Below, in pieces: positions 1 to 64,000 of a stretch of 64,000 bases of DNA. The DNA comes from Dickeya chrysanthemi NCPPB 402 (GTDB lineage: Bacteria; Pseudomonadota; Gammaproteobacteria; Enterobacterales; Enterobacteriaceae): the NCBI RefSeq assembly GCF_000406105.1, contig NZ_CM001974.1:4505050-4569049 (forward strand). The letters run 5' to 3'. The stretch's first letter is position 1, and the number at the start of each line of letters is the position of its first letter. A model generated the notes under the pieces. The model had not been told where the DNA came from. It made no database searches and saw only the letters and a program-made list of their open reading frames with translations. Both the position numbers and the translations under genes were made by a program.

Positions 1-846
1 CGCGTTCCAAAGATCATTGCCTTGTTGCACCGGCCCGTAAAACAGCGCGCCTTCGTTCGGCATATTACGCGCCGCGCGCAGGTTACGTTCGAACGGATCC
101 GGCGAGTAGAAGTAATGCGGCGTCTGCAACAACGCCAGCTTCGGGTCCGACAGGAACGGGCCGACCGTCGCCTGCAGGAAAATACGCTTGGCGACATGGT
201 CGCAGTCAAACACGCAAATCAGTTCGCCCTGCGTCAACCTGAGCGCATGGTTGAGATTACCGGCCTTGGCGTGAGCATTGTTATCGCGGGTGATATAACC
301 GACGCCCGCTTGCGAAGCGAACACGGCAAACTCGCTGCGCTTGCCGTCATCCAGCAGATAGATTTTCATTTTTTCGCGTGGGTAGTCGATGCACTGCGCC
401 GCCAGCACCGTATCACGCACCACATCCAGGCTCTCGTTATAGGTAGGGATATACACATCCACCGTCGGCCACAATTGGGTGTCCTCCGGCATCGGCTCAA
501 TCACCCGCTCCAGCGGCCAGGCCGTCTGGAGAAAACCTAATAACAAAATAACCCAGACATAGAGCTCGGCGATAAATAAGCCAATACCCAGAATAGCTTC
601 AATTTCAGAATTGAAATGCAGGGTTGCCGTTGCCCGCCAGTATATATAGCGTGTCGAGGTCAATACCGACAAAACAATCAGTATGACCGTGACTTGCCGA
701 CTCTTGTTTAATCCCAGCAAAAACATCAGCGCCAGGCTAATCAGGCCGAATATATATTGTTTTTCACTGTCCATCGGGGTGATGACAATCACCGCCGCAA
801 CCGGTAGCAATAACAACAACACGGTTAAAAACAGGATTTTTTTCAT
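1..846 (-). CDS. bcsA: Cellulose synthase catalytic subunit BcsA, N-terminal part (runs off window)
   Basis: Inner-membrane family 2 glycosyltransferase that polymerises UDP-glucose into beta-1,4-glucan and extrudes it. About 282 residues are visible on the minus strand; the C-terminus lies beyond position 1. Four hydrophobic segments lie in the first ~110 residues. The GT domain follows, with PTYNE, the LLDDG aspartates and FDCDH (UDP/metal-binding DxD). The ATG at 846-844 is forced by an in-frame TAA two codons upstream. The protein lacks the long N-terminal extension of the E. coli enzyme. It is third in the order bcsO-bcsQ-bcsA, with 108 bases between bcsQ and its start. The identity is firm; the short N-terminus is read directly from the sequence. 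Confidence 0.93.
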   Translation of the reverse strand, partial: MKKILFLTVLLLLLPVAAVIVITPMDSEKQYIFGLISLALMFLLGLNKSRQVTVILIVLSVLTSTRYIYWRATATLHFNSEIEAILGIGLFIAELYVWVILLLGFLQTAWPLERVIEPMPEDTQLWPTVDVYIPTYNESLDVVRDTVLAAQCIDYPREKMKIYLLDDGKRSEFAVFASQAGVGYITRDNNAHAKAGNLNHALRLTQGELICVFDCDHVAKRIFLQATVGPFLSDPKLALLQTPHYFYSPDPFERNLRAARNMPNEGALFYGPVQQGNDLWNA

Positions 847-954
847 CGATTATCCTGATATTTCATTGATGGAAAACGTTCGCGCGCACATACCTTGCGC
901 TGAGAAAGCCAGCCGGGGAACATGAATTCCGTACGGATTAGGCCGAACCGGCGC

Positions 955-1770
955 TTAATTGGCCGGAACAGTCTGGTAGGCTGGAAAATCGGCGTGAACT
1001 TCTCCGTTACCGATGCGGATATCCAACAGCGACGCAACGCGTTTTCCAATCAGCTCAATATCAAACGCCGCGGCGGAAACCGGGCTGAAATCAAAAATAG
1101 ATCGCTGGGAAGCGTTGGCCTCAGCGACGCTTTCATCGCGGTGTACGCTGCCTATCAGTTTATCCGGCATACGTTGCTGGACAAACGACGCCACCTGACT
1201 GCTGATCGTACGGCGGTTATCCGTCTGGTTCAGCAACAGGTAAGATCCCTTGCGGCGGTTCAGCGCCTGGCCAGTCAGCTTGTTGCCCTCAATGTGCGGC
1301 ATCAACGACAGAGAGGCGGTATCCGCCATCATCACCACCAGATGCAGATCGGCCAGTTCGGTCATCGCCTTCAGCGCCGGGCTCGGCCCGGGCGGGAAAT
1401 CCGCCACGATCACCAGCCCCGGATAGTTCATCACCGTACTCAGACCGCGTTTAATAAACAGCGGGTCGGTCGTCAGACGGTGCTCAAACGCCAACCGCTG
1501 CTCCTCGGTGACATTGCCGTAGGGCAACACGAAAATATTATCGTCCGTGGTCAGGATAGACTGGCTCCAGTCGGCCGTTTCATCGGATTTGGCGACGTAA
1601 CCGCGTTCATCGCCCAGCGGTACGCCAAAATGCAGTCGCAGTGCATTCTGTACATCAAAATCAATCGCCAGCACCTTGCTGCCGCCGCGGGCCAGCGCAT
1701 AGGCCAGATTAGCCGCCATGGTGGTTTTGCCGACGCCACCTTTCGGAGAACAAACACAAACTAACGGCAT
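955..1770 (-). CDS. bcsQ: BcsQ, ParA/MinD-like ATPase of the cellulose operon
   Basis: A 271-residue P-loop ATPase of the ParA/MinD superfamily. The deviant Walker A motif KGGVGKTT sits at about residues 10-17, and AIDFD at about 35-40 fits the switch/Walker A' region. In enterobacteria BcsQ supports cellulose synthesis and localisation of the machinery. The start ATG overlaps the last codons of bcsO (shared GTTATGC), so the two are probably translationally coupled. bcsA follows downstream. The gene assignment is strong from sequence and context; the exact molecular role is taken from the family. Confidence 0.9.
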   Translation of the reverse strand: MPLVCVCSPKGGVGKTTMAANLAYALARGGSKVLAIDFDVQNALRLHFGVPLGDERGYVAKSDETADWSQSILTTDDNIFVLPYGNVTEEQRLAFEHRLTTDPLFIKRGLSTVMNYPGLVIVADFPPGPSPALKAMTELADLHLVVMMADTASLSLMPHIEGNKLTGQALNRRKGSYLLLNQTDNRRTISSQVASFVQQRMPDKLIGSVHRDESVAEANASQRSIFDFSPVSAAAFDIELIGKRVASLLDIRIGNGEVHADFPAYQTVPAN

Positions 1771-2339
1771 AACGCGATTTTCTCCAGCAAGGGTTTCAAC
1801 AACATGGTCTTAGGTGCCGAATGGATTTCATCAGGGCGGTGACGAGTGAATAACTGGCGAAACCGGCCGGCTTCTGGAGCAACCTGAGCCCCACCCATTA
1901 CCGGAGCAGACGCCGCCGGTGCAGACGCCAGCGGATGCGGACGTGCCGCTTCCGGCGCAACGTCGATCGCCGCCGCCGCTACCGGTACAGGGGCAGGCAC
2001 CGCCTCAACCGGCGGCAATGACGCAGCAACCGCATTAAACAGAGCAGGCGGGGTATCTTCGGAAGAACCGGAAGCCAGAGCAGATGTTGGCGTTACACGC
2101 CGAGACGCTGACGGCACCGGCGCAGACAAGTCATGCAGATTAGCCGGCACCGGTTGCGCAATACTCACCGGTTGCGCGCCGGACAGCGAATCATCGCTTG
2201 CCTGGTTGCGCAACAGCTGTTTCATGATCGGCCAGACTACGGTGTCAGATTGCAATACCTGACCGGACATGTCCCTGAAATTCATATCTTTTATCTGGGC
2301 TTTATCCTTAAAGCGCTGCATATCATCATAACTATTCAT
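1761..2339 (-). CDS. bcsO: BcsO, proline/alanine-rich cellulose operon protein
   Basis: A 192-residue protein with a low-complexity Pro/Ala-rich centre (about residues 60-160) between a charged N-terminus (MNSYDDMQRFKDKAQIKDM) and a basic C-terminus. It has no membrane segment or signal peptide. Proline-rich BcsO proteins are known accessory components of type I bcs operons; their function is poorly defined. It is the first gene of the visible operon and overlaps bcsQ by 10 bases. The assignment rests on composition, size and position, because low-complexity proteins align poorly. Confidence 0.75.
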   Translation of the reverse strand: MNSYDDMQRFKDKAQIKDMNFRDMSGQVLQSDTVVWPIMKQLLRNQASDDSLSGAQPVSIAQPVPANLHDLSAPVPSASRRVTPTSALASGSSEDTPPALFNAVAASLPPVEAVPAPVPVAAAAIDVAPEAARPHPLASAPAASAPVMGGAQVAPEAGRFRQLFTRHRPDEIHSAPKTMLLKPLLEKIALCR

Positions 2340-2716
2340 CTAACTGACATTTCCCTGGAAAGGGTGACGGCGAATATAGCGCTGGGAGACAGCGCAAAAA
2401 ACAATCTTTTAGGATTAGTCTTATACCGAGATTTGCGATGAAGGTAAATTACCCCGGAAAAATAAATAACATCATCCGCAAGTGAACATTATCTTCTTTA
2501 ACGTACTGAAAGCAGAGTAATTTATCGGGCTAAGATTCTACTGTCTCAATAATCCCCAGGTGGTTAATCACCGAGGGAATTACCTGTTCGATGCCGAACG
2601 ATAAATGACCGCGAGAAGATAGCGTAGTGTTCGTCTAAAATCCACGATTAAATATTGACCAGACGGTTAAAGTAAATTAAATAATCCCACACCTCGGATT
2701 ATCACCCGACAGTACG
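2340..2716. other. Intergenic, presumed bcs operon promoter region
   Basis: No credible gene on either strand. It is AT-rich compared with its surroundings and lies upstream of bcsO, so it probably carries the bcs promoter. I cannot place promoter boxes with confidence. Confidence 0.4.
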
Positions 2717-3030
2717 TTATGACTGACGCGCCAGCCGCAACGGCCAGCACCGCGTGCCGAATACATTGACCAGCAATCCCAGCATCACCAGCAACCCTCC
2801 CGACAGTTGCCCGCCCGATAGACTTTCCCCCAGCAGTAGCGCCGCGCTCAGTATGCCAACCACCGGCACCAGCAGCGATAACGGCGCGACCCGCCAGGTT
2901 TCATAGCGCGACAACAGATAGCCCCAGATGGCGTATCCGAAAAGCGTAGAAATAAACGACAAATACATTAGCGCCATTACGGTAGGTAACCGAATCGTCG
3001 TCAGGCTGGCGACAATGGCGTCTCCACCCT
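2717..3030 (-). pseudogene. eamA: Remnant of eamA (O-acetylserine/cysteine exporter), C-terminal third
   Basis: The minus-strand reading contains the C-terminal EamA/DMT signature (TLFGYAIWGYLLSRYETWRV, then APLSLLVPVVGILSAALLL and GLLVNVFG), closely matching the end of enterobacterial EamA. About 100 residues match. Upstream, the reading frame continues into unrelated sequence up to about 3256 (an open frame of 179 codons), so the first two thirds of the ~300-residue, ten-TM transporter are missing. The junction near 3020-3030 looks like a deletion or rearrangement breakpoint. The gene is very probably non-functional. Confidence 0.75.
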
Positions 3031-3400
3031 CAAATAACTCAGACAGTTTCTGATGTTGTACGAAGTCTTGGGTAACCTGAACGATCTCAACGCACTCACC
3101 AGCCAGGTACATACCCCCACCAGCATCGAAGAGGGGCTTAAAAATGCTTAGTGTACCTCTGGAAGTTATACGCCGCCTGAGCAATGGCCGGGAAGAACGT
3201 GTTGGACAACTGGCGGGGCAGGCTGGTTTATCAAAGGCTTGAGAGGTTCTCAACATAGCGGATGAGCTCTATGACATCGCCAAAAACTTTCATCGGGAAG
3301 CCAGCCACTTCAGCCTCCCGGCACCACTGATTACCGGCATTCAGCAGGAGATCGATAGCAAGTGGCGGCAATTAAGGGAGTAAAGCGTGCCTGCTCGCCA
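3031..3400. other. Unrecognised sequence joined to the eamA remnant
   Basis: Between the eamA remnant and the terminator no complete gene is visible. The plus strand has two short open stretches (about 3143-3242 and 3263-3381) that read like fragments of a small DNA-binding or antitoxin-like protein, but each is interrupted by stops. It is probably debris from the rearrangement that removed most of eamA. Confidence 0.3.
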
Positions 3401-3405
3401 ATCGT

Positions 3406-3437
3406 AAAACAGCCCCGATTTTAATCGGGGCTGTTTT
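3406..3437. terminator. Bidirectional rho-independent terminator downstream of dppF
   Basis: A near-perfect 15-bp inverted repeat (AAAACAGCCCCGATT / AATCGGGGCTGTTTT) with a 2-base loop and T-runs on both strands, about 30 bases past the dppF stop. Confidence 0.85.
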
Positions 3438-3469
3438 TGTTTCACTACCGATGTTACTCACTACAGACG

Positions 3470-4477
3470 TCAGCTTGCCTGACTGTCTTCCTGCTCCACC
3501 GCGAAGCAGGCGACCAGTTGCTCACCATGCGGTTTCAGCTGCGGTTGCAACTGGGTGCAGGTGCCGAAACGGTGCTGGCAACGGGCGTTGAAGGCGCAGC
3601 CCGGCGGTGGGTTGAGTGGGCTTGGCAGCTCACCGGTCAGCTTGATGCGTTCGCGGCGGGCGTCCGGGTTCAGGCGCGGCGTCGCAGACAACAGCGCCTG
3701 GGTGTACGGGTGGCGCGGATTGTTGAAAATCGCGTCTTTGCTGCCTTTCTCGACACAACGGCCCAGATACATCACCATCACTTCGTCAGCAATGTGCTCC
3801 ACCACCGACAGGTCGTGGGAGATGAACACGTAAGACAGCCCCAAATCCTGCTGCAAATCCATCATCAGGTTCAGCACCTGTGCACGCACCGAGACATCCA
3901 GCGCGGACACCGGTTCATCGGCGATCACCACGTCCGGGTCGAGCATCAACCCGCGGGCAATCGCGATACGCTGGCGCTGGCCGCCGGAAAACATGTGCGG
4001 GTAGCGGTCGTAATGCTCGGTTTTCAGGCCGACTTTCGCCATCATCGCCAGCGCTTTTTCACGGCGTTCCGCCTTGGTGAGATCAGTGTTGATCACCAGC
4101 GGCTCTTCCAGTATCTGCCCGACCTTTTTACGCGGGTTGAGCGATGCGTAGGGGTTCTGGAACACGATCTGGATTTTCTGTCGACGCAGCTTCTGCGCCG
4201 CAGGGTCCGGCTTGAGTAAATCCTGTCCCTGATAGTACAGCTCGCCGTGCGACGGTGTTTCAATCATGGTCAGCAGGCGTCCCAGCGTGGACTTGCCGCA
4301 ACCGGACTCGCCCACTACCGCCAGCGTTTTGCCGCGTTCCAGCGTAAAAGAGACGCCATCCAGCGCTTTCACCAACCGCTCAGGCGCAAACAACCCTTTT
4401 TTCACCGGGTAATGCTTTTTCAAATCAATCGCTTCGAGCAGGTACGGCTGCCCGGCGGCATTCATGGTCTGGCTCAT
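3470..4477 (-). CDS. dppF: Dipeptide ABC transporter ATPase DppF
   Basis: One of the two cytoplasmic ATPases of the dipeptide importer. It has 335 residues with Walker [10 protein letters not shown], the signature [15 protein letters not shown], Walker B DVVIADEP and a C-terminal oligopeptide-transporter region ([18 protein letters not shown]), whose cysteines match the family motif, probably a [4Fe-4S] site. Its start overlaps the end of dppD by 4 bases (ATGA type). It is last in dppABCDF and is followed by a strong terminator. Very close to E. coli DppF. Confidence 0.97.
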
Positions 4478-5454
4478 ACGGTTGGCCTCCCCGCATCATC
4501 CAGCGGTGTGTGACATTTCACCTGACGACCGGGAATATCCCGCATCTCAGGCTCTTCCTGACGGCAACGATCGCCGGCGTACGGGCAACGCGGATTGAGC
4601 AGACAGCCGGTTGGCCGGTCGTACTTGCCCGGCACCACGCCCGGCAGCGATGCCAGACGAGACTTATCGACCGCGAATTCTGGCAACGCACGCAGCAGCG
4701 CCTGGGTATAGGGGTGACGCGGGGCGCGGAAAATGTCCGCCGCCTTACCGGATTCCACCACCTGCCCGGCATACATCACGATAATGTGGTGCGCCGCTTC
4801 CGCCACCAGCGCCAGATCGTGGGTAATCAGGATCAACGCCATGTTCTCTTTCTGCTGCAATTCCAGCAGCAGTTCGATGATCTGCGCCTGAATGGTCACA
4901 TCCAGCGCCGTCGTCGGTTCGTCGGCGATCAACAGCTTCGGCCGACAGGCGATCGCCATCGCGATCATGACGCGCTGGCTCATCCCGCCCGACAACTGGT
5001 GCGGATACACATCCAGCCGCGATTCCGGGTCGGGAATACCGACCTGATTCAACAGGTCGATCGCCCGCTGACGGCGGGTTTTACGGTTACCGCCCTGATG
5101 CGCCTTGATGGCCTCCATAATCTGGAAACCCACGGTGTAGCAAGGGTTGAGACTGGTCATCGGGTCCTGGAAGATCATCGCCACTTCCGCCCCCACCAGC
5201 TGACGCCGTTCCTTGTCGGACAGCGTCTGCAAATCACGCTGGTTGAACTCCAACCGGTCGGCCATCACTTTGCCGGGGAAATCAATCAACCCCATAATCG
5301 CCAGTGAACTGACGGATTTGCCGGAGCCGGACTCGCCGACGATGCCGACCACCTGCCCTTGTTCCACCTGATAGCTGATGCGGTCTACCGCGCGAAACGG
5401 CAACCCCTCATCACCAAAGTGAACGGACAGTTTCTCTACGTTGAGTAACGCCAT
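4474..5454 (-). CDS. dppD: Dipeptide ABC transporter ATPase DppD
   Basis: The partner ATPase of DppF, 326 residues. Walker [10 protein letters not shown], signature [14 protein letters not shown], Walker [13 protein letters not shown], and a C-terminal cysteine-containing segment ([15 protein letters not shown]). The frame is open further upstream, but the start [16 protein letters not shown] at 5454 matches the E. coli protein and has an AGAGATGG ribosome-binding context, so the 20 residues upstream are excluded. It lies 28 bases after dppC and overlaps dppF. Confidence 0.97.
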
Positions 5455-5482
5455 CTCTCTACCTCTATAACTGCTTGCTCTA

Positions 5483-6385
5483 TTACTGCTTGAGTTTGGG
5501 GTCGAGAGCATCACGCAGGCCGTCCCCCATCAGGTTAAATGCCAATACCGTCAGCAGAATCGCCAGACCGGGGAACGTCACCACCCACCAGGCGCTCTGC
5601 GCAAACTGCAGCACGTCGGAGAGCATAGTGCCCCATTCCGGTGTGGGCGGCTGTGCGCCCATGCCGAGGAACCCAAGCGCAGCCATATCGAGAATGGCGT
5701 TGGAAAAACCCATCGATGCCTGCACGATCAACGGCGCCAGGCAGTTAGGGAAAATATTGACGAACATCTGGCGTAGCGGGCCGGCACCGGCCACGCGCGA
5801 GGCGATCACATAGTCGCGGTTCACTTCCACCAGCACCGCGGCGCGGGTTAGGCGTACATAGTGCGGCAGCGACACGAAGGTCAGCGCCAGCGACGCATTG
5901 ACGATAGACGGGCCGAAAATCGCCACCAGCACCAGTGCCAGCAGCAGGCTCGGCAACGCCAACATGATATCCACCAGGCGCATAATAGCGGCGTCAACCG
6001 TACCGCCAAAGTAACCGGCGAGCAGCCCGAAAACGACGCCGAGGACAAGCGACATCACCACCACCAGACAGCCCACCAGCAGCGACAGGCGCGCGCCGTA
6101 CATCAGGCGCGACAGCACGTCGCGACCCACATCGTCGGTGCCGAGGATGTACTGCCAGCTGCCGCCGTCCTGCCAAACCGGCGGTTTAAGCAGCGCATCG
6201 CGGAATTGTTCGGCGGGCGCATGCGGTGCCAGTACGCTGGCGCCAATTGCGATCACCAGCATCAGGATGATGTAAACCAGGCCGACGACGGCCCCTTTAT
6301 TACGTTTGAAATAGTGCCAGAACTCCTGCAACGGGGTCATGGGCTTCGGCGCAGCCGTCGCTGCGGATTCGGTAACGTGAGTCAT
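5483..6385 (-). CDS. dppC: Dipeptide ABC transporter permease DppC
   Basis: Inner-membrane permease, 300 residues, about six TM segments. A cytoplasmic N-terminus ([20 protein letters not shown]) precedes TM1, and the EAA loop region ([20 protein letters not shown]) contacts the ATPases. The start MTHVTES at 6385 is chosen over an in-frame start 20 codons upstream because that region overlaps the end of dppB. The gap to dppB is 13 bases, consistent with a single operon. Confidence 0.97.
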
Positions 6386-6398
6386 CTCCGCGTCCCCC

Positions 6399-7418
6399 TT
6401 ATTTCTTATGCCGGATGCGCGGGTTAACCACGCCGTAGAGCACATCCACCAGCAGGTTCACCAGAATGATCATGGTGGCGACCAGCAATACCCCGCTTTG
6501 CACCACCGGGTAGTCACGGCGCTGCAGCGCATCGATCAGCCAGCGGCCCAGCCCCGGCCAGGAGAAAATGGTTTCTGTGAGGATCGCCCCGGCCAGCATG
6601 GTGCCCACCTGCAAACCAATCACCGTCACCACCGGCAGCATGGCGTTGCGCAATGCATGTACCACAATCACTCGCAGGCGGCTCAGCCCCTTGGCACGGG
6701 CGGTACGGATATAGTCTTCGCCCAGCACTTCCAGCATCGCCGAGCGCGTCATACGTACAATCACCGCCAGCGGAATGGTGCCAAGCACAATGGCGGGCAG
6801 CACCATGTGCATTACCGCGTCTTTGAAGTCACCTTCCGCACCCCAGATTAAGGTATCGATCAGCATAAAACCGGTCAGCGGCAGGGAGTCGTCCAGAAAT
6901 ACGGTGTCACCCACCCGGCCGGACACCGGCGTCAGGTTAAGCTGTACCGATACCAGCATGATAAGCATCATGCCCCACCAGAAAATCGGCATGGAATAAC
7001 CGGTCAGCGCGATACTGACAGCCGTATGGTCGAACACGGAACCGCGTTTGACCGCCGCCAGCACCCCAACCGGAATACCGACGATCACCGCGAAAATCAT
7101 CGCGCAGACACCCAGTTCCAGCGTGGCTTTGAAACGCGGCACGAATTCATCCCAGACCGGGATGCGGCTCTTGAGCGACATGCCCAAATCGCCGTGCAGC
7201 ACGCCGTTGATATAGTGGACGTATTGCTCCCAGAGCGGCTTGTCCAGCCCGAGTTCCGCCATCAGTTGCGCGTGGCGCTCCGGCGAAATTCCGCGCTCTC
7301 CTGCCATGATCATCACCGGGTCGCCGGGGATCAGGTGCACGAAAGCGAAAGTCAGTAGGGTAATACCGATAAACGTTGGGATAACCAGCCCCAAACGACG
7401 GAGTATGAACTGCAACAT
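6399..7418 (-). CDS. dppB: Dipeptide ABC transporter permease DppB
   Basis: Inner-membrane permease of the dipeptide/heme-permeable Dpp system, 339 residues. It opens with MLQFILRRLGLVIPTFIGIT, identical in type to E. coli DppB. The EAA loop is RTARAKGLSRLRVIVVHAL. An upstream in-frame extension of 26 codons is rejected on family length. It is separated from dppA by 226 bases that contain a hairpin and short tandem repeats, a usual arrangement when the binding protein is made in excess. Confidence 0.97.
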   Translation of the reverse strand: MLQFILRRLGLVIPTFIGITLLTFAFVHLIPGDPVMIMAGERGISPERHAQLMAELGLDKPLWEQYVHYINGVLHGDLGMSLKSRIPVWDEFVPRFKATLELGVCAMIFAVIVGIPVGVLAAVKRGSVFDHTAVSIALTGYSMPIFWWGMMLIMLVSVQLNLTPVSGRVGDTVFLDDSLPLTGFMLIDTLIWGAEGDFKDAVMHMVLPAIVLGTIPLAVIVRMTRSAMLEVLGEDYIRTARAKGLSRLRVIVVHALRNAMLPVVTVIGLQVGTMLAGAILTETIFSWPGLGRWLIDALQRRDYPVVQSGVLLVATMIILVNLLVDVLYGVVNPRIRHKK

Positions 7419-7543
7419 ATCCCGAACTCTCTGTGCTTTCTCGTATAGAGAATAAAGGGCCCGACGGTGCTCACCATCGAGCCTGACATTGCTCACTGCA
7501 TTAAAACGGGCGTTGAAGCGCCCCCTGCCGTTCCCCTACGGAA

Positions 7544-7591
7544 ACACGCGTCTCCAGAAACACTCGTTTCCAAAAACACGCATCGCCAAAA
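7544..7591. repeat. Three imperfect 16-bp tandem repeats between dppA and dppB
   Basis: Three head-to-tail units of 16 bases on the plus strand: ACACGCGTCTCCAGAA, ACACTCGTTTCCAAAA and ACACGCATCGCCAAAA. They lie directly beside the dppA-dppB hairpin. No function is known to me; they may be part of the processed intercistronic region. Confidence 0.7.
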
Positions 7592-7594
7592 ACA

Positions 7595-7621
7595 ACAGGG
7601 GCGATAGCGCTGCCATCGCCC
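7595..7621 (-). terminator. Intercistronic stem-loop after dppA
   Basis: Inverted repeat GGGCGAT / ATCGCCC with a 9-base loop, about 25 bases past the dppA stop. There is no T-run, so it is more likely an RNA-stabilising or attenuating hairpin, of the kind expected after a highly expressed binding-protein gene, than a full terminator. Confidence 0.5.
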
Positions 7622-7644
7622 ATAAATGTGACGTGATAAGATAA

Positions 7645-9252
7645 TTAATCTATTGATACGTGATTGAAGCTATGTACGCCGCGCGGCTCGATAACGTAGC
7701 CTTTCACGTTTTTACGGATCGGTTCATACACGGTGGAGTGCGCCACAATCAGTGCCGGAGCCTGATCGTGCATCACAACCTGAGCCTGTTTGTACAGTTC
7801 GATACGTTTAGCCTGATCGGACACCGCACGAGCCGGTTGGATCAGGTCTTCGAACGGCTTGTAACACCACTTGGAGTAGTTGGAGCCTTTCTTCGCCGCA
7901 TCGCAGCTGAACAACGTCGCCAGGAAGTTATCCGGATCCCCGTTGTCGCCGGTCCAGCCCATCAGCACGGTCTGGTGTTCGCCGGATTTCGCGCGTTTTA
8001 GGTACTCGCCCCACTCGTAGGTGACGATCTTGGCTTTCACACCGACTTTCGCCCAGTCAGCCTGAATCATCTCCGCCATACGGCGCGCATTCGGGTTGTA
8101 CGGACGTTGTACCGGCATCGCCCACAGGTCTATCTCAAAGCCATTTTCCATACCGGCTTCTTTCAGCAACGCTTTGGCTTTGGCCGGATCGTAAGCGTAG
8201 TCCTTAACGTCGTCGTTATAGCCCCACATGGTCGGCGGAATCAGGTTTTTCGCGGCCTGACCGGCACCCTGATACACCGCTTCGATAATAGCCTGCTTGT
8301 TCACCGCGTAAGTCAGCGCCTGACGAATTTTCACGTTATCCAGCGGTTTCTTCTCAACGTTGAACGACAGGTAACCCACGTTCAGACCCGGCTTCTGCAG
8401 CAGTTCAATGTTCTTGTCCTGCTTCATGTTGGTCAGATCGGCCGGGTTCGGGTACGGCATCACCTGGCATTCGTCTTTTTGCAGCTTGGCGTAACGCACA
8501 GAGGCGTCCGGCGTAATGGAGAACACCAGACGGTCGATACCCGGCTTGGTGCCCCAGAAGCTGTCAAAACGTTTGTAGAGAATGCGGGAATCTTTCTGGT
8601 ACTGCTGCAACTGGAACGGACCGGTGCCGATCGGATCCAGGTCGATTTTCTCCGGCGTACCGGCTTTCAGCATTTTGTCGCCATACTCGGCGGACATGAT
8701 GGAAGCAAAGTCCATCGCCAGGTCAGCCAGGAACGGCGCTTCGGCGCGGGTCAGTTGGAAACGGACGGTATAGTCATCCACTTTCTCGATTTTGCTGATC
8801 AGGTCCGACATACCCATGCCTTCAAAGTACTCGTAGCTGCCGCCGGAGACTTTATGGAACGGGTGGTTGGCGTCCATCTGACGCTGGAAAGAGAACAACA
8901 CGTCGTCGGCGTTGAAGGTACGGCTCGGTTTAAACTCTTTGCTGTCCTGCCACTTCACGTCTTTACGCAGGTGGAAGGTGTAGGTTTTGCCATCGGCGCT
9001 GATGTCCCACTTTTCGGCCAGGCCCGGCTCGATTTCGGTCGTCCCGCTTTTGAATTCAACCAGACGGTTATAGATAGGAATGGAGCTGGCATCAAACGTC
9101 GTACCAGACGTAAACAGCTGCGGGTTAAAGCCTTCTGGAGAACCTTCTGAGCAATACACCAGGGTTTTTGCCTGTACACCGGCGGCAACGGACAGCGCCA
9201 GCAAACCAAGGCTGAACTTCAGCACCCTTGATTTCATCAGGGATTTAGCCAT
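7645..9252 (-). CDS. dppA: Periplasmic dipeptide-binding protein DppA
   Basis: A 535-residue solute-binding protein (SBP family 5) that delivers dipeptides to DppBCDF and in E. coli also feeds peptide chemotaxis. A signal peptide of about 28 residues ends at GVQA/KTLVYCSEG. The mature protein matches E. coli DppA nearly throughout, for example NPQLFTSGTTFDASSIPIYN and the closing WCYKPFEDLIQPAR. It has a GGAG ribosome-binding site 10 bases before the ATG. It is the first gene of the operon. A CA-rich stretch in the leader (see 9264-9283) suggests GcvB control as known in enterobacteria. Confidence 0.98.
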   Translation of the reverse strand: MAKSLMKSRVLKFSLGLLALSVAAGVQAKTLVYCSEGSPEGFNPQLFTSGTTFDASSIPIYNRLVEFKSGTTEIEPGLAEKWDISADGKTYTFHLRKDVKWQDSKEFKPSRTFNADDVLFSFQRQMDANHPFHKVSGGSYEYFEGMGMSDLISKIEKVDDYTVRFQLTRAEAPFLADLAMDFASIMSAEYGDKMLKAGTPEKIDLDPIGTGPFQLQQYQKDSRILYKRFDSFWGTKPGIDRLVFSITPDASVRYAKLQKDECQVMPYPNPADLTNMKQDKNIELLQKPGLNVGYLSFNVEKKPLDNVKIRQALTYAVNKQAIIEAVYQGAGQAAKNLIPPTMWGYNDDVKDYAYDPAKAKALLKEAGMENGFEIDLWAMPVQRPYNPNARRMAEMIQADWAKVGVKAKIVTYEWGEYLKRAKSGEHQTVLMGWTGDNGDPDNFLATLFSCDAAKKGSNYSKWCYKPFEDLIQPARAVSDQAKRIELYKQAQVVMHDQAPALIVAHSTVYEPIRKNVKGYVIEPRGVHSFNHVSID

Positions 9253-9263
9253 TACATGAACTC

Positions 9264-9283
9264 CATTGTGGATGTTGTGTGTC
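9264..9283 (-). promoter_or_regulatory. Candidate GcvB sRNA target in dppA leader
   Basis: Just upstream of dppA the mRNA reads GACACACAACATCCACAATG, a C/A-rich stretch next to the ribosome-binding site. The R1 region of GcvB is G/U-rich and is known to bind such sequences in dppA of other enterobacteria. Inferred from sequence type and gene identity. Confidence 0.45.
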
Positions 9284-10055
9284 AGTCAGACCTGTTGTTG
9301 TCATCGCGACTGTTGTGATGGCAACAGGGATATCGCAATTGGGGTTATCGCGATGATTTTTATCGCGGCGGTCTGTACTTTTCTTCTATTTCAGCCCGAG
9401 CAACGCGCCCAAAGACTGATGTAATAGTAAACAGGGAGAGACAACAGTGCGGGACAAGCAGGAAAACCCCCGCCAGCCCTGTCGGATCAATCATGATGAT
9501 TCCAGGTACTCTGCCGCCCTCCTCCTTGTGACGCCCACAATGTGTCAACAGATCACAATCGCGTCAATATAACCTGTTAGGATTTACAAACAGAAACCGC
9601 AGAATCAGCAAGATATAAAATTAGCTCAGTTTGCCATTTTTTTGGTGACAACACCCACAAAATAACAAAAAATCAACAGATAAAACCACATCAGGTACAA
9701 CGTGCGATAATTATCACCAAACAACACCCCATAGGAAAATCCTCTCGTATGGTGAATTACTGCACAATAAAACGTGTTAAAAAGGTTAAATTCAGGTGAA
9801 AATACTGACAAAACCCCAACCGCGATGATGTATTCCTATCATCCCTGCTGATATTCGCCAACTATTTGCGCATTATAAAAAAACTTTATCCCACCGAGCA
9901 CAACTCGCCCGACGACAAACGACAATACCCTCGTCCGGCTTATACAAGCCCTTGCTTTGTTTCGTCTACCTTGTGCGATGCGGAAATAAAAAGTGAGCGC
10001 ATCAATCGCCGAATGACCAATCCTGTCCTAATATCTTGTTACACTTCAGTGTCTT
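9284..10055. other. Long intergenic between dppA and the chemoreceptor
   Basis: No supported gene. The dppA-proximal part has a possible hairpin (CTGTTG at 9292 / CAACAG at 9322, with an inner CATC/GATG). The remainder is AT-rich and holds the divergent promoter regions. Short open frames here have no recognisable protein character. Confidence 0.5.
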
Positions 10056-10082
10056 TAAAGTTCAAAAAAAAAGCGCCGATAG
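10056..10082 (+). promoter_or_regulatory. Sigma-28 (FliA) promoter of the chemoreceptor gene
   Basis: TAAAGTTC, an 11-base spacer, then GCCGATAG. This matches the flagellar sigma-28 consensus (TAAAGTTT-N11-GCCGATAA) at 14 of 16 positions with exact spacing, 71 bases upstream of the ATG. Confidence 0.85.
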
Positions 10083-10153
10083 TCAAATAACAGTGACTTC
10101 ACTGTTAAGCGTTCGATATTGATTACGATAGGGATCAAGATCAGGAGAACCAT

Positions 10154-12157
10154 ATGGTCAACCAATCACTACCAAAAAAGACAATGAGTATCCGCACCCA
10201 GATGTTGTTAATAGGCTCATTAACGATTGCTCTTGGTTTTGCTGTCACCATCGGAGTACTGAGCTGGCAATCCAGCCGCGAACAAAAATCACTGGCGGAG
10301 AGTTATTTACAGCAGATAGCCCAAAGTGAAGCGCTGAAAATTCAACAAAAACTCAACTATGACCGTGACGTGGCGCATAACCTCGGGCAGGCATTGATTT
10401 CGCTGCCGGCGGCGGGCATTAAAGACCGCGCAGTAGTCGATAAGGTGACGGAATATGCTCTGCGGGACAATCCGGATTACCTCTCAGTGTCGGTTATTTT
10501 CGAAGAGAATGCGTTTGACGGACGCGATGCCGAATTTATCAATAAGCCGGGCCAGCCGCCTAAAGGCCGCTACGCCTGGTTTGTCGACCGTGACCCGGCC
10601 GGCAATTACAAAATGAACCCGCTGCTTTCCTACCTGACGCCCGGTCAGGGCGATTACTATTTGCTGCCGCAAAAAAGCCAGAAAGATACATTAATCGAAC
10701 CCTATTCGTATGCCTATAACGGCGTCCCAACGCTGCTGACATCGGTAGCGGCGCCAATGGTGTCTCAGGGAAAACTGTTTGGCGTGATCACTGCGGATAT
10801 TTCTCTTGCATCATTACAGCAAACCGTTAATCAAATTAAACCCTGGTCAGGCAGCGGCTACGCGATGCTGCTCTCCAGCGCGGGCAAAGTGGTTTCTTAT
10901 CCGGATAAATCCATGACAAGCAAGGTCTGGAACGAAAAAACGGACAGCCTTACCTCAGCCGTGGTGCAACGTGATGATGCGATAATGGGCGAGAAAGCGC
11001 TGGTAACCTGGTACCCCATCACCATCGGCAACAGCACGGATAAATGGTATCTGGGTATCGCTGCGCCGGTGAACAAAGTCATGGAAGCCGCCCAACAGCA
11101 GTTAATCAATGCCGTGATTCTGATGGTTTTCAGCATTCTGTTGGTGAGTGCGTTGCTGGGAATGACCTTCAACCGGAAAGTACTTAAACCACTTGGCGGC
11201 GAACCGCTCGAAGCAGCCACCATTGCGCTGTCGGTTGCGAGCGGGCAGCTCAACAATACGATTGCGATCAAACCGAATGATCGCAGCAGCCTGTTTTTCG
11301 CTTTGCACACCATGCAATTACAGTTACGTCAGGTGGTAGAACAAATCAAGGAAGCGGGTAATGCGGTGCATCAGGGGGCGGCAGAGATTGCCAGCGGCAA
11401 CATCAATCTCGCCTCACGCACTGAGCAGCAAGCTGCCGCACTAGAGCAAACCGCCGCCAGCATGGAGCAGATAACCGCAACCGTGAAACACAATGCCAAC
11501 AATGCTCATCAGGCTACGGCATTAACGGAAAACGCCACACAAATCGCCCGTCGCGGTGAAACGCTGGTCGGCCAGGTGGTTCAGACGATGGCGCAGATTG
11601 ACGATAGCGCGAAAAAGATCGGCGACATCACCACCATGATCAACAGCATTGCTTTCCAGACCAACATCCTGGCGCTGAACGCGGCGGTTGAAGCCGCTCG
11701 CGCAGGCGAACAAGGTAGGGGATTCGCCGTGGTGGCATCGGAAGTTCGTAGTCTGGCGCAACGCAGCGCCAACGCGGTGAAAGAGATTGCCGCGCTGATT
11801 GAAGAATCCGGCCAGCGTGTTGAGAATGGCGTACAACTGGTGAACGATGCCGGTAAAACCATGCAGGAAATGACTCAAGCCGTCAGCTCGGTACAAACTA
11901 TTATCAATGAAATTGTTAATGCATCGGATGAGCAGGCGAAGGGGATAAGCCAGGTCACCATTGCCGTGAATGAGATGGACGGCGTAACACAGCAAAACTC
12001 GGCGCTGGTGCAGCAGATGTCTGCCGCAACCGGTTCACTGGAGGAACAAGCCATGCTGTTGGCCCAGGCGATAGAGCATTTCCATTTAGAACAACACGGT
12101 CATTCAGGGCGCCACGCCCCGTCGCGAGCGCAACACGCATTACCCAGAACGGTATAA
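10154..12157 (+). CDS. Methyl-accepting chemotaxis protein (dCache type)
   Basis: A 667-residue transmembrane chemoreceptor. TM1 is at about residues 17-38. A long periplasmic dCache-type ligand domain (about 40-310) contains [20 protein letters not shown] and [18 protein letters not shown]2 is at about 315-337, followed by a HAMP-like linker and a cytoplasmic signalling domain with the hairpin tip [20 protein letters not shown]. Methylation-helix glutamine/glutamate pairs are visible. It ends ALPRTV, without an NWETF CheR-tethering pentapeptide. It has its own sigma-28 promoter. The ligand is unknown; adjacency to dpp does not establish peptide sensing. Confidence 0.92.
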
Positions 12158-12565
12158 AACCAAAAGGAAAAACCAGCCACCCGGTGACCGTCAGGCAATC
12201 CATGCTGGAGCGGTTCACCGGGCCGGCAAATCGAATTATTTTGGGTATACAATCGATTTTTCCCGCCGTTACTTAAGATATTTTATTTATATAACTTTAA
12301 AAATTTATTTTTATTTTACCCCTAACGTGTTACTTTTATATAGCAATAAATAACCCATCCATATAAATATCCCACCCACAACATTCACAAATTAATTTTA
12401 ATTACAAAATGGCGAATTAAGTTATTTAAAGATGAATTGCTGTGAGGTTCACAATTCCCCTATATTTGTAGTGAACGGCTATTATTTTTAACATTTCTCC
12501 ATGCTAGATTACCTGCCATATCATTATAAAAATAACATCGCATTCGTCTTTGATGGTGTATCTCA
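12158..12565. other. AT-rich upstream region of the citS-like gene
   Basis: No gene seen. The region is strongly AT-rich with many A/T runs of the type bound by CitB/DcuR-family regulators. An inverted repeat at 12434-12457 is annotated separately. Confidence 0.4.
12434..12457. promoter_or_regulatory. Inverted repeat upstream of the carboxylate carrier
   Basis: GAATTG and CAATTC arms 12 bases apart, flanked by AT-rich DNA. It could be an operator for the neighbouring two-component regulator or another activator; there is no direct support beyond symmetry and position. Confidence 0.3.
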
Positions 12566-12691
12566 TATACCCAAAATAATTCGAGTTGCAGGAAGGCGGC
12601 AAGAGAGAGAATCCCGATGAGCTTACTCAGGTAAGTGATTCGGGTGAACGAACGCAGCCAACACACCTGCAACTTGAAGTATGACGGGTAT
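12566..12691 (+). repeat. ERIC element (full-length, about 126 bp)
   Basis: Begins TATACCCAAAATAATTCGAG and ends CTTGAAGTATGACGGGTAT, with the central AGCTTACTCAGGTAAGTGAT hairpin typical of enterobacterial repetitive intergenic consensus elements. It lies between the presumed regulatory region and the start of the CitS-type gene, so it is probably in that gene's leader. Confidence 0.92.
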
Positions 12692-12782
12692 GACCATGTG
12701 CTTTGCGCCCTAACGCCGTTTCCACATCTTGCAGAGCAAGCTGATTATCTCTGTCCTATGCCGCTACAACAGGGTGAATATA

Positions 12783-14129
12783 ATGAAAAATATTGAAACT
12801 GAAATCATGAGCGATAACACGCTCGCTACCGCCGCACCATCATCAGGTTTACTGGAAAGCATCAATAAAACCCGCATTGGTTCAGTGCCTTTTATTCTCT
12901 TTCTGGTTATTTCCGCCATTGTTTTTATTGCTTCCTATGCCAGCTACTTGCCTAAAAACATGATCGGCGGTTTTGCCGTTATTATGACTATGGGATTCCT
13001 GCTGGCCTATATCGGCCAACGTATTCCGGTACTGAAAGAAATCGGCGGCCCGGCGATTCTCTGCCTGATGGTGCCGTCGATCCTGGTGTATTTTCATCTG
13101 TTTAACGCCAACACGCTGGATACCGTCAAGCTGTTAATGAAAGACGCCAACTTCCTTTACTTCGTCATCGCCAGTCTGGTGGTGGGCAGTATTCTGGGCA
13201 TGAACCGCGTCATCCTGATTCAGGGCATGATCCGGATGTTCATTCCGCTGGTGGTGGGCACCGCGACAGCGGTAGTGACCGGTTTACTGGTCGGTAAACT
13301 GTTTGGCTACAGCTTCTATCACACCTTCTTCTTCATCATCGTGCCGATCATCGGCGGCGGTATCGGCGAAGGCATTCTGCCGCTGTCGCTGGCTTATTCC
13401 GCCATCCTCGGTCAGGCGCCGGATGTCTACGTCGCCCAGTTGGCGCCGGCAGCCGTAGTCGGCAACATTTTTGCCATCATCTGCGCCGGCGTGCTGGCCC
13501 GTATCGGCGTATGGCGCAGTGACCTGAACGGTAACGGCAATCTGGTGCGCAACGAAACCGACAACGCGTTGTTTGCGGTAAAAGACGCGCCGAAAACGGT
13601 GGATTTCCATCTGATGGGCGGCGGCCTGCTGCTGATCTGTACCTTCTTCATCGTCGGCGGGCTGTTTGAAAAAGTGCTGCATATCCCCGGCCCGGTACTG
13701 ATGATTCTGATCGCAGTGTTGTGTAAATACGGCCGTGTTATCCCATCCAGCATGGAAACCGGCGCCAACAGCTTCTACAAATTCGTCTCCAGCTCACTGG
13801 TGTGGCCGTTGATGATTGGTCTGGGCATGTTGTATGTCCCGTTGGAAAGCGTGGTGGCGGTGTTCTCCGTCGGTTACGTGGTGGTGTGTGGCTCCGTGGT
13901 GCTTTCGATGGCGCTGATCAGCTTCTTCATTGCACCGTACCTGAAGATGTATCCGGTCGAAGCCTCCATCGTGACCAGTTGCCACAGTGGTCTGGGCGGC
14001 ACCGGCGATGTGGCGATCCTGTCTGCATCCAACCGCATGTCGCTGATGCCGTTCGCGCAAATCGCCACCCGTATCGGCGGTGCTTCTACCGTGATCGCCG
14101 CCACCCTGCTGCTGGGCTGGCTGGTGTAA
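12783..14129 (+). CDS. 2-hydroxycarboxylate (CitS/MleP-type) sodium symporter
   Basis: A 448-residue inner-membrane carrier of the 2HCT family (CitS, CimH, MleP), which takes up citrate or malate with Na+ or by exchange. The family signature GGGIGEGILPLSLAYS is at about residue 195, and the second re-entrant-loop motif CHSGLGGTGDVAILSASNRM is near the C-terminus. About 11 TM segments are visible. The start at 12783 follows an AGGGTG ribosome-binding site; a second start 8 codons downstream is possible. It is convergent with the adjacent citrate-type two-component genes, which probably regulate it. Substrate not determinable from sequence. Confidence 0.9.
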   Translation: MKNIETEIMSDNTLATAAPSSGLLESINKTRIGSVPFILFLVISAIVFIASYASYLPKNMIGGFAVIMTMGFLLAYIGQRIPVLKEIGGPAILCLMVPSILVYFHLFNANTLDTVKLLMKDANFLYFVIASLVVGSILGMNRVILIQGMIRMFIPLVVGTATAVVTGLLVGKLFGYSFYHTFFFIIVPIIGGGIGEGILPLSLAYSAILGQAPDVYVAQLAPAAVVGNIFAIICAGVLARIGVWRSDLNGNGNLVRNETDNALFAVKDAPKTVDFHLMGGGLLLICTFFIVGGLFEKVLHIPGPVLMILIAVLCKYGRVIPSSMETGANSFYKFVSSSLVWPLMIGLGMLYVPLESVVAVFSVGYVVVCGSVVLSMALISFFIAPYLKMYPVEASIVTSCHSGLGGTGDVAILSASNRMSLMPFAQIATRIGGASTVIAATLLLGWLV

Positions 14130-14153
14130 TTCTTCATCGGATTTATATGCGAC

Positions 14154-14180
14154 AAGGCCACGGATTCCGTGGCCTTTTTC
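14154..14180 (+). terminator. Terminator of the CitS-type gene
   Basis: AAGGCCACGG / CCGTGGCCTT stem with a 3-base loop followed by TTTCGTTTT, 25 bases after the stop. Confidence 0.85.
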
Positions 14181-14196
14181 GTTTTATACCGCCAAT

Positions 14197-14222
14197 AAAA
14201 AAGCCACATCGTTCGTGGCTTT
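14197..14222 (-). terminator. Terminator of the CitB/DcuR-type regulator gene
   Basis: On the minus strand AAAGCCAC / GTGGCTTT with a 7-base loop, then TTTATT, just past the regulator stop codon. Confidence 0.75.
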
Positions 14223-14234
14223 GTCGTATTAGCG

Positions 14235-14957
14235 TTATTCGCAGTATTGACGCAGTGCGTCCTGCTTTTCCGGCAGTAGCCGGTAGAGATAAACCGGGCG
14301 GCCGGTGGAACCGTAGAGAATATTGGTATCGAGAATACCGGTATCGGCAAGATAGATCAGATATTTGCGGCAGGAAACGCGGGAAATGCCAATCGCATTG
14401 GCCAACATCTCGGTAGAGAATTCCGCTCCCTGATTGCTCTCAATCCACTCACAAACGGTGCGCAACGTCAGGCTGGTCAGCCCTTTCGGCAATTTCTTGC
14501 GCTCCACCGTCGGCGTGCCGCTGGTGCGACGAATCAGGTTATCGATATCCGACTGCGCGACAAACTCACGGTGTTTGAGCAGATTGGCCTCTTCCCGGTA
14601 AGCCGTCAGCGCCTGCTCGAAACGGGCGAACTGGAACGGCTTAATCAGATAATCCACCACGCCGTAGTGCAGCGCTTTTTTGATGGTATACACATCGCTG
14701 GCCGACGAAATAATGATGACATCCGTGTGTTCGCTAAATTCACGGATCGTAGGCAGCAAATCCAGACCGTTATCCTGCTGCATATAAATATCCAACAGCA
14801 CCAGATCAATTTCGCAGTCCGGCTGCATCAGCAAATTTCGCGCCTGCTGCAACGTCGGCACCGTCGCGTAGCAGCTAAACCCGGAAATCTGATTCAGATA
14901 ACATTTATTCAACTCCGCCACCATGGCGTCGTCATCGACGATCAGTACATTTATCAT
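14235..14957 (-). CDS. CitB/DcuR-family response regulator
   Basis: A 240-residue cytoplasmic response regulator. The receiver domain (about residues 1-120) has the acidic pair VDDD, phospho-acceptor aspartate in LVLLDIYM and lysine in LIKPF. The C-terminal half contains a helix-turn-helix (STEMLANAIGISRVSCRKYL), as in DcuR, DpiA and CitB. The ATG at 14957 is preceded by AAGGCA; an in-frame TTG lies two codons upstream. It starts 12 bases after the kinase stop. The expected targets are the flanking carboxylate transporters. Confidence 0.9.
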   Translation of the reverse strand: MINVLIVDDDAMVAELNKCYLNQISGFSCYATVPTLQQARNLLMQPDCEIDLVLLDIYMQQDNGLDLLPTIREFSEHTDVIIISSASDVYTIKKALHYGVVDYLIKPFQFARFEQALTAYREEANLLKHREFVAQSDIDNLIRRTSGTPTVERKKLPKGLTSLTLRTVCEWIESNQGAEFSTEMLANAIGISRVSCRKYLIYLADTGILDTNILYGSTGRPVYLYRLLPEKQDALRQYCE

Positions 14958-14969
14958 GGTCAAATTGCC

Positions 14970-16582
14970 TTAATCATGGTCAAACTGCCTTGCTTGATAA
15001 GGGATATTCACAAAAAACTGGGTATAAACGTCCGGTTCGGATTCAAAATCGATGGTACCACCGATTTTCTCCAGACTCTGCCGGGTAAGATACAAGCCGA
15101 TGCCACGCCCGGAGCCTTTGGTGGAAAATCCTTCCTGGTAAATACGCTGCTGAATATCCGGCGCAATGCCCGGTCCGTCGTCACTGACCGTGCAGTGCAA
15201 CTGCCCATCCTGATGATGGAACGTCACGGTAATCTCGCGGTTTTCCAGACCGGATAAGGCGTCCATCGCATTTTCGATGAGATTACCCAGCACGGTAATC
15301 AATTCATTGGTGGACTGCGAATCGTCGGTATCCGGCAACAGGCTGTCTTCGCTGATGGACAACGTGACGCCCAGATCCCGCGCCCGGTTGATTTTCCCCA
15401 ACAGGAACCCGGCAATCACCGGCGATTTTACTTTTCGGATAATCGAGCCGATTTCCGCCTGATAATTATTGGCGGTTTTTAAAATATATTCTTCCAGTTG
15501 CGGGTAATATTTCAAATGTAGCATGCCGAGAATCACATGCAGTTTGTTCATGAATTCATGCGACTGGGCGCGCAAGGCGTCGGCGTAATACGACATCCCG
15601 GTCAGGCGTTGCAGCAACTGGCTGACTTCCGTTTTATCACGGAAGGTGGCGATGGCGCCGATGATATCGCCCTTCACCACCACCGGTACGGTGTTAATCA
15701 GCAGCAGGTTGCCGTTGAAATTGATTTCTTCATCCTGCCGCGGCGAACCGGACTCCAGCACCTTTTCCAGATTCATCAACGCCGGCCAGTGACTAATCGT
15801 GCTGCCGATCGCCAGCGTTTCACCCGAACCATGCTGGCTGAACAACCGCTTGGCTTCGTCGTTGATGATGGTAACGCGCAAGTCGGTATCGACCGCGATC
15901 ACCCCTTCCTTGATTTGTTTGAGCATCGCGTTGCGTTGCTCGAACAGGTTTGAAATTTCGAACGGTTCGAAACCCAGCATGATACGTTTGAGGGTTTTCA
16001 CCAGGAAATAGGTGCCCAGCAGGCCGACCAGCGCACCGAACAGAATGGTCCAGGGAATAATCCAACGATTCTCATTGATGACCGACTGTACGCTGGAAAG
16101 CGAAATCCCCACCACGACCACACCGAGTTGGTGGTTATTTTCGTCAAATACCGGCGTAAACACGCGTAGCGCCGGGTCCAATACCCCGCGATTCACCGCC
16201 GTATTCTCCAGCCCCAGCAACGCCGGGTAGAGATCATCGCCGATAAAGTGACGGCCGATCTGCCCCGGTTCCGGGTGAGAATGACGGATGCCGTCCATAT
16301 CGGTCACAATCACAAACAACAGATGGTTGCGGCTTTTCACATTCTCGGAAAAGTTTTGTACCAGCATCGGGTCGCCGATGCCTTTCAGGTCATCCACCAC
16401 GAGCGGCGAATTGGCAACCGTGCGGGCAATCGCAAAAGCTTTATCTTTGAGGTGCGTTTCGGTCAGTTCGGTAATACGGAAAAACAGCAGCGCGTAAACC
16501 ACCAGCAGTACGGAGCCAATCACCGCCGACACCATCAGAATGATCGAAGTGCCTAACTTCAGCGGTGTCTTTTTTTACTCAT
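14970..16582 (-). pseudogene. CitA/DcuS-type sensor kinase, start out of frame by one A in a poly-A tract
   Basis: Membrane sensor kinase for di/tricarboxylates. An intact frame of 521 codons runs from 16535 (MVSAVIGSVLLVVYALLFF) to 14970. It has a TM helix, periplasmic PASp sensor (about residues 30-160), a second TM, cytoplasmic PAS, H-box SHEFMNKLHVILGML and ATPase motifs NLIENAMDAL and GRGIGL. Family members start further upstream. An ATG at 16582 with a good GGAG site reads ATG-AGT-A7-GACACC and stops after seven codons. With one more A it would read MSKKKTPLKLGTSIIL straight into the kinase. As written, the normal start is disconnected. This could be mutation, slippage-dependent expression or a homopolymer error. 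Confidence 0.8.
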
Positions 16583-16660
16583 TTCTCGCTCCGGAATTCG
16601 CATCATCGATCCCGTTATCTTAACCTGTTCAGGCTATTTCTGCGCGTGCTGATAACAAAA

Positions 16661-16683
16661 CCGCCGCCCGTATTCGGCGGCGG
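16661..16683 (-). terminator. Terminator of the DASS transporter gene
   Basis: On the minus strand CCGCCGCC / GGCGGCGG with a 7-base loop, followed by TTTTGTT, about 30 bases past the transporter stop. It separates the transporter from the downstream kinase gene. Confidence 0.8.
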
Positions 16684-16712
16684 CGAATCCCATTTTTGCA
16701 GGCAGCAGGTTA

Positions 16713-18125
16713 TTACCACAGCCCCAGCACTTTCCACCACAGGCTGCCGACACCCAACCAGATAGGAATGACGACCAGCCCAATCAGGAAGCCGATTTTC
16801 CACCAGGTTCCCAGCGACAGGTAGCCGCAACCGAACATGATCGGCGCCGGGCCACCGGAATAATGCGTGGTCGCCATGAACAGGTTACTGAATGTCGCAA
16901 ACGCCAGCACCGTCAGCACCGGCGGTGCCCCGGCCGCAATGGCGATCGATACGAAAATCGCGTACATGGCGCTGATATGCGCCACCGCGCTGGCCATGAA
17001 GTAATGGCTGTAGTAATACACCAGCAGCAGCAAGCCCAGCATCGGCAACCAGAACATTCCAGCAACGGCGTGACCGGCCATGCCGCCCAGCCAGGCGATC
17101 AACCCCATCTTGTTCAGTTGGGTCGCCAGCATCATCAACACGGCAAACCACACCACCGTGTGCCAGGCTTCTTTTTCGCCGGTTACGTCTTCCCAACTCA
17201 ACGCACGAGTCAGCAACAGCACGCTCAGCCCGCCCAGTGCGGTCAGGGTAGCGTCGATATTCAGCGTCGATCCCAACACCCAGAACACCACCAGCCCGAG
17301 GAATACGCACAGTACAATCCATTCGTTGCGGCTCATCGGCCCCATTTCCTGCAGGCGAACCTTGGCCAGTTCACGCATTTCCGGCGTTTTCTTCAGCTCC
17401 GGCGGATAAAAACGGTAGAGCACCAACGGGATGACGATCAACGATAGCAGCCCCGGCACCAGCGTCGCCGCCGCCCATTCGGTCCAGGTCAGGTGCACGC
17501 CGAACTGGGTGGCCAGCTTGCTGATCAACGGGTTACCGGCCATTGAGGTCATGAACATGGCCGACGTGATGGCGTTACACTGGAAAATGGTCTGCACCAG
17601 AAACGCGCCGATACGCCGCTGAGTGCCCTGTTCCGGCGTTGAGCCGTAGGCTTCGGCGATGGAACGGAACAGCGGGGTGATAATGCCGCCGCAACGCGCG
17701 GAGGTTGACGGCATCGCCGGGGAAAACAGCAGGTCGGTAAACACCAGACCATACGCCAGCCCGAGACTGCTGTTACCAAGTTTACTGATGAACAGGAACC
17801 CGATACGGCGACCGAACCCTGTTTTGATGAAGCTACGCGAAATAAAAAAGGCGCAGGCAATCATCCAGATGGTGGGGTCGCTAAACCCGACCAACACATC
17901 CTTGACCGGCAGCAAACCGAGCGCCGACACCGTGGTAATACTAAAAATGGCAATGGCGCCAAGGGGATAGGGGGAAAGGATTAGCCCGACGACTGTGGCA
18001 ATAAATATCGCCAGCAGATGCCATGCGGTGGGATTAACGCCCTCGGGAACCGGAACAAACCAAAATATAACGGCTATACCGAGGATAATAAGAAGCTTCA
18101 CTAACCTGCTATTATTTGCAGACAT
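16713..18125 (-). CDS. DASS-family anion symporter (CitT/TtdT/SodiT1-like)
   Basis: A 470-residue inner-membrane carrier of the divalent anion:Na+ symporter family. The SNT motifs of the two clamps are recognisable (TSMAGNPLISKLA near residue 220 and FATFSNLFMATTHYSGGPAP near 415), with about 11-13 TM segments. Relatives exchange citrate, tartrate, 2-oxoglutarate or succinate. ATG at 18125 is chosen; a TTG five codons upstream is the only alternative. It is upstream of, and co-oriented with, the kinase/regulator pair but separated from it by a terminator. Substrate unresolved. Confidence 0.88.
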   Translation of the reverse strand: MSANNSRLVKLLIILGIAVIFWFVPVPEGVNPTAWHLLAIFIATVVGLILSPYPLGAIAIFSITTVSALGLLPVKDVLVGFSDPTIWMIACAFFISRSFIKTGFGRRIGFLFISKLGNSSLGLAYGLVFTDLLFSPAMPSTSARCGGIITPLFRSIAEAYGSTPEQGTQRRIGAFLVQTIFQCNAITSAMFMTSMAGNPLISKLATQFGVHLTWTEWAAATLVPGLLSLIVIPLVLYRFYPPELKKTPEMRELAKVRLQEMGPMSRNEWIVLCVFLGLVVFWVLGSTLNIDATLTALGGLSVLLLTRALSWEDVTGEKEAWHTVVWFAVLMMLATQLNKMGLIAWLGGMAGHAVAGMFWLPMLGLLLLVYYYSHYFMASAVAHISAMYAIFVSIAIAAGAPPVLTVLAFATFSNLFMATTHYSGGPAPIMFGCGYLSLGTWWKIGFLIGLVVIPIWLGVGSLWWKVLGLW

Positions 18126-18827
18126 AACAACACCACTCAAAATTAAAACGAAATCAGCCGCCTTTACCGGAGGTCCCGCATTATGAGTGGAGGAGTTATT
18201 TTATTTCTTCATCACCCTTAATTTCGTTATCTGACAAAACAGGTCAATGCAAAAGGCATAAATAAATGCAGATAACGAGTTTTCGGCGTGCCATCGCCAT
18301 CTTTCATGGCGGGATACGACCTGACAAACACAACGGGTACAGCATCAGTAAAAAAAGACGAGAAAACAATAAAGAGCAGGGTGCTTTTCTCGTCCCATCA
18401 AAATCAAGTGAAGTGATCAACGAAGGAAATAGTATTATAAAAATGGAATACACTATTGTTATTTTAATTACTAAACAGATTTAATAATTTACTTTTGAAA
18501 ATAAAAACACCATTTCAAAAATAAATAAAAGTGAATCATTAATCCATAAAATAACAATTATCAAACATGACATTAACGATGATGTTAATAATAATTTATT
18601 AATAGATATTTTTTTCACCGTGATTATTTATCGGTTTATTTCACCCTATTTGGTCAGGAAGTAAAATAATTTTGAAGTGTTTTCCAACATTTTTCCTGCA
18701 AATGAAAAAAACTATTCAGCCGGCATAAAGCAAACTATCGCCCGCCGTAGTTCAACAGCCGGGGAAAACGCGAGGAGATGTTAAAAAACCGCTCGCCAAC
18801 ACCGTGCGAGCGGCTGGTGATAACCGG
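18126..18827. other. AT-rich intergenic, DASS promoter side and ibpB downstream
   Basis: About 700 bases with no supported gene. It is very AT-rich in 18480-18720. The promoter of the DASS gene should lie in the first 150 bases. Open frames on the plus strand here have no recognisable protein features. Confidence 0.5.
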
Positions 18828-19277
18828 TTACGCCTGTTCGTTCGGCGTACCGTCAATACGTTCAGGCGCCGGGCGACCAATAGCGATGCGCTGCGGCTGC
18901 AATGCCTGCGGCACCTCGCGGATCAGGTCGATATGCAGTAACCCATGCTGAAACTGCGCTTGCGAGACATGCAGATGCTCGGCCAGGGTAAAACTCAACG
19001 AAAATGGTTTGAACACCAGCCCCTGATGCAGATACTGCACTTTTTTCTCCGGTAATGTCGGCGTGCCCTTCACGGTCAGACGCTGGCCTTCCACTTCAAT
19101 ATCCAGTTCCGGCTGGCGGAACCCGGCCAGCGCCAGTGTAATGCGGTAATGATTATCGTCGATTTTCTCGATGTTGTACGGCGGGAACTCCACCGCGTCC
19201 TGGTTCCCCATGGAACTGGCGAGCTTGTCAAAACCGATCCACTGACGCAGCAGGGGGGACAAATCGTAATTGCGCAT
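18828..19277 (-). CDS. ibpB: Small heat-shock chaperone IbpB
   Basis: A 149-residue cytoplasmic alpha-crystallin-type holdase that works with IbpA on aggregated proteins. The N-terminus [20 protein letters not shown] matches E. coli IbpB. The alpha-crystallin domain spans about residues 35-125, and a conserved C-terminal IxI-type tail (IAIG) follows. Two ATGs are 2 codons apart. AAGGAG lies 8 bases before the second (19277) but only 2 before the first, so the second is taken. It is downstream of ibpA in the same orientation. Confidence 0.96.
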
Positions 19278-19285
19278 ATTCATAA

Positions 19286-19302
19286 CTCCTTCTGTGAAGC
19301 GA
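19286..19302 (-). promoter_or_regulatory. ROSE-like thermosensor element before ibpB
   Basis: The leader reads TCGCT, 7 bases, AGGAG. The U(U/C)GCU motif facing the Shine-Dalgarno is the hallmark of ROSE RNA thermometers of small heat-shock genes. Inferred from motif and gene identity. Confidence 0.5.
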
Positions 19303-19432
19303 GATAATGGTTTCCGGCCGATAGCCGGACGTCCCCGTACGGCGGACGAATAGCGAGACAGACGCCGGGCGACGTTATCGCTCCAGGCGGCTCTCTGATC
19401 GCCGCGGCGTGAGATGCCGGCGGCCGTCGCGA

Positions 19433-19846
19433 TTATTTGATGTCGATGCGGCGCGGTTTCAGCGTTTCCGGAATCACCCGCTGTAACTCGATGAACAGCA
19501 ACCCATTCTCCAGGCTGGCGCCGTTAATCTGAATGTGTTCGGCCAGTTGGAATTTGCGTTCGAAATTGCGTTCGGCAATCCCCTGATAGAGGTAATTGCG
19601 CGGGGTGGCGTCGCCGTGGTGTGATCCTTTGACAATCAGCATATTGTCGTGCGCGGTGATCTCCAGTTCGCTTTCAGCAAAACCGGCTACGGCAATCGCG
19701 ATGCGATACTGGTTTTCGTCAACCAGCTCGACGTTATAAGGAGGATATCCGCCATTACCCTGGCTCTGGCCAGCTTCCAGCAGATTAAACAGACGATCAA
19801 AACCAATAGCGGAGCGATACAGCGGGGAAAAATCGGGATTACGCAT
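19433..19846 (-). CDS. ibpA: Small heat-shock chaperone IbpA
   Basis: A 137-residue small heat-shock protein that co-aggregates with unfolded proteins and passes them to DnaK/ClpB. Starts [20 protein letters not shown] as in E. coli. The alpha-crystallin domain is at about residues 35-125, and the IDIK tail has the C-terminal IxI-like motif. An upstream in-frame extension of 16 codons is rejected because the ATG at 19846 has an AGGAG site and the family start. It is transcribed from a sigma-32-type promoter 130 bases upstream, followed by ibpB after 155 bases. Confidence 0.97.
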
Positions 19847-19853
19847 ACAATAT

Positions 19854-19870
19854 CTCCTGGCATGCAGCGA
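19854..19870 (-). promoter_or_regulatory. ROSE-type RNA thermometer core in ibpA leader
   Basis: TCGCT followed 7 bases later by the AGGAG ribosome-binding site. This fits the U(U/C)GCU anti-Shine-Dalgarno motif known for ibpA thermometers in enterobacteria. The leader is about 120 nt long. Confidence 0.6.
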
Positions 19871-19977
19871 GGTTAAAATAGGGCGGCCCTCCATCCGGAC
19901 GGGCTCCTGACCGCAGCAACTGTATTCAGGAACACAGCCTTATACCCTGTCGGCGTATGTCTGCAGGTCTGATAGGG

Positions 19978-20004
19978 ATATGGTGATTTATCTCTGCTTT
20001 TCAA
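19978..20004 (-). promoter_or_regulatory. Sigma-32 heat-shock promoter of ibpAB
   Basis: On the minus strand TTGAAA (20004-19999), a 13-base spacer, then CACCATAT (19985-19978). This closely matches the sigma-32 consensus CTTGAAA-N13-CCCCATNT. Confidence 0.75.
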
Positions 20005-20163
20005 CACGGCAGAAGGGAAAATTTTCTTATTCTTTACCCGGCTCCGATGTAATCGCATACACTGGACAGCAAGCACATTTTGCTAAAATATGTGAAGGCC
20101 GCAGCGCAAGGTTGCTGTAAGCACAGCCAACCGCGTAACCGGGACGATTTTCCTCAAGGTAAC

Positions 20164-20538
20164 ATGATGACCATACTGAGAAATACCTCATTGTCGCTCG
20201 TACTGTCAGGCGCGATACTGGCGACATGCAGCGGCTGTTCCAGCGTGATGACTCACTCTGGCGGCGAGCAGGGGTACTATTCCGGCACCCAAGCCAGCAT
20301 GTCTACGCTGAAGGATGAGAACACCAGTTGGGCGATGATGCCGATGGTCGTGCTTGATGTCCCCTTTTCCGCCATGCTGGATACGTTACTGCTGCCCTAT
20401 GATTATTACCGCACCCACAGCGACAGCCACAGCACCTCGGCCCGTGATCGACTGGAAGAATATGAACGCCGCCAGCCGATGGGCAACCCTCCGCCATTGA
20501 TGGTCATCCCCGCATCGGCGAATAACCCCCGTCAGTGA
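20164..20538 (+). CDS. yidQ: YidQ-family outer-membrane lipoprotein
   Basis: A 124-residue lipoprotein (DUF1375/YceK family). It has a hydrophobic signal with cysteine in CSGCSSVM; the following SSVMTHSGGEQGYY aligns with E. coli YidQ. The motif MLDTLLLPYDYYR is typical of the family. The start ATGATG at 20164 follows AAGG. The second ATG (20167) is equally likely. It is divergent from ibpA and convergent with yidR, as in E. coli. Function unknown. Confidence 0.85.
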   Translation: MMTILRNTSLSLVLSGAILATCSGCSSVMTHSGGEQGYYSGTQASMSTLKDENTSWAMMPMVVLDVPFSAMLDTLLLPYDYYRTHSDSHSTSARDRLEEYERRQPMGNPPPLMVIPASANNPRQ

Positions 20539-20621
20539 TGTTCCGCCTGATGCCGTTGGGCAAGCGTCATCGGGATCGCCGCCTGATGTGGTTGTGCATC
20601 GCCGTTTAACACCAACGGCAT

Positions 20622-20717
20622 CGCCGTAAAACCCTGCACGAAACGCAGCACCACCAGCAAGACCGGCGCCCAGACACCAATCTGGTGATAAGTGGGCAGG
20701 CAGCCGAAAAGTCCTCG
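20622..20717 (-). pseudogene. Fragment of an MHS-type MFS transporter
   Basis: About 30 codons on the minus strand (LFGCLPTYHQIGVWAPVLLV, then VLRFVQGFTA) resemble the TM3-TM4 region of metabolite:H+ symporters such as ProP, KgtP and ShiA. No further matching sequence occurs on either side, so this is a small decayed remnant lying between yidQ and yidR. Confidence 0.55.
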
Positions 20718-20731
20718 CGATGCTCCCGTTG

Positions 20732-22018
20732 TCAGTACCTCACCGTTACCACAAAAATCTGGTTGCAACCGTCGATTTCCCGTAAATAGGCGATGCGATC
20801 GCCATTCGGTGAAAAGACCACCGCATCCGCTACCGGCGGCGTTTCGCTGCGCGCGGTCTGACGAATCAACCGGCCGGTCGCCGCCTCGCACAGCATCACG
20901 CTGTTGTCGCCAATGAACGCCAGGTATTTGCCGTCCGGATGCCAGCTAAATGCCGATTGCACCGGCCAGTCGCCCTGCGTCACCTGACGTGGTTCACCGC
21001 CGTTCGGCGATACCGTCCACAGTTGCACGACACCGCGATCGTCTTTCATCAGAAAGGCGATTTGGCGGCCGTCCGGCGAACTGCGTAACCAGTGACGCGG
21101 CTGGTTAACCACGCCGGGATACGGCCTGTCGGCGGTGAAGGTGAGTCGGCGCTGACGCACACCGGCAGGCGGCGCAGGCAGTTCTGTCTCGGTGCCGCCT
21201 GGCGGCCGCTCGCCGGCACGGGCGTAATCATCCATTTTTTCCGGTAAATCAACGAGAAACACCTCCGGCACTTTTTCGCCGCGCGCCGACAACGTATCGC
21301 CGATAAACGCCAGCGCCCAGCGCTGGCGGCAACCGTCCGGGCGTAAATAGCCGGTATTTCCTACCCAACCTTCCTCATAGGCGCGGTTGATATCATCGCT
21401 GCCGGGGCGCGGCTGCGGCGTGGTATCGCTTACCAGCACGCAAAAATGGCTGCCATCGTGCTCACGCGGATGACGGTGTGGCGCCGCCACTGTCTGCAAC
21501 GGCACCGCCACCCCGACGTTGCGCAAGTCCAGCGCCGGGTCACGCTCGTGCAGCACATGGTCGTTATAGGTAAAGCTCAGGCGGCTGCCGTCCGGGCTGA
21601 ACACATGCACATGAGAACCCCCACGCAACGCACCGGCCAGATACGGTGCCGTCAACACGCAGGCATCCAGCGTCGTCGCCTGCTGGCGGTCATCATCCGC
21701 TAGCACCACGCCCCGACGATGGTGGAAATCGTACTGCCAGTGCGCGTCCGGGTTTTCAGGACCGTGGATAAACACATAGCGCTGCGGCGGCACCGGGCTA
21801 CCGGTCGCCACGCCGACATGCGCCCCCTGCCCGGCACGGTAAATCACCTCACGCCGGTGGGTTTCCACATTGACGCGTTCAATCGTCAAACCGGTAAACG
21901 AAGATCCGTGCGGCCTGACATCATAAATCAACCAATTACCGTCACAGGACCAGATATTTATATTGGTCAGCTGATGTGAAAAAGCATCGAATGTTATCTG
22001 CCGGTCTTCATTCATCAC
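20732..22018 (-). CDS. yidR: YidR-family TolB-like beta-propeller protein (DUF3748)
   Basis: A 428-residue cytoplasmic protein with repeated TolB/WD40-like blades (SPDGRQIAFLMKD, HPDGKYLAFIGDN, SPNGDRIAYLREI). This is the arrangement also seen in oligogalacturonate lyase-like propellers. It matches E. coli YidR in position (ibpB-ibpA-yidQ-yidR) and in overall sequence. The ATG at 22018 or 22015 can be used. There is no signal peptide. The function is unknown in any organism; an oligogalacturonide-related role would be speculation. Confidence 0.85.
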   Translation of the reverse strand: MMNEDRQITFDAFSHQLTNINIWSCDGNWLIYDVRPHGSSFTGLTIERVNVETHRREVIYRAGQGAHVGVATGSPVPPQRYVFIHGPENPDAHWQYDFHHRRGVVLADDDRQQATTLDACVLTAPYLAGALRGGSHVHVFSPDGSRLSFTYNDHVLHERDPALDLRNVGVAVPLQTVAAPHRHPREHDGSHFCVLVSDTTPQPRPGSDDINRAYEEGWVGNTGYLRPDGCRQRWALAFIGDTLSARGEKVPEVFLVDLPEKMDDYARAGERPPGGTETELPAPPAGVRQRRLTFTADRPYPGVVNQPRHWLRSSPDGRQIAFLMKDDRGVVQLWTVSPNGGEPRQVTQGDWPVQSAFSWHPDGKYLAFIGDNSVMLCEAATGRLIRQTARSETPPVADAVVFSPNGDRIAYLREIDGCNQIFVVTVRY

Positions 22019-22263
22019 AGATTTTCCGTCTTAATAAATTAACCTGGCATATCATAAAAAATCGCGCAATGAATGACAAAAACAATGAAAATCAGCGCTT
22101 TATTTACAAAAGCTGACTGTATTCTCGGTCAAAAAAATAGAAAGATATCGTCAACAACCTCCGTTTTCCACGCAGGTCAACAGGGCGTAACCTTTCCGTT
22201 ATCGAAAGGACAAGCGCCGTTCAACTCAGTTACCGAAGTCAGTTACCGAAGAAGGAAAGAGAC

Positions 22264-22521
22264 ATGAAAAACATCAAAACCATCGCTATCGCCGCTGCCC
22301 TTGCTACCTTATCGTTTGGCTCTTTCGCTGCGCAAAGCGTCAGCTATGACCAGGCCCAGCAGTTGGAAAAAATCGGTTCGGTTTCCGCCACCGCCAACGA
22401 TCTGAGCTCGCTGCAAGCCAAACTGGCCGACAAAGCCAGCGAAGCCGGCGCTTCGGCGTACACCATTACCTATGCCAGCGGCGACGATACCCTGCACGGC
22501 AACGCGACTATCTACAAATAA
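22264..22521 (+). CDS. Periplasmic DUF1471 (YhcN/BhsA-family) stress peptide
   Basis: An 85-residue secreted protein. The signal peptide ends near SFGSFA/AQSV. The DUF1471 domain contains KIGSVSATANDLSSLQAKLA and ASAYTITYASGD, ending in LHGNATIYK. The family includes BhsA, McbA and YhcN, which respond to acid, peroxide or metals. It has an AAGAAGGAAAGAG ribosome-binding region and a strong terminator after it. It is related to, but distinct from, the two near-identical paralogs at 37.4 and 44.6 kb. Confidence 0.9.
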   Translation: MKNIKTIAIAAALATLSFGSFAAQSVSYDQAQQLEKIGSVSATANDLSSLQAKLADKASEAGASAYTITYASGDDTLHGNATIYK

Positions 22522-22553
22522 TCCCCGCCTGCACGTTCATCATTACCCCTCAG

Positions 22554-22587
22554 CCCCGGTGCCTGTGTCCCCCCCGGGGTTTTTTTA
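22554..22587 (+). terminator. Terminator after the DUF1471 gene
   Basis: CCCCGG / CCGGGG stem with a long loop followed by seven T residues, 30 bases past the stop codon. Confidence 0.75.
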
Positions 22588-22608
22588 TGCCCGCGGAACA
22601 CCTCGGCT

Positions 22609-23304
22609 TTACTCATCGCCGCTGAACAGATGATCGTACACATGCTGGAGATGACGCTCCATGCTGGTCCGTGCCCGTGCCGGGTCGCGCGCGATGATGG
22701 CATCGGCGATATCGGCGTGATCCTGATTCATGGTGCGGGGAAAATCGGAGTCGGCGTACAGTGTTTCCAGCCGCACGAACCGGCTGCTCTGACGCTTGTT
22801 CCACAGGTACTCCATCATGTCCTGTAGCACTTCATTGCCGGACATCTCGCTAATCAACAGGTGGAAACGCTTGTCTTCATGCAGAAACTGCGCGTCATTA
22901 ACATTAAGGCGGGACAGATCGCGGGTGATCGCCTGTAGCGCAGCACGCTGCTCGTCGGTGGCCTGCACCGCCGCCAGCTCCGCCATCATCGCTTCATACA
23001 CCTGCCGAGCCTGAATAAACGCCCGCAGGCTGAATTCATCTTCCGGCAACGCAACGGGCGGTGCCTCTGGTAGCGGATCGTTGACATACACACCGTTCCC
23101 GGTACGGATTTCCACCCAGCCGGTGATTTCCAGCGCGATCAGCGCCTCACGGATCGACGAGCGGCTTACCCCCAGCTGTTTCGCCAGTTCTCGCTCCGAG
23201 GGCAGCAGTTGCCCGGCCGCAAACTGACCGTTCCTGATGCAGTTAATCAGCAGCGTGGATATCTGCCGGTAAAGCCGCTCAACTTTCAGTGTGGGTAACA
23301 CCAT
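22609..23304 (-). CDS. GntR-family (FCD subfamily) transcriptional regulator
   Basis: A 231-residue regulator. The N-terminal winged helix (about residues 5-75) contains LLPSERELAKQLGVSRSSIR and the EVRTG-type wing (EIRTGNGVYV). The C-terminal FCD domain has helical ligand-binding features with metal-ligand-type residues (HEDKRFHLLI, DHADIADAI). Paralogs include UxuR, ExuR, DgoR and LgoR, which sense sugar acids. uxuA lies 7 kb away across the AT-rich island, so this may be its regulator with the island inserted between them; that link is an inference. Confidence 0.88.
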   Translation of the reverse strand: MVLPTLKVERLYRQISTLLINCIRNGQFAAGQLLPSERELAKQLGVSRSSIREALIALEITGWVEIRTGNGVYVNDPLPEAPPVALPEDEFSLRAFIQARQVYEAMMAELAAVQATDEQRAALQAITRDLSRLNVNDAQFLHEDKRFHLLISEMSGNEVLQDMMEYLWNKRQSSRFVRLETLYADSDFPRTMNQDHADIADAIIARDPARARTSMERHLQHVYDHLFSGDE

Positions 23305-23829
23305 ATCCCCTCCGGTTCCCCCGTCAGTCGTGACCTGTCAACGTCTGTTCCGCCAATAACAGCCTGAAGCTTACCATAGCATCAGTAGCATCTCTTAATA
23401 ATGTACAAACACGATAGGAACAACTCCTGCATCGTTGGCAAAGGGACGAAAAAGTGGGCATACATATGCAACATCAGAATAAAAGCTGACCCAACAGGCA
23501 CTGGAAAAACTGATTTGTACTCGAGGTAGTGCACAGAAAAAATGCAACGTATTTTAAATTTTAACAATCCATAATTATATTTTACACAGCCTAATCAAAG
23601 GGGGATAATGTTACAAATAAAAAACAAAATTAAACACGCCCATTTCAAATGAGCCATCCAGAATAATAATTAAACATCATTAAATAATCGTGCTAATCAT
23701 TATAACAGGAATACTTCTCCAGCATGCATTTTATTACCCCAAAGAAAAACAACAAAATGAAACAATTCACCTATAACGACACTTGAATAAAAATTAAAAC
23801 CCAAAGACAAATAATTAATAAAAATGCGA
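23305..23829. other. Left boundary zone of the AT-rich island
   Basis: The composition changes sharply to AT-rich from about 23390. There is no gene, no tRNA and no integrase. I see no direct repeat shared with the right edge near 30.1-30.3 kb. Confidence 0.45.
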
Positions 23830-23910
23830 TTGACATCACAGCGCTAAAATCAATAACATCGTGATGATTAATATATAAAAACACCATCTACACTTTAGTT
23901 TTAAAGTGTA
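23830..23910 (+). promoter_or_regulatory. Candidate promoter and inverted repeat upstream of the ligase cluster
   Basis: A TTGACA hexamer at 23830-23835 is followed at plausible spacing by TAACAT (23854-23859). At 23889-23910 lies a 22-bp inverted repeat: TACACTTTA, GTTT, TAAAGTGTA. It is placed 111 bases before the first ATG and could be an operator or a leader hairpin. AT-rich DNA gives many false promoters, so only the inverted repeat is firm. Confidence 0.45.
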
Positions 23911-24020
23911 ATGATTGTTGTTACTTATCTCAAATAACTGTTTTATTTAAATAACATAAATAACAGGGGATTTATTTTATTTCCATTTATAGAAATGGAT
24001 TTTTTATACAAGGACAAAAA

Positions 24021-25127
24021 ATGAAATATATAGACAGCAAAAACAAAATTTATGTTGAGTCACTTACAGAAAAAGAGAAAAGATATTTATTGAATTATAA
24101 AGAATTCATTAAAAATCAGTCAATATGCTTAGTTGAAGGAACTCACTCACAGGAAAATTTGATATATAAGTCTCAGGCATCCGATGAAGAAAGAGGAATA
24201 ACATCAATAGAATCAGCTTTCATTGATTTAGGACTTAATTATAAAAAAATAGAATCAACAGATAACAATCTTCAATATGAGATAAACAATCATAATTTCG
24301 TATTTATATATGCTCATGGCGAGTATGGAGAAGATGGCAGGCTACAAGGATTTCTAGATTATATAGATAAACCGTACCCTGGCTCAGGCGTTTTGGCTAG
24401 TGCGGTTTGTTGCGATAAATTAAAATTCAAGTACCTTATGACTGGATCATCCGTCAACACTCCAAATTTTTATGAACTCAATATTCATGATTCATATAGC
24501 GATGTTCATAAAAAAGCACTATGCCTTCAGTACCCTATCATGGCAAAAGAACGATGTGGAGGAAGCAGCCTCGGTATTACATATATTTCTAACGATGAAG
24601 ATCTACATACATGGTATGAAAAAAATAAGAATGAAATAAACAAATACTTCCTTGAAAAATTCATATCAGGAAGAATTATATCTGTAGGCTTTGTTCAAAT
24701 GATAGAAGGCGTTCTCATATTACCTACATTGGAAACAGTAACAAACTCAAATTACTACGATGCTGAATTGAAAATCGGTCATAGTCATCATGATGTAAAG
24801 TATATTCTAAATAGTTTTTCCAGTAAGGAATATATTGATAGGAAAATAAAAGAGACAGCAATAAAAGCCTTTGAACATGCAGCATGTCAAGGAGTTGGTC
24901 GAGTTGATTTAATCATCGATGACAATGATGATATTTTTATTCTCGAAATCAATACAATACCAGGAATATCAAAGAATAGTAATTTTACAAAAATGTTTAC
25001 AAGTTTAGGGTTTAGTTATAACGAATTAGTGATTGCATTTATCAGAACCGGAATTCTGAAAAAAGAAAACCAAGGAAATAAACACATTTATTTCACCGAA
25101 GAAAGAAGTGAAGAAGAATGTTTATGA
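24021..25127 (+). CDS. D-Ala-D-Ala ligase-like ATP-grasp enzyme
   Basis: A 368-residue ATP-grasp ligase resembling Ddl. Visible motifs are HGEYGEDGRLQGFLDY and PYPGSGVLAS (substrate/ATP region, about residues 98-130), KERCGGSSLG (about 175), EKFISGR, GVGRVDL with the oxyanion arginine, and LEINTIPGI (Mg/ATP-binding ExNTxPG). The N-terminal GGxSxE motif of true Ddl, which positions the first D-Ala, is missing, so the first substrate may differ. ATG follows AAGGAC. It is the first gene of the cluster; its stop overlaps the MFS start. Base composition is far more AT-rich than the chromosome around it, suggesting transfer. The product is unknown. Confidence 0.88.
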   Translation: MKYIDSKNKIYVESLTEKEKRYLLNYKEFIKNQSICLVEGTHSQENLIYKSQASDEERGITSIESAFIDLGLNYKKIESTDNNLQYEINNHNFVFIYAHGEYGEDGRLQGFLDYIDKPYPGSGVLASAVCCDKLKFKYLMTGSSVNTPNFYELNIHDSYSDVHKKALCLQYPIMAKERCGGSSLGITYISNDEDLHTWYEKNKNEINKYFLEKFISGRIISVGFVQMIEGVLILPTLETVTNSNYYDAELKIGHSHHDVKYILNSFSSKEYIDRKIKETAIKAFEHAACQGVGRVDLIIDDNDDIFILEINTIPGISKNSNFTKMFTSLGFSYNELVIAFIRTGILKKENQGNKHIYFTEERSEEECL

Positions 25128-26361
25128 TATTAAATACTATATTTAAATCAGGATACTCAAAATCCAGTCAGGTATTATTGTTAAATACATTGCTTGTTGC
25201 TTTGGGAGCATTTATTCTTAATCCCTATTTGCTTATAGGTGCAAAAGAATCCCTGGGTTTGGATTATACATACCTAAGCACATCGATTATGATATCCATG
25301 ATAATTGGTAGTAGTGTTTCATTATTACTAGCAACTATCAATATAAATGACAACTCAAGAAAAATATTATTATCCGCAATGTTATTTTCGACACTTGGCG
25401 TAATGATAATATACTACTCAACCACATCAAAGATGCTTATCTTCTACACCTTAGGGTTAATATTCATCAGAATATGTATGGCATCCGCAACGATCATGAC
25501 TCGCTCTATACACACTATAACAAATATTCATCATGAAGACTGCTCACCATTGTTTTCCTCTGCTGCAATGATGTTTGGAATAGGTTCATCTGTAGGGCCA
25601 ATACTAGGTGCAATTATCTTTCAAGATGGAAAGTTTGGATCAGTAATCATTGCAACATCATTAATTTATCTTTTAGGATTCATTATTATCCTTATTAATA
25701 ATGAAAAAATAAAAAATGATATAAACACATATCTTACAGAGGTAAAAAATCAATCAAAAGAGGACAAAAAAAAGCCGGAGAAGGTTTAATCAAGTCCACC
25801 CCATTTTATGTTATATGTATTATTTTCAATATATTCCTAGGACAATCCATCAGTGTTATACCTATAAAATTTAATGAAACCGGAGGTGGAACATATGTTA
25901 GTTTTTTCTTTTTTATTAACGCAATATTACTGATAATTTTTTCCATCCCGGTTGCAATTCTTATCAAAAAATTAGAATTATCAATAAAAAAATGCTTTAC
26001 AATAAGCTTGGTTTCTATGCTGGTAGCAATTTTATTGATTCCTAGTACACCATATGGATTTTACATACCCGTGCTTATAACAATATTCTATTCCATAGGT
26101 GAGATCATATTCCCTGTTTATGCCATGGAATATATAAGAAAATATACTCAGCCCAGCCAGATACAAAAAAACATATCTATATATAGCTTTCTATCAAATG
26201 CAATTGGTATTGGATTTGGCCAATACTTTGGAGTTTACATATACCAGTATATAGACAGCCATATATGGCATATAGTATGGTTATCCGTCACAATTATATC
26301 CATACTATTATTGACAACTATTACGCATCAGTCCTATAGCGTAAATACAGAAGTTGAATGA
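25118..26361 (+). pseudogene. MFS efflux transporter split by a one-base deficit in an A8 tract
   Basis: Membrane transporter of about 12 TM segments in two frames. The first frame (25118-25789, 223 codons) covers TM1-6 and runs into a spurious end KKKPEKV. The second frame resumes directly (AGEGLIKSTPFYVICIIFNI) to 26361 and covers the rest. At 25766-25773 there are eight A residues; nine would join both halves into one 414-residue MFS protein, the normal length. The start overlaps the ligase stop, indicating translational coupling. The probable role is export of the peptide made by the neighbouring ligases. It could be inactivated, expressed through slippage, or a base-call error. Confidence 0.8.
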
Positions 26362-26388
26362 ACACTAAATTTTATAGAAATAAAAACT

Positions 26389-26925
26389 ATGTCATCGATA
26401 CCATATATTAGCCAAAATTGGTTAAAGAACTATGATGTAAATAAAAAAGACATGAAAGAGTTATTTGGCATGATCCAATATTGGTCTGACCGCTCTTGTG
26501 GTCTTGCTTGTCTGTTGATGGCGTTAAAAGGACTGAAAAACACCGAAATAAAGATGCATGATATATTTAATGCTGCCATAAGGATTGGTGCATACTCGCA
26601 GAATGGTTGGATTCACTATAAACTAGCAGAACTATCCACCTCTTTTGGGCTCCCGTCCCAGGCATTGAAAATCCCTTTAGATGACGTATTAGATCTAGTC
26701 AATAAAGGTGCTGTTTTCATCGCATCTATTCGGCATAAGTTTCCAGTCAATGCAGGAAAAGGGGGTCATCTGGTGCTTGTTTACAAATATAAAGAACATG
26801 CCGGAAAGAAATATATTTTTTTCAGAGATCCTTCTCGTTGGGGAGAAACACATAACTGTATAACCATTGACAGATTTAATGCAAGTTATAGCAGTAACGG
26901 CATAATCCTTGGTATCCACCATTGA
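26389..26925 (+). CDS. C39-like papain-fold cysteine peptidase
   Basis: 178 residues, no signal peptide. A papain-like core of the C39/C39_2 type: catalytic cysteine in DRSCGLACLLMALKG (about residue 34), histidine in GKGGHLVLVYKY (about 125) and aspartate in FFRDPSRWGE (about 145). Bacteriocin-exporter C39 domains are fused to ABC transporters. This one is free-standing and sits inside a ligase cluster, so it may trim, cyclise or transpeptidate a small peptide, or act in self-protection; that is inference. It is 27 bases after the MFS stop, co-oriented, with a weak ribosome-binding site. Confidence 0.75.
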   Translation: MSSIPYISQNWLKNYDVNKKDMKELFGMIQYWSDRSCGLACLLMALKGLKNTEIKMHDIFNAAIRIGAYSQNGWIHYKLAELSTSFGLPSQALKIPLDDVLDLVNKGAVFIASIRHKFPVNAGKGGHLVLVYKYKEHAGKKYIFFRDPSRWGETHNCITIDRFNASYSSNGIILGIHH

Positions 26926-26965
26926 AATTGATAGTTTAATATTCTAAATTAAAAAAGGAAATAGA

Positions 26966-28116
26966 ATGAAACGAGTCGCTTTAATTTGTCCACTAAATTA
27001 TGATTTTGCAGTAAGGTACATTGATGCCGCACTCAAACACAATCTTATTCCATTAGTTATTACGACTAAGTCAACACATATCGATTTCTCTAAATACAAA
27101 AACATTGAAGAAATAAAAATTGATGAATTATCATCATCTCCCTACGAACTACTAAATATACTGAGAAATATTAATGATCTTGCCGGCATTGTTGCATCTG
27201 GCGAGTTCTCCGTAGAGGCAACCGAATTCCTTTGCGCTGAATTAGGTTTGATACGAGCGATTAATGGTGACCCCAGTGTATTAAGAAACAAGAAAAAAAT
27301 GAGAAATGCATTTCAAAAACAAGAAGTTTCTCAACCGATGCTCATAGGCATTTTCACATCATACAAAGATCTTATATCTAAAGTAAATGATACCATTCAT
27401 TTCCCTGTTATAAGCAAACCTGTCGATATGGCTGGTTCATGGTATGTATCAATCAATCATACACCTCAGGAACTAATTAGAAATGCGGAACCTATTTTTT
27501 CCTATAAAAAATCATTTGCAACAGGGATTGATTTTAAAGGAGAATGCATTATTGAAACATTTTTTGAAGGGGAAGAATATAGTGCGGAAGTTATTGTAGA
27601 GAGCGGTCTCATCATTAATTACTTTATAAACAAAAAGTTTGTCTCAGAATTACCTAATTTTGATGAAATTGGGCATATATGTGGCGAGAAAATAAAACCA
27701 GAAATAGCAGGTGTTCTTGAAAGGAATATAGAGAAAATTATTCGTTCCGCTGAAGTAAACTCAAGTATATTACATGTTGAGTTCAAAGTTAATAATAAAA
27801 ATGAGATTGCAATAATAGAAGTTGGATGCAGAGTTGCAGGTGATTATATTACCAGGCTCGTCAACCTCACATATGGAGTAAATTTAGAAGAAATATTAAT
27901 CATGTTAAAATGTGGAATTCCTTTACCTGACATAGAAAATAAAAACGAAAAAAATATGGCATAGAATTTTTATTTAGAGAAAAAAACAATGAAATAACAC
28001 CTGAAAATAATAAGACAATCATTGAGGAAGTAAAATATAATGGCAGAACACCAGCCCCTCATCTCAGCCCAACGCATCTTCAGAATCGCATTGGTTACAA
28101 TTTATTTTACATTTGA
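26966..28116 (+). pseudogene. L-amino-acid-ligase-type ATP-grasp enzyme, C-terminus frameshifted at A7
   Basis: ATP-grasp ligase of the BacD/L-amino-acid-ligase type. The N-terminal Rossmann-like domain starts MKRVALICPLNYDFAVRYID. ATP-grasp motifs are VISKPVDMAGSWY (about residue 150), IIETFFEGEEYSAEV (about 195) and HVEFKVNNKNEIAIIEVGCR then VAGDYI (about 270-295). The reading frame closes after 332 codons at 27964. At 27948-27954 there are seven A residues; one more would continue as YGIEFLFREKNNEI to a stop at 28114-28116, just 11 bases before the next ATG. The core catalytic domain is complete even as written. AAGGAAA precedes the ATG. Confidence 0.82.
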
Positions 28117-28127
28117 GTGATACAGCC

Positions 28128-29394
28128 ATGGCACATATATTATTTATTGATTCAAATCTTACTGGACCAATTGTTATGCATCATGCAAAATCACTTGGCC
28201 ATTATGTATCATTCATAGAATCAGGTGAGTTTAGTTGGTATAAAAAAAATGAGAAAAACAAAAAATATTAAATAGTCTAGATAATTATATCAAAACGAAA
28301 GAAATAACCGATTATGATGAACTATATGAAAATATAATAGCGATTGAAAAAATAAAAAAATAGATGCCATTATATGCTTGCCAGAAACAGCAATTGAGTT
28401 TGCAGCAAAGGCAGCTCAAGACCTTAGTTTACCATTTCCTACAGTAGAGTCAGTTAATAGATGCAGGAATAAACTTTATACCCGAAATACTTTAAATGAA
28501 AAAAAAATCAAAAACGCAAAATATTATACGGCAAAAAACAAAAAAGAGGCAATTGATAGCGCAAATAAAATCGGTTATCCAGTAATATTAAAACCAATAT
28601 CAGGTAGAGATAGCTTTTTTAGCTATAAAGTTAAAAATCAAACTGAGCTTGAATCATATTGGCATGAGGCTGAAAGAAAAATTTGTGAACTCCCGGTATC
28701 TGTCCGTGTTCAATATGAAAGAGGTTTTCTTATAGAAGAGTACCTTTCTGGCGAAATGGTCTCTGTTGAAGTAGCACACAATGGAAAAGAAACAAAAATA
28801 TTAATGGTTTCATCTCGTGGTCGTTCTGAAAAAAATGAGATGGTTGAATATCGTATTGATATGCCAGCCGATATCAGTGAGGAAGAATGGCTGCGATGTG
28901 AAGAGTATGCTATTTCTGTTATACAAGCTCTAGAACTTCATTATGGTATTTTTCATCTCGAGATGATGATCACATCAAGAGGCCCTATCCTTGTTGAGGC
29001 TAACGCAAGGATCATGGGAGGATTCATGCCACTTTTATATCTGAATTTCACAGAACATGATATTTACAAACTCATGTTTGATATTCATTTAGGGAGAAAA
29101 CCTGATATTGACATAAAAAAAATGACCGAAAAATATGCTACAACAATTAGATTAGAGGCACTTTCCGAATCGACCATCAATCATGAAAAAATGCTTAAAT
29201 GCATATCCAATTTTTCTAAAAACATTATCTTTTCAGAAACTATAGAATCGAGTGGATCATCAATAAGCATCAAACCACAAGATGTACTTGGACGCATTCA
29301 ACTTTTATGTAACTCTGCTCAACAGCGGGATAGCATGACTAAATCACTGATCAATAGTATTGAATCAGAATGCAATGTGGAGTTACTACATTAA
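28128..29394 (+). pseudogene. Second L-amino-acid-ligase-type ATP-grasp enzyme with two A-tract frameshifts
   Basis: The first 47 codons from 28128 (MAHILFIDSNLTGPIVMHHA) stop at 28271. A middle piece in the next frame (ILNSLDNYIKTKEITDYDEL) stops at 28363. The main body follows in the third frame to 29394, with ILKPISGRDSFFSY, LIEEYLSGEMVSVEV and GIFHLEMMITSRGPILVEAN (ATP-grasp C-lobe, ExN). One extra A within 28254-28265 and one in the A7 at 28354-28360 restore a single 422-residue enzyme. Longer A-tracts in the same gene (28242, 28499, 29113) keep frame. Co-oriented with, and tightly spaced after, the other ligase. Confidence 0.82.
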
Positions 29395-29415
29395 ATCTGC
29401 AAATAACCACCGTGA

Positions 29416-30093
29416 TTATTTAACATAATCATACAATGCAAATTGTGCATTGGTCATAGCAGCCCAGTATTTATCACCATATGACCAATGCCACCACTCA
29501 AATGGGTAATTGACAAAGCCATTAGCTGATAACACACTAAACATAATATTTCGATTTTTTTGTGCTTTCTCGGAGATATTTTCACAAAAACTCATACACT
29601 TTCCATTGGAAGATGCGATATCCATATCATATTCTGACCCCATATCACATATTTTTCCGGACAAACACAGCAGCAGATCGATAGCACCTCCAGTAGGGTG
29701 CCCAGCTACATTGGGTGGCGCAACAAATTCTGATGTCAACCTAACCAGCTCTTCGTGTGAAAGTGTTAAGTATTCTGCTGCAAGCCGTTTTAATCGCCGA
29801 TTAAAATAGAACTTCTGCATCGAAACAGGTCTGAAACTTTCCTTGATGATGAATCCATAATCATCAGGAAGTAAGTTTGCAGCACGAGTCAAACGTTCAG
29901 CAACAGATTCCCTGACTTTAAATACGGGGGTATACTCCAGATGAGAATGGTTGTCTAATGAATCATCAACAAATATATTCTTATGAATACCAACTATATC
30001 CACCAGCTTTTCATGACACTCAGCTACAGGTATTGATGACACTCGTAAATCAGAAAGTGCCACAGGTTTTTTAACATTGCCAGACTCTTGCAT
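29416..30093 (-). CDS. VanX/DdpX-type D-alanyl-D-alanine dipeptidase (peptidase M15D)
   Basis: A 225-residue zinc D,D-dipeptidase. All family residues are visible: arginine in ESFRPVSMQ (about 86), zinc ligands histidine and aspartate in AGHPTGGAIDL (about 130-140), and catalytic glutamate plus third zinc ligand in EWWHW (about 205). There is no signal peptide, so it acts in the cytoplasm. VanX hydrolyses D-Ala-D-Ala in glycopeptide resistance, and E. coli DdpX recycles it. Here it faces a Ddl-like ligase cluster (convergent, 21 bases from its end), suggesting it cleaves, recycles or protects against the cluster's dipeptide. ATG has AAGGGAG 10 bases upstream. Intact. Confidence 0.88.
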   Translation of the reverse strand: MQESGNVKKPVALSDLRVSSIPVAECHEKLVDIVGIHKNIFVDDSLDNHSHLEYTPVFKVRESVAERLTRAANLLPDDYGFIIKESFRPVSMQKFYFNRRLKRLAAEYLTLSHEELVRLTSEFVAPPNVAGHPTGGAIDLLLCLSGKICDMGSEYDMDIASSNGKCMSFCENISEKAQKNRNIMFSVLSANGFVNYPFEWWHWSYGDKYWAAMTNAQFALYDYVK

Positions 30094-30284
30094 AACACAT
30101 TACTCCCTTTAGTCATTCTAGAGACCAGCTAATCATCAATAGCTATATTACTTAGCATTTAGGACTTAACGGCCACTCCCAACAATTATGTCTACTGAGA
30201 CCAGACTATGTTTCTAATCACTCAAACTACTGGGGCATAATTAAACTGATAACTTGTTGTCTTATCATCTCACCAATCCCAATT
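30094..30284. other. Right boundary zone of the island
   Basis: AT-rich spacer between the dipeptidase start and the uxuA control region, with promoters for both expected here. No gene or mobility signature seen. Confidence 0.4.
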
Positions 30285-30300
30285 AGTGACATACATCACA
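30285..30300 (+). promoter_or_regulatory. CRP-type site upstream of uxuA
   Basis: AGTGA-CATACA-TCACA, matching the CRP consensus TGTGA-N6-TCACA with one mismatch, 94 bases before the uxuA ATG. Catabolite control of hexuronate genes is well established. Confidence 0.65.
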
Positions 30301-30332
30301 GAAATATCGCCACAGGTGGTGAATAGTGAACC

Positions 30333-30357
30333 GGTCCGGTGGTCAGGCCACCAGACC
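30333..30357. promoter_or_regulatory. Inverted repeat operator in the uxuA leader
   Basis: GGTCCGGTGG / CCACCAGACC arms (one mismatch) around TCAGG, 36 bases before the start. GGT...ACC symmetry fits GntR/FCD-family operators, so the regulator at 22609-23304 is a candidate. Confidence 0.5.
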
Positions 30358-30393
30358 GACCATCGACATCAACAGAGTTTAAGGAGCTGCATT

Positions 30394-31578
30394 ATGGAAC
30401 ACACCTGGCGCTGGTATGGCCCCAACGATCCGGTGTCGCTGGATGATGCCCGTCAGGCGGGCGCGACCGGTATCGTCACCGCCCTGCACCATATCCCGAA
30501 TGGTGAAGTGTGGAGCATCGAAGAGATTAAGCAACGTCAGGCGATACTGGCGGAAAAAGGGCTGACCTGGTCAGTGGTGGAAAGCGTGCCGGTGCACGAA
30601 GCCATCAAAACCCAGACCGGCGATTACCGGCGTTATATCGCCAATTACCAGCAGTCACTGCGTAATCTGGGCGCCTGCGGCATTGATACCGTGTGCTACA
30701 ACTTCATGCCGGTGCTGGACTGGACCCGTACCGATCTGGAATACCCAATGCCGGACGGCTCCCGGGCGCTGCGTTTTGATCACACCGCCTTCGCGGCGTT
30801 TGAGCTGCACCTGCTCAAGCGTAACGGCGCCGCCGCCGACTACACCGATGAAGAACAGCGTCAGGCCGCTGCGTATTTCGCCGCCATGACCGATGCCGAC
30901 AAAGACAAGTTGACCCGCAATATTATCGCCGGTCTGCCGGGTGCCGAAGAAGGCTATACGCTGGAGCAGTTCCGCGCCCAACTGGCGCAGTACGACGGTA
31001 TCGATAAAGCGAAGCTGCGTGAGCACATGGCGGAATTCCTGCGGGCGATCGTGCCGGTAGCGGAAGAAGCCGGTATCGTGCTGGCGGTACACCCGGACGA
31101 TCCGCCGCGGCCAATCCTCGGCCTGCCGCGCATCGTTTCGACCATTGAGGATATGCAGTGGCTAAAAAATACTGTCGACAGCATCCATAACGGCTTCACC
31201 ATGTGCACCGGGTCTTACGGCGTACGGGCAGACAACGATTTGGTGAAAATGATCGAAACCTTCGCCGACCGTATCCACTTCACTCATTTGCGCGCCACCT
31301 GCCGCGAAGACAACCCGAAAAGCTTCCACGAAGCGGCTCATCTGCATGGCGATGTAGACATGGTGAAGGTGGTGAAAGCGATTCTGGCGGAAGAACACCG
31401 CCGCCGTCAGCAGGGCAATACCCGCGCCATTCCGATGCGCCCCGACCACGGCCACCAGATGCTGGATGACCTGAAGAAGAAAACCAACCCCGGCTATTCC
31501 GCCATCGGGCGGCTGAAAGGGCTGGCGGAAGTGCGCGGCGTCGAACTGGCGATCAAACAAACGTTCTTTAACGACTGA
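30394..31578 (+). CDS. uxuA: Mannonate dehydratase UxuA
   Basis: A 394-residue cytoplasmic Mn/Fe-dependent enzyme converting D-mannonate to 2-keto-3-deoxygluconate in glucuronate catabolism. It begins [20 protein letters not shown] and ends [19 protein letters not shown], almost identical in form to E. coli UxuA. Metal-site histidines lie in [17 protein letters not shown] and [18 protein letters not shown]. The open frame extends 36 codons upstream, but AAGGAGC 5-11 bases before 30394 and family length fix the start. uxuB is not adjacent. An ERIC remnant follows. Confidence 0.98.
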
Positions 31579-31592
31579 CCCGCGGTTCGTCT

Positions 31593-31659
31593 TATATCCT
31601 AAGTAATTCGAGTTGCAGGAAAGCCAACGCACCTGCAACTTGAAGTATGACGGGTTATA
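31593..31659 (+). repeat. Internally deleted ERIC element (about 67 bp)
   Basis: Retains both ERIC ends (AAGTAATTCGAGTTGCAGGA and CACCTGCAACTTGAAGTATG) but lacks the central AGCTTAC...GTAAGT hairpin arm. It lies between uxuA and yidA. Confidence 0.8.
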
Positions 31660-31677
31660 CGTCTGGCCCGGCGTGGG

Positions 31678-32493
31678 TCAGACGTTCAACACAAACTTCT
31701 CAATGGCGTACGCCACGCCGTCTTCACTGTTAGACCGGGTGACGAATTGGCTCACCGCCTTGACGCTCTCAATCGCATTACCCATCGCCACACCCAGCCC
31801 GGCAAATTCGAGCATCGCCAAATCGTTTTCCTGATCGCCCAGCGCCATCACTTCATCAGCGGCCAGACCGAGGTGTTGCGCCAGCATTTTCACCCCTTCG
31901 CCTTTATTGACGCGCTTGTCCAGAATCTCGAGATAGAAAGCGGCGCTTTTCATGATGGTATAACGGGCGAAATCTTCGGGTGGCATGCGGGCGATAGCGG
32001 CATCCAGCACCTCAGGTTCATCGATCATCATCACTTTTGGAAAACGCAGGCTGCTGTCCATTTCCTCTACCGCCCGGTATTTCAGCGGCATGCTGGTCAG
32101 GTGGGACTCATGCACCGTGTAGGCGCTGATATCTTTGTTGGCGGTATACACATAATTGAAATCAAGCGCATGGAAGTGCACGCCCAACTCGCGCGACAAC
32201 GCCTCGAAATGGAGATAGTCCTCAAAGCTCAGCGTGGTTTGCGCCACGCATTCCCCCGTCAATGTGCGCTGCACCAGCGCGCCGTTATTGGTGATGCAGT
32301 AGTGCCCGTCTTGCTGCAACCCCAGTTGTTTCAGATAGCGCTCAACGCCGATGAACGGGCGCCCGGTCGCCAGCGCCACATAAACGCCTTTTTCGCGGGC
32401 GGCGGCAATAGCCTGTTTCACCGCCGGCGAAATCTGGTTTTCCGGCGTTAGCAGCGTGCCGTCCATATCAATCGCAATCAGTTTTATCGCCAT
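31678..32493 (-). CDS. yidA: HAD-superfamily sugar phosphatase YidA
   Basis: A 271-residue cytoplasmic Cof-type phosphatase. HAD motif I is IAIDMDGTLL (about residues 5-14), motif II ALATGRP, the lysine is in DKRVNKGEGV and motif IV is ALGDQENDLAML. E. coli YidA dephosphorylates sugar phosphates. The start MAIKLIAID at 32493 is preferred over a start 8 codons upstream. The gene is convergent with uxuA and unrelated to it in function. Confidence 0.96.
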   Translation of the reverse strand: MAIKLIAIDMDGTLLTPENQISPAVKQAIAAAREKGVYVALATGRPFIGVERYLKQLGLQQDGHYCITNNGALVQRTLTGECVAQTTLSFEDYLHFEALSRELGVHFHALDFNYVYTANKDISAYTVHESHLTSMPLKYRAVEEMDSSLRFPKVMMIDEPEVLDAAIARMPPEDFARYTIMKSAAFYLEILDKRVNKGEGVKMLAQHLGLAADEVMALGDQENDLAMLEFAGLGVAMGNAIESVKAVSQFVTRSNSEDGVAYAIEKFVLNV

Positions 32494-32751
32494 GATTTCC
32501 CCAATAAGTAACCTCACTGCCGGTATCCTAGCGTGATTAGGTTGGGTAAAACCAGAAAATCCGCCGGCGTATCATCCTTAGGTGATTAAAGAAACCCATA
32601 CGAAGAGCTTATCCCACCAGGCGTAATTGAGTTTTGATCAGGACAGACAGGCTTTGATCAGGACAGACAGACAAAGAGGCATAGCCAATCGCGATTGGCT
32701 ATGCCTCATATTCGTCGGATCATTTCAGGCGCATCAAAACACGGGTGCGAC

Positions 32752-33186
32752 TTATTCCTCTTCCTCACGCAACGGCACAATCAGCATGTCGATGTGCACC
32801 GTATTGATCAACTGGCGCGCAGACGACATCAGTTTACTCCAGAAATCCTGATGGTGGCCGCATAGCACCAGATCAACGTCATACTTGCGAATCGCGTCAA
32901 CCAGCACCTGGCCCAGATCGCCGCTGCCGCTCAGAGTTTCCGAGATCGGATAACCGGCGTTTTCCGCCAGATCTTTCAGGGCATTCTGGGTTTCTTCGGA
33001 AATGCGTTGCTGCATGTCACCCAGATTGACATCGATCAGCCCGGTGTAGAGATCAGAGTAATTCACGTCAACATGGATCAAAGAGACTTTGGCATCGTAC
33101 GGCCGCGCCATGGAGACCGCTTTTTCCACTAACACCTTACTTTCCGGTGACAGGTCAACCGCAATAAGGATGTGCTTGTAAGCCAT
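32752..33186 (-). CDS. uspA: Universal stress protein UspA
   Basis: A 144-residue cytoplasmic stress protein. Begins [20 protein letters not shown] and ends [11 protein letters not shown], nearly identical to E. coli UspA. It lacks the G-2x-G-9x-G ATP-binding signature, as expected of the UspA subclass. Induced by growth arrest and many stresses in relatives. Divergent from uspB with a 640-base spacer. Confidence 0.98.
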
Positions 33187-33826
33187 GATTAAGCTCCTTC
33201 CGTAATGACTAACTGATGAGTCAGCAGATATTTCCTGCCAGCCTGATAACCTATGGCAGTGATGAGCATAACACCCCGCTTATTGCGGGTTATGTTCAAC
33301 GGATCACAACGCCACACATTTTGTAACGGTTCTGCGAATGCGGATGATCGCCTACCCTGAAGTGATCGCCCATTGCGCCGATACTCTCTATATCCGTCAT
33401 ACATCAAGCTGCAGAGCTGTTGGCTTTCCTGCAACTCAATTGTTTAGGGATACCAGAGGAAAGCCTGAATAACGGTGAAACCGCTATCCCGTACATAAAG
33501 TGTAGTTGAAAAGGACGGGGCCTACGGCGAAGAAAGCCGGTGCCGGATCAAAAGTCATCATGATGTTTTTGGCTGTCAGGAACCTTGCGCCGGGTATGGA
33601 AAAAAATCGCAAGGCTCTTCTACAATGAAATTGGGGGGGAACCTCAACGGGTTCATCTCCAGGCAGGGATACAAAGGTGAAGAAGAACACCCGGGCAACT
33701 CGCCATGGTCGGGCAGCCCCATAACATCGCGTGAAAAACGTGTGGCATAAATACCCACAGATGTGATGTCAGCAGGATACGACACATACCGGCATCTGTA
33801 GGGTCATAATCCGGGAGGGAAGCATG
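33187..33826. other. uspA-uspB divergent intergenic region
   Basis: Contains promoters for uspA and uspB and a deleted ERIC (33389-33452). Minus-strand open frames between 33484 and 33785 show no family resemblance and are not called. Confidence 0.5.
33389..33452 (-). repeat. Internally deleted ERIC element, diverged (about 64 bp)
   Basis: Reads as an ERIC in reverse orientation: TATATCCGTCATACATCAAG, then GTTGGCTTTCCTGCAACTCA, then AGGGATA. The central hairpin is absent and several positions have drifted, so this copy looks older than the other deleted one. Confidence 0.7.
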
Positions 33827-34162
33827 ATGATTAGTACATTTGCGCTTTTCTGGGCTTTATGTGTCGTCTGTGTCATCAATATGGCGCGATATTATTCTTC
33901 GTTGCGAGTGCTGCTGCTGATATTGAGAGACTGTGATCCGCTACTGTATCAGTATGTGGATGGAAGCGGATTTTTCACCTCCCACGGGCAACCCAGCAAG
34001 CAGTTACGGTTGGTTCGTTACATCTATGCACAACGTTATCTTGACCATCACGACCCGGAATTTATCCGTCGTTGCGCGCGGGTGCGCGGTCAGTTTTTGC
34101 TGACTTCCGCCTTGTGCGGGCTGGTCGTCGTCAGCCTCATCGGCCTTATCATCTGGCATTGA
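33827..34162 (+). CDS. uspB: Universal stress protein B (UspB)
   Basis: A 111-residue inner-membrane protein with hydrophobic helices at both ends ([18 protein letters not shown] and [16 protein letters not shown]). The middle ([20 protein letters not shown]) matches E. coli UspB. Two adjacent ATGs; the second gives the family length. RpoS-dependent ethanol tolerance is known for the family. Confidence 0.96.
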
Positions 34163-34232
34163 AGTGCGGCGGCAACAGTGACGGCATAAGCAGGTTGTGG
34201 TCCCATCAACCCATTAACGATACGCTGAAAGC

Positions 34233-34260
34233 AGAAAGGCGACCTGATGGCCGCCTTTCT
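34233..34260. terminator. Terminator between uspB and pitA
   Basis: AGAAAGGCG / CGCCTTTCT 9-bp stem with a 10-base loop, between convergent genes; probably serves both. Confidence 0.75.
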
Positions 34261-34319
34261 TATTTGTCTACTTTGTCTACACGCTGATGGATGCAACGTT
34301 TGCGCTCTATTAGCGCACG

Positions 34320-35825
34320 TCAGATCAGTTTCAGCGCCAGCCAGTACAGCACGCCGGACAGCAGCATTGATACCGGCAGGGTGAAAACCCAAGCCAACAG
34401 AATGCTTTTCACCGTTTTGCCCTGCACGCCGCCGCCGTCCACAATCATGGTGCCGGCCACCGCGGAGGAAAGCACGTGCGTCGTGGATACCGGCATACCG
34501 GTATAGCTGGCAATGCCAATCGACATGGCGGCCGTCAACTGTGCGGAGACGCCTTGTGCGTAGGTCATGCCTTTTTTACCGATTTTCTCGCCGATAGTGA
34601 CCGCCACACGCTGCCAGCCCACCATCGTACCGAGCGACAACGCCAGCGCCACCGCCACAATGATCCACAGCGGAGCATATTCCACCGTGTACAGCAGGTC
34701 GCTACGCAGATTGTTGAGCAGGCGTTTGTCATCGGCCGAGGTTTCCGGCAGCTTAACGACGCGATCCAACGTATCGGAGATACACATCAACAAACGACGG
34801 GCACGGGCACGATCATCCGCAGGCAGCTCGCTGTAGTTTTTCACGTTATTCAGCAACGTCAGCGCACGGTCAATGGCGATCATGGCGCGAGACGTATCAC
34901 AGTGAAAATCCGGTTTGTTGCCGGTAGCAGGAATCACGTTTTCCGGAGCCGGAATCGGCGTCGACAGGCCGATCACATGCGTCAGCGACGCGTTATGAGA
35001 CTGATAATACCCCTGCAGATTCATCACCGCATCGCGGGTACGGCTAATATCGTAGCCTGAGGCATTCATGTTCAGCATAAACCCGGCCGGCGCCACGCCA
35101 ATCAGCACCAGCATGATCAGGCCAATGCCTTTTTGCCCGTCGTTAGCGCCGTGAGAGAAGCTCACCCCTACCGCAGACAAGATCAGCGCGGTACGCGTCC
35201 AGAACGGCGGCTTACGCTTACCATCCTGCTTTTCGCGCTCCGCCGGCGTCAGGTGAATACGCTGGCGTTTCTTATTCCCGCGCCAATAACGACGCAGCAG
35301 ATACACCATCAACCCGGCGACGATCATGCCGACCACCGGAGACATCAGCAGCGACAGGAAGATACTGACCATTTTAGGGATATTAAGCGCATCCACCACC
35401 GAGGTATGGGTCACCAGCGCGTTGGTTAAACCGATACCGATGATGGAGCCGATCAAGGTATGAGAACTGGAGGCCGGCAACCCGAAATACCAGGTCCCCA
35501 GGTTCCAGATGATCGCCGCCAACAGCATCGAAAACACCATCGCCAGCCCGTGAGTGGAACTGACATTCAGCAGCAAATCGGTTGGCAGCAGATGGACGAT
35601 GGCATACGCCACGCTTAGCCCGCCCAGCAATACCCCGAGGAAATTGAAAACACCGGCCATGACAACCGCCAGTTGAGCACGCATCGCCCGGGTATAAATC
35701 ACCGTAGCGACCGCGTTGGCGGTATCGTGAAAACCGTTGATAGCTTCATAGAACAGAACGAATAGCAGGGCGAGAACCAGCATCAGACCGGTATGGAAAT
35801 CAAGCCCGGCAAATAAATGTAACAT
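34320..35825 (-). CDS. pitA: Low-affinity inorganic phosphate transporter PitA
   Basis: A 501-residue inner-membrane metal-phosphate:H+ symporter. The two PiT signatures are visible ([20 protein letters not shown] near residue 27 and [19 protein letters not shown] near 225). A large cytoplasmic loop at about 260-370 separates the halves. Same order as E. coli (yhiN-pitA-uspB-uspA). Confidence 0.97.
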
Positions 35826-36128
35826 AAGTGTTAGGCCATGTAGTGGTCATGAACGCGGCGCATTATCGGTGACAAGCTGAAACGGGAAAAGCAAAATATG
35901 ACATTATTTTGACTTAATTTACGCCACTTCTGCCGGTGAAAAGGATTTAATTAATTAAAATCAATGCATTATTGTTTTTACCCATCCACACATTTTGTTA
36001 CCGGTACATCGCCCAGATCCGGCGGCGGAACGGCATGAAACAAGGCGCTGTTGGGCGAGTGACCGATGTGGGGACATCGCCTATAATCGGCCGCCCGGAT
36101 ATCACCGGCGCAACAGCGGGAGAGTAAT
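35826..36128. other. pitA-yhiN divergent intergenic
   Basis: No gene. AT-rich near 35890-35990; promoters for pitA (minus) and yhiN (plus) are expected. Nothing distinctive seen. Confidence 0.5.
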
Positions 36129-37313
36129 GTGGAACAGTTTGACGTCATCATCATCGGCGCGGGGGCGGCCGGTCTATTCTGCGCGGCACAGGCAGGCCAG
36201 AAAGGGCTGCGGGTGCTGCTGGTGGACAACGGCAAAAAACCGGGCCGCAAGATTTTGATGTCCGGCGGCGGGCGTTGCAACTTTACCAATCTGTACGCCG
36301 AGCCGGGTGCTTACCTGTCGCACAACCCGCACTTCTGCAAATCCGCCCTCGCCCGCTACACCCAGTGGGATTTCATCAGTCTGGTTAACCGCCACGGCAT
36401 CGCGTATCACGAAAAAACCCTTGGTCAGTTGTTCTGCGACGATTCCGCGCAGCAGATTGTCGATATGCTGATGAAAGAGTGCGATGCCGGTAAGGTGACG
36501 TTGCGATTGCGCAGCGAGGTGCTGTCGGTGGAAAAAAACGCACAGTTTCAGGTGAAGCTTAACAACGGCGTGGTACAGGCGCAGGCGCTGGTCGTCGCCA
36601 CCGGCGGGCTATCGATGCCGGGGCTGGGCGCCACGCCGTTCGGCTATCAACTGGCGGCGCAATTCGGCCTCAACGTGTTGCCCACCCGCGCCGCGCTGGT
36701 GCCGTTTACCCTGCATAAGCCGCTGCTGGCGCAATTACAGACGCTCTCCGGCGTGTCGGTGCCGGCGGTGGCGACGGCCGAAAACGGCACCACCTTCCGT
36801 GAAAATATTCTGTTTACTCACCGCGGCCTGTCCGGCCCGGCGATTCTGCAACTGTCCAGCTACTGGCAGCCGGGGGAATTCGTCACCATCAACCTGTTAC
36901 CCACGCTTGATCTGGCCGAAAACCTCAATGCCGAGCGTCAGGCGCACCCGAACCAGAGCCTGAAAAATACCCTGTCGCAATGGTTGCCGAAACGGCTGGT
37001 GGAATGCCTGCAAACATTGGGGCAATTGCCGGACGTCACGCTGAAACAGCTCAACAAGCCGCAGCAGGCCGAGGTAGCAGCCACGCTGCAACAATGGCGG
37101 GTTCAGCCTAACGGCACCGAGGGCTATCGCACGGCGGAAGTGACGCTCGGCGGCGTCGACACCCGCGAACTGTCGTCAAAAACGATGGAAGCCGGCAAAA
37201 CACCGGGCCTGTATTTCATCGGCGAAGTGGTGGACGTCACCGGCTGGCTCGGCGGTTACAACTTCCAGTGGGCGTGGAGCTCCGCCTGGGCCTGCGCGCA
37301 GGCGCTGGAGTAA
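36129..37313 (+). CDS. yhiN: YhiN-family FAD flavoprotein (HI0933-like)
   Basis: A 394-residue predicted NAD(P)/FAD-binding oxidoreductase. It has a dinucleotide-binding GAGAAG at about residue 10, the RKILMSGGGRCNFTN motif near 45, VVATGGLSMPGLGATPFGY near 158 and a C-terminal GWLGGYNFQWAWSSA. Starts with GTG, supported by GGGAG 7 bases upstream; the overlapping ATG two bases earlier is out of frame. Physiological substrate unknown. Confidence 0.93.
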   Translation: MEQFDVIIIGAGAAGLFCAAQAGQKGLRVLLVDNGKKPGRKILMSGGGRCNFTNLYAEPGAYLSHNPHFCKSALARYTQWDFISLVNRHGIAYHEKTLGQLFCDDSAQQIVDMLMKECDAGKVTLRLRSEVLSVEKNAQFQVKLNNGVVQAQALVVATGGLSMPGLGATPFGYQLAAQFGLNVLPTRAALVPFTLHKPLLAQLQTLSGVSVPAVATAENGTTFRENILFTHRGLSGPAILQLSSYWQPGEFVTINLLPTLDLAENLNAERQAHPNQSLKNTLSQWLPKRLVECLQTLGQLPDVTLKQLNKPQQAEVAATLQQWRVQPNGTEGYRTAEVTLGGVDTRELSSKTMEAGKTPGLYFIGEVVDVTGWLGGYNFQWAWSSAWACAQALE

Positions 37314-37377
37314 ACACCAGACAGCGCATTAAATCAGCGCCACTAAAATCACCACAACAACTCCCCCAAACAACAAA

Positions 37378-37393
37378 GCCGCCCGAAGGCGGC
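37378..37393 (-). terminator. Terminator of DUF1471 copy 1
   Basis: GCCGCC / GGCGGC hairpin followed on the minus strand by TTTGTTGTTT. Confidence 0.7.
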
Positions 37394-37434
37394 CATTGCT
37401 CACATCGTAATTGCGGTGCGTGATAAATGTCTTA

Positions 37435-37701
37435 TCAGTTGTACAGCTCAGCTACGCCGCGCATCTGGTTGTCGCCGGAAGTGGCGGAAATGATGCGGAA
37501 CGATTTGGCGCCGACGGCACCCGCTTTTTCAGACAGGCTGGCTTGCAGGCCATCCAGCGTAGCGGCAGTCGCGCTGACGGTGCCGACGGACAGGCTGGCG
37601 GATTGCTGTACTTCAATCGCAGTGGACGTGGTCGCAGCAAAGGTGCCGAAAGAAACGGTAGCCAGGGCGATAACTGCAACAATATTTTTGATAGCGTTCA
37701 T
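37435..37701 (-). CDS. Periplasmic DUF1471 (YhcN/BhsA-family) peptide, copy 1
   Basis: An 88-residue secreted peptide: signal MNAIKNIVAVIALATVSFGT with cleavage after TFA. The mature domain has LSVGTVSATAATLDGLQASL and AKSFRIISATSGDNQMRGVA. Compared with copy 2 it has an insert near the mature N-terminus (TTSTAIEVQQSA against TEVQHSA). ATG at 37701 has AAGGAT 8 bases upstream; an in-frame TTG two codons earlier is unlikely. The leader holds a small hairpin. Role in stress or biofilm is inferred from the family. Confidence 0.92.
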   Translation of the reverse strand: MNAIKNIVAVIALATVSFGTFAATTSTAIEVQQSASLSVGTVSATAATLDGLQASLSEKAGAVGAKSFRIISATSGDNQMRGVAELYN

Positions 37702-37902
37702 GGTCAATATCCTTCACGTTGAATTCGGTTAATTTTCTTGTTGAAAGCCTTTTTGCTTTCGATGGAAGTGATAATAGACCTGTTGCCTCGACGTTAAAAC
37801 CGGGTTTATTTGCAGATATCATTCAAAATTTATGAATTAAAAAACACCCTTTTGTACTGTCTGCCACCTGCCAGTTTTTAGCGCAGATGGCAGAGTGGCC
37901 AG

Positions 37903-38766
37903 TTATTGCAATTCCACCCACAGCGGGTGGTGATCGGAGCCCTGATTCTCGGTATCCGCCCAGCAACGGCGCACCGTCAGCCCCAGTGAGGGCGTCAGCA
38001 GGCAGTGATCGATCCGGCCGCCGACCGCCGGATGGGTAGAACCGCTGCTCTCCGGCTGGCCTGCCGCGACCCAGGCATCCATCAACCCACGGTGACGGAC
38101 CAGCCGGCCGTGATGCGGCGACACCGGACCAATCAGACGGCTGTACTCTTCGCTCTCCGGCAGGCAGTTCAAATCCCCCATCAGGATCATCTCCTGCGGC
38201 ATTAGCGGCATCTGCCCTTCAGTCCAGCCCGAGTTCGGGTCAGGATGGCCGCCGCACCAGGCACCGCCTTCATCCGGAGCGCGGGCAAAAATCCCCAGCA
38301 TCGCGTCCACCTGCGGCAACCGGGTGCCAGCACACAGATGACTGAGATGGGTGTTATAAACGCGGATCGCCCCGCCATCAGTGTCGACAACCGTTTCCAG
38401 CACACCTTGTTGAATCGAGTGCTGGGTCAGGGTGCCGAATTTCGGCAGCGGGAAGTTACGGCTGGAGAAAATCGGCCGACGGGACAACGTCAGAGTACCA
38501 AACTGGCGACGACGGTTGACGACCCGGCCATCCGCCGACACGGTGCTGGCGTCCATGTCCAGATTGGCGCCGTACACCCAGTGATACTCGCCCAGCAGCG
38601 CCGCCAGTTCCGCCGGTTGATCGGTCATGCCGGAGCGTTGCCAGAAGCGTTCGACCTCTTGCATACAGATGATATCCGCGCCGCGCACTTCATCGGCGAT
38701 GCGAGCCAGATTGTAGCGGCCGTCGCGGCCAAGACCGTATTGAATGTTGTAGCTGACAATGAGCAT
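37903..38766 (-). CDS. Endonuclease/exonuclease/phosphatase-family (EEP) phosphodiesterase
   Basis: A 287-residue protein of the DNase I/EEP fold, with no signal peptide. Motifs are SYNIQYG (about 5-11), ICMQEVERFW with the metal glutamate (about 35), YNTHLSH (about 150), LMGDLNCLPES (about 205) and the terminal SDHHPLW. The open frame runs 54 codons further upstream into the ATPase gene; the start at 38766 is where family homology begins. It is downstream of, and co-oriented with, an ABC importer, suggesting it acts on an imported phosphodiester or phosphoester. The substrate is unknown. Confidence 0.85.
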   Translation of the reverse strand: MLIVSYNIQYGLGRDGRYNLARIADEVRGADIICMQEVERFWQRSGMTDQPAELAALLGEYHWVYGANLDMDASTVSADGRVVNRRRQFGTLTLSRRPIFSSRNFPLPKFGTLTQHSIQQGVLETVVDTDGGAIRVYNTHLSHLCAGTRLPQVDAMLGIFARAPDEGGAWCGGHPDPNSGWTEGQMPLMPQEMILMGDLNCLPESEEYSRLIGPVSPHHGRLVRHRGLMDAWVAAGQPESSGSTHPAVGGRIDHCLLTPSLGLTVRRCWADTENQGSDHHPLWVELQ

Positions 38767-38791
38767 AAGGCAACCTGTTGGTAAGTGGACG

Positions 38792-39895
38792 TTAACCTGC
38801 CGTCCGGCAGGCGGAAAACACATTGGCGGGCAGCACAACGCCGACATCTGGCAGGCGGTTGCCGTCGGCGTCAAACAGCAGCAGAGCATCCTCCGACAGC
38901 GACACCCCGACGAGCATCCCCGCGTCATACTGCGCTATCGAGCCGGCTATCAGCGCCGGCAATGAGCCGAGCGGCGTATGCAGGCGGTAGAGGATTTCCC
39001 GCCCCATCGGCTCGATGTGTTCAATGCGCCCCGCCAACAACCCGGAGTCCGGCGGCGTCAGAATGACGTCTTCCGGGCGGATACCGAGCGTGAGCCTACC
39101 CTGATAAGCCGATGACAATCCCCAGCGTATCTCGCCCACCGTCAACTGACGGCCGTTGGCCTGCCCCGGCAGCAGGCAGATCGGCGGCGAGCCGATAAAG
39201 CCGGCGACAAAGGTATTGGCGGGCTGACGATAAAGCTGTTGCGGGGTGCCGACCTGCTCCACCCGCCCCTGATTCATACAGATAATGCGGCTGGCCAGCG
39301 TCATCGCCTCCAGTTGGTCATGGGTGACCATCAAGGTGGTGGCACGCGAGCGAGCGTGAATCGCTTTTAACTCGGTGCGCATCGTCATGCGCAAGGTGGC
39401 ATCAAGGTTGGATAACGGCTCGTCCAGCAACAACAGCGACGGCCGCTTCACCAGCGCGCGCGCCAGCGCCACCCGCTGTTGCTGGCCGCCGGACAGCGCC
39501 GACGGCTTGCGATCCAGCAGTTCCGATACCTGCACCAGCGCCGCCGCTTCCCGCACCTGCCGGTCGCGCCCGGCGCGTTCGCCGGGTTTAAAACGCAGCG
39601 GAAAGGCAATGTTGTCGTACACATTCAGATGCGGGTACAGCGCGTAAGACTGGAACACCACCCCGACATTGCGATCGCGCGCGTCCACGCCGTTCACCCG
39701 ATGGCCGTCGAACAGAATCTGCCCTTGTGTCGGTGCGTACAGCCCGGCCAGCAGAAACAGCGTGGTGGACTTACCGCAGCCGGACGGCCCGAGGATCGCC
39801 ACAAACTCGCCGTCTTCCAGCGTCAGATTAACCGGGTGTAGCACCGGCGTATCGCCCCAGGCTTTGGTTACGCCATCAAGCACAATCTCTGCCAT
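38792..39895 (-). CDS. CUT1-type ABC importer ATPase (UgpC/MsmK-like)
   Basis: A 367-residue cytoplasmic ATPase: Walker [10 protein letters not shown], signature [15 protein letters not shown], Walker [13 protein letters not shown], and a C-terminal TOBE/OB domain (about 240-360) containing LGIRPEDV. It is the only ATPase among the two CUT1 importers in this window, so it could also energise the second one. The second of two adjacent ATGs is used (AAAGG 7 bases upstream). It directly follows the permease stop. Confidence 0.92.
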
Positions 39896-39898
39896 CAT

Positions 39899-40945
39899 TC
39901 AGCCTTTAATTCCGCCGACGCTCATCTGCGTCAGGTATTGTTGGGTTAACAGGTACAGCGCCAGTACCGGCAGGATATAGATGACGCCAACGGCGGCAAT
40001 CAGCCCGGAATCTGCGCCCATGCTGTCTTGCGACGCCCAGAACAGGTACAGGCTCATGGTCATCCGGTTGCTGTCGATCAGCAGGGTGCGTACAAAAATG
40101 TACTCCTCCCAGCCGCGCAAAAAGGCGAAGGTGGCGATGGCGATGATGCCGCCGGTCACCTGCGGCAGCACCACCAGTCGGAAGGCCTGAAAACGGCTGG
40201 CGCCGTCGGTAATGGCGCTCATTTCGATATCCCACGACACGCCGTCGAAAAAATTCTTCATCACGAAAATGGCGAACGGCAGCTCAAGGGCGCACATCAC
40301 CAGCATCACGCCCCACAGGCTGTTGAGCAGCCCCATCCAGTAGAGCTGAATAAAAATCGCCACCGTCAGCGCCATCACCGGAAAGGCGTGCAGCAATAAC
40401 AAGGCTTTCAGCACCCCTTCGCGCCGTCGAAAACCAAGCCGGGATAACGCATAGGCGGCGGGCACCGCCAGCAGCGTCACCAGTAAGGTGTGGCCGCTAG
40501 CAAACAGCAGTGAATTGCCCAACGCGGTCCAGACAGACGGCAGCGTGCCGCTCTGTACGCCGGTGGCCTGTACATCCGGGTTCCACAGAAAGCGGTAGTT
40601 GTGCAATGTGAGTTGCGGAGCAACCCACAGGCCGCACACCAGCAGCGCCGCCAGCCCAACCAGCCAGCGCAAGCGGCGGGCATGCTGTTCGGTACGCGCC
40701 CGCCAGGCGACGGCAAGCAGCAAGCCGTACGCCAGCGCGGCGATCGTCAGTAACCGCCACAGCACCTGATACTCGCTGCCACCATCCCGCTGGGTAAACG
40801 AGATAGCCAGCAGCCACAGATACGGCGTCACGATCGGTATCGAGACCAGCGTCAGAAACAGCACCACGCTCGCCAGAAACCCCACCCGGTTCCAGCGCGA
40901 GCGCGCCGCCTGACGCGCCCAGTCGACCGCGTTCATCGTCGTCAT
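39899..40945 (-). CDS. CUT1-type ABC importer permease (MalG/UgpE-like)
   Basis: A 348-residue permease with an unusually long N-terminal region: an extra pair of hydrophobic segments (about 60-110) precedes the conserved MalG-like core. EAA loop EMSAITDGASRFQAFRLVVLP near residue 255. Start ATG at 40945 overlaps the upstream permease stop (ATGA), so it is co-translated. The open frame upstream is not part of the gene. Confidence 0.9.
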   Translation of the reverse strand: MTTMNAVDWARQAARSRWNRVGFLASVVLFLTLVSIPIVTPYLWLLAISFTQRDGGSEYQVLWRLLTIAALAYGLLLAVAWRARTEQHARRLRWLVGLAALLVCGLWVAPQLTLHNYRFLWNPDVQATGVQSGTLPSVWTALGNSLLFASGHTLLVTLLAVPAAYALSRLGFRRREGVLKALLLLHAFPVMALTVAIFIQLYWMGLLNSLWGVMLVMCALELPFAIFVMKNFFDGVSWDIEMSAITDGASRFQAFRLVVLPQVTGGIIAIATFAFLRGWEEYIFVRTLLIDSNRMTMSLYLFWASQDSMGADSGLIAAVGVIYILPVLALYLLTQQYLTQMSVGGIKG

Positions 40946-41859
40946 CGCATCACCTCGATACGCGGCGGGGTAAACTGCGCGCGCATATTCATCATTCGCC
41001 ACTGCAACAGCGTCAGCAGCACCCCGAACACCATCAGCCCCAGCGCCAGCATGGCACCATAGCCATAAGCGCCGGACTCAAACGCCCGCCGGTAAATGTA
41101 GAGCGCATAGGTGGTGGTGTCGTATACCGGGCCGCCGCCGGTAATCAGCAGGATGTATTCGTAAGTCACCATCAACGACAGCGCCTGATACAGCGCAATA
41201 AAGCACACCGGGCTTTTTAACGCTGGCAGAACCACATGCCGAATCACCGACCACTCGCCAGCACCATCAACACGTGCGGCATGCCACAGATGGGCCGGAA
41301 TCGCTCGAATAGTGGAGGCGAGGATCACCATGGCAAACGAGGCCCCCACCAGACCGTTAGCCACCACAATCAGCATCATCGGATGGTCGTTACGCAGGTT
41401 AAGCGGCGGCAACCCGAACAAGCCGACCGCCACCTGATTGATCAGGCTGTGGGGCGACGGGTCCGCCGCCCAGATCCACAACAGCGCGTACAACACCGAC
41501 GGCGAAATACGCGGCAAAAACCAGATGCCGCGAAACAGCGCCCCCAGCGCCGGCGGCACCGCGGTGGTGGCAACAGCCAGCACAATCCCCAGCCCCAGAT
41601 TGAACAACAGCAGCGTGCTGACCACATACACCAGCGTGGTCAGCAAGATAGCGGGCAGGCGCTTGTCCGAAACCAGCAACCGCATCAGGTTGTCGGTGCC
41701 AAAGGCGCTTATCTGCACATTGCTGCCCATGTCGCTGAAGGCAATCACCAGATTGAGCAGCATCGGCGCGACAAAAAACACCGCCAGCACCGAAATAGCC
41801 GGGGCCAGCCAGCGCGCCGGATGCACACCGGCCGGGCGGTTCGACAACGTCACAGACAT
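40942..41859 (-). CDS. CUT1-type ABC importer permease (MalF/UgpA-like)
   Basis: A 305-residue inner-membrane permease, six TM segments, EAA loop HAARVDGAGEWSVIRHVVLP near residue 210. It precedes the second permease with a 4-base overlap and follows the binding protein after 51 bases. Confidence 0.92.
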   Translation of the reverse strand: MSVTLSNRPAGVHPARWLAPAISVLAVFFVAPMLLNLVIAFSDMGSNVQISAFGTDNLMRLLVSDKRLPAILLTTLVYVVSTLLLFNLGLGIVLAVATTAVPPALGALFRGIWFLPRISPSVLYALLWIWAADPSPHSLINQVAVGLFGLPPLNLRNDHPMMLIVVANGLVGASFAMVILASTIRAIPAHLWHAARVDGAGEWSVIRHVVLPALKSPVCFIALYQALSLMVTYEYILLITGGGPVYDTTTYALYIYRRAFESGAYGYGAMLALGLMVFGVLLTLLQWRMMNMRAQFTPPRIEVMR

Positions 41860-41910
41860 ACGCCACCTCGTTCATCAACGCGGATAACACTCTCGCCACG
41901 ATGCCTGCCA

Positions 41911-43290
41911 TCAATGCAGGCTATCGACGATTTCCACATCCTTGCCCAGTTGGGTTTCCAGCTCGTCGGCGATAAAGTCCACCGCCTGCGCCGGCGTCAT
42001 GCGTTTGGTTTCCACCGCCTGCAAGCCTTTGAACAGCACCCGGTTATAGTCGCCAAAACGGGTGTGATTCGGCACAAAGGTAATGTTTTTCATCATGTTG
42101 CCGGCTGCGCTCAACGCCCAGTTGTCGGTGTATTGCGGCATGGCGGTCTGGGCATGGCTGATGGCGGTATGATAGGAACTGACGGCGTGGCGATTGTTGT
42201 AGTACGGCAGGCTGGCGATAGCCACCAACTGCGCCGCCAGATCCTTGTACTGACTCTTGTTGCTGACCACGTAGGCGATGGGGTGCGACAGGTTGGCGGG
42301 TTTACCGCCTTTCACTAACGCCGGGGCGGCTATCCAGCCAATCTTGTGGGTGTAACCCGCTTTATCGGCGGGCCACGCCGGGCCAAAATTATCGTTCACC
42401 TGCCAGGCCATCGCCCAGATACCCTGATGGAACAGGAAGGCTTGCTCCTGCTTGAACGCAGTCTGGATGGTGTCCCAGCTCATGGCGGTGTTATCGGTCG
42501 GCGTCACGCCGGCCGCCACATTACGGGCGTACCAGCTCAGCGCCGTTTCAACCTCTTTCTTCGCAAACAGTAGTTTACCGGTTTTCTCATCCATGAATTT
42601 CGCGCCGCTGGCGGCAAACACCATCAGATAATCGATGCCGACATTCGGGCGATGCAACATGCCGATCGGCGCAGCATGGCGGTCTACCACCTCCTTCGCC
42701 AGCGCCGTCAGGTCATCCATGGTGAATTCGCCGCTGTCCACGCGAACAGGCAGGCTATCGATAAACGTCTCGTCCTTGCCAATCTTGCGCAGCATGTCTT
42801 TGTTATAGAAAAACATGCGGATTTCGGCGTCCTGCGGTATGCCATACACCTTGCCTTGATATTTCATCGCCTCCCACAACACCGGCAAAATATCGGCGTA
42901 CACCCACGGATTCGCTTTGATCTGCTCCTCCATCGGCATGGCGTAACCGTTGCGGGCAAATTCGCCGATCCACTCGTGCGGCAGCAGCACAATATCCGGC
43001 CCCTGATTAACGCCGAAGGCTTTCAGCGTATCCAACGCCAGATCGTCCCAGCCCTGCACCGCGCTGGCATGGGTATCGATAACGATTTTGCGATCCACCC
43101 CCGCGGCGGCGAATTGCTGGTTCAGCACCCCGGCCGCCTCCTCGATATTGACGGTGCGCATCGGCGCATTTCTGTCATTCAGGGTCCAGAGCTTGAGTTT
43201 GATGACATCCGCCACCGCGCTGTGGGCTATCAGCCCGCACGCCAATAACGCCGCCAGAGATAACGAAACACGTTTACGCACGAGCACCAT
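41911..43290 (-). CDS. ABC importer solute-binding protein (SBP family 1)
   Basis: A 459-residue periplasmic binding protein. The signal peptide is about 27 residues (SLSLAALLACGLIAHSAVA/DVIK). Typical family-1 features: IVLLPHEWIGEFARNGYAMP, GKVYGIPQDAEIRMFFYNKD and the late WALSAAGNMMKNITFVPNHT. First gene of the importer operon, divergent from a ROK repressor, with a perfect palindrome between them. Ligand unknown; the UgpC-type ATPase and the EEP enzyme downstream point towards a phosphorylated solute, by inference only. Confidence 0.9.
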   Translation of the reverse strand: MVLVRKRVSLSLAALLACGLIAHSAVADVIKLKLWTLNDRNAPMRTVNIEEAAGVLNQQFAAAGVDRKIVIDTHASAVQGWDDLALDTLKAFGVNQGPDIVLLPHEWIGEFARNGYAMPMEEQIKANPWVYADILPVLWEAMKYQGKVYGIPQDAEIRMFFYNKDMLRKIGKDETFIDSLPVRVDSGEFTMDDLTALAKEVVDRHAAPIGMLHRPNVGIDYLMVFAASGAKFMDEKTGKLLFAKKEVETALSWYARNVAAGVTPTDNTAMSWDTIQTAFKQEQAFLFHQGIWAMAWQVNDNFGPAWPADKAGYTHKIGWIAAPALVKGGKPANLSHPIAYVVSNKSQYKDLAAQLVAIASLPYYNNRHAVSSYHTAISHAQTAMPQYTDNWALSAAGNMMKNITFVPNHTRFGDYNRVLFKGLQAVETKRMTPAQAVDFIADELETQLGKDVEIVDSLH

Positions 43291-43312
43291 CCTGTTATTG
43301 AGGTTGACGAAT

Positions 43313-43331
43313 TAATTAAGTAACTTAATTA
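43313..43331. promoter_or_regulatory. Perfect 19-bp palindrome in the importer/ROK divergent promoter
   Basis: TAATTAAGT-A-ACTTAATTA: 9-bp perfect arms with one central base, midway between the divergent starts and overlapping TATATT. Position and symmetry make it the likely operator of the adjacent ROK repressor. Confidence 0.7.
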
Positions 43332-43381
43332 TATTGCAGACGTGTGAAGGAAACCGGACAACACCGGGATAACGGATACCC

Positions 43382-44485
43382 ATGGAAAAGCGAGAACTCA
43401 CCGCCACCCACCGCAAGCTGCTGGGGCTGCTGCGCCGTTCAGGCAGCCTGTCGCGCAGCGCGCTGGCCGCCGCCAGCGGCCTGACGACCGCCGCCGTCAG
43501 CATGATGACGCGGGACATGCTCAACCTCGGCCTGCTGGAAGAGAGCGACCGGGCGCAGGGGCGGCGCGGCCCGCCGCACATCAACCTGCGCCCGGCGGCG
43601 CACGCGGGTTATGTGCTGGGGGTGTACGCGGAATACGACCTGATTTGCCTGATTCTGATGGACTACGCCGGGCAATGTGTGGCGCAAACCACCCTGCGCG
43701 GCGATTTCCGGGTGGTGGATTCAGTAGCGGACACGCTGGCCGATGCTATCCGCACCCTGCTTGAGGCTCAGCCGCAGGCGCACGAGCGGCTACTGGCCGT
43801 CAGCCTGGCGCTGCCCGCCCGGTTTGACGGCGGCGCCATGCCGGTGTGGATCGCCCCCGGTCTGGCGGCCTGGCGCGGAGTGGATATTGCCCGGCAGTTG
43901 AGCGACCGGCTGGGCTGCCCGGTGCTGGTGGAAAACGACGCCAATTGCGCCGCCATCGGCGAATTGTATTTTGGCTCCGCCGCCCCGGACGACAGCTTTT
44001 TCTACCTGTATATCGGCAAAGGCATTGGCGGCGCACTGATCCTGAATGGCGAACTTCACCGTGGCAAGCAAGGCAACGCGGGTGAAATTGGCGCACTGCG
44101 CACCCGCGCGCAATCACGCCCATCGTTTGACGATTTGCGCAGCTGCCTGCTGGCGGCGGGCGAGTCGCTGCCCTCCGCGGCCGCCGACGCAAGCTGGCAG
44201 GCATTGGCGGCCTCGCCCGCCGGAAAGCGCTGGACCCAACGCGCGGCGGGTGAACTGTATCGGTTGGTTTATACCGTCACCGCGCTGCTCGACCCGCCCA
44301 GTCTCTACCTCGGCGGCACGCTGCCTGCGCCCTTCATGGCCGAATTACAGGCCGCCGTTATGGCTCAATCGCCCGCGCCGGACGACGACGCGCCGCTCAC
44401 ACTACCGCCGGTACGCCTCTCAACGTTACCGACACAAAACAGCGCCGCTTTCGGCGCTGCCGCGCTGGCGCTTACCCAGTGCTGA
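43382..44485 (+). CDS. ROK-family transcriptional repressor
   Basis: A 367-residue regulator. The N-terminal winged HTH (about residues 8-60) contains LSRSALAAASGLTTAAVSMM. The ROK sugar-kinase-like domain follows, with ALPARF, LVENDANCAAIGEL and YIGKGIGGALILNGEL. The zinc-binding CxCGxxGCxE motif usual after GEIG in NagC/Mlc is absent: the sequence goes GEIGALRTRAQSRPSFDDLR. It is divergent from the importer and so is probably its ligand-responsive repressor. It shares a terminator region with the convergent DUF1471 copy 2. Confidence 0.88.
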   Translation: MEKRELTATHRKLLGLLRRSGSLSRSALAAASGLTTAAVSMMTRDMLNLGLLEESDRAQGRRGPPHINLRPAAHAGYVLGVYAEYDLICLILMDYAGQCVAQTTLRGDFRVVDSVADTLADAIRTLLEAQPQAHERLLAVSLALPARFDGGAMPVWIAPGLAAWRGVDIARQLSDRLGCPVLVENDANCAAIGELYFGSAAPDDSFFYLYIGKGIGGALILNGELHRGKQGNAGEIGALRTRAQSRPSFDDLRSCLLAAGESLPSAAADASWQALAASPAGKRWTQRAAGELYRLVYTVTALLDPPSLYLGGTLPAPFMAELQAAVMAQSPAPDDDAPLTLPPVRLSTLPTQNSAAFGAAALALTQC

Positions 44486-44495
44486 AAACAACAAA

Positions 44496-44511
44496 GCCGC
44501 CCGAAGGCGGC
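44496..44511 (-). terminator. Terminator of DUF1471 copy 2
   Basis: The same GCCGCC / GGCGGC hairpin and TTTGTTGTTTT tail as in copy 1; also lies 10 bases past the ROK gene stop. Confidence 0.7.
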
Positions 44512-44552
44512 CATTGCTGCATGTGATATCGATGTGATTAATATCGATTTGA

Positions 44553-44804
44553 TTAGTTGTACAGTTCCGCCACGCCGCGCAGTTGGTTGTCGTTGCCGGT
44601 GGTAGAGATAATGCGGAACGATTTGGCGCCGGCAGCACTCGCTTTTTCAGACAGGCTGGCCTGCAAACCGTCCAGCGTATTGGCGGTAGCGCTGATGCTG
44701 CCGATGGACTGGCTGGCAGAGTGCTGTACTTCCGTCGCAGCGAAAGAACCAAAAGAAACGGTAGCCAGGGCGATAACTGCAACAACATTTTTGATAGCGT
44801 TCAT
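44553..44804 (-). CDS. Periplasmic DUF1471 (YhcN/BhsA-family) peptide, copy 2
   Basis: An 83-residue secreted peptide: signal MNAIKNVVAVIALATVSFGS ending SFA, mature TEVQHSASQSIGSISATANT and AKSFRIISTTGNDNQLRGVA. Nearly the same as copy 1 in signal and C-terminus, shorter by 5 residues after the signal. ATG at 44804 with AAGGAT 8 bases upstream. Copies 1 and 2 arose by duplication. Confidence 0.92.
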   Translation of the reverse strand: MNAIKNVVAVIALATVSFGSFAATEVQHSASQSIGSISATANTLDGLQASLSEKASAAGAKSFRIISTTGNDNQLRGVAELYN

Positions 44805-44981
44805 GGTCAATATCCTTCACGTTGAATGGGGTAATTATTCTTTTCAGGAGGCGCTTTCGCCTTCGATGGAAGTGATAATAGACCTGTTGCCTCGACGTTA
44901 AAATCGGGTTTATTTGCAGATATCATTCAAAATATATGAATGATATTTATCCGTTTATGCCGGCCTTTTTCCAGATCGGAT

Positions 44982-45257
44982 TTACTGCGGCGGGCACGAC
45001 CTGTTGATGCACGAACCGGGCTTGCCGTTGCCGGCAGCCGGACGCACCGGTATACACCCGTCGATCGCCGGCGTCCGGCCTATCGCCTGAACCCTGTCCG
45101 GGTGCGCCAGCAAATATTCCATCACAATCCGGCGGATTTCCGCCCGCTGCGCCTCGGTAAATTCACCGCGGTCATCTGCCGGATAAGGCGCGACCGCCTG
45201 CCCGCATAACGGCAGCATCAGCAATAATCCGCCCGCCGCCAGCCAGTGTAATTTCAT
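44982..45257 (-). CDS. Small secreted protein with a DsbA/ScsC-like N-terminal helix
   Basis: 91 residues. The signal peptide (LAAGGLLLMLPLCGQAVA) is followed by FTEAQRAEIRRIVMEYLLAH, resembling the N-terminal helix of periplasmic DsbA/ScsC-family thioredoxin-fold proteins. It then ends in a short tail with two cysteines (GCIPVRPAAGNGKPGSCINR), without a CxxC active site or thioredoxin fold. It could be a truncated remnant or a genuine small periplasmic protein. GAGGAGGCAG precedes the ATG, so it is probably expressed. Confidence 0.5.
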   Translation of the reverse strand: MKLHWLAAGGLLLMLPLCGQAVAPYPADDRGEFTEAQRAEIRRIVMEYLLAHPDRVQAIGRTPAIDGCIPVRPAAGNGKPGSCINRSCPPQ

Positions 45258-45634
45258 GACTGCCTCCTCCCCTCGGGAGATCCGCTATGGCAGGCTCACT
45301 TCTCCCATGAAATGGGCCTGCCGCACAGCGGATCTGAGCCTTGCCACGGCCGGTTCGCCGCGCCCCACCCGCATTCGGTTAAACGTCATACCATCCGGGA
45401 ATACGCAATCAGGCTACCGGGCAGGCGGTAAATTTGTCGTAAAAGCCTGTCATGTGGGTATAAAAATTCTGTATAGGGTCGACAAGCCGTCATATCCCTA
45501 TGATTAGAAAAAATAAACCTGGATAAACACACACCATTCCGGCGATGGCGGTAGGCAAATCCCGGCTAACGCAGGCATGATAAGCATCGATGATTGGCAG
45601 CGGGTACGCCCGCCGTTTAAAGGAGACAACGACG
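45258..45634. other. Intergenic upstream of dsdA
   Basis: About 375 bases with no supported gene; it should contain the dsdA promoter and that of the divergent small protein. No operator recognised, and no dsdC or dsdX is adjacent. Confidence 0.5.
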
Positions 45635-47005
45635 ATGGCCGACGCCGTATACGGTAAATCCTTACCGCAATGGTTCCACGACTTTCCGCTGCTGGAGCCG
45701 CTGATTAATCGCCAGCCGGTGTGCTGGTTTAATCCGGCGACGGTTTCCGTGCATGACGCGCTGGGCGACGTGCCGTTAACCGGTGCCGACGTAGCCGATG
45801 CCAGTCGCCGTTTGCAACGGTTCGCGCCCTTTCTGCGTCAGGCGTTCCCGGAGCTGGAAGCCAGCGGCGGCATCATCGAGTCCGAACTGGTGCCGGTGCC
45901 GGCATTTGCCGCGGCGATCGCCCGACAGGCGGAGCTGGATGCGCCACCGTCAGTGTTGCTGAAGCTGGACAGCCACTTGCCGGTAGCGGGTTCGGTCAAA
46001 GCGCGCGGCGGCATCTACGAGGTGTTGTACCACGCCGAACAGCTGGCGTTGCGCCATGGCCTGTTGCAAGAAAGCGATGACTATCGCCGCCTGCTGGACG
46101 ACGACTGCCAACAGTGGTTCCGTCGCCACAAGGTGGCGGTGGGTTCCACCGGTAATCTGGGGATGTCGATCGGCATCGCCAGTGCCCGGCTGGGGTTTGA
46201 TACCACGGTGCACATGTCCGCCGACGCCCGGCAGTGGAAAAAAGACCGGTTACGCGCGCACGGCGTGCGGGTGGTGGAGTATGACGGCGATTACGGTCAG
46301 GCGGTGGCGCAAGGTCGCCGGGAAGCCTTGTCCGACCCGAGTTGCCACTTTATCGACGATGAAAATTCCACCTCGCTGTTTCTGGGCTACGCAGTGGCAG
46401 GGGAACGGCTAAAAGCACAGTTTGCCGCGCAGGGCCGGGGGGTGGATGCCGAGCACCCGCTGTTCATTTACCTGCCGTGCGGCGTCGGCGGCGCGCCCGG
46501 CGGCATCAGCTTCGGGCTGAAGCTGGCGTTTGGCGATCACGTACACTGTATTTTCGCCGAGCCGACCGAATCTCCCTGTATGCTGATGGGCGTCTACACC
46601 GGCCTGCACGATCAATTGGCGGTGCAGGATTTCGGCATCAGCAACTGCACCACCGCCGACGGGCTGGCGGTCGGCCGCCCGTCCGGGTTTGTCGGCAACG
46701 CCATGCAGCGGTTGATTGACGGTTACTACACGCTGACGGATGAAGAGATGCTGGCGTTGCTGTATGTGATGCACGACACCCAGCAGATTCTGCTGGAGCC
46801 GTCTGCACTGGCGGGCGCACCGGTTTTTTTGCGTCTGTTGCAGGAAGATCAGGGCTACCGTCGGCGCGCGCCGCTGACACCACAGCGTTGCCGGCAAGGC
46901 ACCCATGTTATCTGGGCCACCGGCGGCGGCATGGTGCCGGAAGACGAGATGGCTCGCTACCTGCAAGCTGGCGCCGCCGCCAGCCGCCGGTTACTTAAAC
47001 CGTAA
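45635..47005 (+). CDS. dsdA: D-serine ammonia-lyase (D-serine dehydratase) DsdA
   Basis: A 456-residue cytoplasmic PLP enzyme converting D-serine to pyruvate and ammonia. The PLP lysine is in [18 protein letters not shown] (about residue 117), the phosphate-binding loop is [20 protein letters not shown], and [20 protein letters not shown] follows. Matches E. coli DsdA throughout. The start at 45635 follows AAAGGAGAC; 15 upstream codons are excluded. The usual dsdC and dsdX partners are not present. It could detoxify D-serine. Confidence 0.96.
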
Positions 47006-47032
47006 GGAAACGAACCGTAAGGAAACGCCCCT

Positions 47033-47625
47033 ATGCTTATCGATTTTACGCCGGCGGATTACCCGCGTCTGATTCGCTGGATAGACAATGCCGAACTGAA
47101 TCTGCTGTGGGGCGGGCCCACCTATGCGTTTCCGATCACCCTCGCGCAGATTAGCGAGCATCTGGCTAATCCGCAGTTTGTGCCGTATCTGTTTGAACAT
47201 CAGGGCGAGATCGTGGGATTTGTCGAGCTGTCTCAGGTGGAGCCGCACCACAGCCGGCTGTGCCGGGTATTTATCGACCCGGCGTACCGTGGGCGCGGGC
47301 TGGCGCGCGAGATGTTGCAAGCCGCCATCCGACAAGCAGCACAGCAGTTTGCGGCGCACAGCGTATCGCTATCGCTGTCGGTGTTTATACCCAAAATAAT
47401 TCGAGTTGCAGGAAGGCGGCGACGCAGCGAATCCCCGGGAGCTTACTCAAGTAAGTGACCGGGGTGAGCGAGGAAAGCCAACGCACCTGCAACTTGAAGT
47501 ATGACGGGTATAGCCATAACCACAGCGCGCTGCGCTGTTACCAGTCGATTGGTTTTCACATCACCGCCACCGCCCCGTTCGGCAATCAGGGGCTGGAACT
47601 GATGACGATGCGCCTGACGCTGTAG
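47033..47625 (+). pseudogene. GNAT acetyltransferase interrupted by an ERIC element
   Basis: A GNAT-fold N-acetyltransferase. The N-terminal 119 codons carry the acetyl-CoA motif (RVFIDPAYRGRGLAREMLQA, about 75-95) up to LSLSVF. The frame then enters an ERIC element and stops at 47456-47458. Beyond the ERIC the sequence resumes with SHNHSALRCYQSIGFHITAT and ends LELMTMRLTL. Removing 125 bases (the ERIC plus one TA copy) restores an exact 155-residue reading frame, with the expected SxNxxA..CYxxxGF motif at the joint. The final strand and substrate-site motif are lost in the product as written. AAGGAAA precedes the ATG, 27 bases after dsdA, so it was probably co-transcribed. Confidence 0.9.
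47386..47512 (+). repeat. ERIC element inside the GNAT gene (127 bp)
   Basis: Full-length ERIC: TATACCCAAAATAATTCGAG at the left end, central AGCTTACTCAAGTAAGTGAC, and CTTGAAGTATGACGGGTATA at the right end, bordered by TA on both sides as expected for target duplication. The central region matches the classical ERIC consensus well. Confidence 0.95.
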
Positions 47626-47714
47626 CGCCCCGGCATGTCGGCTGACTTCATGCCATACGCTGATCGGGTGCTCGGTGATTACCCGTCGCGCCGCCGACAG
47701 CACATCATCCGGCA

Positions 47715-49145
47715 TTATTGCGGTAGCCGGGCGGCGGCTTCGCCCCAGGTGGTAAAGGTCTGGCTAGCGAAAATCGGGTGAGTGCCGTTATACAGCGGAT
47801 TGATCAGCCCGGCAAAACCGCCGCCCGGCGCACGAATATCGATGCGACACCACGGCCAGTTGGCCAGCGGCAGCGTAAAGCTCACCTCGTCGCGCCCCAG
47901 CACATGGCGTGCGATCACGCCGCCCCCCGCGATACATTCCGCCAGGTAACCCGGTCGATCGTCTTCGATGGCGAGGGTCGCCTGCACCGTGCGTGCGCCG
48001 ACATTCTGCCCCGGCAACACCTCACCATCGTCGAACCGGAAACGCAGGCCGCACTGCCTATCGATATACACCCGCCCCTGACGCAAGCCATGCAGAATAG
48101 CGTCGCCGCTCAGACCGTGGGCAAACACCAGCGTCGTCGGGTCGCCGTATACCGAAGGCTGGGTGGCACCCTCATAGCGTTCGTCCGGCCGCAGATGACA
48201 ATCGCTGCCGCCGACGGCGGCGATACGCCAGCCGCCGTTCCACAACGTGCTCAGCATCTGCAATGCTCGTTCGGTAGCGGCGGCCGACGTCGGCCAGCTT
48301 GGGTCGCAGCAAACTTCCAGCGTGTTGATGCGCGCCAGCGGCATCGCCGCATACTGCCAGTGCCACGGCGGCATCATCGGATGGTTGATGCTGATGCTGC
48401 CGTCGCCGGTGGCATTCAACGACAACCCTTGACGGATCAGCGCCTCCGGCGTGATGTCCCCCTCGTGCAGCGTCAGTACCCGGCGCGGGCCGTGCACATT
48501 GAAGTGACCGATATCGGTAGTCACCTCCAGTGCGGGCAGGAACAGGGTACGGCCTCCGGCCGGCAGCGCCGGATGGCAGAGGTTATGTTCGGTCAGGAAC
48601 AGAAAATCAAGCTGCTGCGCTTGCGCCAGCGCTCTCGCCGCCGCCAGACTGTTGTGCCCGTCCGACAGCCGGGTGTGGGCGTGCAAGTCGCCGCGATACC
48701 AACGGGACGCCGGTTCAAGGCAGGCGGAATAATCAAAACACACCTGATGATCGCCGCGTAACGCCACTGTCAGCAGCAGGTCGTCCGGCGGCGGCAACGG
48801 CGCGTCGAACGCCACGGTGATGTCGTAATCCGCCTGGGTTGGGTGATTGGCCTGCGCCGGAATGCTGCACAGCGCCAACCGCCACGTTCCTGAAGGCAAT
48901 GGTCCCGGTATGCCGCCCAACGGCAGCGCCCGCCGGGCGGCGATGGTCACCGACTTGGCGGTCGGTTCAATCAGCAGATTGGCGCGCAGTTGCTGACCGG
49001 CGTCGTAGACAAACGCGTACAGGTAGCTTTTGTTGCGGTTGTGCGCGGTCAGCGTCAGGCCGTCGATCCCTTCCGGCACGCGAAATTCCACCTGCCCACG
49101 CCCCGCCGTCAGGCAACCAGCCAGCGTCAGCTCCGGCTTATTCAT
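47715..49145 (-). CDS. PHP-domain metal-dependent phosphoesterase (CehA/McbA-like)
   Basis: 476 residues, no signal peptide. An N-terminal beta-rich domain (about 1-145) precedes a PHP domain with metal ligands in RGDLHAHTRLSDGHNS (about 150), FLTEHNLCHP (about 182), ALEVTTDIGHFNVHG, ISINHPMM and GGSDCHLR. PHP enzymes hydrolyse phosphoesters with a trinuclear metal site. It is the last gene of an ABC importer operon and overlaps the binding-protein stop by 8 bases. It probably processes the imported solute. Substrate unknown. Confidence 0.87.
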   Translation of the reverse strand: MNKPELTLAGCLTAGRGQVEFRVPEGIDGLTLTAHNRNKSYLYAFVYDAGQQLRANLLIEPTAKSVTIAARRALPLGGIPGPLPSGTWRLALCSIPAQANHPTQADYDITVAFDAPLPPPDDLLLTVALRGDHQVCFDYSACLEPASRWYRGDLHAHTRLSDGHNSLAAARALAQAQQLDFLFLTEHNLCHPALPAGGRTLFLPALEVTTDIGHFNVHGPRRVLTLHEGDITPEALIRQGLSLNATGDGSISINHPMMPPWHWQYAAMPLARINTLEVCCDPSWPTSAAATERALQMLSTLWNGGWRIAAVGGSDCHLRPDERYEGATQPSVYGDPTTLVFAHGLSGDAILHGLRQGRVYIDRQCGLRFRFDDGEVLPGQNVGARTVQATLAIEDDRPGYLAECIAGGGVIARHVLGRDEVSFTLPLANWPWCRIDIRAPGGGFAGLINPLYNGTHPIFASQTFTTWGEAAARLPQ

Positions 49146-50418
49146 TGATGCGATCCAATGCCTTCTGCGCTTTACGGGCCGCGTCGGTCAATGCCTGCTG
49201 CGCCGGTTTGTTCTCGATTTCCACCTGATCGGCGGCAACGGTCAGCGCATCCAGAATTTTGCCTTTGGTCGGGTCGATAAAATCCATACCGGCGGATTTC
49301 GCCTGCTGCACCGGCACGGCGGCCTGCGGGTTGGCGGCGACGTATTTCTGGTAACCCGCGTCCTGCAACACGCTTTCGCGTACCGGAATATAACCCGTGA
49401 ACATTGACCAGCGGGCGGTATTGGCGGCGCTGGTGTAAAAACGCATAAACGCAAAAGCACCCTTCGCCGCCGCTTCCGGCGTGTCGGTCGGCATCACAAA
49501 TACCAGCGCGCCCGCCTGCGGCGCCGCCGGATTGTTGCCCCAACCCGGCTGAGGCAACGCCGCCAGCCGCTGAAAATCGAGATCACCCTGATCGCCGGAT
49601 GAGCCGGTATAGCCGAACGCCCGATCTTTCATCACATCGTCGATGGTTTTATACCAGTACTCCCAGCCCTGGCCGCCGTGGTAGATACGCATGATACGGT
49701 CTTCATGAATCCAGCGGCGGAAGCTGTCCCACACCTCCACCCATGCCGGCGAATCGATCAGCACTTTTTTGCCGTCTTCGCTAAGGATGCGTCCGCCGTT
49801 GGACAACGCGGCGTCCATCAGATTGCCCGGCCCCCACATCGGCTCCCAACCGTAATACTGGGTGTTGCCGCCGGCGTCTTTCCGGGTGACCGCCGCCGCC
49901 ACTTTCGCCAGCCCTTGCCAGGTTTTCAGGTCATCCGGCGTAAAGCCGTGCTGCGCCAGCACCGCCTGGTTGTAGTAAAGCACCTGCGTGGTGCCGTAGG
50001 CCGGCAAGCCGTAAACGCTGCCGTCCGGCCGGGTAACCTGACGGCGGAACGCGCCGATGAAATCGGTGAAACGGAAGCGACTATCCATGTAAGGGCGCAT
50101 ATCGCGCAACAGTTTGCGCTCCGCCAGCGCCGTTCCCTGCAAGGCGGTCAACAGCGCGAACGCCGGGGCGTTTTTCGCCGCCATGCCGGCCTGCAATTTT
50201 TGCCAGGTTTCATCGTAATTACCCTGTAATGCGCCTTTCACCACGTATTGATCCTGACTACGGTTAAATTCGTCAATCAGCGTCAGCATCATCTTTTGCG
50301 GTTTAGTACCGCCGGAATACCAGAAGTTCACTTCAGTGACGGCCTGTGCCGGTGTGATCAGCAACAGCATGCACAGCGCACCGCCCACACGCCACAGCCC
50401 TTTGCGTACGGTCATCAT
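49138..50418 (-). CDS. ABC importer solute-binding protein (UgpB-like SBP family 1)
   Basis: A 426-residue periplasmic binding protein. Signal peptide VGGALCMLLLITPAQA/VTEV. The mature start VNFWYSGGTKPQKMMLTLID resembles UgpB (VxFWHSM...). A typical hinge region is GSVYGLPAYGTTQVLYYNQA, and AGYIPV-type loops (FTGYIPVRES) occur near 330. The ATG overlaps the upstream permease stop (TAATG). The UgpB resemblance suggests a glycerol-phosphate-like or other phosphoester ligand, not proven. Confidence 0.88.
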   Translation of the reverse strand: MMTVRKGLWRVGGALCMLLLITPAQAVTEVNFWYSGGTKPQKMMLTLIDEFNRSQDQYVVKGALQGNYDETWQKLQAGMAAKNAPAFALLTALQGTALAERKLLRDMRPYMDSRFRFTDFIGAFRRQVTRPDGSVYGLPAYGTTQVLYYNQAVLAQHGFTPDDLKTWQGLAKVAAAVTRKDAGGNTQYYGWEPMWGPGNLMDAALSNGGRILSEDGKKVLIDSPAWVEVWDSFRRWIHEDRIMRIYHGGQGWEYWYKTIDDVMKDRAFGYTGSSGDQGDLDFQRLAALPQPGWGNNPAAPQAGALVFVMPTDTPEAAAKGAFAFMRFYTSAANTARWSMFTGYIPVRESVLQDAGYQKYVAANPQAAVPVQQAKSAGMDFIDPTKGKILDALTVAADQVEIENKPAQQALTDAARKAQKALDRINE

Positions 50419-51305
50419 TATTCTTTCACTCCATTATCGGAAAAGCCGGACAGGATAATTCGTTGGCATAACAGGAATAAAATCAGCATCGGCATCACGA
50501 CAATGGCGCTGGCCGCCATAATATTCGACCAGTTAAAACCATAATCGCCCCCGGAAATAAAATACTGCCGGATACCGATAGAAATTAAATTCAACGAGGG
50601 TGACGTAATCACCAGACTGGGCCACATATAGCTGTTGTAATTGGTGATAAAAATAAGCAGAAATAGCGTAGCCAGCACCGGCTTTATTTGCGGCAGCACC
50701 ATCGTGCGCAGCAACGTCCATTCTCCGGCGCCGTCGATACGCGCCGCTTCCATTAATGACGGATGAATTTTTTTCAGCGCCTGATGCAAATAAAACACCC
50801 CCATCGCACTGACTGCGTTGGAAAAGATCAGGCCGGTATGGGTATCCAGCAAATGCAATTTAGCCAGAATGATGTAACAGGGAATATAGGTCACCGCGCC
50901 GGGCAACATATAGCACACCATCACCACGCCATAGAGCAGACGATTTGCTTTACCGCGCAGTTGGACGACGGCATAGGCAAACAGCACGCTGTTGCTCACC
51001 ACCAACAGCGATGTCAGCAGCGCCACCGTCAGGCTGTTGTACATAAACAAGCCGAAATGCGTATCGCGCCATACGGTAGCGAATGAAGAAAAATCGGGGC
51101 GCGACGGCAACAGTTGCAGCGGATGGCGGAAAATTTCGTCATTGGTTTTCAGCGCGCCGGACAGCATCCACACAAACGGGAACACCATCAGCAAACCGGC
51201 CACCATCAATAACAGATGTTTCAGCAGCGCCTGCGCGGGAAAAACGGCACGACGCCTGGATGAGGCAATCGTCGGTTTGGCAAGCGTGACTGGCGACGAC
51301 ACCAT
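50418..51305 (-). CDS. CUT1-type ABC importer permease (UgpE/MalG-like)
   Basis: A 295-residue permease with six TM segments and the EAA loop EAARIDGAGEWTLLRTMVLP near residue 195. Two ATGs are in frame; AAGGAG is 1 base from the first but 7 from the second (51305), so the second is used. It ends in a 1-base overlap with the binding-protein start. Confidence 0.92.
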   Translation of the reverse strand: MVSSPVTLAKPTIASSRRRAVFPAQALLKHLLLMVAGLLMVFPFVWMLSGALKTNDEIFRHPLQLLPSRPDFSSFATVWRDTHFGLFMYNSLTVALLTSLLVVSNSVLFAYAVVQLRGKANRLLYGVVMVCYMLPGAVTYIPCYIILAKLHLLDTHTGLIFSNAVSAMGVFYLHQALKKIHPSLMEAARIDGAGEWTLLRTMVLPQIKPVLATLFLLIFITNYNSYMWPSLVITSPSLNLISIGIRQYFISGGDYGFNWSNIMAASAIVVMPMLILFLLCQRIILSGFSDNGVKE

Positions 51306-51316
51306 AGCCATGCTCC

Positions 51317-52225
51317 TTAAAAGTACACCCAGCGACGGGCAACCAGCGTGTTAACCAGCGACAGCGAGCCCGCCAACAGCAGGATCATTACCGCAGTGGC
51401 GGCGGCCGGCCCCATACTGAACTGCTGAAACGCCTGCTGGTAAAACAGGTACATCAGCGTGCGAGTGCTGTTGCCGGGGCCGCCCTGCGTCAGCATTTGA
51501 AATTGATCGAATGCCTGAACGGCATTCACCAGATTGACGACCAACAGAAAAAAGGTGGTGGGAGAAATCAGCGGCAGTGTGATGGTTAACAGCCGCCTGG
51601 CGTGGCTACCGCCATCCAGCCGTGCGGCGTCGTATAAGTCGGCGGGAATGCGGTTAAGCGCACTGATAAAGAACATCATCGTCCAGCCGATGCCTTGCCA
51701 TATCGTGACCGTCACCACCGCCAGCATGGCGCTGCGCGGCTGCTCCAGCCAGGGCACGCCGGCGTAACCGAACAGACCGAGTAGTTGATTCGCCAGCCCG
51801 GAGCGAGAATCAAACACCCATGACCACACCACGGACACCGCCACCGTCGGGGTCATCCACGGAGAAAAGATCATCGCCTGATAGCCGCGCTGCCCGCGGC
51901 ACCGGCGATGCAGCAGCAGTGCAAAACCCAAACCCAGCGCAACGACCGGGATGACCACCGCCACGGCGAATACCAACGTATGCCCCAGCGCGCCGGTAAA
52001 ATCATCGCTGTGCAACACATCACGATAATTATCCATACCGACGAGATGATAATCCGGCGAAATATAATCCCAGTCGGTGAAGCTGATATACAGGCTGCAA
52101 AAAAAAGGAATTACCCAAAATAGCCATAACGGGATCAGCAACGGAGCAATACACCCTACCCTGATCAACCTCATGCCCCAAAATCTGCCGTGGTTAACCA
52201 ACGTCGGTTTTTTATTGACCGTCAT
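51317..52225 (-). CDS. CUT1-type ABC importer permease (UgpA/MalF-like)
   Basis: A 302-residue permease, first gene of the operon permease-permease-SBP-PHP. EAA loop YDAARLDGGSHARRLLTITL near residue 205; N-terminal TM followed by SLYISFTDWDYISPDY, typical of this class. ATG at 52225 has GGAG 5 bases upstream; an upstream extension of 20 codons is rejected. No ATPase is encoded in this operon. Confidence 0.92.
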   Translation of the reverse strand: MTVNKKPTLVNHGRFWGMRLIRVGCIAPLLIPLWLFWVIPFFCSLYISFTDWDYISPDYHLVGMDNYRDVLHSDDFTGALGHTLVFAVAVVIPVVALGLGFALLLHRRCRGQRGYQAMIFSPWMTPTVAVSVVWSWVFDSRSGLANQLLGLFGYAGVPWLEQPRSAMLAVVTVTIWQGIGWTMMFFISALNRIPADLYDAARLDGGSHARRLLTITLPLISPTTFFLLVVNLVNAVQAFDQFQMLTQGGPGNSTRTLMYLFYQQAFQQFSMGPAAATAVMILLLAGSLSLVNTLVARRWVYF

Positions 52226-52494
52226 GATATCTCCATAAATCCCACCCGCTATTAATCCGCCAAGCCTAAAATCGGTCTGTGACAACAGGCCGGCAAAAAA
52301 AAGACAGTTTTATGATTCAGACTTTTCTTTTTTCATTTCATCGTGTTTAGGGTGAAAGTGATATTTTCTCTTCAACAATTTTGTTTACAAATTGAAAGAA
52401 AACCTACGATTCTTACATAGAAAAAATATTCTTCCTGCCACCACCATCGCTTAGCCTTGGCGGTAGCCAAAAGGCATCTACCTGAGGATTAATT
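52226..52494. promoter_or_regulatory. Divergent promoter region, importer 2 / phytase-like phosphatase
   Basis: A 269-base AT-rich spacer (52300-52440) between divergently transcribed genes; promoters for both should lie here. No Pho box or operator could be identified with confidence. Confidence 0.4.
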
Positions 52495-53778
52495 ATGTTG
52501 TTCACACGCAAGATCGTTGCCGGGTTGTTGGTGTCGGCGTTGCCCTGGCTGACAGCGCAGGCGGAAACCACCCCGTCGGGCTGGACGCTGGAAAAAGTCG
52601 TGGAAGTCAGCCGTCATGGCGTTCGCCCGCCGACCGAAGGCAACGTTAAAACCATTCAGGAAGGCACCGGCCGCAACTGGCCGACCTGGCTGACCCGTTA
52701 CGGCGAACTGACCGGCCACGGCTACGCGGCGGCCGTGCTAAAAGGCCAGTACGAAGGGCAATACCTGCGTCAGCACGGGTTACTTAGTCAGAATTGCCCG
52801 ACGCCCGGCGACGTGTTTGTCTGGGCCAGCCCGCTGCAACGCACGCAGGAAACCGCCATGGCGCTGATGGATGGCGTATTCCCCGGTTGCGGCGTGGTGA
52901 TTCGCGGCCCGGAGAGTGAAGACAACGACACCTTGTTCCATGCCGAGACGGCCGGCGTGCAGATGGATCAGGAACAGGTGAAAGCCGCTTTACAAAACGC
53001 GATGCAGGGTAAAAGCGCCGAACAAATTCAGGCGGAGTGGCAACCGGCCATCGATCGCCTGAAACAGGCGGTCTGCCTGCCGGATACCGCTTGCCCGGCG
53101 TTCAGCGCCAAATGGGAAGTGAAAGAAAGTAAGAAAGGGAATATCTCGCTGCACGGCCCGGAAGCGCTGGCCAATATGGCGGAAACCATCCGCTTGTCCT
53201 ACAGCAATAACAACCCGCTCGGCCAGGTGGCCTTCGGCAACGCCGCAACCGCTGCCGCGGTGGCGGCGCTGATGCCGCTGCTGACCGCCAACTACGATTT
53301 CACCAACGACCTGCCCTATGTGGCACGGCGCGGCGGTTCAATACTGATGAATCAGATAGCCCTGGCGCTTAACCCGGAACGACATCAGGAGGATGCCCCA
53401 CCCGATGCCAAATGGCTGCTGTACGTGGCGCACGATACCAACATCGCGAAACTGCGTGCCATGCTGGGCTTCACCTGGCAGATGGGCGACTACCCGCGCG
53501 GCAATATCCCGCCCGCCGGCAGCCTGATCTTCGAACGCTGGCGCAACGCGCAGTCCGGTCAACGCTTCGTGCGCATCTACTTTCAGGCGCAATCGCTGGA
53601 CCAGATTCGCGGGCTGACCACGCTGGATAACGACCATCCGCCGCTGCGCGGCGAATTCTCAATCAACGGTTGCCAGAAAACCGATGTCGGCACCCTGTGT
53701 CCGTACGATGCCGTGATGAAGCGCCTCAACGAATCGGTGGATCGCACCGCGCTGCTGCCGGTGCGCTACGCGCTGTAA
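52495..53778 (+). CDS. Periplasmic histidine acid phosphatase, phytase (AppA)-like
   Basis: 427 residues with a signal peptide ending LTAQA/ETTP. Nucleophile motif SRHGVRPPT (about residues 39-47) and proton-donor motif AHDTNIAKLRA (about 305). HDTN is the form seen in AppA-type phytases. Eight or so cysteines suit periplasmic disulfides. It releases phosphate from phytate or sugar phosphates. Divergent from the ABC/PHP operon. Substrate preference between phytate and glucose-1-phosphate cannot be settled by eye, though HDTN and RHGVRPP favour phytase. RBS TGAGGA before the ATG. Confidence 0.88.
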   Translation: MLFTRKIVAGLLVSALPWLTAQAETTPSGWTLEKVVEVSRHGVRPPTEGNVKTIQEGTGRNWPTWLTRYGELTGHGYAAAVLKGQYEGQYLRQHGLLSQNCPTPGDVFVWASPLQRTQETAMALMDGVFPGCGVVIRGPESEDNDTLFHAETAGVQMDQEQVKAALQNAMQGKSAEQIQAEWQPAIDRLKQAVCLPDTACPAFSAKWEVKESKKGNISLHGPEALANMAETIRLSYSNNNPLGQVAFGNAATAAAVAALMPLLTANYDFTNDLPYVARRGGSILMNQIALALNPERHQEDAPPDAKWLLYVAHDTNIAKLRAMLGFTWQMGDYPRGNIPPAGSLIFERWRNAQSGQRFVRIYFQAQSLDQIRGLTTLDNDHPPLRGEFSINGCQKTDVGTLCPYDAVMKRLNESVDRTALLPVRYAL

Positions 53779-54932
53779 TGCGTCGAGTCGCACCGCCGCG
53801 TCGCGAGAAGCGTGTTGGCGGCCAGAAACAGCAGCCCCAGCAATGCCAAAATGACGATCAACCCATCACGGCCGTACCATTGCATCAGCGAGCCGCTCAC
53901 CAGCGGACCGCTGAAGCTGCCGACGCCCCACAACACGCCGAACAAGGCGTTGATCGCCACCAGATCGACGCCGCTGAACTGTTTGCCCGCACGCACCAGC
54001 GACAGGGTATAAAGACTGCCCGCCACCGCGCCCAGCAGAAAAACGTTCGCCCACACCCAGCCAGTGCCGTAACTAAACGGCAAGCCGGCCAACATCAGCA
54101 CGAACAGCCCCCCGCAAGCCACATGAACCCGCACCGTGCCCAGCTTGTCGGAAATCCAACCTAGCGGCACCTGCAACAACGCATCACCGATAAACAACAC
54201 GGTGACCAGCAGCACCGCCAGAGATTCCTCATAGCCGTGCGCCATGCCGTACAACGGCAGCATCGACAGTACCGCGCCGTCAAAAAAAGCAAAGGCAAAC
54301 ACCGCCGTAGCCAGCGCGGGGGCAGCCAGCAACAGTGAAAACAGGTTATGTTGCCGATGGGCGCTCAACGCCAGCCCGGAAAAAGACGAACCGGGCACCA
54401 TCAACAGGCACAGGCCATGCAGTGCCAGAATCAGCCACAATCCGGTCGGGTCTTCCAGGCCAGTTAATGAAATCAGCAACGGCCCCAGCAGTTGCAGGCC
54501 GGTAAACGCGGTGGCATACAAGCCGACCAATACGCCCCGACGGTGCTCGGCGGTATGGCCGCTGACCCAGGACTCGCCGATAACGATAATCAGCCCGCAG
54601 CAAAAACCCATCAAAAAACGCGGCGCCGCCAACAGCACCACATTGTCCAGATAAAACGATAATGTCAGGCTGATCCCCATTCCCCATGTCGACAGCGCCA
54701 GCAACCGGCCTACCGGCCAGCGCATCGCTACCGGCGCAGCCACCCAGGAAGAGACGAACACGCCGATCGCCGGTAACGCGGACATCATGCCGGTCAGTGC
54801 GGAACCGTATCCCAGCGCCGTCAGTTTCAGCGTCACCAGCGGGATGGAATATCCCTGAACCAGCCCTACCAACGAGGCGCTGGTCATCACCACCAGAATC
54901 GCCAGTTGATGTGCGCGGCGCGATGTCGACAT
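53766..54932 (-). CDS. MFS transporter (YcaD/YfkF-like)
   Basis: A 388-residue, 12-TM major facilitator protein. The TM2-3 loop has MRWPVGRLLALS, and GESWVSGHTAEHRRGVLVGL near residue 120 is typical of the YcaD/TsgA-like group. The stop codon overlaps the convergent phosphatase gene end by 13 bases. The ATG at 54932 follows GGAGAATAAGC; the upstream 20 codons are excluded. Substrate unknown. Confidence 0.88.
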   Translation of the reverse strand: MSTSRRAHQLAILVVMTSASLVGLVQGYSIPLVTLKLTALGYGSALTGMMSALPAIGVFVSSWVAAPVAMRWPVGRLLALSTWGMGISLTLSFYLDNVVLLAAPRFLMGFCCGLIIVIGESWVSGHTAEHRRGVLVGLYATAFTGLQLLGPLLISLTGLEDPTGLWLILALHGLCLLMVPGSSFSGLALSAHRQHNLFSLLLAAPALATAVFAFAFFDGAVLSMLPLYGMAHGYEESLAVLLVTVLFIGDALLQVPLGWISDKLGTVRVHVACGGLFVLMLAGLPFSYGTGWVWANVFLLGAVAGSLYTLSLVRAGKQFSGVDLVAINALFGVLWGVGSFSGPLVSGSLMQWYGRDGLIVILALLGLLFLAANTLLATRRCDSTHYSA

Positions 54933-55154
54933 GCTTATTCTCCGTTTGTCGTGACTTATCAGGACGCCGATTATACCGGATACCGACATCACTATTGGAT
55001 TTCAGCATCACCAGCAGATTTCAGCGACAAATCCTACAGTAAGGCGTTTTTTTAGCCGTCTTAAGTCTCTCTTAATGCTCCCCCGTTAGCATGACACCAT
55101 CGCATCCTCAGCGGCCGCCTCCACGACTGTCAACGCGCCATTCAGGAGTAAGAC
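54933..55154. promoter_or_regulatory. Divergent spacer before the heme-oxygenase-like operon
   Basis: 222 bases, no gene. A GGAGTAAGAC ribosome-binding site precedes the next ATG. CTCTCTTAA and TAGCATGAC near 55066-55095 could be promoter elements of the plus-strand operon; weak. Confidence 0.3.
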
Positions 55155-55763
55155 ATGAACTTTTATCAACAACTACAATCCGCCACCTCAACATCACAAC
55201 AATTGATGATGTCCGCTCCTGTCATTCACGCCTGTCGTCAGGGGACCATTACCGCAGAGATGTACGTTGCTTTTCTGACGCAGATTTATCACCACGTCAG
55301 CTATACCGTGCCGCTGTTGATGGCTGCGAGTGTGCGCGTCCCCCTGCATCAGGAGTGGGCCCGCCAGGCGATGACGGCGTACATCGACGCCGAAAATGAT
55401 TACAAAGCATCGCTTCGCCGCAAAATTCGTGCCTGTGGCGTTGAAATGGATACCTGGCGCCAGTGCGCGGTCACTCAGTGGATAGAGTTGATGGCCGCCT
55501 ATTTTTACGATCAGATCCAGCGCGGCAACCCCATGAGCATCTTCGGCCTGATGCACGTACTGGAAGGCCTCAATCTCAACATTACGACCAGCACTACCGG
55601 TCAATCGCCATCGCGGACGCCGACGAATCAGACGCTGCAACCGTGCTTCGCCACACTGATGGACAACATTAACGACTCAGCCGATCAGGCCGCCATCATC
55701 CACGCCGCTCACGTGGTTTATCGGCTGTACGGTGATATGCTGCGCAGCCTCACGGAGCACTAA
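55155..55763 (+). CDS. Heme-oxygenase-like (TenA/PqqC-fold) protein, shortened C-terminal region
   Basis: A 202-residue helical protein of the heme-oxygenase-like superfamily (the group annotated as iron-containing redox enzyme). Conserved pieces are FLTQIYHHVSYTVPLL, AYIDAENDY, FGLMHVLEGLNLNITTST and the C-terminal DQAAIIHAAHVVYRLYGDML. Relatives usually carry a SHG...D..H segment between the last two that supplies metal ligands. Here that stretch is about 14 residues shorter and lacks it, so activity may be altered or lost. First gene of a three-gene operon with an SDR and a TPR protein. Confidence 0.7.
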   Translation: MNFYQQLQSATSTSQQLMMSAPVIHACRQGTITAEMYVAFLTQIYHHVSYTVPLLMAASVRVPLHQEWARQAMTAYIDAENDYKASLRRKIRACGVEMDTWRQCAVTQWIELMAAYFYDQIQRGNPMSIFGLMHVLEGLNLNITTSTTGQSPSRTPTNQTLQPCFATLMDNINDSADQAAIIHAAHVVYRLYGDMLRSLTEH

Positions 55764-55766
55764 GAC

Positions 55767-56561
55767 ATGAAACTCGACAACAAACGTATTCTACTGACCG
55801 GCGCCAGCAGCAACCTGGGCCAGGAACTGGCGCTGGCGCTGGCCGCCAAAGGCGCCAGGCTGTATTTGGTCGGCCGTAACGAACAGGCATTGCTGGCGTT
55901 ACAGCGCAGGCTGCCTGACGCCGGTCATCACAATATCTTGCTGGCTGATCTCTGTAACGAACAGGATCGCAACGCGCTGGCGGAGTGTTTCCCGGAGAAC
56001 GTCAGGCTGGACGTGCTGATTAATAATGCGGGCACATCAACATTCAGCTTATTTAACGAGCAAAGCCATGACACCATTCGCCAGCAGTTGATGCTCAATA
56101 CCGAAGCGCCGATCCTACTGACGCACGCAATGCTCGAGTGTCTCAATACACCCGGCATCATTATGAACATTGGCTCCACGCTGGATAGCATCGGCTACCC
56201 AGGGTACAGCGTATATTGCGCCAGTAAATTTGCCTTGCGTGGATTTAGTGAAGCGCTGCACCGCGAATTGTCATCTAAGAAAGTTAAAGTGTTGCACCTG
56301 GCGCCAAGGTTTGTGGATACCCAGGACAACCAGCCCGCCGTTAGCGGCCTGAATCAGGAATTGGGTTACCACAGTGACAGCCCCATCCTGGTAGCAGAGC
56401 GTGTCGTGAGCGCACTGGAGCACGAAACCGTGCGCCAGTGGCTGGGATGGCCTGAAAAAGTATTTGTCGCGCTAAATGCATTGGTGCCCACCGTGGTGGA
56501 TAACGCCATCCGGCGCCAGTTAGCCGTTATCCAGCGTTATATAACATCGCAAAAAAAATAG
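55767..56561 (+). CDS. Short-chain dehydrogenase/reductase
   Basis: 264 residues. NAD(P)-binding TGASSNLGQELA (about 10-21), VLINNAGTSTF (about 88), catalytic serine in NIGSTLDSIGYPG, and YSVYCASKFALRGFSEAL with the YxxxK pair (about 150). Starts 3 bases after the previous stop, so tightly coupled to the heme-oxygenase-like gene. A membrane-associated amphipathic C-terminus (VFVALNALVPTVVDNAIRRQ) is possible. Substrate unknown. Confidence 0.92.
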   Translation: MKLDNKRILLTGASSNLGQELALALAAKGARLYLVGRNEQALLALQRRLPDAGHHNILLADLCNEQDRNALAECFPENVRLDVLINNAGTSTFSLFNEQSHDTIRQQLMLNTEAPILLTHAMLECLNTPGIIMNIGSTLDSIGYPGYSVYCASKFALRGFSEALHRELSSKKVKVLHLAPRFVDTQDNQPAVSGLNQELGYHSDSPILVAERVVSALEHETVRQWLGWPEKVFVALNALVPTVVDNAIRRQLAVIQRYITSQKK

Positions 56562-56572
56562 GAAAATCAGGC

Positions 56573-57199
56573 ATGACTCTCCGATCAATGGTGCTACTGC
56601 TCGGCGGATTACTGGCGGTCAACATGGCCTATGCCAGCGACATGTCGATGGATATCCATCGGCAATGGTCGGTCTGTCAGTACAGAACGCCGGCGAGTCA
56701 GAAAGAAGCCTGCTTCGCCGCGCTGAGCCAGCAAGCGCAGGAGCTGGCGGAAAACCACCCCACACGGGCGGATTATCTGATCTGGTCCGCCATGGTAGAG
56801 AGTAGCTGGGCGGGCGTTAAAGACGGCATGGAAGCGCTCAATCTGGCCGGGCAGGCCAAAAATTTGCTGGAAAAAGCCATCGTGCTTGACCCGCAGGCAT
56901 TGAATGGCGCGGCTTACACTATTCTCGGCGTGCTTTACTATCAGGTGCCGGGCTGGCCGCTAGGGTTTGGTGATGACAAAAAAGCAGAGCGCTATCTCAA
57001 AACCGCATTGAAAATCAGTCCCGCCAGCATTGACGCTAATTTCTTCTACGGCGACTTTCTGCTGAAAACAGGGCGCAAAAGCGAGGCCAGACAATACCTG
57101 ACCACCGCGCTGGCAACCGCGCCGCGCCCAGGGCGTGAAATTGCCGACCAGGGCCGACGCGCAGAGGCCGAAAAAGCGCTGGCTCAATTGAGGCAGTGA
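56573..57199 (+). CDS. Secreted TPR-repeat protein (TatT-like)
   Basis: A 208-residue periplasmic or exported protein. Signal peptide VLLLGGLLAVNMAYA/SD. Helical TPR-like repeats (AKNLLEKAIVLDPQALNGAA, AERYLKTALKISPASIDANF, ARQYLTTALATAP) and the LGVLYYQVPGWPLGFGDDKK motif seen in TatT-type proteins. Third gene of the heme-oxygenase-like/SDR operon, 11 bases after the SDR. Probably a scaffold; partner unknown. Confidence 0.8.
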   Translation: MTLRSMVLLLGGLLAVNMAYASDMSMDIHRQWSVCQYRTPASQKEACFAALSQQAQELAENHPTRADYLIWSAMVESSWAGVKDGMEALNLAGQAKNLLEKAIVLDPQALNGAAYTILGVLYYQVPGWPLGFGDDKKAERYLKTALKISPASIDANFFYGDFLLKTGRKSEARQYLTTALATAPRPGREIADQGRRAEAEKALAQLRQ

Positions 57200-57572
57200 C
57201 GCTATTTCGCCACGTCCGTGATTTCACGCTTGCCGTCGACGCCCCGTACCGCCATTGCATTTCCCCGTGCCGTTTTTTTCACCGTTTATTCATTCATCAA
57301 GATTAAAACGCCTAATGCTTTTACAACAAAACGGGTTCCCCTACCCGTTCTATGTAAAAAAAGGTAAAAGACAGCCAAAATCTGCCATAGCGGATAAAAA
57401 ATAAAATTTAAACAAACAATTAAACAACCAACCTCGGCAAATACCCTGTCTGAAAATGAGAAGGATTACGTTTAATTATCAAGGGAAATAACATCTGGAG
57501 CCGAATTTAGAGGGAACAGAACTGAAAACGGAGAGATAAGGTTAAAAAAACACCACCACGAACAGCAGAAGC
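57200..57572. other. Intergenic between the TPR gene and tRNA-Pro
   Basis: No gene seen; AT-rich from 57300. The last part holds the terminator of the convergent tRNA gene. Confidence 0.5.
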
Positions 57573-57604
57573 AAAAAAACTCGCTATCTGAAAGAAGCGA
57601 GTTT
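57573..57604 (-). terminator. Terminator of tRNA-Pro
   Basis: On the minus strand AAACTCGCT / AGCGAGTTT with a 10-base loop followed by a run of T residues, 36 bases after the tRNA 3' end. Confidence 0.85.
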
Positions 57605-57639
57605 CATGTTAACGGCAATCGGGTGTTACCGTTTAAAAA

Positions 57640-57716
<77 letters not shown>

Positions 57717-57857
57717 AATGCGGGGCGCATATTACTGCGCCCCTACCATAGCGTCAATCCCTTTTTCATAAAAGCCAACAGGTTGACGACAAAGTGTCCG
57801 ACACGGTGGTAAAGCACCGCCCAGCCAGCCTAAACCCCGTTACGCCGCGACACAGCG

Positions 57858-59540
57858 CTAGCCGCGATCCGGCGCATCACACCAGTTATTTTTTGCCTGA
57901 ATGCCGCCATCCGGCGAGGTATACCCCAGGCAACCCAGCATGGAATCGAAAATCTCCTCATGCCGCAGCACCTTACCCTGCTGCTGTTGCACCCGCAGCC
58001 GCTCAAACGCTTGTTGATTACGCGGCTGCGCCAGATATTTGTCCGAAGCCCATAGCATAACCGGCGAACGGAACTGCTCCGGCGGCGCCAGTTGGCGCGG
58101 TGTACCATGCAAATGGTAGTTATCGTCAATCGATTCACCGTGATCGGAGGAATACACCAGCAACGCCTTTTTATCACGCAACTGATCAATCACCCGTTTG
58201 ATGAAGGCATCGGTATACAATACGCTGTTATCGAAGGCGTTAATCAACTGCTCGCGGGAACAGGAAGCATCCACCCCCATGCACTCCGGCTGATAACGGG
58301 CATAGCTGCGCGGATAACGCAGTGAATACAGATAATGGGAACCTTTAGTGTGCAGCACCACCAGGTGCTTACCATTAGGATAACGCGCCAGCGACTGCGA
58401 CATTTCATCAACCAATAGCATGTCGTCCACCGCTTTCCCTTCATTGCGCTTTTCCGAGGCAATCATTTCACGAAAGGCGTAATTGTCGGCCTGAATGTTG
58501 TTATAGAACCAGACTTCGCTCTGCATCGCGAACAGTTCGGATGAGAACCCCAGCGACTTCATGACGGCAAAGATATTCTGTTCCCGTAGCGTACGTTGCG
58601 GATTATCGGACGTCCCACCTTCGCGCACAAACATACAACGCATCGACAATTTGGTGGAGGTATCGCAGGACTGGCCGCGAAACGCCAGCAAATTCGGTTC
58701 TTTCGCCAGTTGCGGCGTAGTATCGCGCTCGTAGTCCAGCAGCCCGAGGTGATCCCAGCGGGTGGTTTCACCAATGATGAACACCACGTAAGTGTCGTCG
58801 ATGCCCGTCGGCGCCTGATAAGTAAATTGCTCGCTGGGATCGAAGAGATCGCCATCATCCTGATTTTCGTCATAGCGGGCATAGGCAAACAAACCTAATG
58901 CAGACAACCAGTTGGCGGGTAAGTAAGAATGGGCGACCACCCCGCCATAACTGGGTAAATCCTGGTTGGAGAGTTTCTCTGCCGAGGTATTTATCTGATC
59001 CAGGTAGCGCAGCGGCAACCAGACCAATGCGGCTGACACCGCCAGACCCAGCAGCGCAACATAGCGACGTCGCTGAATACGTAATTGTTCAATCAGCGTT
59101 TGCTGCAGGCGGTTTTTCCAGATAATAAATATCGGTGGAATACTGAACGCCGCCACCCACAGCACAAAAGACAGCCCAACCACCTCTTTGGATAAATCAA
59201 TATCCGTGGTCATTACCGCTGCAATAATGCCGTAACCAATCACAACATTAAAAAAAGTCATGTAGTAGCTGGCGGACGCTGAAATCAATACCAATAACGA
59301 CGCCACTACACGAAAAAAACGACGCCCACCGAGCGACAGAAGCCGCATCAGGAAAAAGGTAAACAGAATACAAGCCATCGATTCCACCAGCAGAGGAATA
59401 TATCTGGCGATCGGGCTTTCAGTAAAAAATGGGAATGCATCGATCCGCCGATAAAAAATCGGCAGATTCAAAAACAGGCCAATATAAATTGCCAGCAACC
59501 AAGACAATCCAGATTGAGATAATGCCAGCAGAAATCTCAT
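57858..59540 (-). CDS. eptB: Kdo2-lipid A phosphoethanolamine transferase EptB
   Basis: A 560-residue inner-membrane enzyme that adds phosphoethanolamine to the outer Kdo of LPS. Five TM helices lie in the first ~190 residues. The periplasmic sulfatase-like domain has the nucleophile threonine in IGETTRWDHLG (about 265), SMRCMF, HTKGSHYLYS and the metal motif SSDHGESIDDNYHLHG (about 455). Adjacent to proK as in E. coli, where it is controlled by sigma-E and MgrR. Modifies charge at the cell surface. Confidence 0.95.
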   Translation of the reverse strand: MRFLLALSQSGLSWLLAIYIGLFLNLPIFYRRIDAFPFFTESPIARYIPLLVESMACILFTFFLMRLLSLGGRRFFRVVASLLVLISASASYYMTFFNVVIGYGIIAAVMTTDIDLSKEVVGLSFVLWVAAFSIPPIFIIWKNRLQQTLIEQLRIQRRRYVALLGLAVSAALVWLPLRYLDQINTSAEKLSNQDLPSYGGVVAHSYLPANWLSALGLFAYARYDENQDDGDLFDPSEQFTYQAPTGIDDTYVVFIIGETTRWDHLGLLDYERDTTPQLAKEPNLLAFRGQSCDTSTKLSMRCMFVREGGTSDNPQRTLREQNIFAVMKSLGFSSELFAMQSEVWFYNNIQADNYAFREMIASEKRNEGKAVDDMLLVDEMSQSLARYPNGKHLVVLHTKGSHYLYSLRYPRSYARYQPECMGVDASCSREQLINAFDNSVLYTDAFIKRVIDQLRDKKALLVYSSDHGESIDDNYHLHGTPRQLAPPEQFRSPVMLWASDKYLAQPRNQQAFERLRVQQQQGKVLRHEEIFDSMLGCLGYTSPDGGIQAKNNWCDAPDRG

Positions 59541-59695
59541 TACAGGCTATGCTCCAGAGGTAAAACATCCTGTAAACAGACTGACGATCTTTTCGAAAGT
59601 TCATACACCATCAGCGCACTCCGTTTTTTCTTATGTCATATCTCGCTTTCCCTGAAAAAACTTTACATAAATAGTTAAACATCTTTTAAGCGATT
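59541..59695. other. eptB upstream region
   Basis: 155 bases, AT-rich, no gene; eptB promoter expected. The ERIC begins directly after. Confidence 0.5.
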
Positions 59696-59963
59696 TATAC
59701 CCAAAATAATTCGAATTGCAGGACAACACGCATTGCGTGTTGAACAACGCAACGCGTTGGCCCGTCAGGGCAAGGCTCATAATGAGCCTTGTCACGCGGC
59801 AAGAGAGAGACAAATTCGTCGGGAACGAATTTGACCAGCCAAAGGCTGGCCTCTGGTGAGAGACAGGATGTCTCTCATTTCATCCCGATGAGCTTACTCA
59901 GGTAAGTGATTCGGGTGAACGAACGCAGCCAACACACCTGCAACTTGAAGTATGACGGGTATA
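59696..59963 (+). repeat. Expanded ERIC element with two hairpin-rich insertions (268 bp)
   Basis: Has ERIC ends (TATACCCAAAATAATTCGAA and CTTGAAGTATGACGGGTATA) and core, but about 72 extra bases follow TTGCAGGA and about 70 more lie between AGAGAGAGA and ATCCCGATG. The inserts are made of small inverted repeats: AACACGCA/TGCGTGTT, AAGGCTCAT/ATGAGCCTT, AAATTCGT/ACGAATTT, AGCC/GGCT and GAGAGACA/TGTCTCTC. It lies between eptB and ligB. Confidence 0.88.
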
Positions 59964-60171
59964 GTTATCCCTTCAATCAATGCGTGAATAGCACGAAAAA
60001 AATAAGACAGAAGCAACTCCTGGATTCCATTTTTCCTGTTAATATCGACGAATTGGCTTTCCATGTTATTTCTATTTTTATGTTGGCTATTTCGGCTATT
60101 TCCCATTCAATTCATCACTCTGGTTATTATCTGAAGATCGCCATTCTTTTCTGCCAGCGTAATTATTCTCA
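59964..60171. other. Spacer downstream of ligB
   Basis: 208 bases with no gene; AT-rich. The ligB stop is at its right edge. No terminator recognised. Confidence 0.4.
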
Positions 60172-62771
<2,600 letters not shown>

Positions 62772-62825
62772 CGGCACTTTCAGTATGATGCCCAGTCATT
62801 TTATTTCCCCACTGGAGTACACACT

Positions 62826-63101
62826 ATGGCACGCGTAACTGTTCAGGACGCTGTAGAAAAAATTGGTAACCGTTTTGACCTGGTGTTGGTCGCCGCCCGT
62901 CGCGCCCGTCAGATCCAGGTGGGTGGCAAAGATCCGCTGGTTCCGGAAGAAAACGATAAATACACGGTTATCGCGCTGCGCGAAATTGAAGAAGGTCTGA
63001 TCAACGGCCAGATTCTGGACACCCGTGAGCGTCAGGAACAGCAGGAACAGGAAGCTGCAGAAATTCAGGCAGTTACCGCTATCGCTGAAGGTCGTCGTTA
63101 A
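62826..63101 (+). CDS. rpoZ: RNA polymerase omega subunit
   Basis: A 91-residue subunit that chaperones beta-prime and forms part of ppGpp site 1. Begins [20 protein letters not shown], essentially identical to E. coli RpoZ; the C-terminus [19 protein letters not shown] is also conserved. 54 bases after gmk. Confidence 0.98.
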
Positions 63102-63125
63102 TTCGAATTCGGTCGTGAGTCGCCC

Positions 63126-64000
63126 TTGTATCTGTTCGAAAGCCTCAATCTGCTGATTCAGCGTTATCTGCCGGAAGACCAGATAAAGCGCCTCAAGCAG
63201 GCTTATCTTGTTGCACGTGATGCTCACGAGGGCCAGACTCGCTCCAGCGGTGAGCCTTATATCACCCATCCTGTGGCGGTGGCTTGCATTCTTGCTGAAA
63301 TGCGTCTCGACTACGAAACGCTGATGGCCGCCTTGCTGCACGATGTGATTGAAGATACGCCCGCCACCTATCAGGATATGGAACAGCTGTTCGGCAAAAG
63401 CGTGGCTGAACTGGTGGAAGGCGTCTCCAAGCTGGATAAGCTGAAATTCCGCGATAAGAAAGAGGCTCAGGCGGAAAACTTCCGCAAAATGATCATGGCG
63501 ATGGTGCAGGATATCCGCGTCATTCTGATCAAACTCGCTGACCGCACCCACAATATGCGAACGCTGGGTTCGTTGCGCCCGGATAAACGCCGACGCATCG
63601 CCCGGGAAACGCTGGAAATCTACAGCCCGCTCGCACACCGTCTCGGTATTCATCATCTGAAAACCGAACTGGAAGAGCTGGGTTTTGAAGCGCTCTACCC
63701 CAACCGCTACCGGGTCATCAAAGAGGTGGTGAAAGCCGCCCGCGGCAACCGCAAGGAGATGATTCAAAAGATCCTCGCCGAAATTGAAGGTCGCCTGAAA
63801 GAGGCGGGCATCAGTTGTCGCGTCAGCGGTCGCGAAAAGCATCTGTACTCCATTTACTGCAAGATGCACCTGAAAGAGCAGCGCTTTCACTCGATTATGG
63901 ATATTTATGCCTTTCGGGTGATCGTGCGGGAAGTGGATACCTGCTACCGCGTGCTCGGGCAGGTACACAGCTTGTACAAACCGCGCCCCGGCCGGGTGAA
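63126..64000 (+). CDS. spoT: Bifunctional (p)ppGpp synthase/hydrolase SpoT, N-terminal part (runs off window)
   Basis: About 291 codons visible. Starts with TTG as in E. coli, reading LYLFESLNLLIQRYLPEDQI (first residue Met in vivo). Hydrolase HD domain: THPVAVACILAEM and ALLHDVIEDTPATYQDM (about 60-85), RTHNMRTLGSL. The start of the synthetase domain contains SGREKHLYSIYCKM and IMDIYAFRVIV. 24 bases after rpoZ. The minus-strand open frame across this region is a shadow. Confidence 0.97.
   Translation, partial: MYLFESLNLLIQRYLPEDQIKRLKQAYLVARDAHEGQTRSSGEPYITHPVAVACILAEMRLDYETLMAALLHDVIEDTPATYQDMEQLFGKSVAELVEGVSKLDKLKFRDKKEAQAENFRKMIMAMVQDIRVILIKLADRTHNMRTLGSLRPDKRRRIARETLEIYSPLAHRLGIHHLKTELEELGFEALYPNRYRVIKEVVKAARGNRKEMIQKILAEIEGRLKEAGISCRVSGREKHLYSIYCKMHLKEQRFHSIMDIYAFRVIVREVDTCYRVLGQVHSLYKPRPGRV

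What the first reader, a model, noticed from the sequence alone, without database searches (positions are those of the whole stretch)
24021..30093. Unrecognised ATP-grasp peptide cluster with three ligases, exporter, C39-like peptidase and VanX-type dipeptidase
Six adjacent genes in a strongly AT-rich island read as a ribosome- and NRPS-independent small-peptide pathway: a Ddl-like ligase, an MFS exporter, a free-standing C39-like cysteine peptidase, two L-amino-acid-ligase-type ATP-grasp enzymes and a convergent D,D-dipeptidase. Known relatives of single components occur in bacilysin, rhizocticin and tabtoxin pathways, but I do not recognise this combination. Three consecutive ligases could make a tri- or tetrapeptide containing a D-amino acid. 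The dipeptidase and peptidase would then be processing, recycling or immunity enzymes.
Basis: partly seen in the sequence, partly recalled or inferred. Interest (0 to 1): 0.87.

Follow-up and report, generated by a model that had tools for sequence, protein, structure and literature searches.

The report
Ligase-peptidase operon for unknown small peptide
A foreign stretch of DNA in a plant-rot bacterium carries genes that look able to build, trim and export an unknown small peptide without ribosomes; its core is an unusual pairing of a cell-wall-type ligase with a papain-like enzyme that turns up together in several distant bacteria.

Summary
Largely confirmed. A 6.9-kb, 33% G+C island lies between a GntR regulator gene and uxuA in a Dickeya genome; 6 of 8 other genomes of the genus have 73-160 bp there. 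It holds a Ddl-like ligase, MFS exporter, C39-like papain-fold protein, two ATP-grasp amino-acid-ligase-like proteins and a convergent VanX-like dipeptidase. As given, the MFS gene and third ligase are split between frames and the second ligase lacks its C-terminus; an intact third ligase is in the protein database and the breaks fall in A-runs, so assembly error is likely but unproven. New: the Ddl-like protein sits in a clade of 52 sequences that all lack the Tyr kept by 61 of 61 other Ddls, and a C39-like gene lies at or close downstream in Dickeya, an Escherichia-named genome and many Streptomyces, often with a further peptide ligase. Best reading: a ribosome- and NRPS-independent peptide pathway around a Ddl*-C39 module; product and chemistry unknown. 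The second ligase and dipeptidase are not conserved with the core, and the exporters are not clear orthologues. No match to the pathways compared. The D-amino-acid tri/tetrapeptide claim is untested. A new variant of ATP-grasp peptide clusters.

The parts
23343..30285 (.). AT-rich island inserted between a GntR-type regulator gene and uxuA
   Evidence: G+C 33.0% vs 55.8%; flanks 73-160 bp apart in 6 of 8 genus genomes; uxuA TIGR00695 697.9 bits, cut-off 199.55
24021..25127 (+). Ddl-like ATP-grasp ligase of a divergent clade (Ddl*), 368 aa, intact
   Evidence: Dala_Dala_lig_C 109 bits; below the cut-off of each of the 25 Ddl/Van models shown; Tyr216-equivalent is Ile, clade position; extra to a housekeeping Ddl in the same genome
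25118..26361 (+). MFS exporter, interrupted: N-part 25118-25789, C-part in another frame to 26361
   Evidence: MFS_1 48.6 bits on the N-part; 22.6 bits, below cut-off, on part of the C-part
26389..26925 (+). Stand-alone C39-like papain-fold protein, 178 aa, intact; Q9, C37, H127 invariant, D147 nearly so
26966..27964 (+). Ligase 2, ATP-grasp, L-amino-acid-ligase-like, C-terminus lost in this sequence (probable remnant in another frame to about 28116, by eye)
   Evidence: ATP-grasp_4 64 bits; 4dim 5.7e-11, BL00235 3vot 1.2e-9; other open frames 384-428 aa
28128..29394 (+). Ligase 3, ATP-grasp, L-amino-acid-ligase-like, in three frame segments here; an intact 422-aa relative exists (P0127)
   Evidence: ATP-grasp_4 66 bits; P0127, 6 members, 4 contigs, 100% over the C-part; segments 100, 92.5 and 99.7%; P0127 to BL00235 3vot 3.9e-18
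29416..30093 (-). VanX-like M15 dipeptidase, 225 aa, convergent, intact, metal-site-like motifs present
   Evidence: Peptidase_M15 56.6 bits; PDB 1r44 (D-alanyl-D-alanine dipeptidase) 6.8e-8; HPTGGAID and EWWH

Best explanation
A horizontally acquired operon for a small peptide made by free-standing ATP-grasp ligases. Core: a Ddl-like ligase (Ddl*) whose selectivity residue has changed, so that it probably does not make D-Ala-D-Ala, paired with a papain-fold C39-like enzyme that acts on the ligase product, either trimming a residue or transferring the acyl part to another amine. One or two L-amino-acid-ligase-like enzymes extend the peptide, an MFS protein exports it, and the VanX-like dipeptidase probably removes a D-containing dipeptide (by-product clearance or self-protection). 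Shown: gene content, insertion, clade and residue change, fold (predicted) and conserved catalytic-type residues of C39, recurring neighbourhood. Inferred: every reaction, the substrates, the order of steps, the role of M15, and that the operon works in this strain.
For: Ddl*-C39 adjacency: a C39 match directly or closely downstream of the Ddl match in 20 of 83 loci; those 20 plus the 30 sequences of A1, L019 and L061 (named beforehand) make up a clade of 52 without intruders (local support 0.915 after rerooting), all with L/I/M/H after the catalytic Lys, while 61 of 61 others have Tyr. Starting instead from C39 in 238 Streptomyces genomes: 51 matches in 47 genomes, 30 read; the 13 strong ones (224-264 bits; one is L012's own genome) have a Ddl match within about 1.5 kb in 12, the 17 weaker ones in 8. 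Further ligases sit nearby: LAL-like in L011, L012, L016, L061, FemAB-like in L012, L016, L061, Mur ligases in L027 and L051, a Mur_ligase_C and a DapF-type family in 12 of 12 L013-type loci (identified in L018). MFS genes: L011, L012, and ORFs of the L012 MFS family in L016 and L061. All 7 genomes tested also hold a strongly scoring Ddl of at least 213 bits besides Ddl*. No short ORF with a Shine-Dalgarno-like motif lies outside the island's genes.
Confidence: 0.58

Rival explanations
1. Peptidoglycan-precursor remodelling or antibiotic self-resistance: Ddl* makes an altered D-Ala-X terminus, C39 and the VanX-like M15 remove the normal one, and Mur-type ligases load it.
For: VanX-like M15 near a Ddl-like gene; Mur ligases next to Ddl*-C39 in L027 and L051 and a Mur_ligase_C family plus DapF-type family in the L013-type loci; His after the catalytic Lys in 3 C39-partnered loci and in 4 loci, as recalled for VanA-type enzymes; a distant C39 relative directly downstream of a PBP2- and RodA-like gene pair (names by eye).
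Against: Two LAL-like ligases and an exporter have no place in this scheme; L011, L012 and L016 have no M15 match; the M15-Ddl pairs in Kribbella (L056, L062) are with Tyr-type Ddl and lack C39.
Confidence: 0.18
2. A decayed, non-functional island: the frame breaks are real mutations in this strain.
For: Four frame changes in about 6 kb, one of them (ligase 2) judged by eye; the island is absent from the 8 other genus genomes.
Against: The breaks coincide with long A-runs, a usual place for base-calling errors (my comparison with the run list); an intact ligase 3 identical over its C-part is in the protein database; Ddl*, C39 and M15 are open and keep their motifs.
Confidence: 0.15
3. A peptide-tagging system in which the ligases add amino acids to a protein and the papain-fold enzyme removes them.
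For: A papain-like family related to the C39 families is often fused to acetyltransferase-type domains that might act as peptide ligases (passages of PMC10318531); L012 and L016 join C39, FemAB/GNAT-like and ATP-grasp genes.
Against: MFS genes in the island and in L011 and L012; solved relatives of ligases 2 and 3 include free amino-acid ligases such as BL00235 and BacD.
Confidence: 0.05
4. A known pathway (bacilysin, dapdiamide, phosphonopeptides, mycosporine-like amino acids, D-cycloserine).
For: Single shared enzyme families.
Against: BacD and DdaF equivalog cut-offs not approached (31-53 against 840-850 bits); the seven pieces scanned in the island show no further enzyme family that would point to these pathways; their gene lists are recalled.
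Confidence: 0.03

Closest known systems
ATP-grasp oligopeptide pathways, e.g. phosphonoalamides PnaB/PnaC (PMC11867202, passages seen)
   Same: Two free-standing ATP-grasp ligases build short peptides in sequence without NRPS.
   Different: No phosphonate gene seen here; a Ddl* and a C39-like enzyme form the recurring core, which the passages seen do not describe.
Bacilysin BacD / L-amino-acid ligase BL00235 / dapdiamide DdaF
   Same: Ligases 2 and 3 belong to the same ATP-grasp_4 superfamily; BL00235 is the best PDB sequence hit of ligase 3 and the second best of ligase 2.
   Different: Far below the BacD and DdaF family cut-offs; no Ddl-like or C39-like partner in those pathways, as far as recalled.
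[quoted passage not shown]
   Same: Same family fold; Lys, Arg, Glu and Asn positions invariant with the housekeeping Ddl in A4.
   Different: Separate clade; Tyr216-equivalent lost; Ser/Gly/Ala-Asn where others mostly have Ser-Leu/Met/Ile; a strong Ddl is present besides it.
C39 peptidase domain of PCAT1/ComA transporters
   Different: Stand-alone, no ABC transporter among the island ORFs, no precursor peptide found.
Glutathione synthesis plus phytochelatin synthase (Alr0975)
   Different: Not shown to be a member: weak similarity, structural rank below PCAT1, ComA and others, transpeptidation untested.
VanX / DdpX
   Same: M15 dipeptidase with HPTGGAID and EWWH motifs.
   Different: Below both equivalog cut-offs (44 of 320; 50.5 of 176 bits).

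Membership tests
D-Ala-D-Ala ligase (Ddl) | Ddl C-terminal ATP-grasp domain | tested here: met
   PF07478 109.1 bits, cut-off 24
D-Ala-D-Ala ligase (Ddl) | Curated subfamily score | tested here: not met
   TIGR01205 186.6 of 245.65; PRK01372 178.9 of 243 bits
D-Ala-D-Ala ligase (Ddl) | Tyr after the catalytic Lys (E. coli DdlB Tyr216, residue number and role recalled) | tested here: not met
   Ile here; L/I/M/H in 52 of 52 clade members, Tyr in 61 of 61 others
D-Ala-D-Ala ligase (Ddl) | D-Ala-D-Ala synthesis | not testable with these tools
   needs purified enzyme
L-amino-acid ligase (LAL) for ligase 3 | ATP-grasp_4 and ATP-grasp N-terminal domains | tested here: met
   P0127: 66 and 29.7 bits, both above cut-off 27
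L-amino-acid ligase (LAL) for ligase 3 | LAL_C2 C-terminal domain | tested here: inconclusive
   no match at E 0.05 in P0127, but relative L012 has it at 55 bits
BacD / DdaF equivalogs | Curated equivalog score | tested here: not met
   BacD 34.1 and DdaF 31.3 bits (ligase 2), 39.2 and 53.4 bits (ligase 3 C-part) against 850 and 840
C39 peptidase | Pfam C39 profile and fold | tested here: met
C39 peptidase | Catalytic-type Cys, His, Asp | tested here: met
   C37 and H127 invariant in 19 of 19, D147 in at least 90%
C39 peptidase | Fusion to an ABC transporter and a double-glycine precursor | tested here: not met
   178-aa stand-alone protein; no ABC family among the pieces scanned; no candidate precursor ORF of 20-110 aa
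Phytochelatin synthase | Sequence family | tested here: inconclusive
   profile hit to Alr0975 at 7.7e-5; no phytochelatin-synthase family among the 11 Pfam families that the 18 members matched at E 1
VanX / DdpX dipeptidase | Curated equivalog score | tested here: not met
   44 of 320 and 50.5 of 176 bits
VanX / DdpX dipeptidase | M15 profile and metal-site-like motifs | tested here: met
   56.6 bits, cut-off 27; HPTGGAID and EWWH (meaning recalled)

The most novel reading that the evidence does not exclude
Ddl* and its C39 partner are a new two-enzyme logic for peptide assembly, shared by proteobacteria and actinobacteria: a Ddl-derived ligase makes a short peptide, and the papain-fold enzyme uses it as acyl donor to elongate or cap a D-amino-acid-containing peptide without further ATP, much as phytochelatin synthase uses glutathione; different lineages plug in different third ligases (LAL, Mur, FemAB).
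Probability: 0.22. Interest if true: 0.8.

Novelty: new variant of a known kind. Interest (0 to 1): 0.52.

Why it matters
If right, it marks a family of peptide pathways that mining tools tuned to NRPS or to RiPP precursors could easily miss, with a clear sequence signature (Ddl-like protein lacking the Tyr after the catalytic Lys, C39-like gene nearby). The signature gives direct tests of substrate and of whether the papain-fold partner hydrolyses or transfers. It also warns that some proteins called D-alanine--D-alanine ligase may not be that.

Tried and rejected
Ribosomal peptide with C39 as leader peptidase: no ORF of 20-110 aa with a Shine-Dalgarno-like motif and under 30% overlap with the genes. 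Mobile-element ends: no long repeat at the island borders among the repeats shown. Promoters and terminators: numbers at chance level. Plasmid or E. coli carriage: no DNA match of the island in plasmids; no tblastn match of Ddl* in plasmids at 1e-30, while relative P0002 as query matched 424 plasmid records at 1e-20, of which I opened one (L094); no match of the L011 cluster in plasmids (distant mode) or E. coli genomes (near mode). Known defence proteins: none at 0.01 in PADLOC for the five proteins scanned. Single-sequence fold of C39: pLDDT 45.6, discarded. Foldseek against PDB could not be started. LAL_C2 in the ligase 2 remnant: no Pfam match. Census in proteobacteria, thin samples of larger groups: Ddl* in 1 of 398 Pseudomonadota genomes (the window's own), 0 of 11 and 1 of 246 genomes of the L011 family (L011's own); C39 in 1 of 394 Enterobacterales (own) and 2 of 369 Gammaproteobacteria (own and G1085), the latter without Ddl or ligase match nearby. 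Assembly error was tested only indirectly: comparing the window with two other genus genomes gave 2 (G008) and 4 (G002) split ORFs outside the island, some likely spurious frames; one lies at a T-run. Literature: eight searches listed no title or abstract start on a Ddl-C39 pair or this Dickeya cluster; subscription papers are mostly not held, so it may be in print.
Full report
1. What is there. The window is from a genome of the genus Dickeya, by its closest named relative: the Ddl-like protein is 97% identical to one from Dickeya dianthicola; the genome's genus set searched holds 9 genomes, its own included. Between a gene for a GntR-type regulator (22609-23304, minus strand; below the cut-off of all six models listed) and uxuA (30286-31578; TIGR00695 697.9 bits) lies a 6943-bp stretch of 33.0% G+C; the rest of the window has 55.8%, and none of 87 other stretches of that length, taken every 500 bases, is below 50.4%. 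In 6 of 8 other genus genomes the same flanks are 73, 74, 124, 142, 158 and 160 bp apart; in the remaining two about 1.7 and 2.0 kb of other DNA lie there. So this is an insertion of foreign DNA.

2. Genes. In order: Ddl-like ligase, MFS exporter, C39-like protein, ligase 2, ligase 3, and convergent M15 dipeptidase. Spacing between successive genes is -10, 27, 40, 11 and 21 bases, where ligase 2 is counted to the end of its likely remnant; the five plus-strand genes look like one operon. Three genes are not continuous in the sequence given: the MFS gene (two frames), ligase 2 (ends at 332 aa; the 5 other open frames found in its order have 384-428 aa) and ligase 3 (three segments). The frame changes coincide with long A-runs (one search lists the runs; the comparison is mine, for ligase 2 by eye). 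A 422-aa ligase 3 is in the protein database (P0127: 6 member sequences, 4 contigs, 100% identical over the C-part). It is listed without a source, as the tool does for proteins of the window, but its longest contig is 121,882 bases, not the window's 4,669,628, so I infer that it comes from other assemblies. I take assembly error as more likely than decay, but did not prove it.

3. The Ddl-like protein. It matches the Ddl C-terminal domain (109 bits) but none of the 25 Ddl/Van models shown at its cut-off. Its 29 nearest relatives were aligned with it (A1). With the 80 loci fetched from species genomes, one of two viral-contig hits (the other, L093, is cut and was left out) and a Streptomyces plasmid (L094), plus the housekeeping Ddl of this genome as root, a tree of 113 sequences holds a clade of 52: the 30 of A1, the 20 loci with C39, and L019 and L061, named beforehand, with no intruder; local support 0.915 after rerooting. 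The residue after the catalytic Lys, Tyr216 in E. coli DdlB by recall, is L, I, M or H in all 52, and Tyr in all 61 others, including the housekeeping Ddl. A later pair is Ser-Asn, Gly-Asn or Ala-Asn in the clade (one row has a gap) and mostly Ser-Leu/Met/Ile outside it. All 7 genomes tested hold another Ddl match of at least 213 bits. From established knowledge of Ddl and Van enzymes (recalled), this position affects substrate choice, so I infer that Ddl* does not mainly make D-Ala-D-Ala.

5. Neighbourhoods. L011 (Escherichia sp. ESNIH1 by title): cysteine-synthase-like, Ddl*, C39, ligase 3-like, MFS. L012 and L016 (Streptomyces): Ddl*, MFS (Pfam in L012; same ORF family in L016), C39, FemAB/GNAT-like, ATP-grasp ligase. 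L061 (actinobacterial MAG): aspartate-kinase-like, Ddl*, an ORF of the L012 MFS family (no NCBIfam match at 1e-20), FemAB-like, ligase, decarboxylase-like, no C39. In 12 of 12 L013-type loci compared, a DapF-type and a Mur_ligase_C-type ORF family flank the pair (single-linkage families; identified in L018). L027 and L051 have a full Mur ligase. In the protein database Ddl* and a ligase 3 homologue share a longest contig of 80,668 bases, and Ddl* and C39 homologues share lengths of 5,853 and 2,506; equal lengths suggest, but do not prove, one contig. The ligase 3 C-part matches L011 at 38% (6e-75), L012 and L016 at 29% (9e-17, 5e-17) and L061 at 25% (6e-12); ligase 2 and M15 have no separate match there, and the MFS pieces none at 1e-4 (L011 3e-4). 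M15 matches occur next to Tyr-type Ddl in two Kribbella loci and in 7 of 148 Enterobacterales genomes, the window's own included.

6. Reading. The plainest account is a peptide pathway: ligases for bond formation, an exporter, a papain-fold enzyme for trimming or transfer. Phosphonoalamides show that two ATP-grasp ligases suffice for tripeptides (PMC11867202, passages), and the cystargolide/belactosin pathways use ATP-grasp ligases and a hydrolase (PMC11427300, passages). Relatives of C39_2 include the acyltransferase BtrH and, in the same passage, phytochelatin synthase is discussed (PMC10318531, passages). The cell-wall rival is kept at 0.18 because Mur ligases, DapF-type and VanX-like proteins recur around Ddl-type genes.

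7. Limits. No substrate, product or stereochemistry is shown. The proteobacterial members are rare in the genomes sampled. Literature searches listed no description of the pair; papers on Dickeya metabolites were seen only as a listing and as passages of PMC9765074 and PMC9653667; PMC2922099 was seen as passages.

Noticed in passing
L138 8369-8995 (an unnamed gammaproteobacterium): A distant C39 relative lies directly downstream of a PBP2-like and RodA-like gene pair, with no Ddl or ligase match nearby (names by eye).
   Followed up: partly
L092 (IMG/VR contig) and L094 (708-kb Streptomyces plasmid): The Ddl*-C39 pair is carried on a contig in a viral collection and on a plasmid, so it may be mobile.
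   Followed up: partly
L154, L155, L161, L162, L164, L168: Weaker C39 matches in Streptomyces sit near Ddl-like genes with His (4) or Arg (2) after the catalytic Lys.
   Followed up: partly
same insertion site in L111 and L112: Two genus genomes with lower identity have about 2.0 and 1.7 kb of other DNA between the regulator gene and uxuA.
   Followed up: no
window, about 16.3-16.6 kb: An ORF of another genus genome matches in two frames here at a T-run, which may mean a homopolymer error outside the island too.
   Followed up: partly
L011 8986-9912: A cysteine-synthase/cystathionine-beta-synthase-like gene upstream of Ddl* scores below the cut-off of each of the 25 models shown and may supply an unusual beta-substituted alanine.
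   Followed up: no
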